Source: Lyophyllum atratum | Lineage: Eukaryota > Basidiomycota > Agaricomycetes > Agaricales > Lyophyllaceae | Reading direction: 5' to 3' | Assembly (NCBI GenBank): GCA_014905825.1 | Contig: JACGCN010000018.1 | Span: forward strand, 186,001 to 250,000 | Length of the DNA: 64,000 nucleotides | In this document: positions 1 to 64,000 of the stretch, in pieces | How positions within the stretch are numbered: position 1 is the first letter of the stretch | Layout: each line of letters begins with the position of its first letter | Position numbers and translations under genes: made by a program | Notes under the pieces: generated by a model | Seen by the model: only the letters and a program-made list of their open reading frames with translations | Told to the model about the DNA's origin: nothing | Databases searched by the model: none

Positions 1-878
1 TCCAGCGTGATCAGGGATCGTCAACAAGGACAGTCATCAGCTCAATATCTGACGCATAAGGCTGGAAAAGCGTTCACTTGTAAGAATAAATCGTGATCAT
101 GAATTGTATTTTGCTGATCCAATGCAAAGAGTGTGATACTATGATTAGGCAATATGCATAATTTTTCTATCCTACTCTCCAATTTGGGTTCCAGCCGCTG
201 ACAGGATTTGGGTTTCGACCGAGTGAAGATCTCGGTATCTTCGTCACCTTGACGAGCTCTCGATCCAGCGCCGTCTTCCGATCTCGCCCCACTTTCCAGT
301 TGTAATTTGTATAAAGAGGGGACCGGAAAGCCGTGTTAAACTCCCTCATTTTCTTCCTCGATACTTGCACTCTCGAATACCAGTCCACTTGTCCGTTTCG
401 GTTGGTCCGAATCTCTTTCTATCGTTTCCCAATTCCGAAGATCCGATCTTATCAGATACACAATCTTTTCATATTTAGATACGGCATTTCCACGGGTGAG
501 ATCACACCACTCCTTCGAATGCACCACGTCGTCCATTTCCAGGATATTGTCGTCAAGACTCGAGCCCGCTGCCGCGTATGATACCGTCGATTGGACCGAC
601 CCATGCTCAGATCCCGTAGGGACCTTGGAATCCTAAGCTCGTGCTTCCTCATATATGTATGCCACGGCATAACGAAAAGCCAGGGACCTATGTTACCTCT
701 GCGCGGAGAGGTCCGGGATCACTGATGCTGATACACGAGGCGTCCGACGTCGTCATAATCTACGTCAATATGCCACGTCGATCCCACGCTTCTCTCAGAT
801 AATGTAAAAGCCAGAGTGCCTGTTTCGTCGATCAGCGCTCCCCAAGCAAGAACTACTCTCTGCGGAAGTTCGATCACG
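1..878. other. No gene recognised
   Basis: Only short overlapping frames are open on both strands. None shows a family motif, and none continues across plausible splice sites. The last few hundred bases are probably the promoter and 5' leader of the BTB-like gene that follows. Confidence 0.4.
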
Positions 879-2327
879 ATGACCACCTGCGGATCCGATG
901 ATAAATTTGACTGGGCTGTGTCACCTACAGCACAGGAATGGCAGGACTATGGTTGCCATAGCTTTTTGACAGAACCCTTTCAGAAAGAGGATGCCTCAAC
1001 GACACCACCAGTACGTTGACCCGACTATTGATGCATGATGCATAAGTTACTGACCTTTAGAGTAGCCCTCACAGAGTCCCAGCCCGACTACATACACCTC
1101 TGTCTCGAATACCTTCTACCCTGGTTCACACCCTTGCGGTTTTGATATAATATTCTCCTCCTTAGACGGCGTGCTTTTCTACGTCCACAGCAATGTCATA
1201 TCGGGAAAATCGAAGGACGCCTTCCACCAACTCTCGCCATCGCCACATCACGCAAATTGCACTGCCGAAACACGCATCATCGCCATCCCCGAGTCTTCGG
1301 CGACACTCGACGTGATCTTACACGTCCTCTACGGCATGCCCTGTACCAACCATGCACCGTCCTTCTCCACCGTGGTCACGGCCATAGACCAGATGCCCAC
1401 CTACTCCATCTGTCCTAAAGACCACATATCGCCGTCCAACCCCAACTACGCCTACATCCTGGCCTTCGCGCCCGTCGTGCCTCTAGACCTCTACGCGCTC
1501 GCGGGGCACCACGACCTACTCGAACTCGCCACCGCCACGTCCTCGCACCTCCTTTCGCATCCCCTCGCCACCATAGACGACCTCACCGCCGCGCGCATCG
1601 GTGCCGTGTACTTCAAACGCCTCTTCTACCTGCACATGTCCCGCTTCAAGGCCCTCAAGGACATCCTCCTCAAGCCGCCCTACCCGCACCCTCCCTCCAA
1701 GGACTGCAATTTCGCTAATCAAAAGCAAGTCACCCGCACCTGGGCCCTCGTCACGGCGTACTTGGCGTGGGAGGCAAGGGCCGGTTCGTATCCTCTTACT
1801 TCGGTTCACGCTGTGTACTCACCACAGGTCGCAAATATTAATAACTTAATGCCGTGAAAATTTCACCCGCACTTTTTATGCCTTTTGCTTTCTTCGCCGT
1901 ATGTGGGGTTGGGGTTTCGGTTTTTGTCCGCTCTCGCTCTCTGCTTCGCGCGCGCTTCGTAGATCTTTCGACTTCGAGCATCCAGAGCGCGTTCCGGGCG
2001 TTGGAAGACGATATTGCGTGTGGTCTGTGCCAGTTCTCGATCGAGGACCGTCTCAAGGAAGTTGTCACGCGCTGGGCTTGTGTTAATGTCAGTATTCCAC
2101 CCAAGACTATTAATCTTCGTATTTCCTTCTGTTTATGTCCGTCCTGCTATTTTGTGCCTCACCTGCCTTTTGGTAGCGCTCTATTGAATCGGAAGGGTGA
2201 TGGCCGGTCTTTTCTACCCATGTTGCTGTGCGTCTGGGTACTTCCGACCCCCCTCCGCTTGTTGCTTTCATCGTCCCGCCTTTCTGTGCACCTGTGTTTC
2301 GGCAAGGCATCACTGGATGGGCGGTGA
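879..2327 (+). CDS. BTB/POZ-like domain protein
   Basis: Agaricomycete BTB-domain protein, likely a protein-interaction adaptor; the partner is unknown. I assemble three exons, 879-1010, 1066-1783 and 1963-2327, with introns 1011-1065 (GTACGT...TAG) and 1784-1962 (GTTCGT...TAG). The splices keep one open frame of about 404 residues. The BTB core starts near residue 65 with GFDIIFSSLDGVLFYVHSNV, the usual strand-turn-helix opening of the family. The second intron joins EARA to DLSTSSIQSAF, and a Cys-x2-Cys (ACGLC) with a following helix (EDRLKEVVTRWACVN) closes the protein, as in related fungal proteins. Start: ATG 879 is the first in-frame ATG. The exact stop is uncertain: family members usually end soon after the WACVN segment near 2090, so a further intron or an earlier end is possible. 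Confidence 0.6.
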
Positions 2328-3092
2328 AGACTGTTCTTGCTCCGTCTCGTTTATTCTTGTCTTGGACCTTGGATTGCATGGTGATATCACTTAGGTTATG
2401 AATTTCATCTTCTTCTTCTTTTCCTCTCGGACTGTGTCCGCTTCCGTCCCTGTTTTCGTATTTTTTTCTTTCAATCTTTTTCTTTCAAAAAAGTTGGTTC
2501 GCTCAGATACGGACATTGAGCCACTGACAGTGATATTCTTTCATTTAAGTTATACCCACCCGCGCTGTCATTATCATACACGACATACATATATACATGG
2601 ACAGCACCCATACCTTCACCTCTAGGTCCCTGTTATTTAGGGCGCGAAGGGTCTGACCAAGGTTGAAATTTGAGAGACGCCCCAAACCTGCCTTGGTGTG
2701 CCTCAACCGAACTTCATCCCGTATCGCTGGAGTGTTCCACAAAACCTTTGCCCCCATTGATATGGCACCTATCACGCAGGGCCATCGGCAGATCATCGAC
2801 AACCGACTAAAGCCGATTGACCATCCCGACATTCACCATCGCTTCCTCGCTTCGACATCTCAAAACAATCACAGATATCATTAGATCACACCCAACGGCA
2901 ATCCTCGGAATATGGTACATACTAATAGGTATACGTAGAATAGTCACGTATCAAAGCCTCGTGGTACAGATGAAGCAACTACATCGCAAGAAAATAATAA
3001 ACAGCATCAGAAGCGAAATACTGGGCTTTGAACCCAATGCGAAGGTAAAGAGAGGGCGGGAAATAGGGACAACAACCCAGAAGATCGATATG
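2328..3092. other. Intergenic; nothing recognised
   Basis: T-rich and pyrimidine-rich sequence near 2400-2500 is followed by unassigned sequence. A plus-strand frame at 2817-3302 overlaps the last exon of the minus-strand gene and looks like its shadow. The stretch is probably the shared 3' region of the two convergent genes. Confidence 0.4.
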
Positions 3093-6000
3093 TCACCCAA
3101 GAAGGCGGAACCGCACGATGGTGCGTTGACCCGGGAACAGCATGTGGCTATGGTCAGGCAGGACCGCGATCTCCAGCTCCCCATGCATCTGCGGGGCGCT
3201 GACATCCAAAGATTGGGAGATCTGAGGCTTACGGTGGACGCACGCGAAGCGCGTCACGATACTGCGGTTCGGGGTAGACTGCCAACACGTCGGCCTACAT
3301 AGAACGCGTGAGTTGGAGGGAGGGGGGAGACGCTATAATCCGAACCAGACGTACTTGAACTCCAAGCCCCCCGCACGCGCCATCTCGTCCTTCAACTTTA
3401 TGGTCTGCCGATGTAGGACCTCCCTCCTCCCTACCACGTCAAAATCCAGCGCGACCACGGAGAACTCGCCCTCGAACCCGAAGGTCGATGTGACGCGTGG
3501 GTGTTCCTCCAGGGACTGTTTGTAGCGCACATACAATGATTGGGCTTCGAAGAAGCATGTGATCCGGGTGCGGAACTCGTCGAGGAGGGCAGACCAGCAT
3601 TTGTACGCTGGGTAGGGAGACTCCTGGAAGTGATAGATAAGTTAGATGGGAAAAGATCATGTTGAGTACATGGTATTTACCGCGGATGGCCTGCGAGTCG
3701 TCTCGGATTTGCTGGCGTCACTCCGTGGTCGTCCCCCCCATTTCTTATGAGAACGCACCAGCCGCGTGGTACACTGCCCACAAAAGACACTTGACGAAGC
3801 GGCATCGACCCGCATCCCACAATCCAGGCTCTGGCACCGGCGTAAACCCGTCGACGACCTCTCATCGTCCCTTCTTTCAGCTCTCTCGACAGCCTAACAA
3901 CATCATCAGCAACACACTCACCCACAAAGACGCATACATCCACTCACCACATGTTTCTCCTCCTCCTCCTCCTCCTCCGAACCAGACTCCCCTCCATCCA
4001 TATCGGCCCCAGCCCCAGGGGGTCCACCCGAAGCGTCGGCGCCCATGCCCATGTTCATCCTCCGGATCCTATTCCTGTTGTTCCGCGTGCGTACCCGACA
4101 CGGCTCACACATCTTCCATTTGTACTCTTCCCGCGCCGGTATGACGTGCGTGCAGTTCTTGATGGAGCACAGCCGTGCCCCGGGGGTGAGGAGGAGCTCT
4201 TCGGAGGTGGTGGAGGGTGGGACCTTGGGAGGGGGCGCTGGGCGGGGCGTGAAGTCGGTGTCGTGATGCTATCTCAGAGTAAGTACCACCAACCACGAAG
4301 AAAGAGAGAGAGAGAGGAAGACTGACCAGCGCGACTTCAACATCGAGACGCGCATGCCGCCCCTGAATACCCTGCCGCTTCCGCTGGTACTCGCGGTGGT
4401 GCAGCCGGCACGGGACACAGCATTTCCACTGGTATCCCTTGGGGAGGACGCGTCCGCATCGCTTGATGGTGCAGGTTGCGAGGTCGGATAGGGGTTTAGG
4501 TCGGGCGGGGATACGGATCTTTAGGCCGGTTGTCTGGTGGGGCTGTGGGTGAGTCATAAGTAGTCGCGAGGGTGTGGAGACGGAACGTACTGTGAAGGGC
4601 TCGTCGTCGTCGGAATCGATGAGGGAGGAGAGATCGCTGAGGTCGGTGAGGTCGCTGTCCCATCCGGAGATTGTGATAGGTGGGGGTTCTTCGTGGGACG
4701 AGATTGATGAAGGGCCAGCACTAGGCTTGGGGCTGGATGGCTGCGTATCTTGGGGTCGAGTCTTGTCGGGCTGATGAATCACAGGCTGCGTATCCTGGGG
4801 TCCAGTATCGTCGGGCTGAGGACTCACACGCCGAGGTTCCCGATGCTGACAACTATCAAGTCGGGTCCCCACGACCGTAGAAACAGCGTCCAACCCAGGC
4901 TCTACCTCCACCGACGCAGTACCCTCACCCGCCGACTCACCAAGCCCATTACCACCATTGGGGGTGTTAACGGTAGCCCCGCGACCACCCGGAATACGAA
5001 TCTTGATCTTCGGGGTGGGCGTAGGTCCAGGTGCTTCATCCCCGCCCTCATCCTCATCCCCACCCGCTTCCTCCTCATCCCCACCCCCCGCGCCCACATC
5101 CACATCCCCACCCCCCAACCCCGCATCCACATCCACATCCACATCCATCTCATCCGCCCACGTAACAGTCTTCCGCCTCTTATTCGAGGGGACCCTCTTC
5201 GCCTTCCAGTCCTTCATCACGCAGCCGAAACATCGGGGGGTCGTTGCGCTCGCTTGGAGGGGGGCGGTGCAGGATGGGGAGGCGCATATACGATCCTACA
5301 CAAAATAAAAAGAGAACGTAAGTATGAAGGTGCGGTTGAAGGAGGAGAGAGGGAGGGAGACCTACGGGCGGTGGAGGTGGGGGTAGAGGCGGGGGTAGAG
5401 GAAGCGGGTGTCTCTTCACCCTGGGAGGTGGGGGTCGGGGTCCAGAGTCGGGTTTGGGGCCGGATATTCGTGGAGGGTGGGTATCACGAGAAGAAGAAGC
5501 GGGTGGTGTGGGAAGGGAAGCGGGATGTGCGAGTGTCAGTTCTATAGGCTGGTATCGGCATCAGGAAGGGAGAGTGGGAAGGGGAATGGGGAGGGGCTTA
5601 CGTTGACGAACTTCGGTTGGTGGGGGGGAGCGACTGGGCGAGGGGGTATTCGTAATGGGAGGCCGAGAGGGGTGAATAGGGGTGGAAGGGGGGGTGGTGC
5701 TTGTGCGGAGGGAGGCTGTCGTGGACTAGGATGCACTTGTTCTTCTGGAGGCTTTGGGAAGAATATGATGAGTGAGAGTGGAAAGGTGAGCGCGAATCGT
5801 AGTACCTCGGGATATGAAAGTTCCAAATCAGCGAGGTCTTCCTCTGGGGTATCATCAACGACTATCTGCAAGAACGTTAACAATCAGCGCGTAGAACACA
5901 GACTACGAAGGCGGGGAAGATCTAACAGGTGTTGATGACGTCCCACCACTCTCCTGTCTGGGTACCGACATAGGCCGAGGCATCATGGGCTGCGACGGAA

Positions 6001-7024
6001 CCATCCCCTGCGACCGAGCTGCATCCGGGACCCGGTGCAGTTCGTGCCATGGCCCCGAATACCCCTGGCGGCACCGAACACAGATATCCGCAGGATCCTT
6101 CTGGTGAAGGATCGCGGCGCAACCGTGTTGCGCACACAGACGGATTCTGTGACGCGGACGCATGGCATGCGTCCGGGGGTAGGTAGGTATTGAACTCTGT
6201 GGGGGCTGTGTTACGCTTAGCCACGATGTGAGAGGAGGCGTAAATTCTGGGAGACATACCCTGCTGGGAGTCGGGGAGGGCTGGATGAGCTCTCCTTGAG
6301 AATTGAAGTGGGGCGCGAGACTGGGGGTAGGCAGGGGGGAGTGTCGTGCTTGTGCTTCTGGGTTTGCGGTTGTGGGGTGGTGCGGTGGACGGAGGCTGGG
6401 CAGCTTGCGTGCCTGCTGCCTCATGGCTGCTACCTAGACTCCAGAATCAGTCGCAGTTCATGTGTTTCTTTAAAGGAACGGAGGATGTGACTTGGGAATA
6501 CCCTCGTCGCAGGGAATGTATGGAGGGAAATGGACTTACGGAACGCCGTCGCTCGCCGTCCCCCGGGTATGGAATGGACGCACGTCTAGGTTCTGTCGGC
6601 TGGTCGCACAAAGAAAAAGAAGCGGTAAACACGAGATCTGGGCAGCCAAAAGTCATAACTTACAGGTCTTTGTAAGCCCGCGACAGAGGTTGGCCCGGTA
6701 TGATATGCCGACTATAAATCGTTCTTATTATTCAGAATCCAAGTGCCAAACCAATTCAAGACTCACACTCGTCCTCCGGACCCTCTCCATGCCCACTCCC
6801 TTCCCAGACGCGTTCGCGACCAATGGAGCATAAGTCTTGAACGTGACCGCATCCTGCGTGTCAAGCCTTCTTCTCTTCACATCCCGCGCATTCGTCTCCA
6901 ACCGCGAGCATCCCTCGCATGTGTTGCTCGTGGTCCCAGATAGCGGTGTATAGCACCGTCTGCAGACGTTAGCCTCGGACGCACTGTCAATCGACAGCCG
7001 ATGCGTTGGATGGTCGACTTCCAT
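3093..7024 (-). CDS. Large multi-exon protein with repeated Cys2-Cys2 modules
   Basis: Function unknown; probably zinc-binding. At least six modules of the form C-x(2-4)-C-x(9-13)-C-x2-C occur in the minus frame, separated by long low-complexity Pro/Ser/acidic linkers. They lie near 6910-6965 (C-x2-C-x9-C-x2-C), 6075-6147, 5222-5290, 4395-4470, 4085-4160 and 3770-3836 (mostly C-x4-C-x12/13-C-x2-C). The best conserved carry WKxC before the last CxxC (YQWKCCVPCR, YKWKMCEPCR). The linkers contain RIRIP-like and very acidic stretches (DVDVDVD, SEEEEEEE), consistent with a nuclear protein. Start ATG at 7024 opens the first module. The C-terminus uses an intron 3295-3354 (GTACGT...TAG) leading to a final exon ending at 3093; without that splice a stop lies at 3333. 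Several internal introns were not placed exactly. The partial gene at 63667 has the same module. Confidence 0.55.
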
Positions 7025-7618
7025 CCGACGCCAGTGTCGCCTCGTGCACTACAGAATGGTCAATTAGGGGCTATACACGTCTTGAGCTTCATACAAACAC
7101 GGGTGAACGTCGACGCGACGTACCGAGGTGCTCCCTCTTCCAGCTACTTCCCGGGAATTATGTATACAGGCAGATTGGCCAGGCACTGCGAAAAAAAAAA
7201 ATGGGGAAGAAAGGTTTCGAATTCTTTTATTAGCCTGAAGCTTGACATAATCGTATTTCAAAAATTTCAAGCCCCGCGTTGTCAATACAAAATGTATTGA
7301 CCGGTCCTGGTTAGTGACCGAAAAGTCGCCTTCCTCCTCCTTCAGCTTTTCTTCATATACAGCGGCATAACTTACCTTTCCTCATCACTTCTTCGCAATA
7401 TAAGCAGCGCAGCCTTGATGTGAGTCCAAAATGTCACCAGCAAGCGCCAAGGCTCTCAGATCTTAGAGACTGGTCAGCGCCAACCGGGGATGGCCGCTAA
7501 GCACCGCGGCCCTGGTGAGAAGTATTCGAATCCTTTCGAAATCTCGCACCCCCACAGTCCCTGACCCTTCGTGCATGTCGCGCTGTAGGCGACTGACTGC
7601 TCAATTCCAGTAAATGGG

Positions 7619-8197
7619 ATGTCAGACCTCGAGATCCACACACTCTGCTCGAAGTTCGACATCGAAATCCTAGAAGAAGCCTCCTACGTCCTCTGGAACA
7701 TCTGGAAGGCCATCTACCCCAGATACTCAACACTTCAAGCGTGTCTTAGCGCCCCCGCGGAGGACTCGGGGCTTTATCAGGCGTTGAAACGCGCTCATGG
7801 GCAGAAGAGATACGATGCGGTGCGGGAATGGAGTGAGTCCCCACGTTATATATGCCTTCGAGGTCCTGAAGGGCTGGGCAACAGGTGCGGGAACCCCAGG
7901 CACCGTGGCACCGAGAGACACGTCGGTCCACTCGCAGGTGAAGCAACTCTTGACTGAACTTCGCCCGGCTTTGACTCGACTAGTCGCGGGTGAGCTGGTC
8001 CTCCGTACGTGGACACCGAACGCAAGCATCATGGGCACCGAGATGGCGGCGTTTGTCCGGGCTCTGCGTATACCCTGTCTCAACGGGAAGCCCAACGTCC
8101 TCCTACACGATCTAGGAGCGCGACCCCTCCCTCGCCGCCCGACTCCAAAACATATTCATGCCTAACCACCGCGCGTTCGTCCTTCGAATCTCCCTGA
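7619..8197 (+). pseudogene. Truncated 5' copy of the NTPase/nuclease gene
   Basis: This is a diverged duplicate of the first two exons of the gene at 10941-13931; the homology also covers the upstream region from about 7245. The start ATG and the first exon are open. In the intron, the acceptor used by the intact copy (CGTAG) reads CGTGG here, although another AG 9 nt upstream would keep the frame. About 8 nt present in the intact copy are missing near 8115, which shifts the frame. Homology stops near 8197, before the Walker A exon, so neither the NTPase nor the nuclease part is present. It is a dead fragment. Confidence 0.75.
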
Positions 8198-8493
8198 CGA
8201 CGACGGCACGTCCGGCGCGATCAAATTTCGGGCTGTCCAGGTTCTGGTGCCATACTTAATTGTCAACTCCAGGCTTGGAGACTGTAAAGAGCAATGTATA
8301 CGTGGCAGGGAAATTTAAATTTAAAGGTGAGCTGCTTTTCTCTCAGACGGATTTTCCGAAGGCAACCTCAGAGACACTCTATATTGAATGACTTCGTACA
8401 AAAAACTCATCAGGACTATGAGCCTCAAACCTCGACCTCCTCTTACCCCACGCCTACAATTCGCCAGCAGCATATGCTGACCGCATGTCTATC

Positions 8494-10023
8494 CTAGAGT
8501 CCGACGGCTTGGGCAAGTTGCTCCTTGGTCTCGAACACATCTGTGTTGAACACTACTTCGCCCACACCTCCATACCCTTCTACTCCATGGATTCTCGTTC
8601 GGGTGCGCTCAAGCATGGCCTGCACTTCGTCGGCATCGTCCCCTCCGAAAACATTATGCATGTATAAGGAAAGAGACTCCAATGGACGCTGACGGGAAGG
8701 ATCCTCCATCCACGATGAAACGAGGTCGCAGAACTCATCAACCACGAAGTCTCTGTCTTCGTTGCCCTTGTAAGAGCATGTGAAAGTGAAGGAAGCGAGG
8801 TGGACGAGCGAAGGCCCATGTGTGAGATAGTTCAACACAATATCCGGTCTCCAGTTACATCTCCCTATTGTCAGCGTTTCTAACATCACGCACTTCCCAA
8901 TGAGCTCCACGATTTCGTCGGGGGACCGGTAGGCATCGAGGACGAGGTGACGGAGACGGCTCACGTTGTGGCCCATATGGGAAAGAATCTGGCTTTCATC
9001 GCTCCTCCGATCACCCACGAGCGTGAGGGTCTGTAGTCTAGGCAATTTGAGGATTTCAAGGACATGGTTGATGCCTCCGTTGCTCTCTGGTCCCTCCACT
9101 GCGAGCTTGAGTGTCGTCAGCCGCGCCAATGTAACGGCGTCGTCAGCCGAGGATGCGCCGTCTGCGAAATCGGACAAGTTGTCAATATCTACGCGCGCAA
9201 ATGATGCTGACTCGATCTGCGTGCACTGGAACAAAACAGCAGCAAATGCTTCGGATCTTATCTTTCCTTCGATTTGCAGATAGGATAGCTGGCTCCATGG
9301 GAGGGAAAGCGGATGATCGCCTATGAGAACGGATGACCCTATGTTGTGCAGGGTGACCGCGCGGAGACGGGGGGCGGCATTGAATACAGTTATCTGAGAG
9401 TAGTCAATGTGACATTTCATATTATCGAAGGATAAGGTTTCCAACAATGGGAGGCTGTCGCCGGGCAGTGACAAGAACGGCATGAGAGCGGTACAGTAGT
9501 CCAGCGCAATGTTGAGCTCAGAGAATCTAGGCGAGAAATGTGTGATTTTCTGACATATTTCGCGGTTTATGTCGGGGTCCAGATTGGACTTATCAACGTG
9601 GCATGTGAATGAAAGAGATAAGGGAAGGGACGGGCTGGCACGCTCGAACCAAGACACCATGACTGTGTTGAAGATATAGGACCATGGATTTTGGGCTGTG
9701 GGGTTGTCGCTCGGTCGGAGCGTAAGCCTGTTCCAGAGGTCGGGGCAGCTCAATGCGGCAGCCCGCCACGAGGCGCAAACGTGCGATACGCCAAAGGGAG
9801 CTGAGTTAGACCGCGGTCCAGGACCGTGACACTCGACTGAAATGGCGTAATGGAATATCGTGGCAAGGATTTCGAGTGGGAGAAGGCGGACGGGGGAAAG
9901 CAAGGCTGCATGATATTTTGCCTCTTTTTGCTTTTGGACACGCGAATCGTCGAGGGCTTTAATCTCCTCCATGAGGCGGTTGATCTTCAATTGAAGGTAT
10001 AGTATATCATGATCGATATCCAT
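8494..10023 (-). CDS. F-box protein with leucine-rich C-terminal region
   Basis: Probable substrate adaptor of an SCF ubiquitin ligase. It is a single open exon of 509 residues starting at ATG 10023. A short N-terminal coiled coil (MDIDHDILYLQLKINRLMEE and on) precedes the F-box near residues 45-95: LLPLEILATIFHYAI, then HVCASWRAAALSCPDLWNRL. This is the typical Agaricomycete F-box layout. The remainder has irregular LRR-like segments (LPRLQTLTLVGD, LETLTIGRC). It lies between the truncated and the complete copy of the NTPase/nuclease gene, on the opposite strand. The substrate is unknown. Such genes belong to very large, fast-evolving families in mushrooms. Confidence 0.85.
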   Translation of the reverse strand: MDIDHDILYLQLKINRLMEEIKALDDSRVQKQKEAKYHAALLSPVRLLPLEILATIFHYAISVECHGPGPRSNSAPFGVSHVCASWRAAALSCPDLWNRLTLRPSDNPTAQNPWSYIFNTVMVSWFERASPSLPLSLSFTCHVDKSNLDPDINREICQKITHFSPRFSELNIALDYCTALMPFLSLPGDSLPLLETLSFDNMKCHIDYSQITVFNAAPRLRAVTLHNIGSSVLIGDHPLSLPWSQLSYLQIEGKIRSEAFAAVLFQCTQIESASFARVDIDNLSDFADGASSADDAVTLARLTTLKLAVEGPESNGGINHVLEILKLPRLQTLTLVGDRRSDESQILSHMGHNVSRLRHLVLDAYRSPDEIVELIGKCVMLETLTIGRCNWRPDIVLNYLTHGPSLVHLASFTFTCSYKGNEDRDFVVDEFCDLVSSWMEDPSRQRPLESLSLYMHNVFGGDDADEVQAMLERTRTRIHGVEGYGGVGEVVFNTDVFETKEQLAQAVGL

Positions 10024-10574
10024 GATTTCACTGGTTATTCCTGCTATAATTGTATTACAGAATCGGACTTGTTCCTGAGACGGGTGGTGATTAGACCGAA
10101 GGAGGGACTCAGTAGAAACGACGGATAAGGGTTCCTTTGGTCCTTGAGTCTGGGGTCGAACACCATGAGCAACGCTATCATAGACATGAAGATGATGGTG
10201 AACTATACACTTGTTTTTGTGGCGGCCCGACGTTCTAATATTTCTTCAAGCGCATTTACGACCTGCTCAGAAAGGGGTGTACCTAATGTTTGATACTTAA
10301 CGGATATTTACTACACTGAAATACCAGGCATGCCTTTAACTGCAACTGTTCGTCAATGCAGTTGGCTTGAGGAGGTAACACGTTGACCGGACTTACTGAT
10401 GCATTCTTGCTGTTTCAACACGGGTTCCCATGAGTCAGTCGGAGACAAGTAATCAGTTAAACGCATAGGTCTAGAAGTCTCCAGAGTCCATGAACGAGCC
10501 TAAGATATCTACGGATGGGCACAAGATTGGCAAAAGATATGGTTTCTTCGAACTTTTAGTCTGAAGCTTGCGGC
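10024..10574. other. Intergenic; nothing recognised
   Basis: Promoter side of the F-box gene on the left and the edge of a duplicated segment on the right. No open frame with a recognisable motif. Confidence 0.4.
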
Positions 10575-10940
10575 GATAGTTCAAAAATTTCAAGCCCCGC
10601 GTTGTCAATACAGATCAATACTGGTTCCGGACAGTAATCTTCCTCCTCCTTCAGCTTTCCTTCATATACGACGGCGTAGCTTACCTTTCCTCATCACTTC
10701 TTCGTGATATAAGTAGCGCAGCCTCAATGTGTGTCCAAGATCTCACCAGCAATTGGCCAACATTCTGTCAAGCCTCAGATTTGGTAACCGGGGATGGCCG
10801 GCCAGCGCCTTGCCAGCGCCGTGGCCCTGGTGAGAAGTATTCGAAGCCTTCGAAATTTCGCGTCCCACACTCCCTAGCTTCGTGTATGTCGCGCTGAAGG
10901 TGACTGTGGAGGTGTTGACTGCTCAATCTCGGTGAATGGG
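10575..10940 (+). promoter_or_regulatory. Promoter/5' leader shared with the truncated copy
   Basis: This stretch is clearly similar to 7245-7618. Shared blocks include TTTCAAGCCCCGCGTTGTCA, CTTCCTCCTCCTTCAGCTTT and TTACCTTTCCTCATCACTTC, followed by a TATA-like GATATAAGTAG (copy 1: CAATATAAGCAG). The pyrimidine-rich stretch before the TATA-like box is typical of fungal promoters. The duplication therefore carried the promoter with it. Confidence 0.45.
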
Positions 10941-13931
10941 ATGTCAGACCTCGAGATTCACACACTTTGCTCGAAGTTTGACATCGAAATTTTAGAAGAA
11001 GCGTCATACGTGCTTTGGAACGTCTGGAAGGCCATCTACCCCAGATATTCAACACTTCAAGCGTGTATCAGCGCCCTCGCGGAGGACTCGGGTCTTTATC
11101 AGGCGTTAAAACGCGCTCACGGGCAAAAAAGATATGATGCAGTGCGGGAATGGAGTGAGTCCTCAAGCTTCAAGTCACACATGCCTTCGAAGTTTCTGAC
11201 GGGCTGGATCACCAGCTGCGGGAGCCACACACACCGTAGCACCCAGAGACACGTCAGTCCAATCCCAAGTGAAGCAACTCTTGACTGAACTTCGCCCGGC
11301 TATGACTCGACTGGTCGCGGGTGAGCTGGTCCTCCGTACGTGGACACCCAACGCAAGCGTCATGGGCACCGAGATGGCGGCGTTTGTCCGGGCTCTGCGT
11401 ATCCCCTATCTCAACGGGAAGCCCAACGTCCTCCTCCACGACCTAGGAAGTTTCGAGCGCGACCCGTCCCTCGCCGCCCGACTGATCAATATATTCATGC
11501 CTAACCACCACGCGTTCGTCCTTCGCATCTCCCATACATACTTCTTACCCCAACACGTCTTCATGATCACAGCTTCCTCGTGAATACATCCGGATCCGGT
11601 AAAACTCGACTCCTCCTAGAAGGGCTATGCAGCAACTGGGGCTTCTACTTCACCTCCCTCGTCGATTCCAGCCTCCTAGGCTCCAGCGACGTCCAAAACA
11701 GCATCCGAACATACATCCCCGACTCCCCCGGGTTCAAATCGACCCTCCCAGCCCTCGGCTCCCCGGGGTACGAGTCGGCCGTCACGAGGAACCGCCGGAA
11801 TGCCCATCGGATCTTCAGCCAGCTGTTCCTTGCGCGTCTTTTGGTGTTCGACCTGTTCGTTGAGGTGCTGAATGAGTCCTTGAAGGTTTGTGAGGATATT
11901 CAGAGTACGGTGTATAAGCAAAGGTGGCTGCTTCTTCAGCTGCAGCCGTCCTTGATACACCCGCAGATTTGGGACGTATTCGATGACTTGACGGGGAAGC
12001 TTGCGGGGGCGACGGACAGCTACATCAACACCACGACAAAAGCACTACTAGCCCGCGTGCGCAAGCTATGCATCGACAACACCCCCTCTCCTACCCACCC
12101 CTCCTCCCCCAGCAAAGCGCTTCAAACACCCATATTTTGCGTCCTCGACGAAGCCCAATACGCCGCGACACAACACTGTTTTGCGTTCAGATCCGATGAC
12201 GGCAGCGCTCATCGTCCGGTGCTAAGGGAGATCGTAAGGGCGTGGGAGGGGCAGTGCTCCGGCCAGGGGGTGTTTATGGTGGTAGCGGGGACGGGCATTT
12301 CGAAGGATGTGGTGGACCAGGCGATGGCGTCGGCGATCATGAAGGAGTCGAAGTACCGCTGGTGCTCGGATACAGGCGCTTTCGATGATGTGCATGTGCA
12401 GAGGCGGTATATAGAGAAATATCTTCCGCCGTCTTTCCTCTCTGGCGCGCCGGGGAAGAGGCTGGTAGAACGGATGGGGTATTGGTTGCATGGAAGGTTG
12501 GAGTTTTCGCGCGTTTTGTGGTTTTGTGGGGTGATGCTGATTTTTGTGGTGTGGGGGGATTTAGACATCGGTTTACGGCGGGATATGTGGCTGAACTCCT
12601 GGGTCATGAGTTTCGAAGACCACATACGCTTCTTAATAGTTACATACGGCACTTCACGGACTTCGAACCCACCGACGCCCACGACTTCGTCGTCGCTGAA
12701 GGTTCGGCACCGTTGACCATCTCCTCCCGGTACAAGCTCGACTTTCACAAGCTTACCAAAAGTATGTCCTTCCATTCCCTAACTCCCATCCTTATAACCT
12801 CATCCCCTTCTCAGACCCAGACATGATCGCCACAATCCACCAACTCACCACCCACTACCTCATGCGCTCCGTCCTCCCCGGCAGCCTCGGCCAAGACGAA
12901 AAGACCTACGTCGAATACGGCTTCGCCCGCTTCCTCGACGCCGACACCAACACTGTCGCCGTCGACGAGCCCCTCGTTCTCCTCGCCGCCACCCACTGGA
13001 TCGACGCACACCACCGCTCGAGCTACAAGTTCTTCGCCAGGCAGATCCACGTACACGAGCCCGCCTCGAACGGGTTCGAAAACTACCTCGCGTTCTGCCT
13101 CGGCCTCGCGTTTTCGCGGAAGCAAAGGTTAGACCAGATCTTCTCCTTCGTCGGTGGTGCGACCCCGGGCTGGGCATCCCAGGACGCGGAGCTGGTCGCG
13201 CTGCACCGCACGGGGGTCGATACGGTGGAAACCAGCCCAGTGCGGCATTCCGCCCGCTCTGGACCCTCGGTGACCCTCGGCGTCAATGCGAAAAGCACGG
13301 AGGAGACACAGGCGTGGCTGGGGCACCGGAGCCATGCGCCGATATGTTTCCCGCATGTGGCGATGGGGCCTGACTTGCTGTTCGTGCTGCGCCTCGGGGA
13401 CGGATCGACGATATGGGTGGCGGTGCAGGCTAAGTATTCGACGGGGAAGAACGGGACGCTGTCTAGACTGTTCCTCCGCCGCGCCATGCGCAGCGTCACG
13501 CCTTCGAAATTCTTTATTGACAAGGTATGTGGTAAATGCAAAATTCCTCGCTCGTGACTGACCCGTCGGTGTAGGAAGGAAAACACTTCGCGCCCGCAAC
13601 GGACCCAGACCTAGCCAGTAAGACCCTCCAGCGTCTGAGCAAGCTCCCGCTCCGGCGAGCCGAGGCAGGGAGATACAGCCTCCTGCGCGTAGTCGCGTCG
13701 TTCCCTGCTGAGACGGGGCTGAAACGGTGCATCGAGGAGGACCCGGACGGCGATGGCCACCCCATCGCGGCTTTGAACATGAAGTTCATCAAGCAGCTTA
13801 CGAAGGGGCTGTCCCCTGTTGACTTTCTAGAAGGGCTGGAGAAGGCCGCGATGTCTTCGCAGGTGGTTGGAAAACGGACGAGGAAGGGGTCGGGGCTTAG
13901 GCCTGCACCGATCAAAAGGCTGAAGATATGA
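10941..13931 (+). CDS. P-loop NTPase fused to a PD-(D/E)XK-type nuclease domain (Crinkler-like core)
   Basis: Six exons (10941-11154, 11240-11513, 11573-12496, 12565-12761, 12815-13524, 13575-13931) splice with consistent phases into 891 residues. Walker A GSGKT lies at 11592-11606, after a serine-free hydrophobic lead (FLVNTS). A Walker B-like FCVLDEAQ and a sensor-like VVAGTG follow. The C-terminal third has the pattern of a restriction-endonuclease fold: D in GPDLL (13372) and QAK in VAVQAK (13426-13434), the Q-x-K form of the ExK motif. NTPase plus this nuclease is the core architecture described for eukaryotic Crinkler/CR effectors and related selfish-element proteins. No N-terminal signal or LFLAK header is seen. 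The role is inferred: an effector-like or inter-element conflict nuclease. The protein ends in a basic tail (KRTRKG, IKRLKI) that could be a nuclear signal. Confidence 0.65.
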
Positions 13932-14047
13932 ATGTAGAGAGAGTGTTTTTGCTATTAATGTTTTGTATGTTTATGCTATCTATTTGCTCTGTTGCTTTGA
14001 ACTTTAGAGTCCATCACCACGCGAACAGGGAATATCCTATACGTCTA

Positions 14048-15709
14048 TTAGATTCCAAATCTCGCTTGGAAGTAAGCGACTAGGGATCCTGCAGTTATGG
14101 ATCGACCTTGGTCGGCGTACTTCCTATTAAGAGCCTCGCAGCGCTCTTCTACAGTCCGCCAAAAGTTCCGCAGATTACGAGTCTGAGGATATTCGGCATA
14201 TATAGTGCGAATATCTGATATTGAATCGTTGGTGCTGCCCCACCGGCGCTCTATCAGGTCTTCTAACGCATCGAACGCCCTAATCGACGGGATGCAGCAT
14301 CGAATGGATGTCAACCTTGGAAGAAATGTTCCTTGGGCAATGCGCTCCAGAGTGGGCACGGAAATTTCAGTTTTCGCGATGTTTAGTTCGCGCAGTGTAA
14401 GCGAAACTGTTTGCAAGAATTGTTCAAGGAACAAAAAGGGGATGGCGGCCGTACTTTCGAAGCATTCGAGCTTGGAGGCTGAGCGAATGATTAGGCCTGC
14501 TAGATTAACTTTATTTATAGCGTCGGAGGCAAGGTTCAACCCCAATGTGAGGGATTTAAGCGATGGAAGGACCAGATTTTGGATGAAGTGTGATGGCGTG
14601 ATAGAGACTCCCCCGATACTTTCCTGGTATATGTGCAGTTCCATGGTATGAAGAGCAGGGAGAACGATCTGGGACTGAGAATCAGGGCATATGGCATTAG
14701 ATGGCCAGTCAGCATCGCTTTGCAGACAGCATTTGGTCAGGGCGTGGCAGAGTCGAAGTATATCTGAACAGTCTGCAAGACCAACCCTCCTGCCCAAGAG
14801 CGAAACCTCCGTTAATTGCCTCCACGGAATACGCAAACTCTGTAGCTGGTGATCCGAGCGGGTATTCCAGTTACCGGTCATCACAGTATCTATGCACACC
14901 CTTTTCAAGCTGGGAGCGTTTGAGAAAACAATCCCGCAGGCGCGATGTTGATCAGGGGTGTCGGGTGTCCAGACACAAGTTAAGTCAAGCGATTTCAAGG
15001 TCTGGAAAGAGGGTGGTGAAGGGGATAAGAACGGTTCGAGGACCTCGGGGCAACATATCAGCGTGAGGTGATGGATATTTGTCGAAGACGGGATAAGAAG
15101 GTTCTCGATGAGATTGACCCCAGGAGGAAGAGCGAAACATGACTCTGTCATGTCAATCTTCAAGACGCGGGTGCCTCGAGAAAGTATGTCTTTGGCCAGG
15201 TCCAGAGACCAAAGCGGTTTATTGGTATGAGCAGCACCTTCCAAATCCAAGTAGCAAGATCCAGAGAATGTGACTGCGTGCCAGAACGCTGGGGTGCTGC
15301 ATACAACCTGACGCCATCGTGAACACAGATGGCTCAGGAAAATCGGACCTTCTTTGAGGTCATATGGTGTTGGAGGAAGTTTCAGAGAAGCTTTTCGCTC
15401 GTGAGTAAGGAGCAATATGGTAGAGATTAGCTCGGGAGGTAACTTCTTGTGGGGGGCAATAGCGGCATTAATTTCTCTTCTCCGTTGCAGATGTGTAGCC
15501 TGTTCCGCCCGAAGTTTATCCATCATGCCTTTAAGACGTTCGAGCTCCATATCAAAGCGAGCGATCTCGCGGTCGATGACGAGCCGCATTTCTCGAAATT
15601 CGAGTTGAGCCGCGTCGGGGACGATGTAGTCTGATCGTCTTGCATCGGGCTCCAGGGGATGAAGGACTTCCATGGGTGATGAAAGGTACGTTCGTTCGCC
15701 TTGCACCAT
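14048..15709 (-). CDS. F-box protein
   Basis: Single-exon protein of about 553 residues, start taken at ATG 15709 (MVQGERTYL). The open frame continues upstream to 15955, but that extension is basic and featureless. A coiled coil (MRLVIDREIARFDMELERLK) is followed by the F-box: KLPPELISTILLLTHE, then LSHLCSRWRQVVCSTPAFW. The rest has LRR-like patches (LPSLKSLTLGL, LTLRELNIAKTEISVP). It has the same architecture as the gene at 8494-10023 but is clearly diverged. Predicted role is target recognition for SCF ubiquitination; the substrate is unknown. Confidence 0.85.
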   Translation of the reverse strand: MVQGERTYLSSPMEVLHPLEPDARRSDYIVPDAAQLEFREMRLVIDREIARFDMELERLKGMMDKLRAEQATHLQRRREINAAIAPHKKLPPELISTILLLTHERKASLKLPPTPYDLKEGPIFLSHLCSRWRQVVCSTPAFWHAVTFSGSCYLDLEGAAHTNKPLWSLDLAKDILSRGTRVLKIDMTESCFALPPGVNLIENLLIPSSTNIHHLTLICCPEVLEPFLSPSPPSFQTLKSLDLTCVWTPDTPDQHRACGIVFSNAPSLKRVCIDTVMTGNWNTRSDHQLQSLRIPWRQLTEVSLLGRRVGLADCSDILRLCHALTKCCLQSDADWPSNAICPDSQSQIVLPALHTMELHIYQESIGGVSITPSHFIQNLVLPSLKSLTLGLNLASDAINKVNLAGLIIRSASKLECFESTAAIPFLFLEQFLQTVSLTLRELNIAKTEISVPTLERIAQGTFLPRLTSIRCCIPSIRAFDALEDLIERRWGSTNDSISDIRTIYAEYPQTRNLRNFWRTVEERCEALNRKYADQGRSITAGSLVAYFQARFGI

Positions 15710-16073
15710 TGTAAGGTACAGCTGCTGCCGGGTACGGTATAGAGAGTTCGACTTGGTACTCAGGCTATGAGACGTGGCCGATGCGACGTCAAAAGGGATG
15801 ATGGTCACATGATTACGAGGCCCTTCATTTCGTTGAGGCCTCTTAAGACCTCCTACCGGCTGCGACGCATTTTCTCTCCTTACCCTTACGCAGATGTACC
15901 TTCTATGACCCGTCGTATACCGCATCACATTCATTATTTTACATTTCCCCGACACAACCCGTTATAATCGGCCAACACCCGGTAGAATTTAGCATAACAT
16001 ATATCCACCTCCACGTTCCCCTCTCAACTACCCAACCATCTCCCTATACACCACCAGAACCCAACGGACTCGA
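15710..16073. other. Intergenic; nothing recognised
   Basis: Leader of the F-box gene on the left and the 3' flank of the broken HGD gene on the right. No motif seen. Confidence 0.4.
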
Positions 16074-17344
16074 TCACTTTGCCTGGGCAGCCACAAGGGG
16101 CGGACGTCCAACAGCCTCCAAATCTTTATTTATCTCGTCCAGGTGGTTCATGAACTGGCCCTTCAAGTCATCCCACATCTTCGGTTCGTGCTCTTTCGAG
16201 TCTACCTCAAGTCGGTGGGGGTGGGATTCGCAAAATAAAAGTTTTGCGGTGGGATTTTTGTGCAACTCGGTGGATTTTTGAGTACCGTGATCATGCGAAT
16301 ATGATGCCGTCGGGCGCGTGTCCCGCCCTCCCGACGCGTCCATCTTGGCCATGGCCAGATTTCATGACTAGTTACTCATAATCCTCCAGAATGGGTAGGT
16401 TTGGGGGGTTTAAAGCCAGAGGTCCTACCTCCACTATGTGCCTCTTCTCCTCATGCCCGCTATGCAGCCCAGAAAGATGGGAAATATGGGAATTTCGCGA
16501 TTTCGTGAGCTCATAGACTCATCGTCGACTCCCGCTCAACGAATTTTGACTACCCAGAGGCCTTTCCACGCGCTTTAGCTGACAAAAGCTCGGAATTTCA
16601 CCTCGCACTCAGCATTCTTCAAACAGGAGGCGGCGGGCGGCGGCACATAGCTGAAGTGGCTCCCGACGAGATTACCACTTTGAGCTTGGGCCAAAACACG
16701 AGGTCACATACAAATTGAGCAAAACCGGTGGGATTTGGTGGAAAGCGGTGGGATTTTTTCTACGATGACAGAAAACCGGTGGGATCAGAATCCCACTCCC
16801 ACCGATTTGGGAATTCCTGTGCTCTTTCAAATTCCCAAAGTCAACGCAGATTCATTTGGTGACGGGGCAGCATGTAATGACTCACCGTGAAGTTTCCCCG
16901 AGCGATGCATGGCGAAATCGGTGACGGTGAGCATCATGATCGTCTCGAACATGAAGGCTACAGTCCGCAAAAAACATGTGAGTGGTCGATCCCGAACAAC
17001 ATACAGTAGGAGGAATGTAGAGCGCACCCATCGTCCCCTCGTGCACTCTCATCGGCTTGAGCTCCGTCTCCGTGGCTGAACTCTTCATAGGAAACTGGAC
17101 GTGCATCCAACGCTAAATATATTTCGAGTGAAGAAATCGAATGATTGGCTTACCACCGTGGGGACAGAACCCGGCTTCGAAGCTCGCGCCCCCTTTGGTG
17201 TAAGGAAAGGTCCGCATAAGTCGCCGATCCTCAAAAGTTGAAGAAGAACTTGACCAACGTACCTGGCTGGAACCCATCGCTGCGTCCATCATGAACCCCA
17301 TACACCAGCCCCATATACTCCGTCGCCGCATTTCGATGATAAAA
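16074..17344 (-). pseudogene. Homogentisate 1,2-dioxygenase, 3' half of a split gene
   Basis: HGD opens the ring of homogentisate in tyrosine catabolism. The frame starts exactly at an acceptor (17345-17347, TAG) with FYHRNAATEYMGLVYG, the iron-binding H and following block of HGD. It continues through short introns to GGASFEAGFCPHG, the family GGASLHNxMxPHGPD block. Next come VSYEEFS, TETELKPMRVHEGTM, AFMFETIMMLTVTDFAM and the C-terminus HEHEPKMWDDLKGQF...AAQAK. Splice sites look intact, but between YEEFS and TETELKP the frame is broken (net +1 or -2 near 17075). A 621-bp element sits on the acceptor of the last exon. The missing 5' part is 12.2 kb away at 29512-32865. This is a pseudogene unless both the frameshift and the insertion can be bypassed. 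Confidence 0.9.
16198..16818. mobile_element. Non-autonomous DNA transposon (MITE) at the splice acceptor of the last HGD exon
   Basis: The 621-bp insert is flanked by a direct repeat GTGCTCTTTC (16188-16197 and 16819-16828), 8-10 bp long depending on how the ends are drawn. Its ends are imperfect inverted repeats: TCGGTGGGGGTGGGATTC inside the left end against TCGGTGGGAGTGGGATTC read from the right end. The motif CGGTGGGATT recurs several times near both ends, as in hAT or Mutator-like subterminal regions. No coding frame is seen. The duplicated target contains the HGD 3' splice site, so both copies carry it. Confidence 0.75.
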
Positions 17345-19055
17345 CTACCCCCTCCCCCCCATCTCAGTACGTGCGAGTATGGGCCATTGCGAGCATGGCG
17401 TGACCGAGATCTAGATCTGGGGGCTTCAAGCTTCAAGCCCAGTGAAAAGTCGGTCGGGCGGAATTGAGCCTATTCAAGCCAAACGGTAGTCAATCGAGCC
17501 AAATCTACCCCAAAACAATCATTTGTTGTAACTCATCCAATGGTTTGTGGTTAAGTTCAGCCAATGTTGTGAACTGGAGATGACTTCATGAATTGACTTC
17601 ATCAAATAGACATGTGAAATCCGTCCGACTCAAGCTTTTGTATCGTCATGGACATCTCAACAGAATATTTCCTTTCCTCAAAGCCATTGTTTGCTCTTAT
17701 TTCAGAGCGAACTTGGCGCGAAATACATAAGTCTCACGGAGGCCGCAAAACGACTTCTTCATTTCTTTCCCCCCAACCACCATATTCTTGGGATCCCGTC
17801 TTGCGAGGATGGGACCCAGGAATGATTTCCATGAAGGGACCCCTCGTAGGTGTAAACGGGCTGCCATTACACTGGATACAATTGGGCAATGGAGGAAGAT
17901 GAAGACGTCGACCCACTTAAAAAGGGCCTCGACACCTTCGTTTACTTAGATAGATCCATATGATAGCACCTGCCACAAGGCCAGAAATACCAGGCGCAGG
18001 GCACATGCCAAGTTCAGACAGCCGTCGAAGTGGACGAGCCCGCTGACGAGCAGTGCGGTGGCAGTTCGGTCCTCAGGACGGACAGGTTCTTTAGAGGAAG
18101 CTCCGTGAGGAGCCTTCCAGCGACCGCCGGCACCTTTGGACAAGTGCTCTCCAGGGCCGTGGCAGCAGGGTGAAGCGATAATGTGTGCCCCGCAACACAT
18201 GCACTTCATGTGCCGTGGTCAGGGTCTGGTGGTCGCGGCGTTGGCGTAAGGTCGGAAGACAGAGGAATGGAACTCATGAATATTGAATGGTTCGTGTGCA
18301 GCAGTCAAACACGAATGCCACTGGCAATGTAGGAAGGTGTTGTACTCGAGGTGGACCTCGAAATCGTACTGGAAAGTGGGCTGACGTGAGTTCAAGGGTA
18401 GAGTGTGGGCAGCGGCAAAGACTATGAATTGCCTTGTATTTCACATTGGTGACAATGTTCGATGCATCCCTGAAAACTTCCGGATTCCCCTTCACAGTTT
18501 AGCTGAATCCGACATCAGGGTCCATCCGACTCCAGAGTCCACGATGAATATCCAGCGCCAAATGCCACCCCTGCCTTTGACGATACATTCAATTTTGTTG
18601 CCAAGCTCTGTCTGGATACCCCATACTCTATAACCGCTCCCGGCCCTGCGCCTTACATGTCATAGTCTTTGTTGTTACCAGCATCGCGTCGCGAGTGCAC
18701 AAGGATGACAGGAATGGCAATCACAAGCGAGAGCTTTCATCTGGACCATAGAATGTCGTCCGTTGAAACAAAGTTGGCCCCAGGTTTCATTAAGTAAACA
18801 CCAATATTGATGATCGAAGCTTCAGTGTCCGCTGATTTCGAGTGTAACCCGTAGCTGTCTTTCAGGCCGTGTTTTGGTCTCTTCTTCGTGATGATCGGAT
18901 GATCGACTCACCGCCGTACGCGCTGTATGACAACAAGAACTTTTTTGTAGGGTTGGGGAGTTGTTGCGGGTTAGAGTCGGGGGTGCACTCTGTACACCAT
19001 CAGGCCAGGCTTGATCTGTTGGTAATGGGTAACAAGGGGAAGGTACGACTCTGTG
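17345..19055. other. Decayed sequence inside the expanded HGD intron
   Basis: No intact gene. The minus strand carries scattered coding-like pieces, for example around 18490-18640 (VWGIQTELGNKIECIVKGRG) and a Cys-rich piece at about 18130-18210 (KCMCCGAH). They are separated by stops and shifts. With 24994-25241 and 28731-29505 it forms the material that hosted the LTR and pogo-like insertions. It may be the wreck of an older transposon or gene fragment. Confidence 0.4.
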
Positions 19056-19459
19056 TGTAAGGCCTGGATTGTACATCTCCATCCTTCCTTATAGACTCTT
19101 CACCTACGAGCTCTCTCTTTCTCAGTTTATCCTTGTTTACCTATGGCTTCCTTACGTAATCCAGTAGGTAGAACTCGGACATTGTTATATCTTCAATCTC
19201 ATCTTATTATCATTCATTAGCCTCAGAGCTTGAGTAGAATACTCTCGAGCCTGGAGGCGTCAGATAGATATCCGGTGGACTCTCTATCCGCTTCTCATCG
19301 CTTTCCGCGTCCATCAGAAGGTATTACACCTGTCTGATATACGCGACTAGACTACTTCGCTCCTCTCGAGGTCTTTACACCTCAGCGGACCCCTTTCCGA
19401 CTCGCCAGGGTCCTCGGACGACTCTTCCTTCGAACCCGGGAATCTAGATAGGTTCCACA
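19056..19459 (+). repeat. 5' LTR
   Basis: 404 bp, starting TG and ending CA plus A, and indistinguishable by eye from 24590-24993. It contains direct sub-blocks rich in CTCTC and TCATC. No clear TATA box was assigned. Confidence 0.95.
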
Positions 19460-19522
19460 AAGGTGGACACTGTGGGAAAGTCGTTTCAACCTGGCCGGTC
19501 TCTCGACAATTGTTATCTGATC

Positions 19523-22500
19523 ATGTTACAAGTCCCTCTACTCGGCCTTTGGGTCAAGTATCGGGAATCCATATTCCTTGATTCATTCTCCATTCATGAA
19601 ATCACAAACCATCTTACATCTCACGTCTTGGTCGACCGCGATCTCGTTACGTGTACGACTATCCCGGGCGCGGATAGACATGCACTCGATACATCATTCC
19701 TCTCACGCATCGAACTCCTCGTACCCCGTTTCCAACATCTCCTACACGTCGCTGCATCCATTCGAGGCGAACCAGAGTTCATCATCAATCCCAACAAGCA
19801 CGTCAGCTTGAACTTGCTCAAGTTACTCAGTGGACAGGCACCAAACCCGTCATTACTCAAAGTCGCCTGGTCCGCACTTATCCGTCGACTTCGTTTGGCG
19901 CAGCGTCACTTCCATCGACTCTGCTTCCTCCCAACCGATGAGGAAGCCGCATGGAACGAGATCATACTTCAAGACGCTACACAATGTTGCCCTGCACAGC
20001 CTCAGAAGCCCTCAATCATGCCGCCTTCTGTCGTGGGCACTCAACATCCGAATGCTCGTCAATTCGGACATTGCAATGCTCAGGAGGACACGAAGGATTC
20101 AGGGGATGGAAGAGATAAATGTTGCTGGTCTGGCTTTAGGGGTACACGAAAGGTATGTATGAGCAAACCTCTCGCGCCTACAAGTCTCAAGACCGCATCA
20201 CCTTCCTCTCTCTCTCCATCGTCAACACTCCCTTTGCGAGATATGCAAGACGGAGTCGGTCATATCACAAACAAACCGACTACGCAAGAAAGCGGAGGAA
20301 ACGTCGACGATGGACGCTTCCCGTGGCTTTTCCCGGGGAGTGAGAGGGGATCTCAGGGCTCGTGGCTTTTCCCGAGCGTTCAAGCGTCCTCCATCCTCCG
20401 TTATCCTTCCTCGACGGGCCCTGCGCAACCTATTGCGGAGTCGACACCTGTGCCAACCGCCTTGCTCTCTCAACCACTGGGTGCACCAACTTCTCCGCCG
20501 AACCGTGACGCAACTTCTCCGCCTCGCTCATCCGGAGTCTCATCACCACCGCTTTTGCTTTCGCTGGATTCCATGCCTCCGTCAATGAATCATCCGAGCT
20601 CCAGCCATCTCGAAGCAGAACGCGCGCTCAGTGCGGCCAAGAATCCCGTTAGCTTGTCAGCAACGTCACATCCTCCACCGCTCATCTCATCCCGAGCACA
20701 AGACAAGAACGGAGCTACGTTACTAGGTGGTGTCAAGTCTCACGACGAGGCCAACAGTGACCATGGACGTTCCCTGTGGCCTTTCCCGGGGAACGAGAAC
20801 GGTTCAAGCTCGTGGCCTTTCCCGAGCGAGTCCCTTCCTTCCATTCCACTTGTACCACCTGGCACCCATCTACGCCTTCCACCACCTTCCTCAAGCGACA
20901 TCCTAGCATTACGCGCACCTATTGAAGCTCAGGAGACAGGTCGTCGTGGTGTCGAGCCCGCTCCCGCGCTTGTCAAGCATCCGAGCTCGCGTTCTACTCC
21001 GCACTCACACTCCGGTGCTGGGGGGCAGACAGGTCCTCAGGTGCTCGATACCGATGCATTCAGCTCGCCATTTTCGAGCTCACTGTCAGGCGCGGCTATC
21101 TCCGCCTTAACGCCTTTGCCAGCGCTCACCATCTCCAAGACAATCTCTCATCCACTCCACCATCTTCCAACCCCTTCAACCCCTCCTGGACTCGAATTTG
21201 GCTCAATCCACCAACTCAAGGCGCCTCAGGATGACGCGAGGCCGTTGCCTTACGCAGGACGGCGTCCCACGAGGCTTGAAATCGCCAAAATCGATGTGGG
21301 GAGGCGGCTTACATCGCTGCATCGCGATGATGCAGACTGGGAGAACATGATCGATTCGATCGCGACGGATTGGAGACTGTGGATGGGCAGAGAGAAGATG
21401 AACATGGGGTATGGTATGCGGGGATTCGAGGTGTGTATCAACAATTGGAAGAACTCCTTCCCTCCCCTCGGATCGCTTCTGGACAGACAGGAGTCCAACG
21501 GCGACATTCCCTGCATCAGCGCCGTCTCGAAGTCGCCGCCTCCTCGTTTGACACCGTATCACATGGCTGGCGACACGCCACCACCCCTCACCCTGTCTTG
21601 GCCGACCCATCCAACTTCCCCTGGCATTCACATCGACACCGCCCCTGTGCCATCCAACCCTCCTTCTACGTCGCTATTCGCCGCTCACGACGTGCCTCCG
21701 CTCCACGATGTACCTTCGCCGACGCCTTCCGCCTCTCCTGCGCCTGAAGACGTCCATTTTCCTCTACCGGCATCTCTTACACTTGCGAGCTGCAGCGGCA
21801 GTCCAGGCGACGATGATGCACGACCCAGCACACCATTAGAGCGTCCGAGCACGCCCCTCGATGCGCACTCGAACGCTGGGGGGCACGAGGGTGTGGGTCG
21901 CATGCCAATCGCGTTGTGCGGGCACAAGGCAATGCTGAACTCAGCTACACTCAACGACGATGACCTGAGCGGAGGATTCGCAGATACATCGACCCCTCCC
22001 AGTCTTGGGAGGTCGTCGAAGCCATCGTTGGCCTTCAACGACAACGCTGGCAGCTGCTGCTTTGGCGATCAAACCTACTCGCGCTTCTGTCCTGCTCAGC
22101 CTCCACCTTCGTTCCAGCCATCGCCGTCGATCTCGATGGTCACCGCAGACATTGGTGGTCCAGGTCGACGCCCTCTTCTGCCCGCTTCTTCACAGTCAAA
22201 GCATCCAAGTACGCAATCGGTTGCGCACTCCGATGATAGGGGATGCATCCGTCCGCAGATACACAACGCCACTACCCTTCGTCTCAGGTGTGGCCACCAC
22301 CACAGTCTATGTGGTAAGGACGATACCGGAAAGTCGACCCTCATGGAGGTCGAGGGCTTCCGCTCGAACGTCACCCCCGCTGCCGTCGGTGTGATCATGT
22401 ACAAAGTCGTTGGGTACCGCTATATTGAGCAACGGATCAACTTGCGTGCTGAACACGCTCGTCACTCAAAATGCCGACAGAGGTTCTTGGACCATCCGAA

Positions 22501-24217
22501 GAGCAGCCACGATGCGGATGTGGCTACCAAGATGAAGGACGAGTGTGTCAACTTGAGGCGCGTACTCCTCCAACCTTGGGAAGCACACACTGTCTCCACC
22601 GACAACAACGCCCCTCAGACCATGGTCCCTGTTCCGATCGAGACCAAACCTATGCAACAGGCACGGTGCAACGACCATACTGCGAGCATGGTCAGGTGTC
22701 ACTCGACTGGGACGTCCACGATACAGACCGCCGCAACGATCACGCTCAGGGATGTTATCGACTCTCGCTCCCGCGCCTCCATCCCGTGTTCCTCCTCTTC
22801 GACTTTGTCATCCTCTTCACCACTTATCACAAATTCGGCGGGACTCTTGTGGGTAGCCTTGCCCTCTCTACCATCGATGCCAATGGGTCCACTAGATGCC
22901 TCATCACACTCTCCCGTCGTCTTCCGAGCCCCGTCATTGCATTCGCCATTAATCACCTCGTTAGACGTTGATGGCTCGGATGGTAGTCATTTCGTGCCTG
23001 CTCCCACATTGTCTCAGCCGCCCAGTACCCATTCAATCACACGCTTTGATGCTGGGGGGCGCACCTGTCACCAAGCACTCGATACTGACTCTCCTGTTTG
23101 CTCACTCAAACATTCACTTTCTGATGGAGGCGCTACTCCCGCTTCAATCTCACAACCGGCGCTTACAGTTCCCAGGACACCACTATCCTTCCACTATCGT
23201 GCAAGGCCTCCAGAGGACGCAAGACCATCTTCGTTCGCGCTTCTACGCTCCCAAACACTTCCAGTTGCCGAGTATCATGATAGGGCGCGAGCAATTGAGC
23301 CGTGTCAAGCCTCTGCGGGTACAGAACGTCTTGAGGAGCAGCGGTACAACTCCCTCTGCCCTTCCCGTGCTTCACCTTCTGCTCTTGCTGTACCTGGCTA
23401 TGCGACGGAAGCCAGCCACGTCGCTGTGTCGGTGAAGACCATCATTGGCGCCATTGTCGATGGTCAACTCGAGACCGACACTCCGGGCCGCATCATGAAT
23501 GTCATCGGTCAACCCATTGACGAGCGTGTCCCCATCAAGGGTGTCGAGCTCTCTTTCGTTCATGCGGAAATTTCTCCATTTATCGACCAATCAACCATGA
23601 CATCCTTAGAGCGCCCGAGCACACCTCCAAATGCGCATGCGGAGGCTTGGGGGCTTTCACATATGGATGGCTTCATCATGCCAGTGGCGTCCTCTGGGCA
23701 TGAGACATTGCTGGAGTCAGCAAAGGCGGACGACACTAGTTGCAGCATGCTCACGAGTCCCGCCGCGGCCGCCATTGCGTGCACTCTTGACAAGGAACTC
23801 TCGGGCGACCACCCCCGTTCCATCCGCCGTCTTCTCCATTACTATCACTCCTCACTCCCCGTCCTTCTCGCACCCACCTCCAGCTCACATGGCCTCACCA
23901 CGATGTCGCGATCATTGTTTGACCTCCCGCCAACCCCTCCGTCACCTCATCATGGCAAGGTCTTGAGGTTTGGGGGGCATGGTTTCGATGGAATTTTAAT
24001 TCTATTGCTGGTTAGGGCTCTTGGCACAGGGGTAATGACTCCCGCCTCAATCCTCATCCCTATCATCTTGAACTTGATGACTATCTGTGGAATGATGGGT
24101 TCCGCTCGACCACTCGCTCGCTTTGCCGTCGCTATCACGAGTACTCGAGCGTGGGGGGCAATAGGGGATAGGTACCCAGGAGGCTGGAGTACCGAGTGTA
24201 GCTGGTATGGAAGCTGA
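19523..24217 (+). CDS. Giant ORF of the LTR element with captured host-gene fragments
   Basis: Open for 1,564 codons from ATG 19523; the frame is open from 19463. The N-terminal ~180 residues are of ordinary composition and might be a gag remnant, but no zinc knuckle is seen. Most of the rest is Ser/Pro-rich with internal duplicated modules, such as FPWLFPGSERGSQGSWLFPS and LWPFPGNENGSSSWPFPSES, or ERPSTPLDAHSNAGG and ERPSTPPNAHAEAWG. Two segments resemble conserved cellular proteins. Positions 22365-22650 match the C-terminal half of ribosomal protein eL21 (GVIMYKVVGYRYIEQRINLR, EHARHSKCRQRFLD, EAHTVSTDNNAPQT). Positions 23431-23580 match ATP synthase beta (IIGAIVDGQLETD joined to GRIMNVIGQPIDERVPIK). 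It is unlikely to have a catalytic function; whether it is translated is unknown. Confidence 0.75.
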   Translation: MLQVPLLGLWVKYRESIFLDSFSIHEITNHLTSHVLVDRDLVTCTTIPGADRHALDTSFLSRIELLVPRFQHLLHVAASIRGEPEFIINPNKHVSLNLLKLLSGQAPNPSLLKVAWSALIRRLRLAQRHFHRLCFLPTDEEAAWNEIILQDATQCCPAQPQKPSIMPPSVVGTQHPNARQFGHCNAQEDTKDSGDGRDKCCWSGFRGTRKVCMSKPLAPTSLKTASPSSLSPSSTLPLRDMQDGVGHITNKPTTQESGGNVDDGRFPWLFPGSERGSQGSWLFPSVQASSILRYPSSTGPAQPIAESTPVPTALLSQPLGAPTSPPNRDATSPPRSSGVSSPPLLLSLDSMPPSMNHPSSSHLEAERALSAAKNPVSLSATSHPPPLISSRAQDKNGATLLGGVKSHDEANSDHGRSLWPFPGNENGSSSWPFPSESLPSIPLVPPGTHLRLPPPSSSDILALRAPIEAQETGRRGVEPAPALVKHPSSRSTPHSHSGAGGQTGPQVLDTDAFSSPFSSSLSGAAISALTPLPALTISKTISHPLHHLPTPSTPPGLEFGSIHQLKAPQDDARPLPYAGRRPTRLEIAKIDVGRRLTSLHRDDADWENMIDSIATDWRLWMGREKMNMGYGMRGFEVCINNWKNSFPPLGSLLDRQESNGDIPCISAVSKSPPPRLTPYHMAGDTPPPLTLSWPTHPTSPGIHIDTAPVPSNPPSTSLFAAHDVPPLHDVPSPTPSASPAPEDVHFPLPASLTLASCSGSPGDDDARPSTPLERPSTPLDAHSNAGGHEGVGRMPIALCGHKAMLNSATLNDDDLSGGFADTSTPPSLGRSSKPSLAFNDNAGSCCFGDQTYSRFCPAQPPPSFQPSPSISMVTADIGGPGRRPLLPASSQSKHPSTQSVAHSDDRGCIRPQIHNATTLRLRCGHHHSLCGKDDTGKSTLMEVEGFRSNVTPAAVGVIMYKVVGYRYIEQRINLRAEHARHSKCRQRFLDHPKSSHDADVATKMKDECVNLRRVLLQPWEAHTVSTDNNAPQTMVPVPIETKPMQQARCNDHTASMVRCHSTGTSTIQTAATITLRDVIDSRSRASIPCSSSSTLSSSSPLITNSAGLLWVALPSLPSMPMGPLDASSHSPVVFRAPSLHSPLITSLDVDGSDGSHFVPAPTLSQPPSTHSITRFDAGGRTCHQALDTDSPVCSLKHSLSDGGATPASISQPALTVPRTPLSFHYRARPPEDARPSSFALLRSQTLPVAEYHDRARAIEPCQASAGTERLEEQRYNSLCPSRASPSALAVPGYATEASHVAVSVKTIIGAIVDGQLETDTPGRIMNVIGQPIDERVPIKGVELSFVHAEISPFIDQSTMTSLERPSTPPNAHAEAWGLSHMDGFIMPVASSGHETLLESAKADDTSCSMLTSPAAAAIACTLDKELSGDHPRSIRRLLHYYHSSLPVLLAPTSSSHGLTTMSRSLFDLPPTPPSPHHGKVLRFGGHGFDGILILLLVRALGTGVMTPASILIPIILNLMTICGMMGSARPLARFAVAITSTRAWGAIGDRYPGGWSTECSWYGS

Positions 24218-24579
24218 GGGCCCCATGCCATGCTACGACACGGGATAGGCACCTTGGAGGCTGGAGGATCACGAGTAGCCAGGATGGAGGCTGACGGACC
24301 TGTCTTAGGCCGAGGTGCTGATCAAGCAATGCAAACGGAGGCCGAGTCGACACCATGATGGATATCGTGCGATTTTTTTTCCTGGGACTTGATTTTTTTT
24401 ATCTTCTATTGAACATGATTTCCTACCCATAGTGAGGCGTAACCCCGCATCCCATCCTATCCCATCTCCAATTCCCTTCATGATAATTCTCACTCCTGGT
24501 TCAACCCATCCCATATCCACACACCCTTTCTATCATTTTCTCTGCATTGTTCTTCTTCTTTGAGCTCGCAGCTCAAGAG

Positions 24580-24589
24580 TGGGGGGCTT
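24580..24589 (+). promoter_or_regulatory. Polypurine tract before the 3' LTR
   Basis: TGGGGGGCTT abuts the 3' LTR start (TGTAAGG). This is the position and composition expected for the plus-strand primer. The same octamer TGGGGGGC recurs five more times inside the element. Confidence 0.6.
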
Positions 24590-24993
24590 TGTAAGGCCTG
24601 GATTGTACATCTCCATCCTTCCTTATAGACTCTTCACCTACGAGCTCTCTCTTTCTCAGTTTATCCTTGTTTACCTATGGCTTCCTTACGTAATCCAGTA
24701 GGTAGAACTCGGACATTGTTATATCTTCAATCTCATCTTATTATCATTCATTAGCCTCAGAGCTTGAGTAGAATACTCTCGAGCCTGGAGGCGTCAGATA
24801 GATATCCGGTGGACTCTCTATCCGCTTCTCATCGCTTTCCGCGTCCATCAGAAGGTATTACACCTGTCTGATATACGCGACTAGACTACTTCGCTCCTCT
24901 CGAGGTCTTTACACCTCAGCGGACCCCTTTCCGACTCGCCAGGGTCCTCGGACGACTCTTCCTTCGAACCCGGGAATCTAGATAGGTTCCACA
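24590..24993 (+). repeat. 3' LTR
   Basis: 404 bp, identical by eye to the 5' LTR, followed directly by the CTGTG target duplication. Confidence 0.95.
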
Positions 24994-25709
24994 CTGTGCA
25001 TCAAGAGGTCTTCTTCCGGGAGATCGTCCAGTAGTTTCCATTGTCCAAAGGGGATCCCTGTGAACAAAATTGGGAGTCATACTGCATAGTTATTGATGGG
25101 AGCTGTTGAGAATGGGATATCAAAATACCTACTCATAAGGCCGGAGCACAAACTCTCGCACCACCATGCTAGGAAGGGGAACCACGAGTTGTCCTTTTGG
25201 GTTGTCCAGGGTTTTTCGATCTTTGCTGGGCCTCGTATCTACAGTCAATCACCGGTCTATGAGTTACACCACTCAATGAGTCAAAACATGTTTATCGGCT
25301 CAATTTCAATGGAATCACCTTGAATTCTCTTACATTATGTTCAGACATATTATATGCATGTTATTGTAAAGAAAATCTAAGCTCTGACATCTTCCGATCC
25401 CTTAATAAATGCCAATAGGTGTCAATTCCAGCCAAAAGGCAATTTATAACCGCATAATTTCGTCTCAAAGTCCTATGAAGGGGACACTTTTTGCAGACAA
25501 TACTGTATATATGCCAACAAAGGTTCAAAGGAACGTGTTGAGAGGTTCAATCAATACTGGACTGAGCCAAAATTGACCAAAAGGATGAATTTCAGCTCGA
25601 GGTGGATGCGCAGATGCGGAAGGTCACATCGCGTCACAATCTATTTACGGACTCCGCAAGCCATTAGATACAGGCGACTAATTAACATATCCTCGTCATA
25701 ATTAAAACT

Positions 25710-27919
25710 ATGGTGAACCACGCAAAATCGGACGCACTCAAGAGACAGATAGCTCGAAAAGAAAAGGATGACCTCATGACACAAGCTATTGCACTTTTTC
25801 ACACCAATCCAACGGATGCCAAGACCGGAAAGCCAATTTCAATGCATAAACTCTGTCAGCTTGTTTCCGATGACCACTACGCGCGAACACGACGGCGGGT
25901 ACTTGTTAACGACAGCACATTGGCACGACGACTCAAGGGAGGAATCAGCCTCACAGAGAGCAATGGGAAGAAAGGGTGGCTGGAAGAGGAAGAAGAGGTC
26001 ATTATCGTGGATTATGCGATCGAAACAGCACGTCGCGGATTCCCTCTCAGCCCTAAAAGACTTCGTGAACATGCAGAGAAGATTTTGATAGCTCGTCTTG
26101 GCTCAAAATTTCCAGAAACGAGGTTGGGAAAGAACTGGGCAACCCGATTCATCACAAAACACCACAATAGACTTGGAATGTACTGGTCGTCTGCGATGGA
26201 TAGTTCTCGAGGACGAGCAGTAAACCCTGTAACGAAGGCCGAATACTTCAAGCTCCTTAAAGAAGTCAGAGAAGAACACGCGATACCAGATGAGCTGGTT
26301 TATGGGGCAGATGAAACAGGAGTCCAGACGGGAATAGGTGTCAAAGAGCGCGTTATTGGACCAGCTGGAGCAAAAATACAACATCAGCAAAGAAGCGGCA
26401 ATCGAGAGAACATCACAGTCTTACCTACAATCTGCGCAGATGGAACTTCTATCCCTCCTACCGTTATCTACAAAGGCGAGGCCTTCCAAACAAAATGGCT
26501 TCAGGAAAACCCATTGGATGCTAGGTGCGTCAGAGTTCATCTATATGTCCGTGCAAATAATAAGTCTATGTCCGGTACATCAGAATGGGCTATCAAAAGA
26601 AAGGATACACATCAGGCGAGATCGCTATAGCATGGATAGAAGACTGGGATCAACTCACGACTCGAAAAGCCAATGGCCGACATCGACTTCTTGCAGTTGA
26701 TGGCCACAGCTCACACTTTACGATGGGATTCCTTGAATATGCACGCAAGAATCAGATCGTAGTTCTTTGCTATCCTTCGCACTCCACTCACATTTATCAG
26801 GGCCTTGATGTTGTTATCTTTAGTGCCTTGAAGCGAGCCTGGAGCGACGAACGCGACATCTTCGAGCGGAGTGGACCTCCTGTATCAAAGGTTAACTTCC
26901 TCGGAGTCTATGCAAAAGCACACATACGCGCCTTTACAAAGGAAAACATACTTTCTGCCTTCCGAAAGACAGGAATGGTCCCGTACAATCCCGACGTTAT
27001 CACAGACGAGATGATGGCACCGAGTCTGGAGACCTCTATCTCCGCGTGTTTGCCGTTGACGCTCGCAAGTCCTGTTCAAGTAATATCAGATCTTTTTTCA
27101 CGCCATCGAGCTCGAAAACACCGCAGTGAGGATGACCTTCAAGACGACGAGGCTCGCCATACCCCATCCCGAAGGCTAACTCCTAGCACCGAGCTGGACT
27201 ACACACCTGTTCGACAAGCGTTGAACGGGTTAGCATCGACCTCGGCATCATTTTTAGTCTCCAATTCACCACTCACCTCGTCATTTCACCTTCCTGCTCT
27301 GCAAACATACGAGATTTCGCCTTACAAGCGGGACCAGGACTTGTTGGACACCATACCCGAAACAGAAAATGAACGGCGACTCATGGCAGCGCTAGGCAGG
27401 AGAAACAATCAGATATCACTCCAAAAGCAGATCATTAGAGGACAACAGGCACAAACCATTCTTCATTCTGCACATGTTGAGGATTTGCGGGGTCAGCTAC
27501 AGGGAAAAGAAGAGAGGAAGGCTCGGGGGAATGACAGAGGGAAGATTAACATGGACGGACAACCAAAGATCCTGACTCAAGACCAGATCTTCAATTGCGT
27601 TGCAAAATCTCAGCAGGACCGTAATGCTGCAAAGGATGCTGCCATCAAACGGAAGAGTGCAAAGACGAGATATGCAGAGGCTATAGGTATATGGAAAGTC
27701 AGAGAGATGGACAGGAAGAAGAAAAACGACGCACAAAAAGCTGAATGGGCAAGAGATGTAAGGAAATGGGAAGTAGAGAAGAATCGGGCAAAATGTGAGC
27801 GACAAAAACCCAGATGGACCAAGCCAAAGATGCCACCTGCAGAGAAGGCTGCCCCCAAGCCAAAGGTTGCTGATTTTGTGGAGGAAAGCGATGAGGATCA
27901 GGCATGGCCGGTAGTATGA
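25710..27919 (+). CDS. Pogo/Fot1-like DDE transposase, C-terminus cut by a MITE
   Basis: Cut-and-paste transposase of the element at 25242-28728. There are two exons, 25710-26524 and 26584-27919, around a 59-nt intron (GTGCGT...CAG). The splice joins PLDAR to MGYQKKG in frame, giving about 716 residues. The N-terminus holds a helix-turn-helix/CENP-B-like region (STLARRLKGG, LGKNWATRFITKH). The acidic triad is visible: D in YGADETGVQTG, D in LLAVDGHSSHF, and the third D in IYQGLDVVIF after CYPSHSTH, the pogo DDxD arrangement. The C-terminal part is basic and coiled. The stop TGA at 27917 is the first codon of the nested MITE. The original acidic tail continues at 28384-28482. The catalytic core is intact, so the element could still be active. 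Confidence 0.88.
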
Positions 27920-28109
27920 TATATCACATACCTCTAGTGGTAAGATCATTGGTGATGTATCAAACCCCCTAACATAAATCCGTCCAAATGCATAGCGAGG
28001 CTCTTCACCTTTACCTAAGCATTCCCACCCTTCTCTATCTGCTTAAAGGTAGCATCCTGGCCTCGAGGTCATCATATTTCGGCCTCGGGTGAGTCCTATT
28101 CTGGGGGGC

Positions 28110-28240
28110 GCACCGAGACCCTAACCGGCCTAACCCTAAAAACCTTAAGATAAAAGAATACCCAACCTAACCCTAACAGTAGTAAACATTCCCACCCTAA
28201 CCAGTTAACCCCGAACCCTAACCGAACCCTAACCAAAACA
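28110..28240 (+). repeat. Degenerate CCCTAA (telomere-type) repeats
   Basis: Repeated CCCTAA/CCTAACC units are interrupted by short A-rich spacers. CCCTAA/TTAGGG is the usual fungal telomere unit. Here the units lie inside a MITE between its inverted repeats, so they are not a chromosome end. Confidence 0.7.
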
Positions 28241-28246
28241 CTAACA

Positions 28247-28294
28247 CCCGCCAAACTTAGGGCACGTGTTGCCACGTGCCCTAAGTTTGGCGGG
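28247..28294. repeat. Perfect 22-bp hairpin
   Basis: Arm 28247-28268 (CCCGCCAAACTTAGGGCACG then TG) pairs without mismatch with 28273-28294 around the loop TTGC. It contains the CACGTG palindrome and part of a TTAGGG unit. Part of the nested MITE. Confidence 0.85.
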
Positions 28295-28383
28295 CACGGC
28301 TTCGCCATGCCGAAAATCGCATCATATTAGGCGGTTTGATACATCACCAATGATCTTACCAGCAGAGGGATGTGATATATCAC

Positions 28384-28482
28384 TCTGCTGGTGACTGGTG
28401 TGAGGATGGGGAGACGGACGAGGATGAAGGTGAAGATGGCGACAGCATGGGAAGCAGTGACGGCGGCGGAGATAGTGACTAA
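28384..28482 (+). pseudogene. Detached acidic C-terminal tail of the transposase
   Basis: Directly beyond the MITE an open frame reads SAGDWCEDGETDEDEGEDGD and ends at TAA 28480. Its acidic composition continues the EESDEDQ tail just before the MITE. This indicates that the MITE split the last codons of the transposase. Confidence 0.6.
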
Positions 28483-28730
28483 GCGAAATCGTCTCCATTA
28501 GGATGGCGTGACATCTGCCTCATTGACTGGTATAGGCCTGATCTTGGCTCGCAACACTGATAACAGGCGATAGAACTCTCAACACTCGAAATTTTGCATT
28601 ATGAGTCGACAGTAAGTAGCTTAAAACATCTTTACATAGAAATGCCAGGTCAAAATTTTTATAGACCAATTATTTCAGGCCTCCGACGCCAATTTAATTT
28701 GATTGCCTCATAGACCGGTGAATGACTGTA

Positions 28731-29505
28731 CCACATCACTTCCGTAGAACACAATATCCACATCCACAGCCGCGGTCCGTCAGGAGCTGAGGCAGCACGT
28801 CCAACGGTAGTTTTCGATATTCTTCATAATGCAGAGTAGAAGGACAGGGGAGATGTTGGTTTCAATCTGAGATAGGATTTGGCAGTGTGAATTAGCGCCG
28901 CTTAAGTCATGAGAGCGACGCATGATGCAAGCACAGTTAATGAAGGAGGGTTGGTCAGTGACGTACACGGGTGTGACGATATCCCATGAGCGACCATCTG
29001 CGCTTCTTGGACCAAGACGAAGTGAATGGTAGATTTTATGATGAAATGTATATGCTTGAAAAAATTCTAGGAGAGAAGTCAGGATATGTTAAACAAGCAG
29101 TGAGGAACACGGAGTAGGGTATGCACCAAAGCCAGCAGCGTCAACTACGTTAAATGAGTGATTACTCATGCTCATGGGAAGAGTGAAAGAAAGTCTTATA
29201 CTCACTGATGAGTAAAAGACTATTGCTAAATATGTCACTGCGAAGTAAGGAAGTCATTAGAAAAGTAACAGGTTCTGCGACGGTAGTGCGCGTGTTCCGA
29301 CAGGGCTGGGAAAAGAGAGCATTACATAATCAATGGTACAGACGACGCAGGTCACGTGAGGTCACGCGTTTTCTTCATTTTTTGGGTACCTCTATAAATA
29401 GATTTCAAAAATTCCCAAAACTTTTCCACCCAAATGACTTTGTATAACCTCAATCTATAAATAGATCTCGGAACCCCCCAACAAACTTGTCACAAAACAC
29501 AAAAC
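28731..29505. other. Decayed sequence at the 5' end of the expanded HGD intron
   Basis: No intact gene. AT-rich with short coding-like pieces on the minus strand. The 10-mer TAGATCTCGG (29462-29471) is the inverted complement of CCGAGATCTA (17404-17413) near the other end of the intron. Confidence 0.4.
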
Positions 29506-29630
29506 GCTCACCGGGGGCCTAAACGTCCCACTCGCAACGTCCCACCTCGGACTGAACGCCAAGAAATTCGCGAGGGGGACGTGGGGGTGCTTGGAGGGGG
29601 CGGTGAGGACGCAGAAGATGGAGGGGTCGA

Positions 29631-31846
29631 TGTGGTCTTTGGAGATGCTGCCGACGCTGATGAATTTCGAGAGGGCGTATTTGTATGGGACGTAGCTGGC
29701 AGCGGCCATGAGTATGACTCAACGGGTCGGTGTTTGACAGACACTTACTTCCCGTGCCAGGCGACGACGTCGAAGGGGGTGTGCTCTTGTGTACAGTTGA
29801 AGAGTTTGCCACACAGTCTGGGGGGTTTGGTCAGTCGTGGACACTTTTAAATGCAATGAAAATACGTACTTGTATGCAACTGTAATTTTGCAAAGAATCA
29901 GTATGAGAGTGGTCGTAGAGACTCTATAGGGAAACGCACCATTCCACGGGCTCTGATCGATATCAAAGCTAGCAAGCGGGAACTCAAAGTCGCGTGGATT
30001 CGCGAGTCCATTCGCACCCAGAGGCCCGAGTTCGGGGAGCGTGTATTGGGAACCAAAGATTTCTTGGATGTCTGCGGGTTATGGATCATGAATCTCTCAG
30101 CTTGAATGCATGATTCAAAACTACCGTACATCCGCGTGAAGGGCCGTCGGGTAAGATAACCTGCCGAACCAATATGATTTAGAGGGACTCGGGACGCGCA
30201 TCGAGCGAATTCGTATCTCACCTTGAATTTGATCCCGCGCTGAACGACGAAAAGCTCCCCAGGGCTTACCATCACCCTAAACACGTCAATCCATAAAAAA
30301 AACCCAGCCGCCCCAAACCAAAAAAAAAAAACACCCACCTTCCAAACTCAGTCTGCACATCCAATCTCCCCACCTGCGGCAAAATCAAAAACTCCCCATC
30401 ACAATTACAAAACGCCCTCCTCCCCATAGACTCATTCGCGACGTACACATGGATCGCCAGCCCCTCCCTCATCGTCGGGTCCCCACTCCCACTTATGGTC
30501 TTCAATCCGTCGACGAAATCGACGGAGGCGGTGGGGGGAGGGAGGTCGAAGGGGCGCCATGCGAGCTGGGTGGGGGAGGCGTGGACTTTTGGGTTGAGAG
30601 GGAGGAAGGTCGATTCGAGCTGTGAAGGGATGTTAGGAGTTTTAGGGGGGGGGATGAGGGGGAGGCGTACGTCGGGGTTGTCGGGTAACGGGGTGAATCC
30701 CTGGTGGGCTACAGAGGGTCGGATGCGGTAGAGCCATCTGTGGTCTTTGGAGATGCTGCCGACGCTGATGAATTTCGAGAGGGCGTATTTGTATGGGACG
30801 TAGCTGGCAGCGGTCATGAGTATGACTCAATGAGTCGGTGTCTGACAGACACTTACTTCCCGTGCCAGGCGACGACGTCGAAGGGGGTGTGCGACTGGGT
30901 GCAGTTGAAGAGTTTGCCGCATAATCTGCGGGGGTACGTCAGTCATGGTTGTTTTTTATACGTGCGATAAGGATATGTACTTGTATGCGACTACAATGTC
31001 GGAAGAAATCAGGATTCCAGAAGAGTGATGGAGTCTAGGGAAACGCACCATTCCACGGGTTTTGATCGATATCAAAACTAGCAAGCGGAAACTCAAAGTC
31101 GCGTGGATTCGCGAGTCCATTCGCACCCAGAGGTCCGAGTTTGGGGAGCGTATAGTGGGAACCAAAGATTTCTTGGATGTCTGTGGGTCATGGATCATGA
31201 ATCTGTGCGCTGGAATACATAATTGAAAGAACTGTACATCCGCGTGAAGGTCCGTCGGGTAACATAACCTGCCGAACCAATATGATTTAGAGGGACTCGG
31301 GACGCACAACGAGCGAAGTAACCTCACCTTGAATTTGATCCCGCGTTGAATGACGAAAAGCTCCCCAGGTCTTACCATAACCCTAAACGCGTCAATCCAT
31401 AAAAAAAAACCCAGCTGCCCCAAACCAAAAAAAAAAAAAACACCTACCTCCCAAACTCAGTCTGCACATCCAATCTCCCCACCTGCGGAAGAATCAAAAA
31501 CTCTCCATCACAATTACAAAACGCCCTCCTCCCCATCGACTCATTCGCCAAATACACATGGATCGCCAGCCCCTCCCCCATCGTCGGGTCCCCACTCCCA
31601 CTTATCGTCTTCAACCCGTCGATGAAGTCCACGCGGGTAGTGGGGGGCGGGAGGTCGAAGGGGTGCCATGCGAGCTGGGTGGGGGAGGCGTGGACTTTTG
31701 GGTTGAGAGGGAGGAAGGTCGATTCGAGCTGTGAAGGGATGTTAGGAGTTTTAGGGGGGGGGAAGGAGGGGGAGGCGTACGTCGGGGTTCGAAGGTAACG
31801 GGGTGAATCCTTGGTGGGCTACAGAGGGCCGGATGCGGTAGAGCCA
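29631..31846 (-). repeat. Tandem duplication of an HGD exon block (about 1.11 kb per unit)
   Basis: Unit 1 is 31846 to 30737 and unit 2 is 30736 to about 29631, read on the minus strand. Both run from the WLYRIRPSVA exon to SISKDH. The units differ by scattered substitutions and small indels, so the event is not recent. The junction fuses the end of the KDH exon to the start of the WLYR exon at a shared ACA, without an intron and in frame. Confidence 0.9.
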
Positions 31847-32179
31847 TCTGTATGCAATCGGGTGTTCCTTCATTTTGGACTGAAAGAACGGGTGGGGACG
31901 TACGAGTGCAGATTCTGGGCACGCGGCGCAGTGAACGGGGTGCTATTCACCTTGAGGTCATCAAAACCAAAATCTGAGCCGGGGTAGTCGCCCTAGGAAA
32001 TGCGGCTGTGGCACACCTGTTCGGCGTACAGGTCGTATTTACACTTCTGCGGACTGTTCTGTGCCCCGGGGAGCGTGCCCGGGCTGATCGGGGTTCAATT
32101 GCAGAATGGATTGAAAGATGCGATGGGATGAGGGGACGTACATAGCCTCGCTCGCGAAGGAGTTGCCGAAGCCGAGTTG

Positions 32180-32796
32180 CACTCGTGGCATGGTTGACTA
32201 TTTCCTTGGGAAATACACATTAGAAAAATGTTTTATGCTTTCTGATTTGTTTTTCTTGAGAAATATGTTAAGTCTGTCTTGAGAAAAATACGAGAAAATG
32301 CTGAGGTTTTTCCGAACTCTTTCTCAAGAAAATTGAGACGTATTTCCCCATCTATTTCTCAAGAAGTAGACGAGAAATAGGTCAAGTTTTTCTCGTCTAC
32401 TTCAAAAGAAAAACGTGACATATTTCAATGCCTATTTCTTGTTTGTCTATTTCTTGAGATTTTCTTTTCGTCTTTCTCAACAATACAAAGAGAAGTCGAG
32501 AAAGACGAAAAGAAAATCTCAAGAAATAGACAAAGGAGAAATAGGCATTGAAATATGTCACGTTTTTCTTTTGAAGTAGACGAGAAAAACTTGACCTATT
32601 TCTCGTCTATTTCTTGAGAAATAGATGGGGAAATACGTCTCAATTTTCTTGAGAAAGAGTTCGGAAAAACCTCAGCATTTTCTCGTATTTTTCTCCAGAC
32701 AGACTTAACATATTTCTCAAGAAAAACAAATCAGAAAGCATAAAACATTTTTCTAATGTGTATTTCCCAAGGAAATTGCGGACCCCGCCACGAGTG
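32180..32796. mobile_element. 617-bp foldback MITE, CACTA-like
   Basis: Nearly the whole element is one long palindrome: about 290-bp arms around a short loop near 32490-32500. Both termini read CACTCGTGGC inward. The flanking trinucleotide TTG (minus-strand CAA, a Gln codon of HGD) is duplicated (32177-32179 and 32797-32799). Removing the element and one copy restores TAC CAA CTC GGC, the HGD reading frame. CACT-starting ends with a 3-bp target duplication are the signature of the CACTA superfamily. No coding sequence. Confidence 0.88.
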
Positions 32797-32865
32797 TTGG
32801 TAGCTGTATGGATCAAGTTCGGTGGGGTGGGTTGAGAAGGAGGAGGGGGCGGTGGCGGAAGACAT

Positions 32866-33481
32866 GGTGGATCGAGGTTGTGGGGAACTACTCAGAACTT
32901 GTGCAGGGTTTATATGTTGGTGCCAATCGACGGATAAGACCTATAGATGTGAGAAGATATGGGAGATGGGCGCCGGGCGCCAGCGGTGGGTGATAGGATC
33001 CATCATATTAGAAGTCGGAGTATACATCCCTCCCATCCAGCGCCCATACATAGCGCATCAGGGAGATGGAAATGATTGGTTAGAAACTTGTCGAGCCTGT
33101 TGCGCAGCAGTATGCAGTATCTGCGAATACCCTGGAAAATGGAACATGCCTATATATACACCAAAGCTAACTTCGTTTGATACCGAGGCCGCGATATCGA
33201 AGGAAGTGTTCTGAAGAGGAATGACGTGCAGCTCAATGATCGAAGTGCTTGTCGCCGTACCCCACGGAACCCGGAATCAAACCTGAACGCCGCACTCCTA
33301 AATATAGACAAGGAAGACCTCGCAGAACCACTGGCACATACCTATAGGCGTATACGGAGGAACGACTGATTATCGGACAGACTAGCACATACCACCCAAC
33401 AACTTCAACTTGATATCCCACGCATACAATTAGCATTACATCCGCGTACATTTCCTAGAGACAGCGGGTCTTCTATTAGTA
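32866..33481 (-). promoter_or_regulatory. Promoter region of the HGD gene
   Basis: Intergenic DNA between the OMA1 stop and the HGD start. On the minus strand CATATAAACCC (32906-32916) lies about 45-50 nt before the HGD ATG and is a reasonable TATA box. No gene seen; plus-strand frames here carry no motif. Confidence 0.4.
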
Positions 33482-35256
33482 TCACACCCAGGTCTCCGAC
33501 CCCCCACCGAGCGCCACCTCCCTGAACCTCTGCAGCCGGTCCTGCGTCGCTGCGCATTCGGGGTTCGCTGATAGGACGGCGTAGGCTTCTGGGAGGAGTT
33601 GTTGGAGTCTCTGTAGAGCGATAGCGTTGATTGAGTAATTTGTGATGTCAAACCCAGAAGGGAAAGGGAAAAAGAAAAGAAAGGAAAGGAAAGAGAAAAA
33701 CGCACCTCGACGCGGGTGGCACTCGATGGATGCGTCGCCATGAATTCCAGATTTTTCGACATTTTAGCTTCGAGCCGGCCCATGCGCTCGAACATCCTAC
33801 GAATCGTGGGTCATTAGATCCACTAGTCGTCGGTCCTGAGATGGGTGTGGGACTTACTCGACTGCACCGCGCGGATCGAAGCATGCGCGGGCCATTAGTG
33901 TCATTCCGATCTTGTCCGCTGCGTGCCGTATCAGCCCCGGATATGGGACAGAATGGGAAGGGGAAAAAGGAGAGAAGAGAGGCGCACCTTCGAGTTCCTG
34001 TGTCCTAGAATTTGGCAGCTCGAAGAGAAGGTTCTGCACGATGTTGGATATGCCGTAGTCGAGCCCGAGGAGCTGCGCGAGGAAGAGGAGGGAGATGGTG
34101 ATTGTTTGCGAGGATATGCGTTCGGCGGTGTGGCGCGCCACTGCGGATAGGAAGGATCAGTCGAAGGCGAAAGGACGGGGGAAGGGTGGGGATGGGCTTA
34201 CCGACGTGCCCGACTTCTGGAAGGCGCATGAACGGGAGTGTGAGGGACTAGAATGTGAGGGATGAGGGGAAAAGGACGAACCGTGCGCGAGAACGGCGGA
34301 GAGCCCCTGCTCGTCCTTACACACCGGAAGAATACCGGTGAACACGATGACCACACCTACCCACCTCACTTTATCAACAACCCACACTCCCCGGGTGATC
34401 GACCATGAACCTGACGCTCACCTGGCAGCGCCATCGCATTGATCATCTTGTTATCATTAACCACAATCACATCCCACTCCCTCTCATGCCCCTCCACCCC
34501 CCTACTCCCCCTCCCCCCACCCCCCTCACTCTCACTCCCATGGCGGAACTGCGCATCCGGATTCCACGCCGCCTCCTCCCCCGCCTGCCCGTGCGTCTGG
34601 TGCGCGGTGGGCGAGAGGAAGTGGGAGGTGGGGGGCTCGCCGCGGATGTGCCCGAGGTTGGAGGCGGTGAGGATGCGGGAGACGACGCGGTGGACGTGTC
34701 GCGAGATGGGGTGGTTCGGGGGGAGGGTGCGGCCTTGGTATTCTTGCAAGGTCTGTTCGCGGGCCATTTTGCCGAACTAGGGTAGTGGGGGGAGTCAGTG
34801 GGGGGAGGGGGATCGGTGGGGAGGGGTGTGTACCTTTTCTTCGTATTGGGGGCTGGTGTTCATGAACCGCCATCGTCCTGTTTCTGGGACTTGCTCTAGG
34901 CTTCATAATCAGAGTATATGTCTCCGTCAGTTCGATAGTAGTACGGGAAGCGAGTTGTTATGGACGCACTGGGCGACGTAGTACACAACTGCGAGGACGC
35001 CTGCTCCCGTAACATAACGCCCATTGATACCTTTCCGCGATCCCTTCGGCCCAGAGGAGGAGCCGCCGAAACGGGTGTACTGTACCCGATCCTTTGGGGG
35101 TCGAGAGCACGAGAAGGTGCGGGTTTGCGGGTGGGTGATCCGGGGTTGCGGCGACTGCGTGAGGTACCGGGAGAGGCTGGATCGGGTGCAGAGGGAGTGT
35201 CGGGACGCAGACGAGAGTGGGTGGCGGAGGAGGCTCGTAGCCCCGGCGCGGAACAT
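33482..35256 (-). CDS. OMA1: Mitochondrial inner-membrane metalloprotease OMA1
   Basis: Stress-activated M48 zinc protease that cleaves membrane proteins such as dynamin-like Mgm1/OPA1 relatives. The N-terminus (MFRAGATSLLRHPLSSASRH, later RTFSCSRPPKD) is a typical mitochondrial presequence, followed by a transmembrane segment (VTGAGVLAVVYYVA). After splicing come LEQVPETGRWRFMNTSPQYE, ARQ-type MAREQTLQEYQG, EWDVIVVNDNKMINAMALPG and VFTGILPVCKDEQGLSAVLA. The catalytic motif HEVGH is built across two introns (around 34150-34290), followed by VARHTAERIS, ELPNSRTQELEADKIGM and MFERMGRLEAKM. The last exon ends TWV at 33482. A non-conserved Gly/Ser-rich loop of about 55 residues lies between HIRG and EREWDVI. 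Exon 1 is 34970-35256 and exon 2 is 34834-34900. The order of blocks matches yeast and fungal OMA1 throughout. Confidence 0.92.
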
Positions 35257-36873
35257 GGTGGTTGGGAGATTCAGGAACCGTTTGTGGAAGGCACTGAAGG
35301 CCCTCTGAATCTGAGCAGCGGGACCTTCGATGCCGGAGTTACGCGTTGTGGACGGCAGGGGCTGTAGCCAAATATTGTTGCGGCAGGGGCTTCGAACTCC
35401 GATCTGTTGCTTCTTCCTCGGTCATTCTCAAGTCATTCTTGCTGTCCAACTTCAAAAAGAACCTGCATCTCCTTGTTCCTGAAGCTCTCTGCGCGCGCAC
35501 CGGCTTGTAAAATACCATGAACAATGTCTGCGCTAAAATTCCAAAATATAATTTTTAGCAATTAAACGAGATCCAGGCGAGGGTCAGATAAAATAAGTTT
35601 CAACAATTCCCCCCCTCCCTCAAAGCCGCTTTGGATCGACGAGATGGGACATGGGCCTATTGCTTGAAAGCCTCCTAGTATGTCATCTCGAACTAATACA
35701 TCTTAGATGATCGTTTTTTGAGCAATGTGGCATATCTGGATGAGGTCGCGTCGGCGGCCCCAGGTTTGCACGTGGAGATACTTGAGATGCCGTAGACCGC
35801 AAATATTCTTTAGATGCTCAAGATGGAACATATGAGGGTCCCAACCCAGTCCTAGGACGGTAAGATAGAAAGACACGTACTATATGAATGTTGCGATCGT
35901 GGACTCAGGCTGCAATAGTCGGATAGTAACTTCCTTCCCTAATGATGAGAGCACTCCAATAGTCACAACGAGGTCAAAACTCACTGTCCCGAGTCCTATA
36001 ACACGACTACCCCAGCACCGTCCTCCTCCTCCTCCTCCGGCGATGCGTGAATCAGGCAGAGGAACGCAAGACCCACGTCAAACGATCAATCCCCTTTTCC
36101 AAGCATCACGCAACCTACAGAAAACGACCACGAGCGACCGAGACCACTTCCACTTAGCGCTTGAAGTAGGGATGTAACACATATAGATAAGAGTACGCAT
36201 ATACACAGATCTTACATATCGAGAGAAAGAAAATCAGAAAAAGAAAAAGAGAGAGGGAGAGAGGACAGATATTCAAGAAGAGTGTGCATATGGTGTGGAC
36301 GCATAGATGTATAGAAAAGGGCAGGGAGCAAATTGTTGGTACGGAGGGATATTAGAGATGTAGGACCGGATCTGGAAAAGTTGGGATTGGGGGAGGGGGT
36401 AGGTGGAACGGAGAACGACGGGAGTATCCGAGAAACCAAAAACCAAGCCTCGTCCAATATATCCATCCATCCAACGATCCTCTCCTCTCCTCTTTCCTCC
36501 CGAAAATTCCGCACCAAGAGGCCTTCATCCTTGCGAGACGGACGACGAGGGCACACTAACCACGCATGCATCTTCGAACGATCATTCCATCCGTGCACCG
36601 CGTGGAATACACGCGCAGCCACACAGCACCTACGCCCCCCGTCAGTTGCAGTCGTATATCTCGTCCAGGGCAATAGGAGTAATGAAGACGCATGTGGCCG
36701 TACACCGACGCGCCCACGACGACCGACGGTTGAAGCCGCTCGCTCTAGTCTGTGTTCTGTGGATAGAAGTAGCTGTGGCCTTTTCTCACAAACCATAAGC
36801 ACCCTCCCACACCCCAAGCCAGCAGCAAACTCACCTGTCAAGAACTGCGATTCAAATCCCAACCTCAGCGCCA
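35257..36873. other. Intergenic with a decayed repeat; no intact gene
   Basis: The segment 35440-35600 is an inverted, diverged copy of 38475-38640 (shared AGCTTCAGGAACAAGGAGAT). Its minus frame reads HGILQAGARAESFRNKEMQV before a stop, so it is an old mobile-element or gene fragment. A CTC trinucleotide run lies at about 36018-36035. The minus-strand frame 36212-36877 has no recognisable motif and I do not call it. Confidence 0.4.
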
Positions 36874-38224
36874 TCATGGGTCCGGATCCAACTTCTCCCC
36901 CCTCGCAAGCACCCTCACAACCTTGCTCGGCTGCGCCACCATCTCCATCATCGCCATCACCGCCGGCGGGCGCTCCACCAGCCCCCCGCCGTGGCCCTTC
37001 GCACTCCCATCAGACGGCCTCCTTGCCCTCACCGCCGCGCGCTTCGCCCGAGGCCCGCCCCCGCCCCCAACATCCTCCTCGGCGGGTGCGGACGTCGGGT
37101 CGACAGCGAGCATGGCGATGCGGGCGCGGGCAGCCCAGTGCGTGACGAGCGCCCCCGCGGAGCGGGGCTCGTGCTTGTTGGCCTGGACGTGCGGGGCGGG
37201 GAGCGGGACGGGGGTGGGGGAGGAGGAGAGCTTGAGGTCGCCCATGGAGGCCGCGAGGTCCGAGGAGGCGGGGGTGTGCGCCAGGACGGCGAGGACGACT
37301 TTGGGGGGGGCGGGGGGAGGGGGTGGGGTCTTGGAGGCGCCGTGCTCGACTTCCCATTGGGCGCAGCAGATGGTGCGGCGCACCCACTCGGGGGAGATGT
37401 AGGGGAGGGGGAGGGGGGTGGGGGAGGGGGGTTTGGAGGGGTCGAGGGTGTCGGTGAACTCCATTTTGTCCCAGAGGACGAAGGCGTCGTCTTGCTGGAC
37501 GCGGATGCGGGGGTTGGTGCCGACTTGCGCCTCGAGGACGCGGGACGCTGCGCGGGCACGCTGAGCGAGCGGGGTGGTGCCTTTCTTGAGCAAGTCGAGC
37601 GTGTTCAGAGCTATGTGGGGACGCCAGTAAGTTCGGTCTCGGGTTCATTGCAAGACACAAATAGGGTCCGGCGTACCTTCCAGTGGAACAATAACGACCT
37701 CCTCCCGCCCGTCCCTACACCACTTCTTGAGCTGGTACAAAGCATGCACGAGCACACTAGCATCGACAACGACGATATCAGCGTCCTTCTCACCCCGCTC
37801 CCTCTCCCTCTCCTCATCGCTCGACCTCCTCCTCCCGCCCACGTCCTGCGGGTGATTCCTCACCGCAGCCCCTCCCGCATCTCTGCCTACCGCCCTCCCC
37901 TTGCGCGCAGCCTGAGACTCCTCCCCGGGCCGTCGGCTTGCCACTTTGATACCAGGGGCCATCGGGGGCCGTTTCCCGCCCCCAATCGTAGGCTGCGGGG
38001 CCTGCTCCACAGGACCCATCTGCCGCCTCCTCCAGTTCCCAGAAGCGGGCCCATTGGACACGGACTTCTCCAGCTGCTCGACCTGGTGGTTGAGGAATGC
38101 GGCGCCGAGCGCCCGCGACATGGCGAGCTTGCCGGGACTGACTGTGGGGGCTTGCTATGGGCGAGTTGTGAGGACTAGGAAGGGGTATGGTGTTGGGAGG
38201 GGTACTTGCCTTCTTTTCTGACAT
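36874..38224 (-). CDS. PIN-domain protein
   Basis: Probable RNA-processing or RNA-decay nuclease of the fungal PIN family. Exon 1 is only MSEKK, followed by a GC-AG intron (GCAAGT donor at about 38209) to a frame opening QAPTVSPGKLAMSRALGAAF. The PIN core is DIVVVDASVLVHALYQLKKW, with the first acidic residue, then VVIVPLEALNTLDLLKKGTT (spliced at the intron near 37610-37680), ending with acidic FVLWDKMEF. The C-terminal half is low-complexity, Pro/Ala-rich, and stops at 36874. If the GC-AG intron is not used, an in-frame ATG at 38121 (MSRALGAAF) gives a slightly shorter protein. Substrate and partners are unknown. Confidence 0.7.
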
Positions 38225-38569
38225 TGTAAGGTCGTTTGGGGTGGGCGTTGTGGATTGGAGGTGGAAACAGTTGAGGATCGGTGTTTGGCTGGAGTTCTAC
38301 ACCCCGCGTGATGCTCGCTGAGTCAGCGATCGTGCTGTGCTTATTTCGGATTCGGAAGAGTCAGCGAGGCTGTTCATTAGCATCGTGAGTAGCACTGCTG
38401 TACGGGACAAAGACGGAATTGAGTCATGAAGGAGTGAAAGGATAGAGAAATACGATTATACACACTACAGCATCAGGACGGCTTATTTTATCTTACCTCA
38501 AGTGGATTTCAGCGCCAAAAAATCATGTTTTAGAACATTGGAACGGCCATATGCGTTCATGGTACTTTA

Positions 38570-39181
38570 CTAGCAGGTGCTTGCGAAAACAGCTTCAGGA
38601 ACAAGGAGATGCAGGTTCTCTTTGAACAGGAAGTAACGGAGGAAGTCCAAGAAAGTGGCTGATCGTGACGAAATTCATTATCACGTGGCTTGCACAGAGG
38701 GACCAGGGTGGAAATTCCAAGTCGCATACGTGACGAAGCCGGGTCTGAAAAAGAGAATCGTCGGCAAGAGGCTACGCATATCCAGCGGGTGGTGGACGGG
38801 AAGCGGCTGAAGGACACGATCCGGAAGGACAAGACCAATGCTCGAGAACGCGCGCTTAACGAGCTTAGGCCAGAACTAGATGTCAGATGCCTGAAGGAGG
38901 GGAGGAAATCGTCTGGGGAGAAGCTCACCGTGACCCAGATTCGCGAACAAATCAATTGGCACCGCCGATACGATGACAAGATCCCTACCAAAACCCTTGT
39001 TGCAAGCATGGTGTGAGCGGACGCGCTGACTCAACTGATCGTGACCGTGACACGCTTCAATTCGACGCCACGCACTGCAAGTCAGTCAGACCCACCAGAA
39101 CCGCCTCCCAGAAGCCCGGAATCGATGGATTGGGAGGACGTCGAAGACCAAAACGACGCAGATATGCTTGACGTCGACTAA
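38570..39181 (+). pseudogene. Decayed coding sequence, possibly transposon-derived
   Basis: Coding-like sequence starts with HGTLLAGACENSFRNKEMQV, ends that frame at a stop near 38665, and resumes in another frame at 38690 (KTNARERALNELRPELDV, EQINWHRRYDDKIP). At 39014 a TGA interrupts it. The same frame is open beyond it (ADALTQLIVTVTRFNST) to an acidic end (MDWEDVEDQNDADMLDVD, TAA 39179). The combination of a shift, an in-frame stop and a second decayed copy in inverse orientation at 35440-35600 argues for a dead repeat family. The family is not recognised. Confidence 0.5.
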
Positions 39182-39629
39182 CTTGAAAGCACCGTGTCAG
39201 GTTTCAACCTGAAGTTCTTTTTGCAAATAGATTAGCTTAATACATGGATAAAAGTATATACCTTGTATTCTAGTCCTACAGTAGTCTTTGGAACGTTGTA
39301 ATAGCTAACGGCGGGGAAACGAGTAAATGGGTGCAGGCCAAGTTCGAAATCGCGGAGTCTCAACCGTGCGGAAAGATCTCGGATGTGCCTTGCTCCCAAT
39401 TCGGAAGGGACCACTTTTTCTATCACACATTTTTTCGCAGGATTGCCAGTCCCCAGTGGAATACGCGAAACGTTTAACTTTTCGAATTGCAACCTCGGAA
39501 TACACATAACTGAAAGGGAAGCATAATAATAACAAGAGCAATAAATACAGTCGTAGCACAAGATCAAACAAAAGGAAGCTATAGTACATGGGTGGCCTAG
39601 TGTACGAACGCGTACGAATACAACTCGAC
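39182..39629. other. Intergenic; nothing recognised
   Basis: 3' flank of the RNase H-like gene. No motif or convincing frame. Confidence 0.4.
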
Positions 39630-41123
39630 TCAAAGCAGGAGAGAGCGAAATTCAACCGACGGTTGTAAGAATGGTACGAGATGATTTGGCAAAGGCACGG
39701 AGATAGGGAAAAGCAAAGCCTTCGACGCGAACACGCCACGCGAAGGTTTATCCGCCGGGTTCTCAGCCGTCGGAACCCACACAGGGATGAGTGTAATCTT
39801 ACAGCGCTTCGTCAACGCAACGATCTCTCGTAAGATCTCCAGCTGCTTCGCATGCCTCGACTTTCCCTTGAGGAGAGACTGAACAACGCCCCAGTTGTCC
39901 GATCTCATAACGATGGTCTGCGAGTGAAAGCCCGCGGCTATAGCGACGTGCAAGCCGAGTTCGACTGCCACCATCTCGGCCCAGTTGTTATCGCGGCCTT
40001 GGCATTTCCACCCTGGTTTGAGCTTCCACGCTAACCACCGCCCATTGAGCATGAAACCCACCCCCCATCCCGATGCGTCGACAAAGATCTCGGGGGTGTC
40101 AGACTCGCCCAGAGGAGGACGCCGACTCGATGGTTTTCCTGGGGTGAGGGATGGGCGCACGTCCTTCCATTCGAGGATGAGGGATTGTTGTACGCGGGTT
40201 CTGTCCTTTGATGGTGTGAGATGTGCCCCCATATAGAGCTCGTTAACTCTTAGCAAGGCTTGGGTGTCGCCCTCACGTGCGTCATCCATGAGTTGATTTA
40301 GCTCGAAGACGCTTCCCTGAGTTCCCAAAGCCGGCGTCGTCCCGCAGCTCTCCGAGGTTGGCTCCCGGTCCACACATTCCATAGTTCCCTTCGGCGACGC
40401 GGAAACTGAAGCCTCGTAGGCTTCATCATTGGCTGAAGCTCGCGAACCATCCAAAAATATGGAGTCGGGGGGCGGAAGAGCCGAAGGGAGGGGTGATACT
40501 TCTGGCAGCGCTTCCGGAGTTGATGGTGGAGAAGGCAGGTATGATGGTATGCGTGAAGGTGACGCTGGGGGCGTTGGTAATGGTAGTAGATCGACTGGTT
40601 GAGAACTCGACTCGAGCGCGTACGTTTCCTGATCCTCGTCGCCAGATGTCCCCAGAAGAATATTCTCGAGGTGCGTCATGCGATCTCCCACGAATGGTTT
40701 TCCACCAGTAGAGAACTCTACCATCTCATCGAATAGGGCCTGGAGGGATTGGAATCGCTCCTGGATATGAAGCAATGCCTCCTTCGTGGCGAGCAGCTCG
40801 GCAGTGCGATGGTTTGCAAGCTCTACAGCTTCATCGCGCTCGACACGATACTGCCTAACCATATCTGCGGTGTGGCCATATTCCTCCTCCTCAAGACTGC
40901 CGCGTTCACAGAATCCATTGAGATAACAGAACGTACGTGGGCTGTCGCGCTCTTTCACGGCGTCCCGGAACGACGGATCATTCTCCAACTGGCTGCTCGC
41001 AGCGACATGCCTCACATAATGAAGGCATGTATTGCAGCCTGAGGAGTGGACGATCCCAAATACGGGGTCGCAGGTCCAAGTAGGACTGAAAGGCCGAATC
41101 CGACGTTGATATTCGGACGACAT
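39630..41123 (-). CDS. RNase H-like protein derived from a retroelement, with CxxC and coiled-coil N-terminus
   Basis: Single open exon of 497 residues, ATG 41123. The N-terminus has a Cys pair (SSGCNTCLHYV) and a coiled coil (MVRQYRVERDEAVELANHRT and following). A long Pro/Ser linker comes next. The C-terminal third is an RNase H fold: EIFVDASGWGVGFML (first D), WAEMVAVELGLHVA (E), IVMRSDNWGVVQSLLKG (D) and NPADKPSRG (last D). All four catalytic positions are present. This resembles the RNase H part of DIRS/Ty3-type reverse transcriptases, but no reverse transcriptase, integrase or LTR lies near. It therefore looks like a stand-alone, possibly domesticated gene. Its role is unknown. Confidence 0.65.
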   Translation of the reverse strand: MSSEYQRRIRPFSPTWTCDPVFGIVHSSGCNTCLHYVRHVAASSQLENDPSFRDAVKERDSPRTFCYLNGFCERGSLEEEEYGHTADMVRQYRVERDEAVELANHRTAELLATKEALLHIQERFQSLQALFDEMVEFSTGGKPFVGDRMTHLENILLGTSGDEDQETYALESSSQPVDLLPLPTPPASPSRIPSYLPSPPSTPEALPEVSPLPSALPPPDSIFLDGSRASANDEAYEASVSASPKGTMECVDREPTSESCGTTPALGTQGSVFELNQLMDDAREGDTQALLRVNELYMGAHLTPSKDRTRVQQSLILEWKDVRPSLTPGKPSSRRPPLGESDTPEIFVDASGWGVGFMLNGRWLAWKLKPGWKCQGRDNNWAEMVAVELGLHVAIAAGFHSQTIVMRSDNWGVVQSLLKGKSRHAKQLEILREIVALTKRCKITLIPVWVPTAENPADKPSRGVFASKALLFPISVPLPNHLVPFLQPSVEFRSLLL

Positions 41124-42131
41124 TGTCGGTCCTCGGATGCTCCAAGAAGGTGGAAGAATATATAGTCACCTCGGGTGAAAATATATAGCTTAGTTAAGAA
41201 AGGAGGGGAGGGACAGGAGGTACCAAATAGTCGACGGAAGTTTTACGAGCCTGGTAAGGTCGAAGGCTCTCGCACATGGGATGTTTAAAAGGTGGGCGCA
41301 GCGAGATGTAAGGAGGCAACGTGTTACGTCAGAGCATGTATACAGCGTGTTTTCCAAATCGCCGTTCGAGTGGCGCCTAAGAGACATGTGGGTGCAGAAG
41401 TCCCTATTGATCCTGCGAGAGGGAGCCCAGCTGAGTAGTACGTTCAAGACTTTGTGGTCCACACGTGCAATCCCCAAATGGACTGCGATGGTAAATCCGG
41501 CGATGCTTCATATTCACCTGGCGTATTAACATCGTGGCCGCAGCAAGACGCAAATTGTGACGAGGGATACTTGACTCTCTTAAACACGTTCAAGGCCCAC
41601 TAGAGTGGCACGTGGTCCCTGCAAACTTGGAGCCGTGATTTTTCGAGATCAAGTCTGTCGGAAAAAGAAGCAAAATGCATCGTCGTAGTCGGATTACGTA
41701 GATGCGCTGAAGGAGGCAGTTTAGGACAGGAGCTTTGGGCAGGTAGCTATGGAGGTTCAAATTATGAGGGCTTACGCTTACGTATCTGTTTACATATGTT
41801 GAACCTCGTTGACCAGGTCCAGGCGTCCACGGCCAGGGACTCGGCTCCGAGCCTTCTCCTGTGGAACTTTCAACTTGCACACTTGGTTGTCACTCACGAT
41901 GTACCTGCTGTCCATGGATATGCTGCTCTCTAGAGTAGATCTTGGAGACTTACTTCTACGCAGAACACCTAGCGTGCGTTTTCAACGCGCGTTTCGAACG
42001 ATCGTATTGAATAATTCACAGCCTACAAACGCTTAAAGGCGATTCCCCCCCTCCCCTGCCTTGCGTCCTCCTCAAGATCATACGCATTCCGCACACCCAT
42101 AGATCCAATCGGAACCTATGATGTCCGGGAG
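41124..42131. other. Intergenic; nothing recognised
   Basis: Short frames on both strands, none with a family motif or consistent splicing. Includes the promoter side of the RNase H-like gene. Confidence 0.4.
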
Positions 42132-42947
42132 TCATTTCAGCTGCAAGCGGACATGAAGGCAGTCACGTACAGCACGATTCATGGACTCCTCGGCCTTCAC
42201 TTTCTTCTCTCTAACGTGGTACTTTTCCTTCAGGCGCGCAGTCAACTGCTGAGCTCCCGTAAGCCTATACAGGAACTGCAGAGCCCAGTTAGCAAATGTG
42301 CTCGTAAAGGGCACCAGCTGCGCCACTTTCAGGAACGGGAACATGCTGTAGAACATGGTCATCGCCACCGTAGTGGCGACCACCCAGGCGATCTTCAATG
42401 AAAGCTCGGGCACGATGGTGAGGATCGATGCGCCTCGTGGGTGAGACGAGCTGACGGACAGCGACCCGACGCGGAATGTCGTGGTGGAAGCGATGGGCGA
42501 GAACACGGACGCTGATGGATGATACACGAGGATTCGGAAATAACCATCACCTGCAGCGACTGGAATATGTATGAAGTCCGACTCGAGGGCCTTGTGATCC
42601 CTCGGCAGCCGCCCGCCTTCGACGAATTTCTTGATGTCCCCGTCGATTTTCTCCCTTTGCTTGGGATCGACGTCCTTTTCCCAGTCTCCTGACTTGTCTG
42701 GCGTTACATTCATCTCCTTTCCTATCGTTCCCCCCAGCCACGCACCGATTGTCCAGCCTAGCAGGCCGGTCCGCCAGCCTCGCCGTTGCAGGTAAAAGGC
42801 ACGATTGTCAGGGAGGACCCGCCTACCGAGTACAGTGACAGGGACTGTGGTGGATGTCCCCCGATAATATACCCATGGGCGAGTATGGAGGATCGTAGAG
42901 TAATTGGAGTCGGCGGTTGGATCGAAATACGGTGCGGCGTCCTCCAT
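42132..42947 (-). CDS. Conserved-looking membrane protein of unknown function
   Basis: Single exon, 271 residues, ATG 42947. A Gly-rich hydrophobic segment (LLGWTIGAWLGGTIGK, about residue 60) is followed by a soluble stretch rich in charged residues and a beta-type region (DGYFRILVYHPSASVFSPIA). There is then a membrane pair near residues 180-215 (LKIAWVVATTVAMTMFYSMF), and a basic coiled C-terminus. Composition and codon use are those of a real gene. I do not recognise the family and propose no function. Confidence 0.6.
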   Translation of the reverse strand: MEDAAPYFDPTADSNYSTILHTRPWVYYRGTSTTVPVTVLGRRVLPDNRAFYLQRRGWRTGLLGWTIGAWLGGTIGKEMNVTPDKSGDWEKDVDPKQREKIDGDIKKFVEGGRLPRDHKALESDFIHIPVAAGDGYFRILVYHPSASVFSPIASTTTFRVGSLSVSSSHPRGASILTIVPELSLKIAWVVATTVAMTMFYSMFPFLKVAQLVPFTSTFANWALQFLYRLTGAQQLTARLKEKYHVREKKVKAEESMNRAVRDCLHVRLQLK

Positions 42948-43912
42948 GGCATAAAATGTGGATAACGACGCGTCCCGGGTCTTCTGTGCAAGAGTATTGT
43001 TTCAACCTGAATTGATGTCACCTTGGGCTTTGGATGCCATGGCGTAAACATCGAGAACCTGTATTTCTGGGATGTCTAGGACTGACATCATATGTGGCTG
43101 GGGAATGTTCTGGATACGCTCGTCGGCGGGACTACCTCCGCTGTCGTTTCTGAACGGCTGCTACCTAGAAAATTTCCCGGTGACAGGCATAGGGGTTCCT
43201 TTTCGTGAGTCGTCTCTTCGTCACTGTGTACATCGTTGACTTCTACTACAGAAAAGTGACGAGGTTATCCAAGTTTTCTTAAGACTATATCGCACGCTAT
43301 AGCTATTACATTACGAAAAAGGATAATGTCGTTTCTCAAGGCCCTATCTAGGATGTGCTGTCATCGTGCTGTGCGCAAGCCAGAAGACACCAGAAGACCC
43401 GAAGTTATCCATTTCACCATACAGTCAAGTCAGACTCAAGCTTCCGGATACCATTCGCAGAAGCTCTATCCAGCGCCTGCACCCTTTCATTTTTGGCATC
43501 CATGAGGACGCGGTGGCGATTCCGGTATAGGCATGCCCACATTACAATGCGCATTACGTTGTCCGTATACGGGTCACAGAAGCTTTGAAGCGACCAACGG
43601 ACTTCTTCTGCATCTCTAAGACGCGAGCCCGGAACCTGACCTTCCCACGCGCTCAGACTCGAATTGCAAATTGCATGATATCAATAACGGATTTCAGCGA
43701 AGTTGATGGGATTCTGGACCAGCAATCGCGCTGCTTTCTAGGTCGATGATGACGTACTCTCATTCCTTGCTTCTTACAGCCATGCCTCATTACGCACCAA
43801 TTCGTTCCGCATCGAGAAAAGATCCTCCGAGTTGCTTAGCTTTGTCTCATAAAAGGGCTAGTCAGATGTGTTGTCCTCTCCGACTCTCCCAGAGTTTCCA
43901 ACCTTGCAGATC
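42948..43912. other. Intergenic; nothing recognised
   Basis: Divergent promoter region between the membrane-protein gene (-) and the dynamin gene (+). No convincing coding sequence. Confidence 0.4.
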
Positions 43913-46739
43913 ATGTTCACCAAGCTCGCGCGTCGAAACACCGCCAGCCCCAGCCCCAGCGGCGGGAGCAATGGTACACGCAGCGGAGGCTCGACGTCTT
44001 CTAAACTACCCTCCCAAGATCCCACGCCGATCACGTCGTCGGACTATGCACGCAGGTGTAAGGAGCTCATGGCCTTGCATCGAGACCTCTCGGAGCTGGG
44101 GTTGGTTGCTCCCTCTGGAGGCTATCCTTTTCGTCTAATTTGCCTTCAGTGCAGGAATTCTTCTTGACATGCCTCGTTTAACTGTGATCGGTAGTCAATC
44201 TGGTACGTAGGACGTGTCCAACTCATCTATTGTCATGTCAATTCAATTTTGTTTATAGCGGGAAAAAGCTCCCTGGTCGAAGCCGTGAGCGGTGTGAGTA
44301 ATTTGACGTCCCCGTCGTCGTTCATGCTCATTATAGTAACAGATCAATGTCCCCAGGGACAGCGGAACGTGTACTAGGTGAGTATCAGTCGTTCTTTGCT
44401 TAGAATTGACCCTTGACCCAGGGTATCGTTCCGGCAGGTGCCCCATGGAGTGCTCGATGTCCACCACAGCGAAGTCTTGGTCATGCACCATTTCTCTTAG
44501 AAAGACTCACGCGGACGATGGGACTCCACTCGCAGCCCCAGTTACTGAGGCTTTCGGACCTGCTCTCCGCGACAAGAAGAAAATGGAAATCTACCTTCGC
44601 CGCGCCCAAGCCGCTATCTTGAATCCTCACATTCCAAGCAAAGATTTCTTGACGAAAACAGAAGCCGACCTGAAGAATGCGAAGGATCTGAGCACTCTCC
44701 CATTTTCGAAGAACATCGTTTTCATCGACGTCAAGGACCCTGACCTAACTGACCTCTCCTTCATTGACCTACCTGGTACGTGGGTACGCTCGACGATGCC
44801 ACGACCAACCTGATTATTTCTTTTCCAATCGCAGGGCTCATCCAAAACTCGGACCTCAATGACATCGCCCTCGTTCAGGACCTCGTCGAGACACACATCC
44901 AAGGCGAGAACACGCTTATTCTCGTCGTGATTCCGATGAGCGGTATGTACAGAGTTTGCTACAATATATCAGTCAAGTTAACTGAACACCGACCACCCTC
45001 GTCGCCTGTTTAGACGATATTCAAAATCAAGCTGCAGTTCGTCTCGCTAGAGAGGCCGATCCCGAAGGGGAGCGCACGATAGGTATTGTCCCGCACCCTG
45101 CTCTAGCGTGATAAACACGTCATGACGGCGGATATTCTAGGTGTCCTGACAAAACCAGATAAACTCACTCCCGGCGCAATTGGCGATCGGAAGAGATGGA
45201 AGGAGGTCATCGAAGGCACTTCAAATCCGCTCAAGCACGGCTACTATTGCGTTCGCTTGCCAGACGACGATGAGCGCAACCGTGATATATCGCGAGTGGA
45301 ATCCCAAAAAATCGCCACCCACTTCTTCGAAAACACCGCGCCGTGGAATACTATCGCTCACCGCAATCGTTTCGGAGTTCCCAATTTCGTAACCAATATC
45401 AGCGAACTCCTCGTCCGGCTCATCGAAAATAAGTATGCGTTTCCATCTCTCTACTTCACACCGTAGGCTAATTGCTTTCTGCTAGCTTGCCCAAACTAAA
45501 CGACCAAGTGCAGGAGTTACTCGTCAGTTGCCAGATCCAGTTGAAGAAGCTCCCTGTCCTAAGCGTTAATGACCCATCAACACAAGTCGTCCTTCTCATA
45601 ACCAAGTTCTGCGATGATTTTCGTTCGGCCGTCTTCGGCGAGAGCAGCAAAGGTCTCGTTCGAGGCAATCGTCGTCGCTACGAAGGGTTTAAGAAGGACA
45701 TCTTTCGCACACGTCCCAACTTCAAGCCCTCCTATTTAATGTCTTGGAGCGACGTATTAGAGGGCCAAGAGGGACCTTCTGGGCCTCCGATCGACGTAGA
45801 TGAGGTCAAGATAGCTATCGCAGAGTAAGTTTTGGAAACTGGTCTGTTTTGTATCTGTGTGACTCATACAACGCTGCAGCTCCATAGGATGGGAGCTCCC
45901 GACTCACGTCCCGTATGACGCAACCAAGAACTATATTCTCGAGTTCACCAGCCTTTGGGACGGGCCTACCATGTCTTGCTTCCAAGATATATTTGCACGT
46001 TGTTCGGACTTCATACAGGACCTGACGGCGCAGCACTTCGGACAATTCAAGAACCTCCAGGAACACGTTGCGTTCGTCTGGCGTCTCCCATATCCGTTTC
46101 GATAGATGCTAACAAGTTCATCACGTAGTTCGATAACCAAAGCCGAACTTGACAAGTGTAAAGCTGAAACTTCGCATATGCTCACGAAGATGCTCAGGCT
46201 CGAGAGTATCCCAGCCTTCACGCAAAATACCGAGCATTTCTCTTCAGAGGCGAAGTACTGGCTACAGCAATACTACACCGCGCGATATTCAGAAACTTCA
46301 GTTCTCAGGCCAGCTGTACGAAATCCGCATGTTCTCAGTAATCATCGTGAGTATGATATCGCTGAGGGCGACCATGCTGCTCTTGCTGTCATGGCCAACG
46401 TTCGTGCGTACTTTCAGGTCGCATACAAGGTGGGTCTTTGTCTTTGCCTGCCGATGATCCTGGGCTGATTCCTCCCTGCAGCGCATCATCGACTACATTC
46501 CGCTGTCTATCGAGCACGAGCTCAGCCAGGCGCTTGCAAACACCCTCCAGAAAAGCCTCTTGGAGAGTTTGTTGACGCACGCTGATGCAGCACAGAAGAT
46601 GAGAGCGATGCTAACGGAGGATCCTGCCTTGGCAAAGAGACGAGCGTTCTTAGAAGATAGGCGAGATCGTCTCCTCCAGATCAAATATCGGCTGGATAGG
46701 TTTGGACAAGCAAGGGCGCGGATTGAGAGTGCAAATTAG
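43913..46739 (+). CDS. Dynamin-family GTPase (Mx/Vps1-like)
   Basis: Large GTPase of the dynamin superfamily, which assembles on membranes. Ten or so exons splice in phase. The N-terminus is Ser-rich, then SSDYARRCKELMALHRDLSE and the G domain. The P-loop GSQSAGKSSLVEAVSG is split between two exons, and INVPRDSGTCTRCPMECSM (switch I) is spread over very short exons. G3 is DLPG (about 44765) and G4 is TKPD (about 45152). The stalk follows (for example PFSKNIVFIDVKD, NFVTNISELLVRLIEN, LPKLNDQVQELL). The GTPase effector region closes it (RIIDYIPLSIEHELSQAL, RRDRLLQIKYRLDRFGQAR). No PH or Pro-rich domain, so it is the short Mx/Vps1-like form. Start ATG 43913 follows a pyrimidine-rich leader; stop TAG 46737. 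The precise cellular role is not determinable here. Confidence 0.85.
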
Positions 46740-46897
46740 AGAAAGAATAGCGGCTAACTGATTTGTGTATGGTGTAGTGTATTTTCTTTTCTTGATTTCC
46801 TGAAGCTATCGAATGGTTAACATATCTGAGAAAACAAACTCGAAAGGCAAGAGCACGCTCGAAGCTCACACGTCGCCCACGATGTCTATGCGGTGGG

Positions 46898-46903
46898 AAA
46901 AAA
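46898..46903 (-). terminator. RNA polymerase III terminator (T6)
   Basis: Six T on the minus strand, two bases after the discriminator base of the tRNA gene. Confidence 0.8.
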
Positions 46904-46905
46904 GA

Positions 46906-46989
46906 TGCCACGTACCCGGATTGAACGAATGACCTTCTCATTGCACGACTTCATACAAGTGAGACGCGCTACCACTACGCCAACGCGGC
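46906..46989 (-). tRNA. tRNA-Thr(UGU) with a 12-nt intron
   Basis: The acceptor stem GCCGCGT/ACGTGGC pairs over 7 bp (one G-T). The A box is GGCGTAGTGGTAGCGC and the B box is GTTCAATCC. The anticodon stem TCTCA/TGAGA encloses CTTGTA and then a 12-nt intron placed after position 37, giving anticodon TGT. The T stem ATTCG/CGGGT closes with wobbles around the loop TTCAATC. The mature length is 72 nt without CCA, and a T6 terminator follows. Identity Thr rests on placing the intron at the canonical site. Confidence 0.88.
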
Positions 46990-48094
46990 TTGTTCCTGAC
47001 ATCGCTGGTGGTGTATAGTATGCTTTTACTCGTGGTTTGATCGAACGCTCGATATTACGCCTCTTCCCTATGGCATGCAAGGATGTTCCGATTCTCTTCA
47101 GGATGTGATTACTATAGCAAGCACTGCAGGGCAATTCCCCAGCTGGGATCGCAGCTACTAGTACTGAGCCAGGAAAATAACTGTAGGAGCACGTGCAAGT
47201 GCACGGACCCTGACAAAGTTGACCAAACATCATGGATGTATAAATTGTTTTTTTCCAGATCATCGTCTCTTCGTCCCGTCTTCCTCATCCATCCTCTATT
47301 TGTGAGTATCCTTTCTCCATCTTATTATGTGTCTTCGTTCTTTATGGACGGAAGATCCAAGTGATGACTTTATTCTCTTCCCCGTCCTACACGACCATGC
47401 CGAGGAATAGAGCACATCTGTTCGCAACAGATACGCGCCCTCCGGGGCGCACAGTGTACTTGCCAGTGCCTTTTTGTCTGATTCTTCTCATACAACCATC
47501 CTTCCGACGCAGTACTAATTCTTCTCTACCTTCAGGTGCTCTATCTTCTTGGCTCGATAGGAGGCCTCTTCTGTCATCCCTCGTAAGTCTCCTTCATGTT
47601 CCTTGTTGTTCGGGATCGGTCTGCGTCCACATACTTGATGAAATACACCTTCATTCGCAGTTTCCACTCTAGCGTCCTCTTCGGAGTACTCCCCCAATGC
47701 CAAACATTAATTCTCCCCCTCAGTTGTGTTGAACCCAAAAGACACGCTGAGCTGTGGGCCGCCCTTGTGGTGCGATGATGCGAGGCGGGGGTCGACGCGA
47801 TGCGAGTTGAAACGACCTTCCTTTGGATGTCTGACCCTTTATGTGGACGCAGAGATGGCCCGGCACATCTACGTTATTCGAACGATGTACTAATTGATGT
47901 TTTCTCTTTCCAGATTGTCATAGTTCATACTTGTTTGCCTGTCCTTGATGTCCAATACATGTTACTATTCGATGTTCATACCCTGTCAGTTGTAAGAATG
48001 AACCGAACGATATTGGTCGCATTGAGCTATCTGTATACAACGCTTCGTGTGTTACACTAACATGCTATCCGCGGTCAGGAATTCCCCAGGCCAA
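46990..48094. other. Intergenic; nothing recognised
   Basis: Pyrimidine-rich plus-strand sequence near 47260-47700 with several intron-like GT...AG pairs, but no frame carries a family motif. An unannotated non-coding transcript or small gene is possible. Confidence 0.35.
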
Positions 48095-50856
48095 TCACTG
48101 GAAGTCAGGAGCGAGCGCATCGTACATCGGGCAAAGGTCCTTCCAGTCCTGAGGCGTAATCTGGGATTGGGGTCCAGCAATGTTATCGGCAGGCGCCTCT
48201 GCGAAAACAATGGCAAGGCCGGCTTCGAGATGCCAGTCAATGTGACTGTAGGGGCGGGATGAGTCCGAATACCTTAGCGACGGAACAAGGGGACGTACCA
48301 ATGCAAGAACCAGGCACCGGGGTTCCCAGAGACTTAGGAAGTATACGGTGAGCGGCAGGCAACGGAAAACAAGACGAAGAGTACGTACAGAATCTGAACG
48401 TCGTGTTACCTCCGTTGACTAGTCATGCGGAAGGTTAATGAGGACGGGCAGATGATGCAACGAGTCGGGACTTACTCGGATAGACATCACGCCGGAGCGG
48501 GCTGTAGGTTGTAAATGGTTATAACGGAGACTTATTTGACGGCTAAGTGGACAACATACTTGACGAAGTTGGTGTTGTTATCGTTGGACGGGCGGATGAC
48601 ATCGAAGGCGTGACCGTGCACTATTCAGCGGATACCTTGAGAAAGCCCATCACTCATACGGTGATTCACTACTCACAGTGGAAGGGATGGGCTAGAATAT
48701 GGCATCGGTGTCAGCGAGGTGTTAATTTATCTTCATAAGGGAACGCACCTCCAGTTCCTGGAATGGAAACCTCGATCAACTTGTTCTTTGGGAGGATGAA
48801 GCTTTCGAAAAATGACGGTAAGTGACTGAGCTATCCAGGCAAAATTTTGCGCGCTTACACTTGTTCCGAAGGAAGGAGATCTTGGGGCTAAACAACGAAA
48901 TCTCAGTGGCTTTTCAGGTATAGTGCAATTGAGCGCTTCACCTTGGCGGCTCCGCTGAGCAACTGCAAGAGGACGGGGACCGTGGGCGAGATGTAAGAGA
49001 TGCCGTTGATGTCGAAGAAGGGGGGGTTAGGCTGAGCGATGTTGAGGGTGATGGCTTCAAGACAGAATCAGTACGCGATGATAACGTGGCATTACATTCA
49101 GACTGACCAACATCTGCGGGTCCCGAACCGAGCTACGGGAGCGTCGTATGAGTTCCACAAGGCAGAGCGATGAAGGGAAATGAAATACCATTCCAGGATG
49201 TTCAGAGGCGATGGGCTGTGTGGCGTTTATCAATTGCGGATCCTTGTGAAGAGATTATAGGATCACGTACGTGCATCTGTTGGTCGAGAAGCTTGGGTCC
49301 AACTGTATTGTTCGTGGTGGGCTCGGCGATTCGTGCACCTTTGTACCTCAAGATCGCCTTAGTAAGAGCGGGGTTGACTGCGAACGACTTCAGGACTTTT
49401 AAGTAGGGCAATTCGAATCAACGCACAGTTGGGGTTTCCAGCGGGGGCGCCGCCAGTAGGAGGTGCTCGGATCCAGTAATTTCCAACAGGCTGGTTCGCG
49501 TTCAAGATGACCGATACACGTTGCGCTATACCGGGCATGGTCAGAACCATAGGTTTCCGAATATGCGTCAACGAAACGTACCAGCATAGACATCAACGTT
49601 CTGGACAACGGTAGGGTCATGCTCGATACCATCGGCTTCCATGAAGGTGATATTGTGGTTGTCGACGGAGAAAGTGAAGAAAGGACGGCAAGAAATCGCA
49701 AAGATACGAAGCCTGTACCTCTTCCCCCTTACAACGTTGATGACGGCGTAGGGAACTGTTCAGCTTGATCAATATTCTGCAGTCGTGGAATTTGAGTTTA
49801 TTTACCAAGAGGGCCGCCGACGAATCGTCCTTTGCCGTTGATCAACCCCGAGTCAGGAATGCTAATTGCAAGTTCAGCATGAAGACTGAGGGCAAAGAAG
49901 AATGAACGAACGGAACTACGCCACTCTGGAAGAACGTATTCTGCGCGGCAGGAGCGAGATTGTGATACCAGTCGGCAAGGGTGATGACGGTGCTTGCTAT
50001 AGTTATGGTTTTTTGTCGGTTGTATTTCCTAAGCCTGGCCGCTTATGACACGTACCATCGTCCACATCATAGAGGTGCCTCAGCGGATCAAACGGATCTT
50101 AACAAAGTTTCAGCAAGAAAAACGCCCAAGCATCGATTCAAGCTTACCGTAGACGACAAACGCTCCACGAAGGCCATCGCAATACTGGGTAGACAGATGG
50201 GAGTGATACCAGTAGCTGGAGCGTCGAACTGATCAGATGACTGATTGGGACCTAAAATTGACGTGACTAACTTTCCCGTTTGTCCCGCAGTGTCGAAGGC
50301 GTATGTGAACGTCGTGTTTGGAGGGATGGGGCACTAATGCAGAGTTAGAATAGCCGCCATAAGGAATGGTACCCACAGCAGCATACCTGATTGACGAATC
50401 TGATATGCCAAGCATGATTAGAGCGAGTTAACGATAGTCCGTGCAAAGTAACCTACGAAGGACCATCCATATCAGATGTGCGAGCTTGGAAGAACCCGTG
50501 CCAATGCTATTATGATGCTGTATGAGCTCTCATACCCGGCTTTGAGATAGATCTCTACTTACGATAGAGGTACTTTGCCTCATATTGGGGTTGGCCAGCT
50601 TGTTGTGTGTGGGTATTACCACGGAGTCGCCCTTGTTGACAGCGAAAGTAGGCCCAGGGAACGTCCCACCAGCCAAGACGGCCCTTAGATGTGCAATAAT
50701 TAGTGGCGAATATCAGGACACGATTGTCTGAGCTTACTGGCGTGCAAATCCATCAGGAGCGACGACAGCATTAACGATGGAGAGGTCGAAGTGCCGTACT
50801 GCAGCAAGTGCTGCAGGTACGATGCTTGACAGAGCCAAGAGCGACAAGAGAACCAT
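48095..50856 (-). CDS. Laccase (secreted multicopper oxidase)
   Basis: Oxidises phenols with reduction of O2 to water, outside the cell. Start ATG 50856 gives a signal peptide ([18 protein letters not shown]), then [20 protein letters not shown], the laccase N-terminus. About a dozen short introns interrupt it. The four copper signatures are visible after splicing: L1 HWHGFFQ (about 50500), L2 [16 protein letters not shown] (about 50190), L3 HPFHLHGHAF (about 48600-48690) and L4 [12 protein letters not shown] (about 48240). The axial position ten residues after the L4 Cys is Leu, as in many basidiomycete laccases. Domains 2 and 3 carry [15 protein letters not shown] and [11 protein letters not shown]. 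The C-terminus is [16 protein letters not shown]. No frameshift seen, so the gene looks functional. TTTAAAAGGG about 45 nt upstream could be the TATA box. Confidence 0.92.
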
Positions 50857-51710
50857 TCTGTGACAGGGGGAAGTCCTGCCTTACCCTGCGCCGTTTGATG
50901 CCCTTTTAAACGTGAGGCATTTTTTCGCGCCCTTGCACTTCACCAATGGGTGTAGGGGGTTTCGCAGCGTGAGATGCGCGAAAGCGTTGTCGCGATCTGC
51001 ACTTCTCATCCGGGCTTTCCCCAAAGCCTAGGGACAACTGTGTGAGCGCGACATGTGTGCGAGCAGTGGCAAAGTACTGTGAGGATTTGCGCAAGGGTAG
51101 GGTATTGGGAATTCCTGCGAATAGGCAAAGACCAAAATACCAGCAAGTGGTATTAGGCGTGTTGCAGGTTTGTTTGAGATGGGGAACAAACTCGATGCTG
51201 TCACGAACCGCAAAATCGACAAAAAAGCTCAAACGCATCAGCCGGAGCCGCAATTCCCATCGGCTTACAACTGGCGGTAGGCCGCCAAAAGGGCTCCATC
51301 TAAAAATTGGTGGGATTTACCCTTGTCTGTGGGTGTGGGACGTCAGTCTAAATATATCTGTAACTTCATATGGTCACACATGCACCAACAGTAGCTCGTA
51401 CTCCACCTGGTTTTCCACGGGGTTACAAGAGCGCTTGATGTAGAATGCATTGGAAGGCATCCATGTCACCCGAAGTAATGGTTTCGCGAGAAAGCAGTCT
51501 GCTTGTATAAGCCCTTGGTTCATGATGGCGGTGGCGATGAAGTCGCGCTATCAACTTTGAAATGCACGTTCAAATTATTTGCGCCTATTGAATCGCGAAG
51601 TACCGGCCTAGGATAGCCCAACTTCTTAGCTTGCATTACGCACAGATTCCAGTACATTTTGGCAGTAACGATGACATGGAGAGTGACTTAGCGACGTGAA
51701 AGAATTTGTT
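50857..51710. other. Intergenic; laccase promoter side
   Basis: Contains the laccase upstream region and the 3' flank of the carboxylase-like gene. The plus frame 51042-51443 has no motif and I reject it. Confidence 0.4.
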
Positions 51711-54700
51711 TCATAAAAGCACAAAAAGGACATCGCCAGGGCTAACCGAAGCTCCTTCTGCAACACATTTCCCAAGCTGCTTGATGGTCTTACCGACATT
51801 CCGTTCCCCTCCTCGTATTGGGATTTCCATCTTCATAGCTTCGAGGATCAACAACACGTCGTCCGCAGCTTGTATAACGTCCCCAGGGTGAATATTGATC
51901 CTCCAGACGGAGGCGAACAACGAAGCATTAATCGTGACGGAACCTGGATCAGCAAAGCCTGGCGAACGCGTTAGTAGACCTCGTATTTCTAGAGTTTGTC
52001 CCTTTTCCCAGAGGACGAACTCTCACTTTCATGTTCTCTTTCTTGGGACTTCAGAGAGCCAATCCGCGCTTTCTTCTCCACGTCTAGCTCGCGAAGATAC
52101 TCTCGTTCCCTAGCATAGCGATGAGGTCGAGGGCTCGTTATTGTTGCTGGCTTCACTCACTGTTCATCTTCCACCGAGGAACAAATTTGTTGTCGTGAAC
52201 GGAATGTCATCACTTCGTCGGAAATCGAATCTACAAATCTCGTGTATTCCTCCATGGAGAATGCCATTTTCTCGATCTTTCTATCCTGCATCAGCTGTGC
52301 GCTTGCAACACGAAAACAAGCCAATACTCACCTTGAATGCGTACAAGCCTGCATCGAAATCTTTCTCGAGCTAAGATCACGAACGTCCGAAAGTTCATAA
52401 TACGGGCATTAAAAGCTACAAAGCCTTTTACTGACCTCTGTGTATTGGTTCGCGCTGACGGGTTCGAAATGTATCTTGGCGTGATTTCCCATCAATTTTA
52501 ACTCGAGGTAGAATGCTGGAGCGATTACCTGATCGAAGGGCTGCAGTAACCAAGGCTTTGTGGGGCTGAAATCCACGCCCTTACCCCAGGTCTGCCAAGT
52601 TGGTAATGTACGACCATACAGCTGATAACCTCCTGGAGATTCCACAGGATATATCGCTGCAACTGGGCCTGCGATTCCAATCGCGCCCTAAAGGGATGGA
52701 TTAGAAGGAAAGGAAACGGAATAAAGCAGGAGGTGTCAGACATACCCTGGGAGTGAATGTACGGGAAGGGTTCATCTTCTGTCCAACAAGTCGGCATCGT
52801 GGGTCGATCTGATTCTATCGTCACGACAGGCTAATTATACCGAGCAATTGAACCTTACTGGGACTAGAAATGGACACCCTAGGTAGAAGCCGACCCCAAG
52901 GACGAGCTGACGAATAGTCAGCAAGGTTTTCCGCTATGTATGATCGCGCCCATACCCAATCTGTACCGATCAATCTCTTGAGCGCCTCCTCGACGCCCCC
53001 TTCGAGACCATTATTTCTGGCAAGGTATTCGATGTTACTTGGTAGGTATACCGCCTTCTGCCTAGTCGTCTTCATATATCGACTCAATGCCTCCTGGTTC
53101 CATGGGTCGTCGAGGACGATGGGGAAGGTAACTTTGCGTCCTGGAAAGTGCATGTTGGCGACAGAGCTTGGTAGCGTCTTTTGCGCAGCAGTAAGTGATA
53201 GAAGGAAATTGGCTTGCGTTACAATCGTTGGATCGAAATGGCACTAGGAAGTAATATGTTACTGCGGGAGTGATCACGTTCGAGGGACTCACCATAATCG
53301 AGCGAACGCACGGTGCGAGCAATGTTAAGCCAACGGGAATGCTTGTTGTGAGGATAGACTGGAATGCATGTATGCGAGCTCGGATATCCAGATCAAGGTT
53401 CATTGTACCAAATTCCACGAGTATTGCAGAGTCACCTGCCTTTGAAATACATTAGAAACCGACTGACAGTACGGGCCATGACAGTACCTCTCGGAAAATC
53501 ACCCTGGTTCGCTCGTGGCCTACTTCATCGAGGATTGACGAGTGCGGAGTATCTTGTATGTCGACAGCCCATGGAGTTTCCTCATCGTATTGAACGGAAG
53601 AATCTTGGAGGGAAGAGCGCGCAGAAGCAATCCAATTCTGGGCCGTTTCGTTCAGCCGGATACAACTTGGCCATGAAATCCGCCTAAATTGAATCGTATT
53701 TCCAGGTTGTACTTGCCCGAGCTTCCACCTAGAGAAAAGCACATTCAGAACTGGGAGATCAGGGGTTTTGACGACATTACATGTCTCCGGAAGCAACGGT
53801 GCACAGCGACACGTAGCCCCCCATATCAGGCCCGTCCCTAGTGAGGATAACAGGAGTGTCTCCGTTGATATTGATGGTTCCAGGCGCATAACCGTTATCC
53901 AAGATATTACTTGGGTGAGAGCCTCCCTCTCCGCCGTTCGCCCTAGCCCACTGAATTTTCTCGGAAGACTCGAGTCTGATGCCCAGTCGATTACTCGCAA
54001 AACTAACTCGCCATTTAGTAGAATAAAATGTATTTATACCGTCGGAGGTGATGAACTCTTCGTCATCTTGAGGACCAGGAAGGACATAAACGATCCAGTC
54101 CGATGAATATTTGGGAACCAAGGCGCGCGCAAGCGAAGATGTACTCAGATCGTCCTCCGACTCAGGATTACAGGATCCCAAAGAAAGTTGATCTCCAGCA
54201 AGCAGCGCTCTGCCCTAAAAATAGCAAAACTCACGCGTGAGTAAAGTGGAGCAAGAGGATATTGAAAAGGTCGAAAAGCCACACCTGATAGCCACCCAGT
54301 CCCATGGATGTCGATTTGGATCCCAGATATAGAGGTACGCCGGGAAGGCCTCCTCGGATACAGACGTAGACTCTGAACCCAGTGTCCGACGTTTCGGTTT
54401 CTGGGTCCACTTCCAATCGCAGCCTTCCGCTTTGTGGTATTGTGATCCTCGTCCACATGTTCGCTGTCGCATCGTTCACCTTTACTGTTACCTTCTTCCC
54501 AGTAACGGCAATGACAGCAGACACGCTGAATTCCACTTCGAAACCAATACTCGGGAGAATGACAATCTCCAGTCCTTCCATCGTGGGCGGATTGTCCACG
54601 AGAATGTTCCCAGCTGAAAGCGCTAAGGAGTCCATCGGACCAGCCCGAGGGATGCCCAAGCCCAAGATACGTCCCGGGAGATCTTGGACTGTAGACTCTA

Positions 54701-56577
54701 TCCCGGCTGAGATGACCGTGAACGCACTTTCCGAAAAAGGAGATCGTCAGTTTAAACTACGGAGATCGTATCCGCAACCTTACCGTGGCTTGAAGACAAA
54801 ATCGGCCAGAAAATTGGTGGTGGCTCGCCCTTCACGAAATATCCGGGTGCCTGCGATCACTTTCATATATTCGATGTTGTTCGGTGGGCCGTAGATCTTG
54901 GTCATGTCGAGCGCTTGTTCAAATCTGGCAATCGCTTCCGCTCGGGAGCGCCCATTTACAATGATTTTGGCTAGTAAACCGTCGAAAAAGGGGGTGACGA
55001 GAAGCCCAGTGGAGACCTGGATGAGAAACGGAACAGTTGAAATCTGAACACGAGAAGAATTCTGGGGGTCTGCATACCCAGGTCTCGATCCTTAGCCAAT
55101 CGAAGCGGTGACTATTCAGCTCGACGCACTGCAATGACCCAGGACTCGGCATGAATCCCTGTGAAGGATTTTCAGCATATACTCGCCCTTCTATTGCGTA
55201 GGCATGTAGATTTTGTCCCAATAATCTGAGCGTATTGTAGGTAGCTTGCTGCATCTCCGGTTCATTGGTCCCTAAACCATTTACGGGACCAGTAGCCTGG
55301 CGTTCGGCGATTCCTTGCTTGATCATAAGCTTTACAAGATCCAAACCCGGATGTATGGCTTCTGTGACGGGGTGTTCCACCTGATAATTGTTTATTTTTG
55401 GACCCGTGGATCGATGCGAAATACTTGCCTGTATTCTGGTATTCATCTCGAGGAAATAAAAGTCCCCGGTCGTGTCGTCGACAAGAAACTCCACAGTACC
55501 TGTTCATACTTTAGGCGTCAATGAAACGTGGGACGCAAGAGGGCCCATACCTGCCGAGCTATATTTCACGGTGCGACATAAGTTGACCGCGGCATCGCAC
55601 ATCCTTTCCTTCAGACCTATGAATAGACGTGAGTTTCTTGTGACAAAACGTTGTGAGAGGAAGTCATTACCCGGATAGGATTCAACGAAAGGACTAGGCG
55701 ATTCCTCGATGATCTTTTGGTGCCGCCGCTGCACACTACATTCCCGTTCATTCATATGCACGACGTCCCCAAGCCCATTGCCAAAAACCTGATGAAACAT
55801 GAGCACTTCGATGAGTTCAAGTTTTTGTATGGTAGCTCAAACCTGAATTTCGATATGGCGAGCAGCTGGAAAATACCGTTCGATAAAAAGGCCATCAGCA
55901 CTAAAAAGGTTCTGTAAACTCCGGTTTAATCACGATAGATAGTCAAAAGCAGGGCAAGGACAAACTTTGGATCGTTGTTGAGTCGAAAGAAATTGCGCCT
56001 CCAGATCTTCCTCGCTCTCACAAACCACCATTCCCATCCCTCCTCCACCTGCCGTGGCTTTCAGTATCACAGGGAACCCAACGCGCGCTGCCTCTTTCAG
56101 CGCATCCGCGGCGGTACCGAGAAGTCCAGTTGATCCCGGAACAACTGTGACTCCAGCCTGCGCAGCAGCAATTCGGGCTTCGTGCTTGAGGCCCATCATC
56201 CGGATCACTTCAGGTCGTGGCCCAAGCCACGTTACTCCAGCCTCAATTAAACGCGACGCAAAATCTGCATTCTCGGACAAGAATCCATATCCGGGATGGA
56301 GGAGAGTTACATTGTTGGCGAGGCAAATGGAGACGATGGTTGCTGCAGCTAGGTAGCTCTTCGCTTCACTATCCCCTGGGTTTCTGCCACTTCCGTCTGT
56401 AGGAAGAGCGATGGCCTCATCCGCCATCGATACATGAGGAGAGAGTGTATCAGAAGGTGTGTATATTGCGATCGTGGGCAGTCCAAGTTCTTTGGCGGTG
56501 CGTATGATTCGGACAGCAATCTCTCCGCGGTTGGCAATAAGCAGTTTATGTCCTGCATACGGGCTGGGAGGCGACAT
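51711..56577 (-). CDS. Biotin carboxylase-KipA-KipI-biotinyl fusion (urea carboxylase-like)
   Basis: Biotin-dependent enzyme with the domain order of urea carboxylase: biotin carboxylase, allophanate hydrolase subunit 2 (KipA), subunit 1 (KipI), then biotinyl carrier. Many short introns. Biotin carboxylase: [23 protein letters not shown]-grasp [48 protein letters not shown]. Kip[52 protein letters not shown]. Kip[54 protein letters not shown] linker ([20 protein letters not shown]) precedes the carrier with the biotinylated Lys in LEAMKMEI. No amidase (Dur1) domain follows; the gene stops at 51711. ATG 56577 starts the conserved part; the frame is open upstream to 56769. It lies about 300 bp downstream of a LamB/YcsF gene on the same strand, so 5-oxoproline or another cyclic amide is an alternative substrate to urea. 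Confidence 0.88.
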
Positions 56578-56883
56578 GATTGGCGAGAGGTATGGACGAT
56601 GACGGGAAGTCAGTTTCTTCCTTTGGCTGCGAGTCGTGGGCACCCGGATCTCCGGATCGTGGCTACGCAGGGGCATACTTGATAGCAAGGACATAAATAG
56701 ACGCGGTATCCTGTGACGAAATACATACGCGGAGTGGGAGAGCAAGCAGAAATTAGACGCGTCGATCATGATGTGCTTCCCATGATATCATGTGCCTCAT
56801 AAGTAGGGGTCCATTATAGGGCCCGCGCATTCTCTCGCGCACACAAGGAAATATGTATAAATAGAACGACGACTGTTCAGTGG

Positions 56884-58159
56884 TCATACAGGACCGGCGG
56901 CCCGATTGTTTTCATCGACAATGGATTTAACGAGTTGGGCGATTTCTACGGCACCCTGAGGATAACAGAGTCAGGCTTTGTGGTCAATCCCGAAACGACA
57001 AGGGCGCTTACGGGAGTATCAGAGTGGCAGCAAATGGACACCTCCGCGAGATTAGTTCCCAGAGGCAGATACGAATCATCCACGGTTGTTATCTCATGAG
57101 ATGATAAAAGCCTTTCGACCTGTGATCAATAGTCAGAATAGAATTTCCAATCTCATGGGCGTCGTGACTTACTCGCTTGCGAACAATTTCCAACTCAACG
57201 GGAGTATGTTTTCTGGCGGTAAAAAGTTAGTAAGCGGACAGAACTACACTGTAGTTACCTACTGGGTAATGATGAGTTTCCCATCAACAGTATAGTCAAG
57301 GTCTGCGAACCATTCTGGATGGTATGATATGAGGAGATGGAGAGGGAGCCGAGAAGCAGCGACGAACCAGGTATGAATCTCACGCCAGCTTCTTCAGCGG
57401 CGGTCTGATGGGCGGTTCCGGCACCGCCGATAAAAGCAACGGGTTCATCTTGCGTTCTAGCGAAAACTTGGATAGCCTTGACGACAGCTCGTGCCAGAGG
57501 AAGAGAGCGAGCCGTCTGGCCGTAGATGGCACCATGCGGCTTGAGCTGAGTAGAGGCAATGACATACGTTACTTCGATACGTCACAGTAGCGATCGAATC
57601 AACCTACGTGGTTGAGCGGTAGGCCGTGAAGCTTGAGAAACCCTGATAGAGCACCCACTTGATAGATAAAGCACGAGGTCAACTCGTCCTGCAGCAGGAA
57701 CCAGAATGAAGCAATTTTGATAGGGATAACATGCTGTGCGCTTACCGGTTCTATAGCCATCTCCCTCCTGCCAAAGCCTTGTAGATCCGGAAGGGATGGG
57801 TGTGCGCCGACACGTACGTTGTTTAGCTTAGCCAGGGCAACGGTCTTGTTCATGACCGAAAAGTCACTTTTCGATTGGATGAGCACGGAGAGAAAGAGTA
57901 TAGAGGAGTCGAACTTACGAAGCATGAAACCCGCAGGCTATGTTCGCAAGGTGGATCGTCTTCATGAGCGCCTCGTCGTCACCCTTCGTGAGGGGGTGGG
58001 GTCAGCCTGTGGAGAACCTCATATTCTGAGTTGAGCATTACAATGGTGTAAAGCGAGAACCCCTGAATGTAAGAATTGAGCGGAGCCTACGGGTCGTAGA
58101 ATTCTGGAACGTACCTCGCCCATATCACAGTTCACAGTGGCATGCAAGCGATTGACCAT
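56884..58159 (-). CDS. LamB/YcsF family protein (PxpA, 5-oxoprolinase subunit A-like)
   Basis: In bacteria PxpA works with PxpB/PxpC (the KipI/KipA homologues) to cleave 5-oxoproline with ATP. The spliced protein starts [15 protein letters not shown] (ATG 58159), carrying the family NCDMGE. It continues [80 protein letters not shown] and [20 protein letters not shown] sequence. Next come [20 protein letters not shown] and the C-terminus [23 protein letters not shown] (stop 56884). Splices are consistent with short introns. The next gene on the same strand encodes KipA and KipI domains, which supports a shared pathway. Eukaryotic members are few outside fungi; bacterial origin by transfer is an inference. 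Confidence 0.88.
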
Positions 58160-59109
58160 CGTAGTAATAGTCTGTAATAGTCGATAGCAACAAGGACGGT
58201 GAACAGGTAAAAGGCTGAAGCGCTGATGCTTCGTGCTGTCAGCTGATACCTCATATGTATCAAATTAGACTCGATCTCACCAAGTCAAGTAGACCTCCAT
58301 GATCATAGTAAATTGGAGTTTTTTTCTCCAAAGATGCCGTAGAGGCCACTGGTCACTGCCCGAATTGACTTCTGGGACTGATAGCGAGGGCTTCCGGGCG
58401 TACAAGCCCTCAGAATTGAAATGATAGTACACAGCGCGTGGCAGCATCATTAAGCCTGTGGCCATAGTCGGGCAGGTTGGTTTGACTCCAAATAGGTTGG
58501 GTATCACTTTCCCACGTAATGTCAGTTGTGTCTCGGGCCGATGTCCCGAGCAGTAGCCGATCTGCCGGAGGAGGAGGAGGAGTTGAGGCAAAGTTGAGGA
58601 GGAGTCTACTATATTACTTATACTGACACGGTCCCCCTTGGAACAGCCAGTTTACCGGTGTCTGCTTTTCCAGTGACCACAACGACATCTTTGAATTCTT
58701 CGTGCTGCCAATGCTGAGCGCCAGGACTGAGACCACCGCGCGTTACGCTATGAAAATATGACCATTTTCGCCCAGTATCAGGAAATTTAGACGGAGAAGG
58801 TATCGTGGATGGACGATCGCCTCCCTATCCCTAATCCTTCATGAAAGCACCCTCTTTATCAACATTCTCGGATACATTACTGCGAGGATAAGGATGCTAC
58901 AGGAAGGGTTGTGCCCGGAATGTCTCTGCAATATTGTCTATTTTCATGCGTGCAAAATGCCAATACATCATCGACGATCTTCGGCATTTCTTGGTCCTCC
59001 CATTTTCTTGAGGATGGGCAACGTGCGGCACAAGGGCCGTCTACCTTGTTAGGTGCTTGATGATGTAGTATAGAGATTCGATGTTATAGTTCTGCAACAG
59101 AGCTAGACG
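58160..59109. other. Intergenic with a coding-like fragment
   Basis: On the minus strand 58618-58838 an exon-like frame reads FPDTGRKWSYFHSVTRGGLS and FKDVVVVTGKADTGKLAVPR, ending VSV-stop at 58618. A start and upstream exons could not be assembled; an acceptor-like TAG precedes it. It may be the last exon of an undetected gene or a remnant. A second minus frame (58277-58591) shows nothing recognisable. Confidence 0.3.
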
Positions 59110-61507
59110 CTATGCAACCTTCCATGCCCATGCTGGACCTAGCGGATCTGTGCTACCACTAGGCGTGATGTATGTAAGGCTTTTGCTACAAGCGAAGGTC
59201 TCTTCGCACTCACTGTTCAGCGCCCGTCCACATACCCAAAATGCCAATGGCAGACCCAATGGATCCGATTTGAATGGCTTCAGTCGCCCACTCAGGGTTA
59301 TCTTCATTTGGATAAGACGATGTCTGCATACGACACCGACCAAGATGGGTATCAGCGTCACATAAGCAACAGGGAATCACGGCACTAACCATACTCCAAC
59401 GAATTGCTCCATCCTTGACCATCCTCACCGTCCCCTGGACGTTGCGCACCATTTGTGAATCGTTTTCCAGGTCAGATCCCTTTGATTCGCCCTCGACGTG
59501 GATGACAGGGAGCTTCCACACGAGGGAGTCGCTCTCGCAGATGGATGGGTCCGGCTTTGGAGGCTTTGAGTACCCTGCCACGCGTAATGTCATTGGGAAA
59601 AAGCGGGTGGTTTCACCCATGTCATCGCCATTATAACCATGAAGCTGTACATAAAAATTCAATCGTATGGCTGAAACGCGTAGGAAGACGACTGACGTTA
59701 TGGACTAGCGCCAATGACAAAAGGGTTGTCAGTGATAGGGGAAGAACGAATATGACGACACTCACGGAGTAGATCGCGATAGTCGAGCCAGCAGATAATG
59801 CGTCTGCCATTACCTTGTTATTGACTTTGTGTCAAGGTGAAGAGAACTAAGTACACTTACATCCATCGTCCAGTGACGCCCGCCCAGTCCCACCCATCAA
59901 CTGCTTCGTAGTCTTCAGCCTTTGCTTTTCCCTTCCCCTTCCGATCCAGTTTCGGCAGACCGTTCGTAATCTGCGCTTCCTTCATTTCCTCAGAGGTATT
60001 CTCGGTCCGTGGCGCTACCCAACTGGTCTCCCAAAAAGCCGGCGCTCCACCCATCCTTCCAAACTCCAGGCAGCTCATCGCATCCACAATTCTAAAAACT
60101 GGGGTATCCGCACCCCCAAGGTCCCCTGTGTCGTCTACCCCACCCATCATCAGCATTTCTCTCAAGTTCGTCTCGACCAGAAGTCGTGCCGCTGCGAGGA
60201 AGGTATAGTCCGGCAGGACTTCATGCGGCTTCGGGCTCACGAACTTCGGATCGACGCGTCGGCGGTGAAACATGATACCTACGTCCTCCTCATCTACGTC
60301 CTCCTCATCCTCGTCCTCCTCATTCTCTTCAGGCACGAAGTCATCGTCGTCGTCATCGTACGAATCCGACGTCGAGCTCGCCTCGTCTACGATCAGGTTA
60401 CCGACGTTAAGCATATACTGCGACAACTCCTGCTCGAAGTCAGGGAAAGACGCGCTCGACGCCCTGTTTCTGGTATTAGGATCATGTACGGCCCCTCCAG
60501 CAGGGAGAAAGGGGCCCCAAGAGCGTTCCGCGCGTAGATACCTCAGGTTGTATACCTTACTCCGAGCAACCTCGCGCGCCGCTAGTGTCTGCTGCTCTGA
60601 GGACTGGAGCGACTTTCGTGGCAGATCTTCAGCGTCGCGCGAAATATTCCAATGTTCTGCCCGTTGTGATGGTGTGGACGGAACGGGGATGAAGCCCTTG
60701 AGGAAGACGAATTTGTGGAAGAGCCGCCCCTCCTCAGGGTACCCCCACACGGTGTTCTCAGCTGCCTTCAGGGGCTTGGATGGCTGGTGGCCCGCCAGTA
60801 GGTATCGTTTTACAAGCGCGGGTGGGTATCCGTATCGGAGTGTTTTTTCTATCCAGGTCGTATTGAGGGACTTTAACTCGCAAGGAAATGGTGCTGAAGC
60901 GCGGTGCAACGTCAGGATCGCAGGAAAGCTTAGAGTTGAACGCATCAGGTTGGGGTCGTGAGATGGAAACGGCGCAGATGTTTCCAGTACATAAAGGATA
61001 GTCTCCAGGGCCTTGGTGAGGGTGAATGGAATGTCATCAATCTGACACATAAATATCATCCGTATGATCAAGGATCGGTCATACGGCGGAGGAACGGGGA
61101 CACACCTCCTGAGTGTCAGAAAAGACATCAATAGTCTTGGGCATAAGCTCTCCATGCTTCCTGAACATCCTCGCAGCATCCATCCTCCTCGCGAACTCCC
61201 CCGCCCAGTCCACCGTCACATCCGTTTCGCAGCCCCCTCCCTCCGCGGGCCCTGTTAATGTTGTAAGCCGCAGCCGTCTCAGTACAAGCCGTGGGTCATC
61301 AAACGTGGTCAGGAACGCCTGCCTCCAGAGGTGATGGTCGGTCGAGCGGTATACGAGACGGTGGAAATAACGGCAGGTGCGCCCAAACGCCGCAATTGCC
61401 CCCGGGAACCCACCAGCGGCAGTTATGACGAGTGTTTCCTCCACCAGCTCAGGGGGCAGCGCAAATATCTTGGATATCGATGAGGGCTGGGCCGGCGGAG
61501 AGGCCAT
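59110..61507 (-). CDS. F-box protein with conserved C-terminal module
   Basis: Agaricomycete F-box protein, a likely SCF adaptor. Start ATG 61507 (MASPPAQPSSISKIFALPPE); the F-box is LPPELVEETLVITA then GRTCRYFHRLVYRSTDHHLW. The second exon joins near 61110 and carries a long middle part with an acidic stretch (SYDDDDDDFVPEENEEDEDE). It then has WDWAGVTGRWM, TRFFPMTLRVAGY, VQGTVRMVKDGAIRWSM, IGSIGSAIGILGMWTGAEH and DPLGPAWAWKVA at the end (stop 59110). The last splice (about 59150-59205) regenerates His. The C-terminal WTGAxH...DPLGPxWxWK block looks like a family signature. The substrate is unknown. Confidence 0.82.
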
Positions 61508-61756
61508 GGTGGACGCTGTGGAAGATGTGTGACCCACAATTCGGAGGCCTAGGGCCGTCGGGGCCGGAGACGTGGGATCAATGGAACCCTAACCCAAGAG
61601 GATCGTTTCTTCTATCTTGCAATCTAGGCTGTGGCTTAGATGCTTGCTTGACGCGCGCCTTGAATCGAAATACGAAGCTGTAAGAGTTCGAGGTCTGAAG
61701 GGGATCGGGAAGGTATGCTCTATTAATGTAACAGGGTAAATAGGATGATGGGTGTA

Positions 61757-62631
61757 CTAAACAGTACCAGACGATGTAATGGTTACTTTGGCGCTTGGAC
61801 GACCTCCCTGGGAGCCCTTGGCCTCAATGGCCTTGACAACATCCAGACCCTCTACGACTTCACCGAAAACTACGTGTTTTCCGTCCAGCTGCAAGATATC
61901 TAGTCAGATGCGCAGTCAACGAAACAACGACAGTGCCGACTCACCCAACTCGTAACAGCAGTCGTGATGAAAAACTGACAGTAAAGGTTAGTGATAAAGC
62001 GTCGGCGAGGAGTTGTCAGCTACGCACTTGAGAACCGTTGGTGTTAGGCCCGGCGTTAGCCATTGACAGAAGACCAGCCTTAGTATGGCGGATCTTGAAG
62101 TTCTCATCTGTATGTAAGAGCGTATGTGAGAGGCACTGGAGACAATAAGAGGATATTCACGCACCCGCAAACTTTTCACCGTAGATAGACTTTCCGCCAG
62201 TACCGTTATGCCGTGTGAAGTCACCGCCCTGGAGCATGAACTAGTACGCGAACGATGTCATTAACGTTTAGATAGACATGAAATAATAACGCACGCTTGG
62301 GATGATACGGTGGAAGCTGCTGCCTGCGTAGCCGAAGCCGTGCTGTCCCGTTGCCAGCTCACGGAAGTTTTGTGTCGTCCTGGGGACTATATCATCGTAC
62401 AGCTTGAAGACGATGCGGCCAGCCGGCTTTGCGTCAATAGCAACGTCAAACTGCAGGGAATACGAGTTTGAGTACGAGGGCTCAATACTGTGGGCGGGTA
62501 CGCTCCACTCACGAAGACATTGGCCCTGAGGAGACGGTCAGCGCGGTACTAGTATAGCGGGCGCGACGGGAAACATACATGATTTTTCCAGCAGACGCTG
62601 TGGTCGTGAATCTACGGAGGAAGGAAACCAT
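61757..62631 (-). CDS. Cyclophilin-type peptidyl-prolyl isomerase
   Basis: Catalyses cis-trans isomerisation of X-Pro bonds. Six or so short exons; start ATG 62631 with [18 protein letters not shown], a basic Ser/Thr-rich leader that could target mitochondria. A tiny exon GGCCAATGTCTTC gives ANVF and leads into [20 protein letters not shown]. The active-site blocks are complete: [55 protein letters not shown]. The end is [10 protein letters not shown] (stop 61757). Length about 180 residues, typical of single-domain cyclophilins. Intact and probably housekeeping. Confidence 0.93.
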
Positions 62632-63666
62632 TTTGTATTGAGTGGTGCGGAGAAAGTGGAACCGTGAAGGAATTCGCGAATAAAAAAGTTGAGCAGTCAT
62701 GTGACGAACCTTGCATATCTTGTGACGGTGTTGTTGGATGTTTTGGTCGACATGATGGCTGTGTGGCGCACCAGATCTTTTATCTTTAAAGCAAGCTACT
62801 CATCCTCTTATATGACCTCCGTGGTCATGATCACACGCTTAAAAATCAACACGCAGACGTCGGACATACAGACGCCTGGAGGCCTTCCTTAGAGCTGTGG
62901 ACCTGTGGTCGGAGTTCCGCGTAAAACAGGGTGGCTTCGAATCGAGCATTAACCCTGGGATCTGCTGATTGTCTTCATCACAAAACAAAGCAGTTGAGGG
63001 TAGAACTCCTTCTTTTTTGTAACAGTTTTACCTATCCCGTTAATCTACCGAACCGCCGATGATAAGCCCCTGATCGCGGCCTCATGTGTCACGCGGGGCA
63101 CGCCCAAGGGGCTACAATAATATCGATGATGGGCTCGCAGGACCGCGAGGTTTAGACTTCGTGTCAGCGATTGACTGGAATAGACAAATTGGTTATCTTG
63201 TGTGACATGATTATCGCCTCGAATGCCGTGTTGCTTCGAAAATACGCACCTACAAGAGTTAAACTACGAAGGGCCAATGAGAACGCAGGGAAGTTCCTCA
63301 GATCATGGAACTGTCGCATGACACGAGCATCAGAACCGGCGCAGGGAAACTGCCATGGTAGCCGTAGCCCGTGACGCCGCACTGACGCGTTGGTGACGCG
63401 CCGGAGGTTTTAAGCACTGACAAAATTGGGTGTCCTCTAAGCGCCTCTGGGTTCCCCGTTGACTCGTATGACGCTCTCTCTGCCTATGATCATGGTGGCT
63501 CAGAATGTCATTGTTTCGTATCGGAAAGCTGGTACCGGTGTCGCGTCGTCGAGATAACTCCACGTGATTTCGTCCAACGCGTATGTCACAACCGTGACCC
63601 AGAGAGTCGACATTTTCTTTGTTCACCATCGTAACCACCCTCGCGCCTCCTCACGCAGACCCAGCC
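62632..63666. other. Intergenic; nothing recognised
   Basis: Divergent promoter region of the cyclophilin (-) and the Cys2-Cys2 gene (+). No convincing frame. Confidence 0.4.
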
Positions 63667-64000
63667 ATGCCTTCAGGATCATCGCTGACGCCCCGACCAG
63701 AAGAAACACGCGCGTGTTCCAAATGCAAACGCGACCGCGTCCCTGTCTCCGACTGGCGCAAAAGCTGTGCCGAGTGCAGGGAGAAAAAGAAGATTGAGAA
63801 GGCTCGCTACGCCCAGAAAGTCAAAATTTTGGCCGCGGGAGTAGCTACTAAGGGAAAGCGAAAGGCCGAAGATGAGCCAGATGTGTTGCAGAGTATGAAG
63901 AAGCGATTTAAGAAGAGTTACGTTACTGGCACAGGCACGAATGGCCTCGACAGTGCAGAAAAGACCTCGTTCGTGAGTTCCTTATGTTATATATCACTCT
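63667..64000 (+). CDS. Partial Cys2-Cys2 module protein, 5' end only
   Basis: Open from ATG 63667 (MPSGSSLTPRPEETRACSKC) to the window edge, apart from a possible donor near 63970. The module is C-x2-C-x13-C-x2-C with W before the third Cys (ACSKCKRDRVPVSDWRKSCA then ECREKKK). This is the same layout as the modules in the gene at 3093-7024. It is followed by a basic coiled stretch (KKIEKARYAQKVKILAAG, KRKAEDEPD, MKKRFKKSY) that could be a nuclear signal. Truncated by the window, so domain number and function are unknown. Confidence 0.7.
   Translation, partial: MPSGSSLTPRPEETRACSKCKRDRVPVSDWRKSCAECREKKKIEKARYAQKVKILAAGVATKGKRKAEDEPDVLQSMKKRFKKSYVTGTGTNGLDSAEKTSFVSSLCYISL

Follow-up and report, generated by a model that had tools for sequence, protein, structure and literature searches.

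A non-autonomous LTR element, recognized by its structure and its ORF, occupies positions 19056–24993 of the window, a 64,000-nucleotide stretch of the Lyophyllum atratum genome (contig JACGCN010000018.1, positions 186,001 to 250,000). All features of this element are given in window coordinates and lie on the plus strand. The 5' LTR (19056..19459), which runs from TGTAAGGC to GGTTCCACA, and the 3' LTR (24590..24993) are direct repeats of 404 bp that start with TG, end with CA, and match at 404/404 positions. The target-site duplication CTGTG is present on both flanks (5' copy, 19051..19055; 3' copy, 24994–24998). The element was inserted into a repeat, and 8/8 well-matched copies of this repeat, counted as those whose two flank matches both reach the insertion point, are unfilled, with the flank matches overlapping by exactly 5 bp at the junction. 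Two diverged copies are also consistent with a 5-bp duplication. The insertion is recent and precise, in agreement with the initial annotation, which had called it recent and had described the identical LTRs and the CTGTG duplication. The 5' LTR is followed by a primer-binding-site region (PBS; 19460..19484) that is common to the chromovirus described below. The pattern of LTR end plus PBS was found with 0 mismatches at eight places (the window element, a sister element, and six other loci), and the reversed control gave 0. At the other end, a conserved inverted repeat precedes the polypurine tract AGAGTGGGGGGCTT (together 24550..24589), and the sister element has the same repeat and tract. 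When a 26-letter pattern taken from around the tract was searched with up to three mismatches, only these two elements matched. A Pack-MULE or Helitron identity was rejected, as the termini are direct LTRs and the sole inverted pair of at least 20 nt reported for the window interval 18500–25600 is internal.

A single ORF (19463..24217) comprises 1,584 codons from a GTG, or the previously noted 1,564 codons if the first in-frame ATG, at 19523, is taken as the start. The observed stop-free run of 1,589 codons compares with a maximum of 740 and a median of 265 in 500 sequences simulated from the element with an order-2 Markov model, and the other five frames contain 33, 39, 69, 47, and 82 stops; the ORF length is far beyond chance. 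The initial annotation had found no reverse transcriptase (RT) or integrase, and a Pfam profile search of the ORF likewise returned neither family. Pfam and PDB searches of the window and sister ORFs detected no RT, integrase, or protease, and simple patterns for the zinc knuckle, the retroviral protease, and the RT active site had no match in the window ORF. We also rejected an assignment as a LARD, a class defined by a long non-coding internal region, given the 1,584-codon ORF. The whole ORF had no public relative at E 0.001 among 7,987 scored candidates, which were selected with words from its first 500 residues only and limited to 0.55–1.75 times its length, and a 211-residue N-terminal piece had none at E 0.01 among 90 candidates. 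As a positive control, the Gag of the likely helper chromovirus retrieved 24 proteins, some of them from the host assembly. Two segments within the ORF resemble the helper LTR, one at 20313..20377 (77%, E 4e-8) and a weaker one at 20778–20830 (E 9e-4).

Four host genes, eEF3, eL21, a protein kinase, and ATP2, have contributed cargo to the window ORF, in each case in native frame. The eEF3 piece (22264..22345) covers the region around Walker A of an ABC domain and is 85% identical to the host gene. The eL21 piece, which the initial annotation had placed at 22365–22650, matches the host-gene DNA at 22367..22644, with one host intron precisely gone, and was identified in the PDB phmmer search with an E value of 2.7e-23 (ORF residues 965–1061). 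The adjoining kinase piece (22632..22733, 81%) corresponds to the region C-terminal to the kinase domain of a Pkinase donor; as aligned, it shares 13 bases with the eL21 piece, and the best join is at 22635–22636. The segment attributed earlier to two joined pieces of ATP synthase beta does derive from this protein (PDB phmmer E 7e-6), but it comprises three pieces, the additional one lying on the 5' side. They are an N-terminal piece (23337..23383), a second piece (23397..23478), from which the first is separated in the host by an intron that is gone here (3-nt length difference at the join), and a third piece (23479..23597), joined in frame after 189 coding nucleotides had been lost. The proposed fusion of several captured host transcripts in one ORF of an LTR element thus involves four donors, not two, and the host eL21 and ATP2 genes, which had been suggested for comparison, were found with the introns that the element is missing. 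The eEF3 and kinase pieces, as well as the three other donors of the sister element and the Gag N-terminus described below, extend the initial annotation.

A genome search for other copies, likewise suggested at the outset, revealed one additional full copy plus a solo LTR. The sister element lies on the minus strand at C61:79561–85864, with LTRs identical at 403/403 positions and the target duplication TGCGA; the solo LTR is on C46, with the duplication TGTAT. Target duplications are therefore seen at three independent sites (window element, sister, and solo LTR), and the assembly contains at least two full copies. The sister ORF has 1,745 codons and carries pieces of carbamoyl-phosphate synthase (CPS), MPP-beta, and eEF2, which abut one another within 1.1 kb, all in sense orientation and in frame. 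None of these donors is common to the window element, and the two copies hold seven donors as disjoint cargo. A further match in the sister ORF, to ribosomal S3, was put down to chance (Pfam E 0.14). Relics of the family are scattered in the genome (C130, C24, C119, and C86), and the 10 kb around each of them showed no flanking LTR-like pair. An eL21 scrap at C64:2781142 was considered as a further copy and rejected, as a search around it found no repeat of at least 40 nt. By eye, this scrap adjoins a Copia-like ORF.

The search for an autonomous partner yielded a likely one, a full-length Ty3/gypsy chromovirus at C13:34024–46330, whose LTRs are identical at 475/476 aligned bases and which is flanked by the duplication CATCT. 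It encodes RT, RNase H, integrase zinc-binding, and chromodomain, while its integrase core falls below the cut-off for that domain. Helper-like starts on C97 and C100 show 99.3% identity over 902 and 1,158 bases. The window element and this chromovirus have in common the LTR tips, U5, the PBS, the polypurine core, and 5-bp duplications, and the polypurine tract directly before the 3' LTR reads AGAGTGGGGGGCTT in the former versus GGGGGGCTT in the latter, at the same position. Their LTRs are otherwise alike only weakly, in the 3' part (63%), an LTR DNA search of the assembly did not list the chromovirus, and the 26-letter polypurine-tract pattern matched nothing beyond the window and sister elements. 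Based on these signals, the C13 chromovirus is likely the helper of the window element. More generally, the window element resembles the Ty3/gypsy chromoviruses of Agaricomycetes in its LTR tips, PBS, polypurine core, 5-bp duplication, and Gag N-terminal domain; unlike in those elements, the zinc knuckle, protease, RT, RNase H, integrase, and chromodomain were not found.

We interpret the window element as a pol-less LTR retrotransposon derived from Ty3/gypsy chromoviruses, which has repeatedly captured pieces of spliced host mRNAs and is moved in trans, and we assign this reading a probability of roughly 0.8. An ancestral chromovirus lineage would have lost pol while keeping its cis signals and the N-terminal Gag domain. 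The element RNA would most likely be packaged into the particles of a related autonomous chromovirus, whose enzyme might switch templates onto co-packaged cellular mRNAs and sister-element RNAs during reverse transcription. Products with one long open frame, extending from the Gag head to the hydrophobic C-terminal module, would survive, and selection would act on the translated product.

The reading frame bears on such selection. All 19 ungapped captured blocks in both elements (19/19; 596 codons) are in their native frame and contain no stop, against an expectation of 5.9 or 2.9 stops (P 0.003 or 0.05), an absence of stops that is only moderately unlikely on its own. The blocks common to the window and sister elements, several of which are out of order, keep the same phase in 3,063 of 3,095 aligned ORF bases, and in 2,002 of 2,034 when the two end blocks are left out. 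Because the captured blocks are in native frame and the common blocks keep phase, the open frame appears to be under selection, although the middle is a patchwork. Between the two elements, dS is higher in the pooled middle blocks (0.40) than in the end blocks (0.17–0.18), the pattern that recombination between sister RNAs would produce. Alternatively, the frame could be kept for the sake of the RNA, by protection from nonsense-mediated decay or by packaging, in which case native-frame pieces would be enriched only as stop-free sequence. The patchy and drifting middle (dN/dS 0.68 in the pooled middle blocks) fits this explanation, as does the wholly different cargo of the two copies, by which no particular middle sequence seems needed. 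The captured residues also drift from their host genes (dN/dS 0.53 pooled; 1.6 for the kinase piece), and therefore no host function appears to be kept.

The two ends of the ORF argue against an RNA-only role. ORF residues 68–153 (19664..19921) form a predicted divergent Gag N-terminal domain, which hhalign aligned with 16 chromovirus Gag domains at a probability of 95.8, an E value of 7.9e-9, and a score of 58.2; 200 column shuffles scored at most 21.3, and the reversed control 12.2. Between the window and sister elements, codons 1–173 differ by 17 synonymous and 9 non-synonymous changes (dN/dS 0.16), so that the Gag N-terminal module, still recognizable as such, shows the signature of purifying selection. 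Since the N-terminus is a predicted Gag domain, the element is, by its sequence, not purely cargo, even though this Gag is incomplete, with the N-terminal domain only and no zinc-knuckle pattern. Also conserved is a C-terminal module (residues about 1503–1542; 23969..24088) that contains two hydrophobic segments, and the 3' end including the LTR is 89% identical between the two elements. We regard the RNA-only explanation as rather unlikely.

With regard to the capture route, four host introns are absent from the captured pieces (one in eL21, two in MPP-beta, and one in ATP2), three of them precisely; capture via spliced RNA, as the initial annotation had suggested, is therefore supported. Host pieces might instead have been retroposed as processed pseudogenes and only later have been brought into the element through DNA recombination. 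The eL21 scrap outside the element and the scattered family relics are compatible with this route, but the sister array of CPS, MPP-beta, and eEF2 would need many independent in-frame DNA recombinations, and no processed donor copy was recognized among the matches listed; we consider it improbable. Read-through transduction of genomic DNA beside the element, described as one classic route (PMC13317346), is very improbable: it is contradicted by the absent introns, the seven donors lie either on different contigs or at a great distance from one another on a single contig, and the donor matches listed include none on C61 or C62, the contigs of the two copies. A host chimeric gene with chance flanking LTRs, or an assembly artefact, might be suspected from the finding of only two full copies (a lower bound), but is practically eliminated by the identical LTRs, the target duplications at three sites, the 8/8 unfilled repeat copies, and the sister on another contig. 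For the favored capture from spliced mRNA, microhomology, a usual mark of template switching, is not convincing at the eight joins: the summed P is 0.014, with a method that picks the best of tied breakpoints, 6/14 bases come from one join, and 5/8 joins have 0–1 base.

Known examples of LTR elements that have taken up cellular genes come mainly from plants and, in the form of captured oncogenes, from retroviruses. Pack-MULE, Pack-CACTA, and Helitrons, DNA elements that take up pieces of genomic sequence, are likewise host-gene mosaics, while the window element has LTR termini and lacks the introns. LARD and TRIM elements, which are non-autonomous, have LTRs, a PBS, and a polypurine tract (PPT), and are mobilized in trans, are not known to possess a long coding frame, in contrast to the very long one found here. 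The maize LTR element Bs1 is not known to carry pol. Several captured host gene pieces are described as forming one chimeric, transcribed, and translated gene in Bs1 (PMC13317346). As in Bs1, several host gene pieces (four in the window copy, three others in the sister) are fused without introns in one ORF. Unlike Bs1, the present case involves a mushroom host, seven donors divided without overlap between two sister copies, ORFs of 1,584–1,745 codons, identical LTRs in both copies, and a likely helper. As judged by description, the resemblance is likely a convergence, because one host is a plant and the other a fungus. Captured genes in full-length LTR elements have been counted at 672, 1,343, and 424 (PMC3726574); as presented in the available text of that source, they are annotated genes within elements rather than one frame in which several donors are fused with a Gag domain. 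The additional ORFs in LTR elements of bdelloid rotifers (PMC5408684) are likewise gained coding sequence, but are described there as whole enzymatic or envelope-like ORFs in elements that keep gag and pol.

The multi-cargo variant in a mushroom is new here, with maize Bs1 as its precedent. Two recent copies and a full-length relative in one genome open the capture steps, namely cellular mRNA packaging, template switching, and selection for an open frame, to testing in a fungus, and they reveal one way in which conserved proteins come to be newly fused in frame. More tentatively, and at less than even odds, this family of LTR parasites may live by serial, ORF-selected mRNA capture, making a Gag fusion protein that binds its own RNA; the Gag head and hydrophobic tail would be fixed, and the fast-changing, in-frame middle would be drawn from host transcripts, LTR scraps, and sister pieces. 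If so, every cycle would try out abundant host proteins in new in-frame fusions, and the family would constitute an mRNA-based exon-shuffling machine.

E62, the non-autonomous LTR element in the window (19056-24993), is bounded by two identical 404-bp LTRs and a CTGTG target duplication, as described in the initial annotation. We searched its own genome (64.76 Mb, 151 contigs) separately with 1,000 bases of left flank and 1,000 bases of right flank. The host site is a repeat, and the left and right flank matches overlap by exactly 5 bp in 8/8 sister repeat copies where both reach the insertion point; diverged copies on contigs C13 and C46 (n = 2) are consistent with the same overlap. Because this overlap represents the unfilled site, E62 moved as a whole unit. 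The element is real and recent. The invaded repeat (window 18056-19055 and 24994-25242) has at least eight other well-matched genome copies, 92-100% identical to the flanks.

A single ORF (19463-24217) occupies most of the internal region. Its longest stop-free run is 1,589 codons, compared with at most 740 in 500 order-2 Markov simulations of the element. As first proposed, the ORF lacks reverse transcriptase (RT) and integrase, neither of which was found by Pfam. Comparison of the whole ORF with solved structures identified eL21 (E = 2.7e-23) and F1-ATPase beta (E = 7e-6), and each of the best 60 of 83 matches was one of these two. The eL21 segment was thus confirmed, as was the identity of the ATP synthase beta segment, which consists of three ATP2 pieces rather than the two originally described. 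The sole Pfam match, L21e, was sub-threshold. A DNA search of the genome with the internal region yielded 37 matches and added as donors (host genes whose pieces sit in the ORF) eEF3 (donor ORF versus yeast eEF3, E = 2.7e-44) and a protein kinase (Pfam Pkinase at the cut-off on the donor). One ORF therefore does hold several captured cellular genes, with pieces of four donors in native frame and with the eL21 intron and one ATP2 intron absent. A small eL21-like scrap (56%) at C64:2781142-2781249 adjoins a Copia-like ORF, assigned to Copia by eye, and lies outside the element family.

Genome searches for further copies with the same LTR were productive, detecting at least five LTRs: the window pair, the pair of a full sister element, E61 (C61:79561-85864, minus strand), and one solo LTR on C46 flanked by the duplication TGTAT. 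The E61 LTRs are identical (403/403), are flanked by the duplication TGCGA, and differ from the window LTR by 22 mismatches and 3 gap positions. The E61 ORF has 1,745 codons, within a stop-free run of 1,750 codons versus a simulated maximum of 600, and matches eEF2 (E = 2.8e-34), MPP-beta (2.1e-27), and carbamoyl-phosphate synthase (CPS; 3.7e-4), the donor locus of the CPS piece matching CPS at 3.9e-81. The CPS, MPP-beta, and eEF2 pieces abut one another across 1.1 kb, and an extra CPS piece (34 bases, 97%) is located ~480 bases upstream of this run. When each element was compared against all seven donor loci, E62 matched eEF3, eL21, kinase, and ATP2 only, E61 matched CPS, MPP-beta, and eEF2 only, and no common donor was found among the seven. 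Directly before the polypurine tract, both elements keep a perfect inverted repeat of 7 bases around a 3-base loop (window 24560-24576).

Donors and elements were aligned letter by letter, with intron borders placed by eye from the donor sequence and frame. The elements lack the intron of eL21 and two introns of MPP-beta, each gone precisely from its GT through its AG; they also lack the ATP2 intron between pieces 1 and 2, where the join differs in length by 3 nt. These losses support the proposal of capture through RNA. The MPP-beta piece covers presumed 5' untranslated sequence and the start region, with the start codon changed in the element, and all captured pieces are in the sense orientation. 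Microhomology at the eight joins totaled 14, against a mean of 8.9 at random positions (P = 0.014), taking the best of tied breakpoints; we did not rely on it, owing to this counting and to the five of eight joins with zero or one base. The capture step itself in E62 and E61 is inferred.

The donor's own frame is kept in 19/19 ungapped captured blocks (596 codons) with zero stops. In the absence of selection, 5.9 stops are expected when every one of the 253 differences is attributed to the element (P = 0.003), and 2.9 when half of them are (P = 0.05); the absence of stops is suggestive of selection, though not strong alone. Stronger frame evidence comes from the shared blocks of E62 and E61, where 3,063 of 3,095 aligned ORF bases agree in phase, including 2,002 of 2,034 once the two colinear end blocks are set aside, even with several blocks out of order. 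Between the two elements, dN/dS is 0.16 over the first 173 codons, 0.54 over the next 56, and 0.52 over the C-terminal 120. The dS is 0.17-0.18 in the end blocks and 0.40 in the pooled middle blocks, which may include paralogous repeats; the colinear middle block alone also gives 0.40. The ends are therefore younger than the middles, a pattern that recombination between sister RNAs would be expected to produce. The captured pieces show a pooled dN/dS of 0.53 against the host genes (502 codons, without ATP2 piece 3 and the second half of eL21), indicating that their host function is not being preserved.

The search for an autonomous partner led to a likely helper, a full-length Ty3/gypsy chromovirus at C13:34024-46330 (LTRs identical at 475/476 aligned bases; duplication CATCT). 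A 25-letter pattern of the LTR end and PBS occurs at eight genome places with 0 mismatches, and its reversed control at none. Two of these are E62 and E61, and five of the other six have common first ORF codons, VDTVGTTDNLAG. The frame is broken after 14 codons at the C75 locus and stops at 159 codons on C46 and 150 on C97; the C97 and C100 start stretches are 99.3% identical to the helper's. The first helper frame contains zinc-knuckle and protease-like motifs, recognized by pattern, and no Pfam family was found in it. The pol frame, whose content was determined for the C13 copy only, follows one stop codon and encodes RT (4.8e-31), RNase H, an integrase zinc-binding domain, and a chromodomain, with the integrase core below the cut-off. 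The helper and the non-autonomous elements have in common the LTR tips TGTRAGGC and AGGTTCCACA, the polypurine core GGGGGGCTT, and 5-bp duplications. They are 86-88% identical across 50 bases that run from the end of the LTR through the PBS and 63% over 180 aligned positions in the 3' part of the LTR. Weighing against this link, the LTRs are otherwise unlike, and the helper was not among the matches of the element-LTR search of the genome. Helper-LTR-like pieces lie inside the ORFs of E61 (64 aligned positions, 80%, E = 4e-11) and E62 (65 positions, 77%, E = 4e-8). Between the helper's pol and 3' LTR (C13:43109-45870) are two long stop-free frames of 364 and 555 codons.

The N-terminal module of the element ORF occurs in the genome in the two elements only; no public relative was found by protein search, and no Pfam family. 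Of 24 protein relatives of the helper Gag, 16 match its Gag domain, and the 14 covering most of it were combined with the C13 and C2 Gags into a 16-row profile. The module matched this profile with a probability of 95.8 (E = 7.9e-9; score 58.2, versus ≤21.3 in 200 column shuffles) and the two helper Gags alone with a score of 36.9 (≤23.3 in 100 shuffles), which identifies it as a divergent Gag domain at the head of the ORF. A protein collection that includes this assembly's proteins yielded no relative of the element ORF, and, within the limits of that search, the ORF seems unannotated.

Relics resembling element middles only were found at C24:961787-962424, C130:1170060-1171792, C130:1218177-1218676, C119:2121107-2122000, and C86:131313-132206, with no recognizable LTRs within the 10 kb fetched around each. 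Different pieces of eEF2 are present in the C24 relic (E = 3.1e-38), so the intact E61 is not the sole case of eEF2 capture. In C130:1213001-1223000 (local 4074-6366, reverse strand), a relic with eEF2-like sequence lies between inverted repeats of 106-118 nt that are 95-99% complementary and together span ~2.3 kb; the arrangement looks like uptake of an LTR-element fragment by a DNA transposon. The C119 and C86 regions share 99.8% identity across 9.4 kb, and several of the donors have copies on two contigs, both of which point to haplotypes or to a recent duplication within the assembly. Elsewhere in the window, a Tc5-type DNA-binding domain and a DDE_1 endonuclease occupy two overlapping ORFs (25710-27919), which look like one split transposase gene, and a 497-codon ORF (39633-41123, minus strand) has a sub-threshold RVT_3 (RNase H-like) match.

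According to a review, maize Bs1 carries one chimeric gene with pieces of three host genes (PMC13317346); it is the closest precedent identified for E62 and E61. Rotifer LTR elements are described as carrying extra ORFs (PMC5408684), and a fungal screen for TE-host fusions treats capture by helicase-bearing elements (PMC10799480). Among the ranked matches listed from open-licence PMC literature, we found no description of an LTR element from a fungus that had captured several mRNAs. The ORF products of E62 and E61 are presumably translated and functional. For this pair, there is good support for serial uptake of host mRNAs by non-autonomous LTR elements that have a likely helper. The kind itself is known from Bs1; what this pair adds is sister copies with multiple cargo, a constraint on the reading frame, and a host that is a fungus.
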